Below are positions 1 through 10,015 of a stretch of DNA of 10,015 nucleotides, one piece after another. Below the pieces are notes generated by a model that saw nothing but the letters and a program-made list of their open reading frames with translations, did no database searches and was not told the DNA's origin. Origin of the DNA: Planctomycetota bacterium (lineage in GTDB: Bacteria; Planctomycetota; Phycisphaerae; SM23-33); contig QNCB01000020.1 in the NCBI GenBank assembly GCA_003644335.1, positions 1-10,015 on the forward strand, given 5' to 3'. Both the position numbers and the translations under genes were made by a program. Numbering within the stretch: the stretch's first letter is position 1; every line of letters begins with the position of its first letter.

Positions 1-256
1 GATTCCGGATGGAAGCTTCTTCGGCCTCTTTATCAAGACCGCTCAGCTCCTCAGCCATCTTCATCAGGTCCTCCACGGGGTTTCCTTGAGCAGCGGCAGC
101 TTCTTTTTGTTGCCCCGACTCGAGCACATCCCCGAGAGCCCCCTTCAGGTCTTCCGTGTTGGCTCCTTCAGCACCCCCCGCAGGAGTCTCTTCACCCGCG
201 GTCTTCTCACTGCCAGAACCTTCATTGAATTGCTCGATCAGCTGTTGCAACTCCAT
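1..256 (-). CDS. Acidic scaffold-like protein, N-terminal part (runs off the left edge)
   Basis: I see an ATG at 254-256 on the minus strand and an open frame of 85 codons to the window edge, so the C-terminus is missing. A Shine-Dalgarno-like GAGGT (262-266) lies five bases upstream and supports this start. The visible protein begins MELQQLIEQFNEG and is strongly acidic, rich in Glu, Ala and Gly, with no Cys or Trp. It probably forms helices separated by flexible Gly/Pro stretches. It follows the probable prohead protease after a 67-base gap that holds a hairpin and a possible promoter. Capsid scaffolding proteins are typically acidic, helical and encoded between the protease and the major capsid protein, so scaffold is my best guess from position and composition. 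No sequence motif proves it. Another small internal head protein is possible. Confidence 0.6.
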   Translation of the reverse strand, partial: MELQQLIEQFNEGSGSEKTAGEETPAGGAEGANTEDLKGALGDVLESGQQKEAAAAQGNPVEDLMKMAEELSGLDKEAEEASIRN

Positions 257-323
257 TTTGTACCTCGCTTCAAGTTACGCACCCAATGATAGGGTGCACA
301 ACGAAGTTTTACAAGAGCGGTTT
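257..323 (-). promoter_or_regulatory. Candidate sigma70-type promoter and leader upstream of the scaffold-like gene
   Basis: This 67-base gap is one of only two sizeable gaps between genes here. Read on the minus strand it holds TTGTAA (309-314), a 17-base spacer, then TATCAT (286-291). These match the -35 and -10 consensus at four and five of six positions. Transcription would start near 279 and give a short leader ending in GAGGT (262-266) before the ATG at 256. A promoter here would let the scaffold and capsid genes be expressed more strongly than the upstream genes, which suits proteins needed in many copies. This is inference: chance matches are common, and large phages may use their own promoter sequences. 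Confidence 0.35.
276..300 (-). other. Hairpin in the gap between protease and scaffold-like gene
   Basis: An inverted repeat pairs GCACCC with GGGTGC (279-284 and 292-297) around a seven-base loop. The stem could extend outward by two wobble pairs and one A-U pair. No run of U follows in the minus-strand direction, so it does not look like an ordinary intrinsic terminator. The candidate -10 box falls in the loop. It could be an mRNA-stabilising or processing structure at the 5' end of the scaffold transcript, or a protein-binding palindrome. A chance palindrome cannot be excluded. Confidence 0.45.
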
Positions 324-3300
324 TCACCCCTCCCATATGAGTAGGCCAACCTTTGTCGCAATCTTGTCCATGTCGACTTCAGGTAGCTCCACAGTCCCGG
401 CCGGAGTAGGAAGATCAGGTTCCAGAAGCTCCGACATTTTTACTTGGTCTTCAGCCAGGCCACGCATGGCGTCCTTGAGCTTATCCGCCGCCTTGCGTCC
501 CTTCTCTTTCACGAACTGACCCGCACGTCCGGCATACCCCATGCCCTTTTGCACTGCGGGGACACGGCCTAAACCTTTCAGAGCGGCTGTGCCCGCGGCA
601 GCAGTAATGAGTGGGTGCTCATAGGAGAATCTCCCCATCCTGTCAAGAATGCGCCGAGAAAGTGGCAACGCAGGATGGCCTACGGGCTCCCCCCTCCGTA
701 ACCGCGACTGATAATCGAGTCCCAAAGCAGACATAGCTGCCAAAGTCCCCAACATTGGAAGAGCTAAAGAAGAAGCCTTCCTACCGACGGTTTCTCGCAA
801 CCCAGCTTGCTTGGGAACCATTTCTGTGAGGGTGGGGATCGGGACTCCCTGGTCAGTCATGTAGTGAGGCCCCATTTTGGGCCATTGCGTTGCACCAAGC
901 GTCCCCAAAGAGAGCGCCAATAAAGGTTTCAACTTTCCATGGCCAAGGCGTTCTAATCCGCTCCCCAAAACCTTGTAACCCCCTGCAAGTAGCGCACCCC
1001 CTCCCAAAACCTTCATGAGGTTTCGCTTTGCGATCTCGTCGTGGGCTTCCAGGGCCGCTCCCCGGGTCGTTCCGTATACTGTTCCCGTAGCCGGATCTGT
1101 GACAGTGAGCGGAGAGGTTCGGGGTTCGGGAGTCTCTCTCCACTGCGCAGGAACCAGGCGTCGCTTCAGATACTGCCCGATGCCAGAGCGCTTCTCAAAG
1201 TAGTCGTCGACTTCTTGAGCGATCTTCACGTCGATGTTTTCGGGAGAAATATCGAAAGCCCCGGTTTTCTCGATCTGGTCCATCACCTGTGGGCAATCAC
1301 CCAGGAAGTCCATGATGGGTCGTTGCATCACGACACACTTATCAAGGACATCATCACCGACTGTAGCCTTCGGGTAAGACTTGTAAATGACGATCTTCAC
1401 TACCTCTGGAGTAGAGAGGGACATGCCACCGGCGAACAGCGTAGACATTACCTTATTGATAGGGTGTGTTGACAGTCTCCGTAGGACATCGTCCGGAAGC
1501 TCCGGAGTGGATTGGGCTGACGACAAAACAATGTCTCGCATCCCCTGGATGTTGTGTATATCCGCTTCGTCAAAGCCCTCGGTCTTGGCATCGACGGGGT
1601 AGCCCTGCACAATCTTGTCGATGACGGCTAATTTCCGGGCTGCGAGCTTTCGCTCCGCCATCTTGTCGATGTACTCCCCGGCGCTCGCACCTGAGATTTC
1701 GTAGGGAGCTTCCGCGACTTTCTTCATCATATACGCCATCGGGTCTGCGGGCTTGAAGACCCACGAGATATCGAAGAACTTAGGTTTCGGGTTGAGAGCA
1801 CACACCGTCCGGCCACTCGGAAGCGTCTGCTTCATCTGGAACTTCAGGTGATCGCAGTACTGGGCACGCGTCGGTGCTCGATTTCCGCATTCGCTGCAGA
1901 CGTCGTACTTCACCCGTGTTCCCATGCTCACCGGCGGGAACTCCCCAGCCTCGATGCGTTCAGCTAGGTCGGGAGCTTTCGTGTTGTCCAGGTCAACCAG
2001 GAGTTCCACCCGATGCATGGTCGGGTTCCAGAACGCCTTCATGACCTTGCCGACGGCCTTCTTAGGATCCTTGTTACAGTTGTGCACTACCACATCGTTA
2101 ACTACGTAATGATGTAACTCTTCGACCTCGAGGTTAAAAACTTCTTCCTCTAGGACAATATCCTCGCGGTCAGTCACTCGAACTAAAAAAGTGTCCCCCA
2201 CAGCGAGGGTTTGTGGCGTTCTTGTTTCCCATACACACTTTTTACGGCTGTATTTAGTAATTTGCGGAGAATATGCCGCTGCGACGGCGACTACTCCTGA
2301 GCCCGAGTAGGAATACTGTTTTCCGTTAGTAGGGCTGATCATCTCCCCAGCCGGTATATCCCACTGAACTGTTGCTGGGATCCCTAAGGACTTGATTATA
2401 TCTGAAAGAATATTCAACATCTGCGGAGAAGAAGACCTAATACGAAGCTGCCCTGCATTCTTACCTGTAGGACATACGTGTCCGTCTCCGTCGATATATG
2501 TACCAAGCATTTGGAGTAGTGATTCAGAATCCCACTCCAAAATTTTCTCTGTCAGGGACTTCTCCGAAAAAACTCCTTGGACGTAATCAGAAAGAGCCGC
2601 GTGCACTCGAGACGAACAGGAAGACGCCATCGTTAAACCGTCCGAGCGGGAGTGTAAGCCCACATGTAAATTATTTTCCTCGAGACACTTTTTCACCGCA
2701 GGAATGTCCAGGGTATTTTTAGAAGAGAATGTGAACTGTATACTTCCTCTCTTTCCTAAGTGACCCTCCGAAGCCACCCACCCTACTAGGCGCGCGAACC
2801 CAGGGTCCACAACAGTATTCCCATGCTTTGGTTTAGGAAAAACTAGATAATCTCCCGGAAGAACAGCACTGAGAGGAACCCACACAGGCTCTCCGATACT
2901 GCCCCGTTTTTCTTGACAGGCTTTCGTACTACACCCTCGCCCTTCAAGAGTAAGATAACAGTACCCATGCGGACAGTGGACTTGTTCTCTTTGGTACACA
3001 AGAACTGGATGGTCTGCGGTCCCCGTAAGCGGTTGGTAATTACCCCGTAAGGAAAGCTGTACGCCTTCTCCGGCGTAGGGGCGCCGCATGATTTTCGTAA
3101 CTTTTCTAGGGCCCGAAAGTGTCTCTACTAGGTCATTTTTTTGAACATCCTCTATTGCCACACGCTTACGGTTGGCAAGAAGTACTAGAGATCCAGCAGG
3201 AAAGCAGTGGTGCCGATAGTTGTAGCCGTATTGCTCAAAAGTTTTGTAGTGGAGGGGAAGAACATCATCCGCAGCAATCCAAGGAGGGGTAGCATCTTCT

Positions 3301-3551
3301 TTGAAGGGGTATTCGGGGAAACCATCTCCGTTTCGGTTCTCACCGTACGTCTCCCAGCCGCTGACGGCGAGGACGTAAACGATGGAATGGCCGGGGATCG
3401 GCTGAATTGTCCGGAAGTACTCATCACCTACACTCGCGTACTTGGTAACGTCCTCCACACAGGGGCGCCCATTAGCCCACAGCACGACGGGCTGGACGGT
3501 CAACTCCCCGGTAGGGAAGTACGGGTCGAGGTGTAGGACCTTTGATAACAC
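324..3551 (-). CDS. Probable prohead (capsid maturation) protease interrupted by an intein
   Basis: The reading frame encodes 1075 residues; removing the intein (116-491) leaves about 699. The N-extein has an NxNGDxFPE-type stretch (73-80, NRNGDGFP) and YRHH at 112-115. After the intein come CNKDP and VGKV (492-503), VSMG with Ser542, and a zinc-knuckle-like set Cys552, Cys555, Cys566, His568. A His, then a Ser in SMG, then CxxC...CxH is a layout I associate with putative prohead proteases of large phages. His114 or His115 and Ser542 are my candidate catalytic residues. These enzymes cleave scaffold and capsid proteins inside the prohead. Residues from about 615 to 1075 form an unusually long extension with several Gly/Ala-rich hydrophobic segments between 845 and 1000. 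The GTG start at 3551 overlaps the upstream TAG by one base, suggesting translational coupling; the Shine-Dalgarno sequence (GGGAAG) is weak. The scaffold-like gene follows, as expected for a protease. The exact peptidase family is uncertain. Confidence 0.6.
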   Translation of the reverse strand: MLSKVLHLDPYFPTGELTVQPVVLWANGRPCVEDVTKYASVGDEYFRTIQPIPGHSIVYVLAVSGWETYGENRNGDGFPEYPFKEDATPPWIAADDVLPLHYKTFEQYGYNYRHHCFPAGSLVLLANRKRVAIEDVQKNDLVETLSGPRKVTKIMRRPYAGEGVQLSLRGNYQPLTGTADHPVLVYQREQVHCPHGYCYLTLEGRGCSTKACQEKRGSIGEPVWVPLSAVLPGDYLVFPKPKHGNTVVDPGFARLVGWVASEGHLGKRGSIQFTFSSKNTLDIPAVKKCLEENNLHVGLHSRSDGLTMASSCSSRVHAALSDYVQGVFSEKSLTEKILEWDSESLLQMLGTYIDGDGHVCPTGKNAGQLRIRSSSPQMLNILSDIIKSLGIPATVQWDIPAGEMISPTNGKQYSYSGSGVVAVAAAYSPQITKYSRKKCVWETRTPQTLAVGDTFLVRVTDREDIVLEEEVFNLEVEELHHYVVNDVVVHNCNKDPKKAVGKVMKAFWNPTMHRVELLVDLDNTKAPDLAERIEAGEFPPVSMGTRVKYDVCSECGNRAPTRAQYCDHLKFQMKQTLPSGRTVCALNPKPKFFDISWVFKPADPMAYMMKKVAEAPYEISGASAGEYIDKMAERKLAARKLAVIDKIVQGYPVDAKTEGFDEADIHNIQGMRDIVLSSAQSTPELPDDVLRRLSTHPINKVMSTLFAGGMSLSTPEVVKIVIYKSYPKATVGDDVLDKCVVMQRPIMDFLGDCPQVMDQIEKTGAFDISPENIDVKIAQEVDDYFEKRSGIGQYLKRRLVPAQWRETPEPRTSPLTVTDPATGTVYGTTRGAALEAHDEIAKRNLMKVLGGGALLAGGYKVLGSGLERLGHGKLKPLLALSLGTLGATQWPKMGPHYMTDQGVPIPTLTEMVPKQAGLRETVGRKASSLALPMLGTLAAMSALGLDYQSRLRRGEPVGHPALPLSRRILDRMGRFSYEHPLITAAAGTAALKGLGRVPAVQKGMGYAGRAGQFVKEKGRKAADKLKDAMRGLAEDQVKMSELLEPDLPTPAGTVELPEVDMDKIATKVGLLIWEG
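2079..3206 (-). mobile_element. Intein with LAGLIDADG homing endonuclease, in the protease gene
   Basis: The insert is 376 residues (116-491 of the precursor). It starts with Cys116 in CFPAGSLVLL, a classic block A. Block B is TADH (Thr178 and His181, the TxxH motif). The C-terminal blocks read VFNLEVEELHHYVV and then VVVHN, with penultimate His490 and terminal Asn491. The next extein residue is Cys492, the nucleophile needed for splicing. All the usual splicing residues are therefore present. Two nine-residue LAGLIDADG motifs lie 94 residues apart: LVGWVASEG (255-263, acid Glu262) and LGTYIDGDG (349-357, acid Asp356). This suggests an intact homing endonuclease able to spread the element into intein-free alleles. 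Between block B and the endonuclease lie four cysteines (193, 198, 207, 212) that could bind zinc. Several lines of the insert are visibly AT-richer than the flanking gene. Identification as an intein is secure; activity is inferred. Confidence 0.96.
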
Positions 3552-3922
3552 TAGATCACTTCCCGCAAGAGCTCAGCGATGAACTCGCGACCGAAGAGCT
3601 TGGCGCTGGCAGTCTTCTTCGTGAGGGGCTTTCCAGAGAGCGCCGCGTCTACTGCAGCGGCCGCCGCCAACTTTGCCTTGAACTCCAGAGTGATCGCGGG
3701 CATCTCCAACGCCTCGGCCATCTTCTCCACGAGCACACAGACATCCCCTTCACAGTCGCTAGCGGCCTTCTCGAGCATTACGTCGTAAAGCCCGTCGGCT
3801 ACCTGGGCACAGGTACGCTGCGCTTCCGCGCTCCCGTTCTCCGACGCCACCTTCACCGCAAGCACGTCCATCTTCCCGATGTCGTGAGCCAGGCGAGATA
3901 CGTCTTGGGCGAACTTTCGCAT
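3551..3922 (-). CDS. Small helical protein of the head module, unknown function
   Basis: I do not recognise this 123-aa protein. It starts at an ATG (3920-3922), four bases after the upstream stop, with AAGG about eight bases before the start. Its TAG stop shares one base with the GTG start of the protease gene, so translation is probably coupled. The sequence looks almost wholly helical. It has an Ala-rich stretch (AKLAAAAAVDAA, about 83-94) and four cysteines or fewer: Cys38, Cys57 and Cys62 are seen. There is no signal peptide or clear membrane segment. Lys-Val-Ala and Lys-Leu-Ala, the short motif shared by several neighbours, occur at 24-26 and 84-86. Position directly before the protease suggests a virion or head-assembly role, which is inference from context only. 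Confidence 0.85.
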   Translation of the reverse strand: MRKFAQDVSRLAHDIGKMDVLAVKVASENGSAEAQRTCAQVADGLYDVMLEKAASDCEGDVCVLVEKMAEALEMPAITLEFKAKLAAAAAVDAALSGKPLTKKTASAKLFGREFIAELLREVI

Positions 3923-3926
3923 GGGA

Positions 3927-4145
3927 TCAGCCTTTCAGTTCCTGAAGGGCAAGGAGACCCCGAGTGATGACGCGGTTGCTGTGGTGACGTTCGGCAATCT
4001 TGGTACCGAGATGCTCCGCGATATCCCGAAATTCGAAGCTCATCATTCCAGTCTGAACCTGGGAGATCTTGTCCGCGCGTCCTGTCTCCATCGCGATCTT
4101 CAGGTTCTCGGGAAGCAACTTATCCAGTAGTTCGAATTCCGTCAT
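3927..4145 (-). CDS. Small 72-aa protein of the head module, unknown function
   Basis: This short protein begins MTEFELLDKLLPENLKIA. Its ATG overlaps the TGA of the previous gene in an ATGA arrangement (4142-4145). A strong Shine-Dalgarno site, GGGAGG (4151-4156), lies five bases upstream of the start, inside the last codons of the preceding gene. That makes a real, translated gene likely despite its size. The protein looks helical and charged, with no membrane segment or cysteine. It contains Lys-Ile-Ala twice (16-18 and 49-51). I see no domain that names a function. The genes on both sides are on the same strand and tightly packed, so it is probably co-expressed with them. Confidence 0.85.
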   Translation of the reverse strand: MTEFELLDKLLPENLKIAMETGRADKISQVQTGMMSFEFRDIAEHLGTKIAERHHSNRVITRGLLALQELKG

Positions 4146-4846
4146 CTCATCCTCCCTAGAGCCTTGTTAATCGATTCTTCCGTTTTTGCCAACTGCTGCA
4201 CCGTCAAAGGATTGATTCCTCCCTCCGATTGAGATGCCTCGCGGAGGAATGAAGTAACCACGTTCGGGTCGGTGCTAAGAGTGGGAGCGAATTTCACCAT
4301 CGTAGAGTACGCCTGGATCGTTGACCCGGGCTGAGCACGCTCTTGAATCGAAACGATTGGGTCGTGTTGCATCACGTGATCCACGATGGCCTCGCGCTTC
4401 TTGTCGAGAACCATGCGCTCTTTCAGTGACGTGGCAGTACCGCGAATCATCTTGCCCAGCGCCTCCAGTCCAGCTTTTGCCACTCCTCCACCCAGGCCGG
4501 AAGCGAAACCCCCTTCGGCCTTTTCCAAAAAAGGATTGTCGGAAGGAGGGCCGTACGCCAACTTGCACATCGCGATCTTCTCGCCTAGATACTTCTTGCG
4601 CTGGCTGAACTCTTCCAGCTCCGCATAGGTGAACTTACCACCAGGAGCTCCGGTGTACTCTTGCATGATCTCAGCCTCCAATTTGCGCCCTTCCCGTGCG
4701 GCACCTGGTATCGCAGCAGCAGCCCCCAAAGCAGCAGTACCTCCAACGGTTGCTCCGGTTGCTTTCTTGGGGTTGGCTTTAGCCCACCCTACGAGACGCT
4801 TGAGGAGCCCCGCCTTCCCAGTTTTACCTGGTAATAACTTCGGCAC
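4142..4846 (-). CDS. 234-aa protein with an Ala/Gly hydrophobic stretch, likely virion-associated
   Basis: The frame starts with GTG at 4846, immediately after the TAA of the upstream gene. GGGAG lies eight bases before it, and no better start is available, so I accept GTG. The N-terminus is basic (many Lys in residues 3-28). It is followed by a Gly/Ala-rich hydrophobic run at about 29-50 (ATGATVGGTAALGAAAA) that could cross or insert into a membrane as a single helix. The middle is mixed helix with a Gly-rich segment (112-126). The C-terminal third, with FAPTLSTDPNVV near 186-197 and NPLTVQQLAKTEE near 212-224, resembles a pattern I associate with uncharacterised structural proteins of large phages. 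Lys-Ile-Ala and Lys-Leu-Ala occur at 90-92 and 95-97. Function is unknown. A virion protein that contacts the membrane during DNA entry is one speculative option. Confidence 0.88.
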   Translation of the reverse strand: MPKLLPGKTGKAGLLKRLVGWAKANPKKATGATVGGTAALGAAAAIPGAAREGRKLEAEIMQEYTGAPGGKFTYAELEEFSQRKKYLGEKIAMCKLAYGPPSDNPFLEKAEGGFASGLGGGVAKAGLEALGKMIRGTATSLKERMVLDKKREAIVDHVMQHDPIVSIQERAQPGSTIQAYSTMVKFAPTLSTDPNVVTSFLREASQSEGGINPLTVQQLAKTEESINKALGRMR

Positions 4847-5659
4847 TTACATCACTCCCAAACTTTCCGCGATCTTTTCTTGGCAGCTCAAACACTCTTC
4901 GTAGCTTCTCCGTGCGGCAGTCGCTACTTTAACGTAGTCAAAGATCTCTTTAGTATTCGGATCGAGGTGCGCCACGTGACGGTTCTGAATCTCCTCGATG
5001 GCGCCACCTGCGTAGCTCGCAACCTTGTCCCCCAAAACCATAGAGCGAAGAGCCTGCACTTCAGGGGCTACGTCAGCATTCGCAGAGAGGAGGTTTTTCT
5101 CAAAGCCTTCAAACGCCTCCGCAACTTTCAAACCGTGGGTCTTCTTGTACATCGACACTGCAGTTTCCATGTTTAGCTGCCAGCGTTGAGCTGCTTGCTT
5201 ACCCTCCATACGGAAACGGTCGGACGCACGCTTGAGTTGCATTGCCAATTCAGGCTTCGAGTAACGAGGCTTCTCAGGCTCAAGTGTGGGAGTCGCTTCG
5301 GCCTCTTTCACTTGCTCGATAACGTACAGGTCTTTGTAGTAGTCTGAGGTGCGGTCGTATGCGACCTTCTCGGCTCCGACCTTCAGAGATCGCGCATCGT
5401 CGTAAAGCGCATCGATCACTACTTCAGGGTCACCAACTTCGAATTTCACACCCCGGTCGGAACCCGTCTTCGCCTGGAACATTTTTCCAAACACGTTGAG
5501 GTTGGCGAGGCGCACCATTGTGCGAATCTGATCAGGATTCAGATTGTTATCCGCCGCTATTTTCTTGGAAAGGTCGTTGATGGACTGTTCGCAATTCGGC
5601 GCTACGAACTGATCAGCGATCTTTCCAGCAGCCTTCTCGAAATCAGATTTGGTCAGCAT
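4847..5659 (-). CDS. 270-aa helical protein, likely virion-associated, function unknown
   Basis: An ATG at 5657-5659 follows GAGGG (5664-5668) at good spacing and lies ten bases after the stop of the previous gene. The protein is predicted by eye to be almost entirely helical and is well charged, with no signal peptide. Residues about 40-61, with NPDQIRTMVRLANLNVF, resemble a recurring segment I associate with phage structural proteins (an N-x-x-Q-I-R pattern followed by an A-N-x-x-x-F pattern). A paired CLSC near 256-259 is the only cysteine cluster. The most striking trait is seven copies of Lys-Val/Ile-Ala (starting at 13, 33, 98, 178, 212, 244 and 262), many times the chance expectation. 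I do not recognise a function. Its stop abuts the next gene's GTG, indicating coupled translation. Confidence 0.9.
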   Translation of the reverse strand: MLTKSDFEKAAGKIADQFVAPNCEQSINDLSKKIAADNNLNPDQIRTMVRLANLNVFGKMFQAKTGSDRGVKFEVGDPEVVIDALYDDARSLKVGAEKVAYDRTSDYYKDLYVIEQVKEAEATPTLEPEKPRYSKPELAMQLKRASDRFRMEGKQAAQRWQLNMETAVSMYKKTHGLKVAEAFEGFEKNLLSANADVAPEVQALRSMVLGDKVASYAGGAIEEIQNRHVAHLDPNTKEIFDYVKVATAARRSYEECLSCQEKIAESLGVM

Positions 5660-5669
5660 AGCACCCTCG

Positions 5670-6380
5670 CTAATGATAGATATCGTCGGGGTTCAGCCCC
5701 AACTCCTCAACACTCACAGTCGCTTTACGCTCTTCAATAGCCAAGAGCGCGTCACTTGTCGCATTGCCCATGCTCTGTAACTCACTATGTGCCTCTGCAT
5801 ATTTGAGTATGTCGAGCATCCATAGTCGTGACTGTTTTACCGTTTCCGACGTAATTGAGTTACCTCGCGCATTTGCACTTAAATAATACGCGGTTTCGAT
5901 AAAGTGCCCCACCAGTTTTTTAACGTCAACCTTGATTTCTTCGTTACCAAGATGGAAATGCTGTGCCAGGATGTCGGGTCCGTGGAGCATAGACATGCGA
6001 ATATAGTCCGCTCCGCGTTCTGTAAGAACATCTTCAGCTTCGACCAAATCTTTGGCGTACGTGAACCTTTCAAGTTTGTTCCGAAACTGATTTTCGTCCA
6101 TCACAAGTTTGTGTACGTGTTCGACTACAGTAACAGTGATGTCCAATGCGTCACAGACATCCTGGTCAGAAGCACCCCCCAGAAAAAACGCTTGGAGCGT
6201 CTCTTTGTGTTCCGGAACACGCACTAGGTCCAACGCGTACACGATTTCCTCGTCCTGGGTATTGCCGATAACCACATCATAAACCTGCGCGACGTACGGA
6301 TCTTTGGGGCGATGACCTTTTTCGATCATCTTCAACAAAGTCCTCCATCTCCATTCAGGCTCTATAGAGCGTGGCTTCAT
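5670..6380 (-). CDS. 236-aa protein with a possible helix-turn-helix, function unknown
   Basis: The ATG at 6378-6380 directly follows the TAA of the upstream gene with no spacer. The Shine-Dalgarno signal is poor, so translation probably depends on coupling. The N-terminus is rich in Arg and Trp (MKPRSIEPEWRWRTLLKMIE). Residues about 62-93, around LGGASDQDVCDALDITVTVV, have the spacing of a helix-turn-helix of the sigma region 4 or small-terminase sort, and a charged helical region follows. DNA binding is therefore plausible but not shown. Unlike its neighbours it contains no Lys-[Val/Ile/Leu]-Ala motif. Two lines I counted in it are AT-richer (38-45% GC) than most of the module. This could mean it is a non-virion or more recently acquired gene. 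A small-terminase or packaging role is one option; I would not assign it. Confidence 0.88.
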   Translation of the reverse strand: MKPRSIEPEWRWRTLLKMIEKGHRPKDPYVAQVYDVVIGNTQDEEIVYALDLVRVPEHKETLQAFFLGGASDQDVCDALDITVTVVEHVHKLVMDENQFRNKLERFTYAKDLVEAEDVLTERGADYIRMSMLHGPDILAQHFHLGNEEIKVDVKKLVGHFIETAYYLSANARGNSITSETVKQSRLWMLDILKYAEAHSELQSMGNATSDALLAIEERKATVSVEELGLNPDDIYH

Positions 6381-8984
6381 TTACATACTCGTTGCTTGTC
6401 CTTGCTGCGCTTGCGCATCAGGGACTTCACTCACCGCATTCTGACTCAGCGTGATGATTACTTCTCCGAGGGACTTGAACACTGTGCGGAGCTTGTCTTC
6501 CAGAATGACGAACGCCTCGTCTCCGATGGCTTCTTTGGTGTCGCCTTCTGTCATCCACAAAGTCAAGAGAACGCGTCCGATGTTATCCAGACACTTCTCC
6601 ATATTTGGGACGTACGTAGCGACGACGTCCTGCAGCACGGGAGCCGACGCGAGCATCGAGATGGCCGCCGTGTCAAATACCCCCTCGTCCTGGAGCCCCT
6701 CAGCCTGGTCAACCATTTTAGGATTGATCTGTTCCGCGATCATGGCCGGGTCGGAATTCTGTCCCGCGTCCATCATCGCCATGGGGGGAGGCTCCTCCAT
6801 AGGAGGCCGGGGTGCCAACATCTCAGCAGCTGCGGCAGGAGCTCCAGTCGCTTCTGGCGGAACCATCCCCCCAGCAGCTTGTCCGATCTCAGCCGAGCGC
6901 TGTTGGATGCCCTGCAGCAGTCCCACCAACTGTTCAGTGCTCTGCGCCTGCTGTTGTATGGCCTGGTTTGCCTGTTCAGCCTGCGCTTGCATCTGTTGCA
7001 TATTCATTTCGTTCTGCTGCTGCAACTGCTGTACGGCCTCCGTAATCGCCAGGTCTGTCGGGTTCAGCGACGGCTGCTGGGGCGCCATCTGCTGACCCAT
7101 CATGGACGGATCCATAGGAGGGGCACCGCCCATCGGCGGCATTCCCCCTGCAGGCATCTCAGCAGTCTGCTGCATATCCATGGGGGACTGGGCTTTCTTG
7201 TAAAGCCCAGTGAGGAATTCTCCGATAGCGTCTCCGCCTTTCACAATGCGGATGTTGGCACGCCCGGTGTCCTGCGCCTCCTTCAGGATCCCCTCAGCTT
7301 CCGAAACTGGAATGTGGTAGACCGTGGCCACTTTCTCGAGCGCCTCGACGAACCCGTACGACTTGGAGTCGTCTTCAACTCGCCAGAACCCAGAACCATC
7401 ACTCCGCACCATGGCGACCTTCGCGCCCCCCTCCTGCATCTTCCCATCCAGCCAGCGAGTAACTAGCTTAGGATCTCGGATGACAGAGTTACGCTTCATA
7501 CGGTGGCTTGCTTCCGTATCGTAGTTGTTGGGGGAATTCTTGTCCGTAACGTCGGACATGAGGTTAACCCACGTAGTATTTTTCGGAAGAAAAATAACGC
7601 AGCCTTTTGCGGCTGTTTCAATGTACTTCCGGGACGGATCGTCATCGATGATATATTTGGCATAGCCATACTCTTGCACGTACTTCTCTTTGCCGCCTTC
7701 ATTGATGACGTACTTGATGCGGATTGGCTCGGTCGCCTGCGGATTTCGAGGGTCTGGAACCAAAAAGAAGCCGTAGGAGTTGGACGACGGGCGCGAGTTA
7801 CCCGTCCCGGCTTCCATCAACTTGTGGAGCTTGCTGTTCTGCACGTCCTTGTCCAGGTTGATGGGCTCGCCCATCAAACCTTCGCACACGAACGCGGTCT
7901 TCATGTCCTTGCTGATCGCCAGGAACTTAGTAGGAACCCGGTGCTTCTGCGGTCCATCGTAGGAGCGGATACGGGCATCGCCGTAGCGGCTCACGGGCCA
8001 CGGAACCACATAGTAAATATCCGGATTACCGTCTACAAAATAGAGGCGATACCAACCACCGTTGGCGTCAGGCTCTTCCAAGAAGCGCTCACCCTCGATC
8101 TTGATGGTGCGGTTAAGCTCGCTACCCTTTCGGTCATCTGCTACATCGTAGCCTTGCTTCATGATGGTCTCGAAAGCCTTCTTGGCGTGGTCCCCAAAAA
8201 TCTCCCGAAGCTCAGAGGGAGAGGCGCTTTTCGTGACTACGCGCACGCGCGAGGGCGCCCCTGCCGTTTTTTCCATCTCTTTGGCTTTTCTGTAGCCATC
8301 AACGAATGCGCCCTTCAAAGCGTTTACACCGTAAACTTTGGCGATTTTCTGCATCAAGGGCGGGTTTTTTTCAAGCGCGGTTTTCACTCCGTCGAGGAGG
8401 ATCTTGTTGCCTTTCTTGAGCACGTTTAAAAACTCGGGATGGATGTCGAGAGTGTGGTCCTGCGCGGCCTTGATCATCGCGTTGATACCGTGATCCAAAG
8501 CTCCAGCCGGGACGTCTCCCGCACTCGCATACCCGTAACGCCCAGTAGTGTAGGGCGGCAGCACGAGGTTGCGCACGCTCACATCCTTCGGCACCGTCTG
8601 TGGCGCGTTCTGTGGCTCCCCCATTTCATCGAGGGACATTTTCGTAATCTCCTCGAGCCACGAATTATCGAGCGGAAGGAAGATGTTGAGGGTCTTGTAA
8701 TAGAACATCTCGATAGGTTTGAGCTGTCCATCAACCATCACAACGGGAATGTAGATGGGCATCTGGTTGTGAAGCACAACAAATGTACCCACACCGTTAC
8801 CCGCTTCCCCATCAGCCTCTAGGATCTTGAAGGTTACGACGCTCTGAGCCAGGTCAGGGAACTTCGAGAAAAGAACGCTGTACGCCATTTGCGAAAAGCG
8901 CTCCTTGAACATCTGTTCTGCTTGCTCAGATGGCGGCGGCCCCGTCATCCCTTTTTGAACCTGTGGCGACATTGACATAGGCAT
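6381..8984 (-). CDS. Large 867-aa phage protein with Met/Pro/Gln-rich linker, function unknown
   Basis: The ATG at 8982-8984 follows GGGAGGA (8991-8997) by six bases, a near-ideal ribosome site. Residues about 25-115 form a mixed domain with beta character (GVGTFVVLHNQMPIYIPVV, then IFLPLDNSWLEEI). About 290-470 is also beta-rich, with many Tyr and Trp. A low-complexity Met/Pro/Gly segment (600-640) leads into a Gln-rich probable coiled coil (642-705) and a second Pro/Ala/Met-rich linker (706-745). A compact helical C-terminal part follows (about 765-850), containing YVPNMEKCLDNIGRVLL. The modular layout, with two folded parts joined by flexible linkers, resembles virion proteins of large phages. 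I do not recognise a portal, terminase or tail-fibre signature. Lys-Ile/Val-Ala occurs at 213, 522 and 551. The stop abuts the next start. Confidence 0.92.
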   Translation of the reverse strand: MPMSMSPQVQKGMTGPPPSEQAEQMFKERFSQMAYSVLFSKFPDLAQSVVTFKILEADGEAGNGVGTFVVLHNQMPIYIPVVMVDGQLKPIEMFYYKTLNIFLPLDNSWLEEITKMSLDEMGEPQNAPQTVPKDVSVRNLVLPPYTTGRYGYASAGDVPAGALDHGINAMIKAAQDHTLDIHPEFLNVLKKGNKILLDGVKTALEKNPPLMQKIAKVYGVNALKGAFVDGYRKAKEMEKTAGAPSRVRVVTKSASPSELREIFGDHAKKAFETIMKQGYDVADDRKGSELNRTIKIEGERFLEEPDANGGWYRLYFVDGNPDIYYVVPWPVSRYGDARIRSYDGPQKHRVPTKFLAISKDMKTAFVCEGLMGEPINLDKDVQNSKLHKLMEAGTGNSRPSSNSYGFFLVPDPRNPQATEPIRIKYVINEGGKEKYVQEYGYAKYIIDDDPSRKYIETAAKGCVIFLPKNTTWVNLMSDVTDKNSPNNYDTEASHRMKRNSVIRDPKLVTRWLDGKMQEGGAKVAMVRSDGSGFWRVEDDSKSYGFVEALEKVATVYHIPVSEAEGILKEAQDTGRANIRIVKGGDAIGEFLTGLYKKAQSPMDMQQTAEMPAGGMPPMGGAPPMDPSMMGQQMAPQQPSLNPTDLAITEAVQQLQQQNEMNMQQMQAQAEQANQAIQQQAQSTEQLVGLLQGIQQRSAEIGQAAGGMVPPEATGAPAAAAEMLAPRPPMEEPPPMAMMDAGQNSDPAMIAEQINPKMVDQAEGLQDEGVFDTAAISMLASAPVLQDVVATYVPNMEKCLDNIGRVLLTLWMTEGDTKEAIGDEAFVILEDKLRTVFKSLGEVIITLSQNAVSEVPDAQAQQGQATSM
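6735..7187 (-). repeat. Low-complexity Met/Pro/Gln coding segment
   Basis: Codons 600-750 of the 867-aa protein encode runs rich in Met, Pro, Gly and Gln: PPMGG, PPMDPSMMGQQM, then a Gln-rich stretch with hydrophobic residues at near-heptad spacing, then PAAAAEMLAPRPPMEEPPP. The first and last parts look like flexible linkers and the middle like a coiled coil. The stretch has no stop or frame break. Similar linkers in other phage proteins vary in length between relatives through slippage and recombination, so this is where length differences would be expected. Confidence 0.8.
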
Positions 8985-9052
8985 ACGTATTCCTCCCTGG
9001 GTAAGGGTCGTCGTGAAGAATTATACTGTCGAAATTAGAGAGAGGAAAGGAC
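8985..9052 (-). promoter_or_regulatory. Candidate promoter in the gap before the 867-aa gene
   Basis: Read on the minus strand, this 68-base gap contains a perfect TATAAT (9020-9025). Seventeen bases upstream is TTTCCT (9043-9048), a poor -35 with three of six matches. The strong Shine-Dalgarno GGGAGGA (8991-8997) and the ATG at 8984 follow. There is no hairpin that would end the upstream transcript. A promoter here would separate expression of the 867-aa gene from the acidic protein upstream. The -10 match could be chance in this AT-rich gap, so confidence is low. Confidence 0.3.
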
Positions 9053-10015
9053 TTACTGACCGGAGACGAACTCGGAGAGGGTGTTGAGCGCGTTGACGAG
9101 TTCGGCTTTCTTCTCGTCTTCACTGGACTCTTCCTTCTTCTCTTCGTCCTTGTTTTTCGACTCTTCCTTCTTCTCCTCGGCCTTCTCCTTGAGAGCTTCA
9201 GGCATCTCGCCGCCCATCTTCTCGATGACTTCCTTCACCAAAGAAGACAGCTTGGAAACTTCGCCGCTCGTGGCGACAGAGTCGGCGCGGGGTTGAGGCT
9301 TCTGCTCACCCATGAGGGGACCCTTGGGCTGAGTCGTCTTCCCCTGCGCGGGAGCGACACCAGACATGGTCTGGTTGTCAGGGGGCTCGGCATGACCAGG
9401 AGCGCCTGTGTTACCCGAACCTGGGTCGGTACTCGAGAGCTTTTTCAGCACATCTGCGAGCTGAAACGACAGTTTGGCAACCTCACCGGAAGTAGGGGCA
9501 CTGGCTCCTGGAGGCGGAGTCTGCGGCTCTTGCGCACCGACTTCGCCCGGCGACGTGTCTAGGCCCGTTGTGCCCTGTGGCCCCACCTTTTCCGAGGAGG
9601 GGTCCTTCTGAGCGTCGATGGGGCCCATGCCACCTTCCATCATGTCTTCCTGGAAGCGCCCGTCACCTGTGACATCTGTGCCTGCTTCAGATGCTACTTT
9701 GATCACCAAGGAACGAGCATGCGCCGAGGCAGCATCCTCATAACTCACTGACGCCGCCAACTTCGGGAACTCCTCGTCGACCACGTGACTGGTCTTCTCG
9801 GCGATCTCCTCAGCGACATCAACGAGCTTGTCGATGACTCCCGCAGCCTCCTCTGCGGAGAGTCCTTCTTCTCCGCTTACCTCAGGCATCTCCTCTTCGG
9901 GGAGCTCGTCAGCCACCATGTCAGCGGCCTCCTCAGCGATCTTCTCGGTAGGCCAGCCGATCAAGCCCTGACGCACGAGCTCATGGTTGATGCCCCTGAC
10001 GTGTGCGCGTTTGAA
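9053..10015 (-). CDS. Acidic low-complexity phage protein, 5' end outside the window
   Basis: The frame is open from the TAA at 9053-9055 to the right edge, giving 320 visible residues. A GTG at 9976 could be read as a start, but 13 more in-frame codons upstream (FKRAHVRGINHEL) continue without a stop. They join smoothly to VRQGLIGWPTEK in a pattern I recognise from phage structural proteins, so the true start is outside. Residues below are numbered from that GTG. The N-terminal part is helical and acidic. Residues 100-235 are Pro/Gly-rich and probably disordered. A 19-residue unit beginning TSGEV occurs twice (162-180 and 236-254). Residues 261-292 form a Lys/Glu-rich charged helix, and a short hydrophobic helix ends the protein (LVNALNTLSEFV). 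It carries Lys-Ile-Ala, Lys-Leu-Ala and Lys-Val-Ala at 12, 72 and 93. Function is unknown; a flexible internal virion or assembly protein fits. Confidence 0.85.
   Translation of the reverse strand, partial: FKRAHVRGINHELVRQGLIGWPTEKIAEEAADMVADELPEEEMPEVSGEEGLSAEEAAGVIDKLVDVAEEIAEKTSHVVDEEFPKLAASVSYEDAASAHARSLVIKVASEAGTDVTGDGRFQEDMMEGGMGPIDAQKDPSSEKVGPQGTTGLDTSPGEVGAQEPQTPPPGASAPTSGEVAKLSFQLADVLKKLSSTDPGSGNTGAPGHAEPPDNQTMSGVAPAQGKTTQPKGPLMGEQKPQPRADSVATSGEVSKLSSLVKEVIEKMGGEMPEALKEKAEEKKEESKNKDEEKKEESSEDEKKAELVNALNTLSEFVSGQ
9101..9196 (-). repeat. Lys/Glu-rich charged coding segment
   Basis: This segment encodes alternating Lys and Glu runs (KAEEKKEESKNKDEEKK and onward), residues 261-292 counted from the GTG at 9976. 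It probably forms a single, highly charged helix. On the opposite strand it gives a spurious Ser/Phe-rich frame. Such repeats vary easily in length. Confidence 0.75.
9215..9493 (-). repeat. Two diverged copies of a 19-residue TSGEV unit, with the linker between them
   Basis: Copies at 9437-9493 and 9215-9271 both encode TSGEV followed by a Lys-Leu-Ser helix of similar length (KLSFQLADVLKKL and KLSSLVKEVIEKM). The protein pattern is conserved but the DNA has diverged, so this is an old internal duplication under protein-level selection. The 165 bases between them encode a disordered Pro/Gly-rich linker. Confidence 0.6.

Follow-up and report, generated by a model that had tools for sequence, protein, structure and literature searches.

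Organization of the locus

The window analyzed here, a stretch of 10,015 nucleotides, carries on its minus strand an open reading frame at positions 324 to 3551 (1075 amino acids plus stop codon). This frame matches the head maturation protease entries phrog_18299 and phrog_2774 and was annotated as a prohead protease precursor with an intein. All features described below are located on the same strand. The N-extein (residues 1 to 115, positions 3207 to 3551) contains the motif NRNGDGFPE (residues 72 to 80, positions 3312 to 3338), which aligns with N51-R52-N53 of T4 gp21, and ends with the sequence YRHH (residues 112 to 115, positions 3207 to 3218). The last residue of this segment is the invariant His115, the predicted catalytic His, which aligns with His85 of T4. 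The intein follows directly (residues 116 to 491, positions 2079 to 3206) and combines a class-1 Hint domain with a LAGLIDADG endonuclease. Block A (positions 3144 to 3206) begins with the nucleophile Cys116, block B contains TADH (residues 178 to 181, positions 3009 to 3020) and block F/G (positions 2079 to 2141) ends with His490-Asn491. LAGLIDADG motif 1, LVGWVASEG (positions 2763 to 2789), has retained the acidic Glu and motif 2, LGTYIDGDG (positions 2481 to 2507), the acidic Asp.

The C-extein (residues 492 to 1075 plus stop codon, positions 324 to 2078) starts with Cys492 as the +1 nucleophile. It comprises VSMGT with the predicted catalytic Ser542 (positions 1917 to 1931), which aligns with Ser140 of T4, the stretch CxxC...YCDHL (residues 552 to 569, positions 1845 to 1898), judged by its pattern to be a probable zinc ribbon, and FFDISWV (positions 1758 to 1778) with Asp594, the predicted third catalytic residue according to the triad pattern in the part of PMC5694885 consulted. 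The mature, spliced protease has a length of 699 amino acids. Its C-terminal half (window positions 327 to 1700, minus strand) is long and helical, and the VIA-align rows at residues 462 to 518 in the same half of the intein-free relative P0004 resemble common long helices. An Rfam scan of the window gave no match at the gathering score.

Identity of the intein

The original prediction of an intein in this gene was borne out by the complete splicing motifs and by exact boundaries in comparison with an intein-free relative. Cys116, TADH, the penultimate His490, the terminal Asn491 and the +1 residue Cys492 are all present, as expected for class 1, and the two motifs with their acidic residues mark the element as a LAGLIDADG homing intein. 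On sequence grounds, a complete 376-residue class-1 LAGLIDADG intein within the 1075-residue frame could be confirmed. Its fold matches were LAGLIDADG inteins and I-DmoI; no relative was detected among the sequences of solved structures at E values up to 0.01. PI-SceI and TliVMA (1ef0, 7qsu) are likewise class-1 LAGLIDADG inteins but reside in a V-type ATPase, with 15 to 18% identity among the VMA matches listed. Using the window intein as query, four of 50,697 records of a phage collection were matched, in portal, DNA polymerase (two) and helicase genes, and no protease-hosted intein was found among these matches. A single-sequence search of IMG/VR yielded 13 candidates, none of which was confirmed.

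The Hint-type matches of the window intein had scores under the Pfam cut-offs. Such scores would suit a decaying remnant which splices poorly, at a locus that survives through a spliced minority product, but the intact state of all splicing residues and of both LAGLIDADG acids, a frame open across 1075 codons and a C-extein that is still 76 to 83% identical to its nearest relatives (among the best 120 of 217 matches) make this explanation highly improbable.

Identity of the host enzyme

To define the protease family, a protein search with the C-extein was performed, and the best 120 of the 217 matches were used. The family set of 119 rows was obtained from these proteins by adding the window protein and removing two entries, P0002, which is the protein of the window itself, and P0114, which is truncated at a contig end. 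Each of the 119 rows contains His, Ser and Asp of the predicted triad. The joined exteins had been proposed to form a prohead protease, and the refuting outcome, a match to a non-protease family, did not occur. In a VIA-align 2 run on the candidates of Foldseek, T4 gp21 (5jbl) was the top structural match of the P0004 model; Foldseek alone gave no significant match for this model. The window protease shares with gp21 the fold, the NRN motif, the positions of His and Ser and a conserved Asp after them. Unlike the window protein, the T4 protein contains no intein, and its 212-residue product has neither the CxxC...YCxHL stretch nor the long C-terminal half.

An hhalign comparison with 10 gp21 sequences (T4 and nine others) paired H115 with H85 and S166, which corresponds to Ser542 of the window, with S140, at an E value of 0.0079 and a probability of 5%; with a single gp21 sequence the alignment was too weak. 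The family side comprised 114 sequences, namely P0004, about one in six rows of the family alignment A1, 91 of the 101 intein carriers described below, two phage relatives and three viral-contig relatives; the 10 carriers left out had odd or uncertain ends. His85 and Ser140 are the catalytic residues of T4 gp21. Asp594 was matched to gp21 by motif and order only, and we infer from its conservation and from the triad named in the part of PMC5694885 consulted that D168 is the corresponding Asp of T4 gp21.

With the Pfam family Peptidase_S77 (PF03420), P0004 gave no match at E values up to 1, and the protease is therefore not filed as S77; T4 gp21 scores 372.3 bits. A search of solved structures with the protease profile yielded just two weak matches, both to 'stable protein 1' (E 0.042 and 0.53). 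None of seven candidates among GTDB genome contigs was confirmed with this profile, so that these contigs give no hint of the host.

The length of the mature protein, its helical C-terminal half and the naming of relatives as hypothetical or structural protein (among the best 40 of 208 phage records) could also indicate another head protein which took over the fold and is no protease. We consider this very unlikely in view of the invariant His, Ser and Asp, the top fold match to T4 gp21, a capsid gene located downstream of the protease gene and the absence of any second protease from the annotation of the 24.7-kb Arash stretch. The phrog matches and the fold match to gp21 thus uphold the earlier assignment: the host of the intein is very probably a prohead protease with the T4 gp21 / herpesvirus-protease fold, which is a broad fold group, and H115, S542 and D594 are its predicted triad.

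Insertion site and intein-free relatives

Comparison with P0004 revealed that the insert of residues 116 to 491 falls exactly between residues 115 and 116 of this protein (junction H115|C492), and the DNA of intein-free relatives reads uninterrupted across the insertion site. As had been predicted, the intein is located beside the probable catalytic His, flush against His115, and Ser542 was confirmed to lie on the other extein, together with Asp594. Because the intein interrupts the chain at the bond following the predicted catalytic His and both other residues lie beyond it, the unspliced precursor is very probably inactive, in agreement with the original view that no active site exists before splicing. 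The termini of an intein sit near each other in the Hint fold, and some folding of the exteins before splicing is therefore possible.

Among the 119 family rows (from the best 120 of 217 matches), 103 are intein-free, seven have an intein at the window's position alone (site a), eight have one between residues 175 and 176 of P0004 alone (site b) and one, P0086, has inteins at both sites. Other inserts of at least 60 residues were not detected in these rows, which were found by extein. The five rows nearest to the window protein by tree path are all intein-free, the best of them 84% identical. These relatives must control their protease without an intein, and the proposal that splicing acts as a timing switch or natural zymogen is for this reason unsupported as a function; the distribution argues against a need for a conditional splicing element.

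All eight site-a carriers of the family set (best 120 of 217) have Cys as residue 116. Among the 111 rows that lack an intein at site a, only four have Cys, and V, A and Q predominate. The +1 Cys thus either arrived with the intein or pre-existed in rare alleles. The spliced enzyme would retain a Cys adjoining its His. The four intein-free proteins with this Cys (P0022, P0039, P0060 and P0117) may have lost an intein precisely, or may be targets already suited to one.

Inteins at further sites of the protease family

Two additional searches used as bait the window intein (97 matches) and the b-intein plus C-extein of P0086 (24 matches). Pooled with the C-extein search (best 120 of 217) they gave 216 proteins, 112 of which contain an intein by profile. 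After excision 102 of these matched the protease profile and 10 did not. The resulting 101 carriers (P0114 left out) hold 126 inteins at about eight points, a count that is no frequency because the carriers were drawn largely with intein as bait. Site a (H|C) accounts for 76 inteins and site a' (Y/F|[C/S]HHxNKDP), three residues before site a, for eight. Site c, with 20 inteins, immediately follows SMG, SMA or SMS, the tripeptides of the predicted catalytic Ser. Two insertion points fall into the CxxC...YCDHL stretch, site b before the first CxxC cysteine (17 inteins) and site d before the Cys of YCxHL (two). Three relatives have inteins in the region of NRNGD, each apparently at a point of its own, one placed by flank reading only. 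The points thus fall within or next to motifs that are catalytic, of the NRN type or probable metal ligands (NRNGD, HHxNKDP, SMG, CxxC and YCxHL). Intein ends were adjusted to an HN pair with C, S or T behind it, and counts of end residues are biased that way; the boundaries in P0068 and P0107 were placed by hand from the alignment, and the site-c boundaries in P0126 and P0170, set three residues early, were assigned to c by their SMGC/SMSC context.

His, Ser and Asp are all aligned in 94 of the 101 carriers; Asp falls into a gap in five and Ser in two (P0126 and P0170). Two inteins are present in 25 carriers, and in 22 of these 25 the three residues are distributed over three separate exteins, a number that includes P0135 (Asp unaligned) as well as P0126 and P0170 (Ser inside a mis-set boundary).

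The a' inteins belong to the site-a lineage and were found in P0122, P0126, P0135, P0136, P0145, P0153, P0154 and P0165. The intein tree requires two changes for a' and three for a, and the a' position looks as if an intein had been shifted by three codons. In P0158 a short intein of 264 amino acids (residues 73 to 336) precedes NRNGD. P0135 carries about 260 extra residues ahead of its a' intein (within residues 1 to 375), perhaps a third intein. The carrier P0136 (1319 amino acids) has one detected intein and the precomputed Pfam domains PF18905 and PF18823, which suggest an extra domain fused to the protease. P0114 was considered as a split intein and rejected; the protein starts inside the intein, at the place where the viral contig L032, of equal length (95,498 bases), ends, and is therefore taken to be cut by the contig end. 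In both viral contigs L032 and L035 (95,498 and 64,944 bases) the end falls within a b-site intein, and these ends are perhaps assembly breaks at an intein-polymorphic site.

Probable mobility of the inteins

An extein tree of the 119 rows (best 120 of 217; FastTree) requires at least five state changes for site a and at least nine for site b. P0072 and P0086, whose exteins are 98% identical, differ by a whole b-intein. For two pairs the b-inteins are more similar than the exteins (P0086/P0097, 85% vs 61%; P0068/P0107, 79% vs 55%), and the other site-b pairs show no such excess. At site a, the inteins closest to that of the window in the 119-row set (best 120 of 217) are those of P0026 and P0049, with 74% and 72% identity vs 60% for whole exteins; this excess vanishes when the protease domain alone is compared (73% and 77%). 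In comparisons with the 83 other carriers at sites a and a', the intein showed greater similarity than the protease domain in 71 cases and not in 12; the extein identity of 9% for P0135 reflects its extra N-terminal sequence. The inteins group by site, with eight changes on the intein tree vs a mean of 47.1 after shuffling and none of 200 shuffles as low. This tree was also calculated with FastTree and carries long-branch warnings. The composition of the window intein (GC 48.0%, GC3 43.6%) was compared with that of its exteins (GC 55.7 to 55.9%, GC3 63.1 to 66.1%).

The inteins at sites a and a' are 352 to 386 amino acids long and have kept the motif-1 acid in 84 of 84 cases and the motif-2 Asp in 83 of 84, although a full-length intein as bait would favour such inteins. 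In the 119 close rows (best 120 of 217), which were retrieved with the extein, the inserts of 60 residues or more were likewise all full-length inteins. The motif-2 Asp was tallied at a/a' and b, as site-c inteins have no placeable motif-2 Asp. At site b, all 17 inteins have an intact motif 2, while six of the 17 have lost the motif-1 acid (N in five, G in one). These six inteins, in P0008, P0079, P0086, P0091, P0097 and P0120, are possibly nickases or decaying endonucleases. Despite the loss of this acid, horizontal transfer seems to have taken place for the b-inteins of P0086 and P0097.

The overall distribution and the retention of motifs are what active homing would predict, with site b less clean. 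Scattered presence, foreign composition and the two kept endonuclease motifs are, in our best reading, the marks of a mobile parasite, and motifs and distribution together point to homing of the window intein. A fixed regulatory part was rejected as a description of the intein on account of its scattered presence.

Function of the insertion and comparison with known systems

We are confident that the element is a homing intein of class 1 with a LAGLIDADG endonuclease, which is inserted in a phage prohead protease between the predicted catalytic His115 and the next residue, is mobile and would build the active site by splicing out. Its boundaries, motifs, family, scattered distribution and site-specific lineages can be read directly from the sequences. 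The whole precursor would be translated with the intein included. By the usual class-1 steps, an N-S shift at Cys116, transfer to Cys492 and cyclisation of Asn491 would lead to a peptide bond between His115 and Cys492. This presumed splicing activity would link the part of the chain that carries His with the part that carries Ser and Asp. The predicted endonuclease activity would spread the intein into intein-free alleles by cutting the DNA at the conserved HH-x-NKDP codons. Loss of the intein would be hard, because imprecise deletion destroys an enzyme needed for virion assembly.

An alternative is a splicing-gated zymogen, in which the intein is retained because slow or conditional splicing would hold back the protease until the prohead is complete. 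The positions of the insertion points, the separation of His, Ser and Asp on three exteins by two inteins in 22 of the 101 carriers, the conditional splicing documented elsewhere and the tuned splicing of phage inteins suggested in the part of PMC5050341 consulted would all fit. We nevertheless consider this alternative unlikely in view of the 103 intein-free rows among 119 (best 120 of 217) and the endonuclease acids in 83 of 84 site-a/a' inteins, which argue for ongoing homing rather than domestication. Moreover, according to the part of PMC9958956 consulted, T4 gp21 is already auto-inhibited: the N-terminal region of the protein obstructs its catalytic centre, and self-cleavage of this region activates the enzyme. 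In general, inteins favour active sites, and an insertion there is a common habit of these elements. It is likewise unlikely that the active site of the family, as a recurrent intein platform, forms a two-step zymogen in double-intein phages, with two splicings (His-Ser and Ser-Asp) delaying head proteolysis until assembly is done. The best reading is that a mobile homing intein has taken shelter in an active site the phage cannot do without, and that inactivity before splicing is a consequence.

Inteins in phage packaging and head genes, terminase and portal, are already known (PMC5050341, in the part consulted). The mycobacteriophage terminase inteins of the same source, for which splicing and homing were tested, share with the present case a phage DNA-packaging gene, several sites (seven) in a catalytic domain and scattered presence, but their host is an ATPase/nuclease. 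The hosts named in the part consulted are terminase, RecB-like, RDF, nucleotidyltransferase, methylase, TOPRIM, thymidylate synthase, helicase and portal proteins; the word protease occurs a single time, in a reference title. The chloroplast ClpP intein of Chlamydomonas eugametos, known from a reference title of the same paper, likewise resides in a protease, but in an unrelated one encoded by an organelle gene. The haloarchaeal MCM helicase inteins (PMC10643990, in part) also occupy nearby sites in one gene, with one- or two-intein alleles and site-specific homing, but in an archaeal replicative helicase with four sites. No prohead-protease intein was found in the parts consulted of the openly accessible literature on inteins and prohead or maturation proteases (PMC3868849, PMC3185647, PMC12363816, PMC3322345, PMC6132909, PMC9026906, PMC9958956, PMC5694885, PMC5050341, PMC3706429, PMC12220804, PMC5618024, PMC7685451, PMC7409376 and PMC10643990). 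Inteins in phage head genes and at several sites of one gene being known, this case is notable for the enzyme that serves as host, for how many sites there are and for alleles with two inteins.

The head-maturation protease adds an enzyme not acting on nucleic acid to the phage intein hosts found. The family offers a natural series of alleles that are intein-free or carry one or two inteins, with about eight insertion points and with near-identical alleles that differ in the presence of an intein. In this series it can be tested whether active-site inteins are parasites only or regulators as well, in a single enzyme whose activity is simple to read out, and P0072 and P0086 are a ready pair for comparison.

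A 33-base tandem repeat, present in four copies, opens the virus record of the window (L013:1-133); in the open frame it reads as GSKAKGVGTAV repeats, and it may be the reason why the contig ends there.
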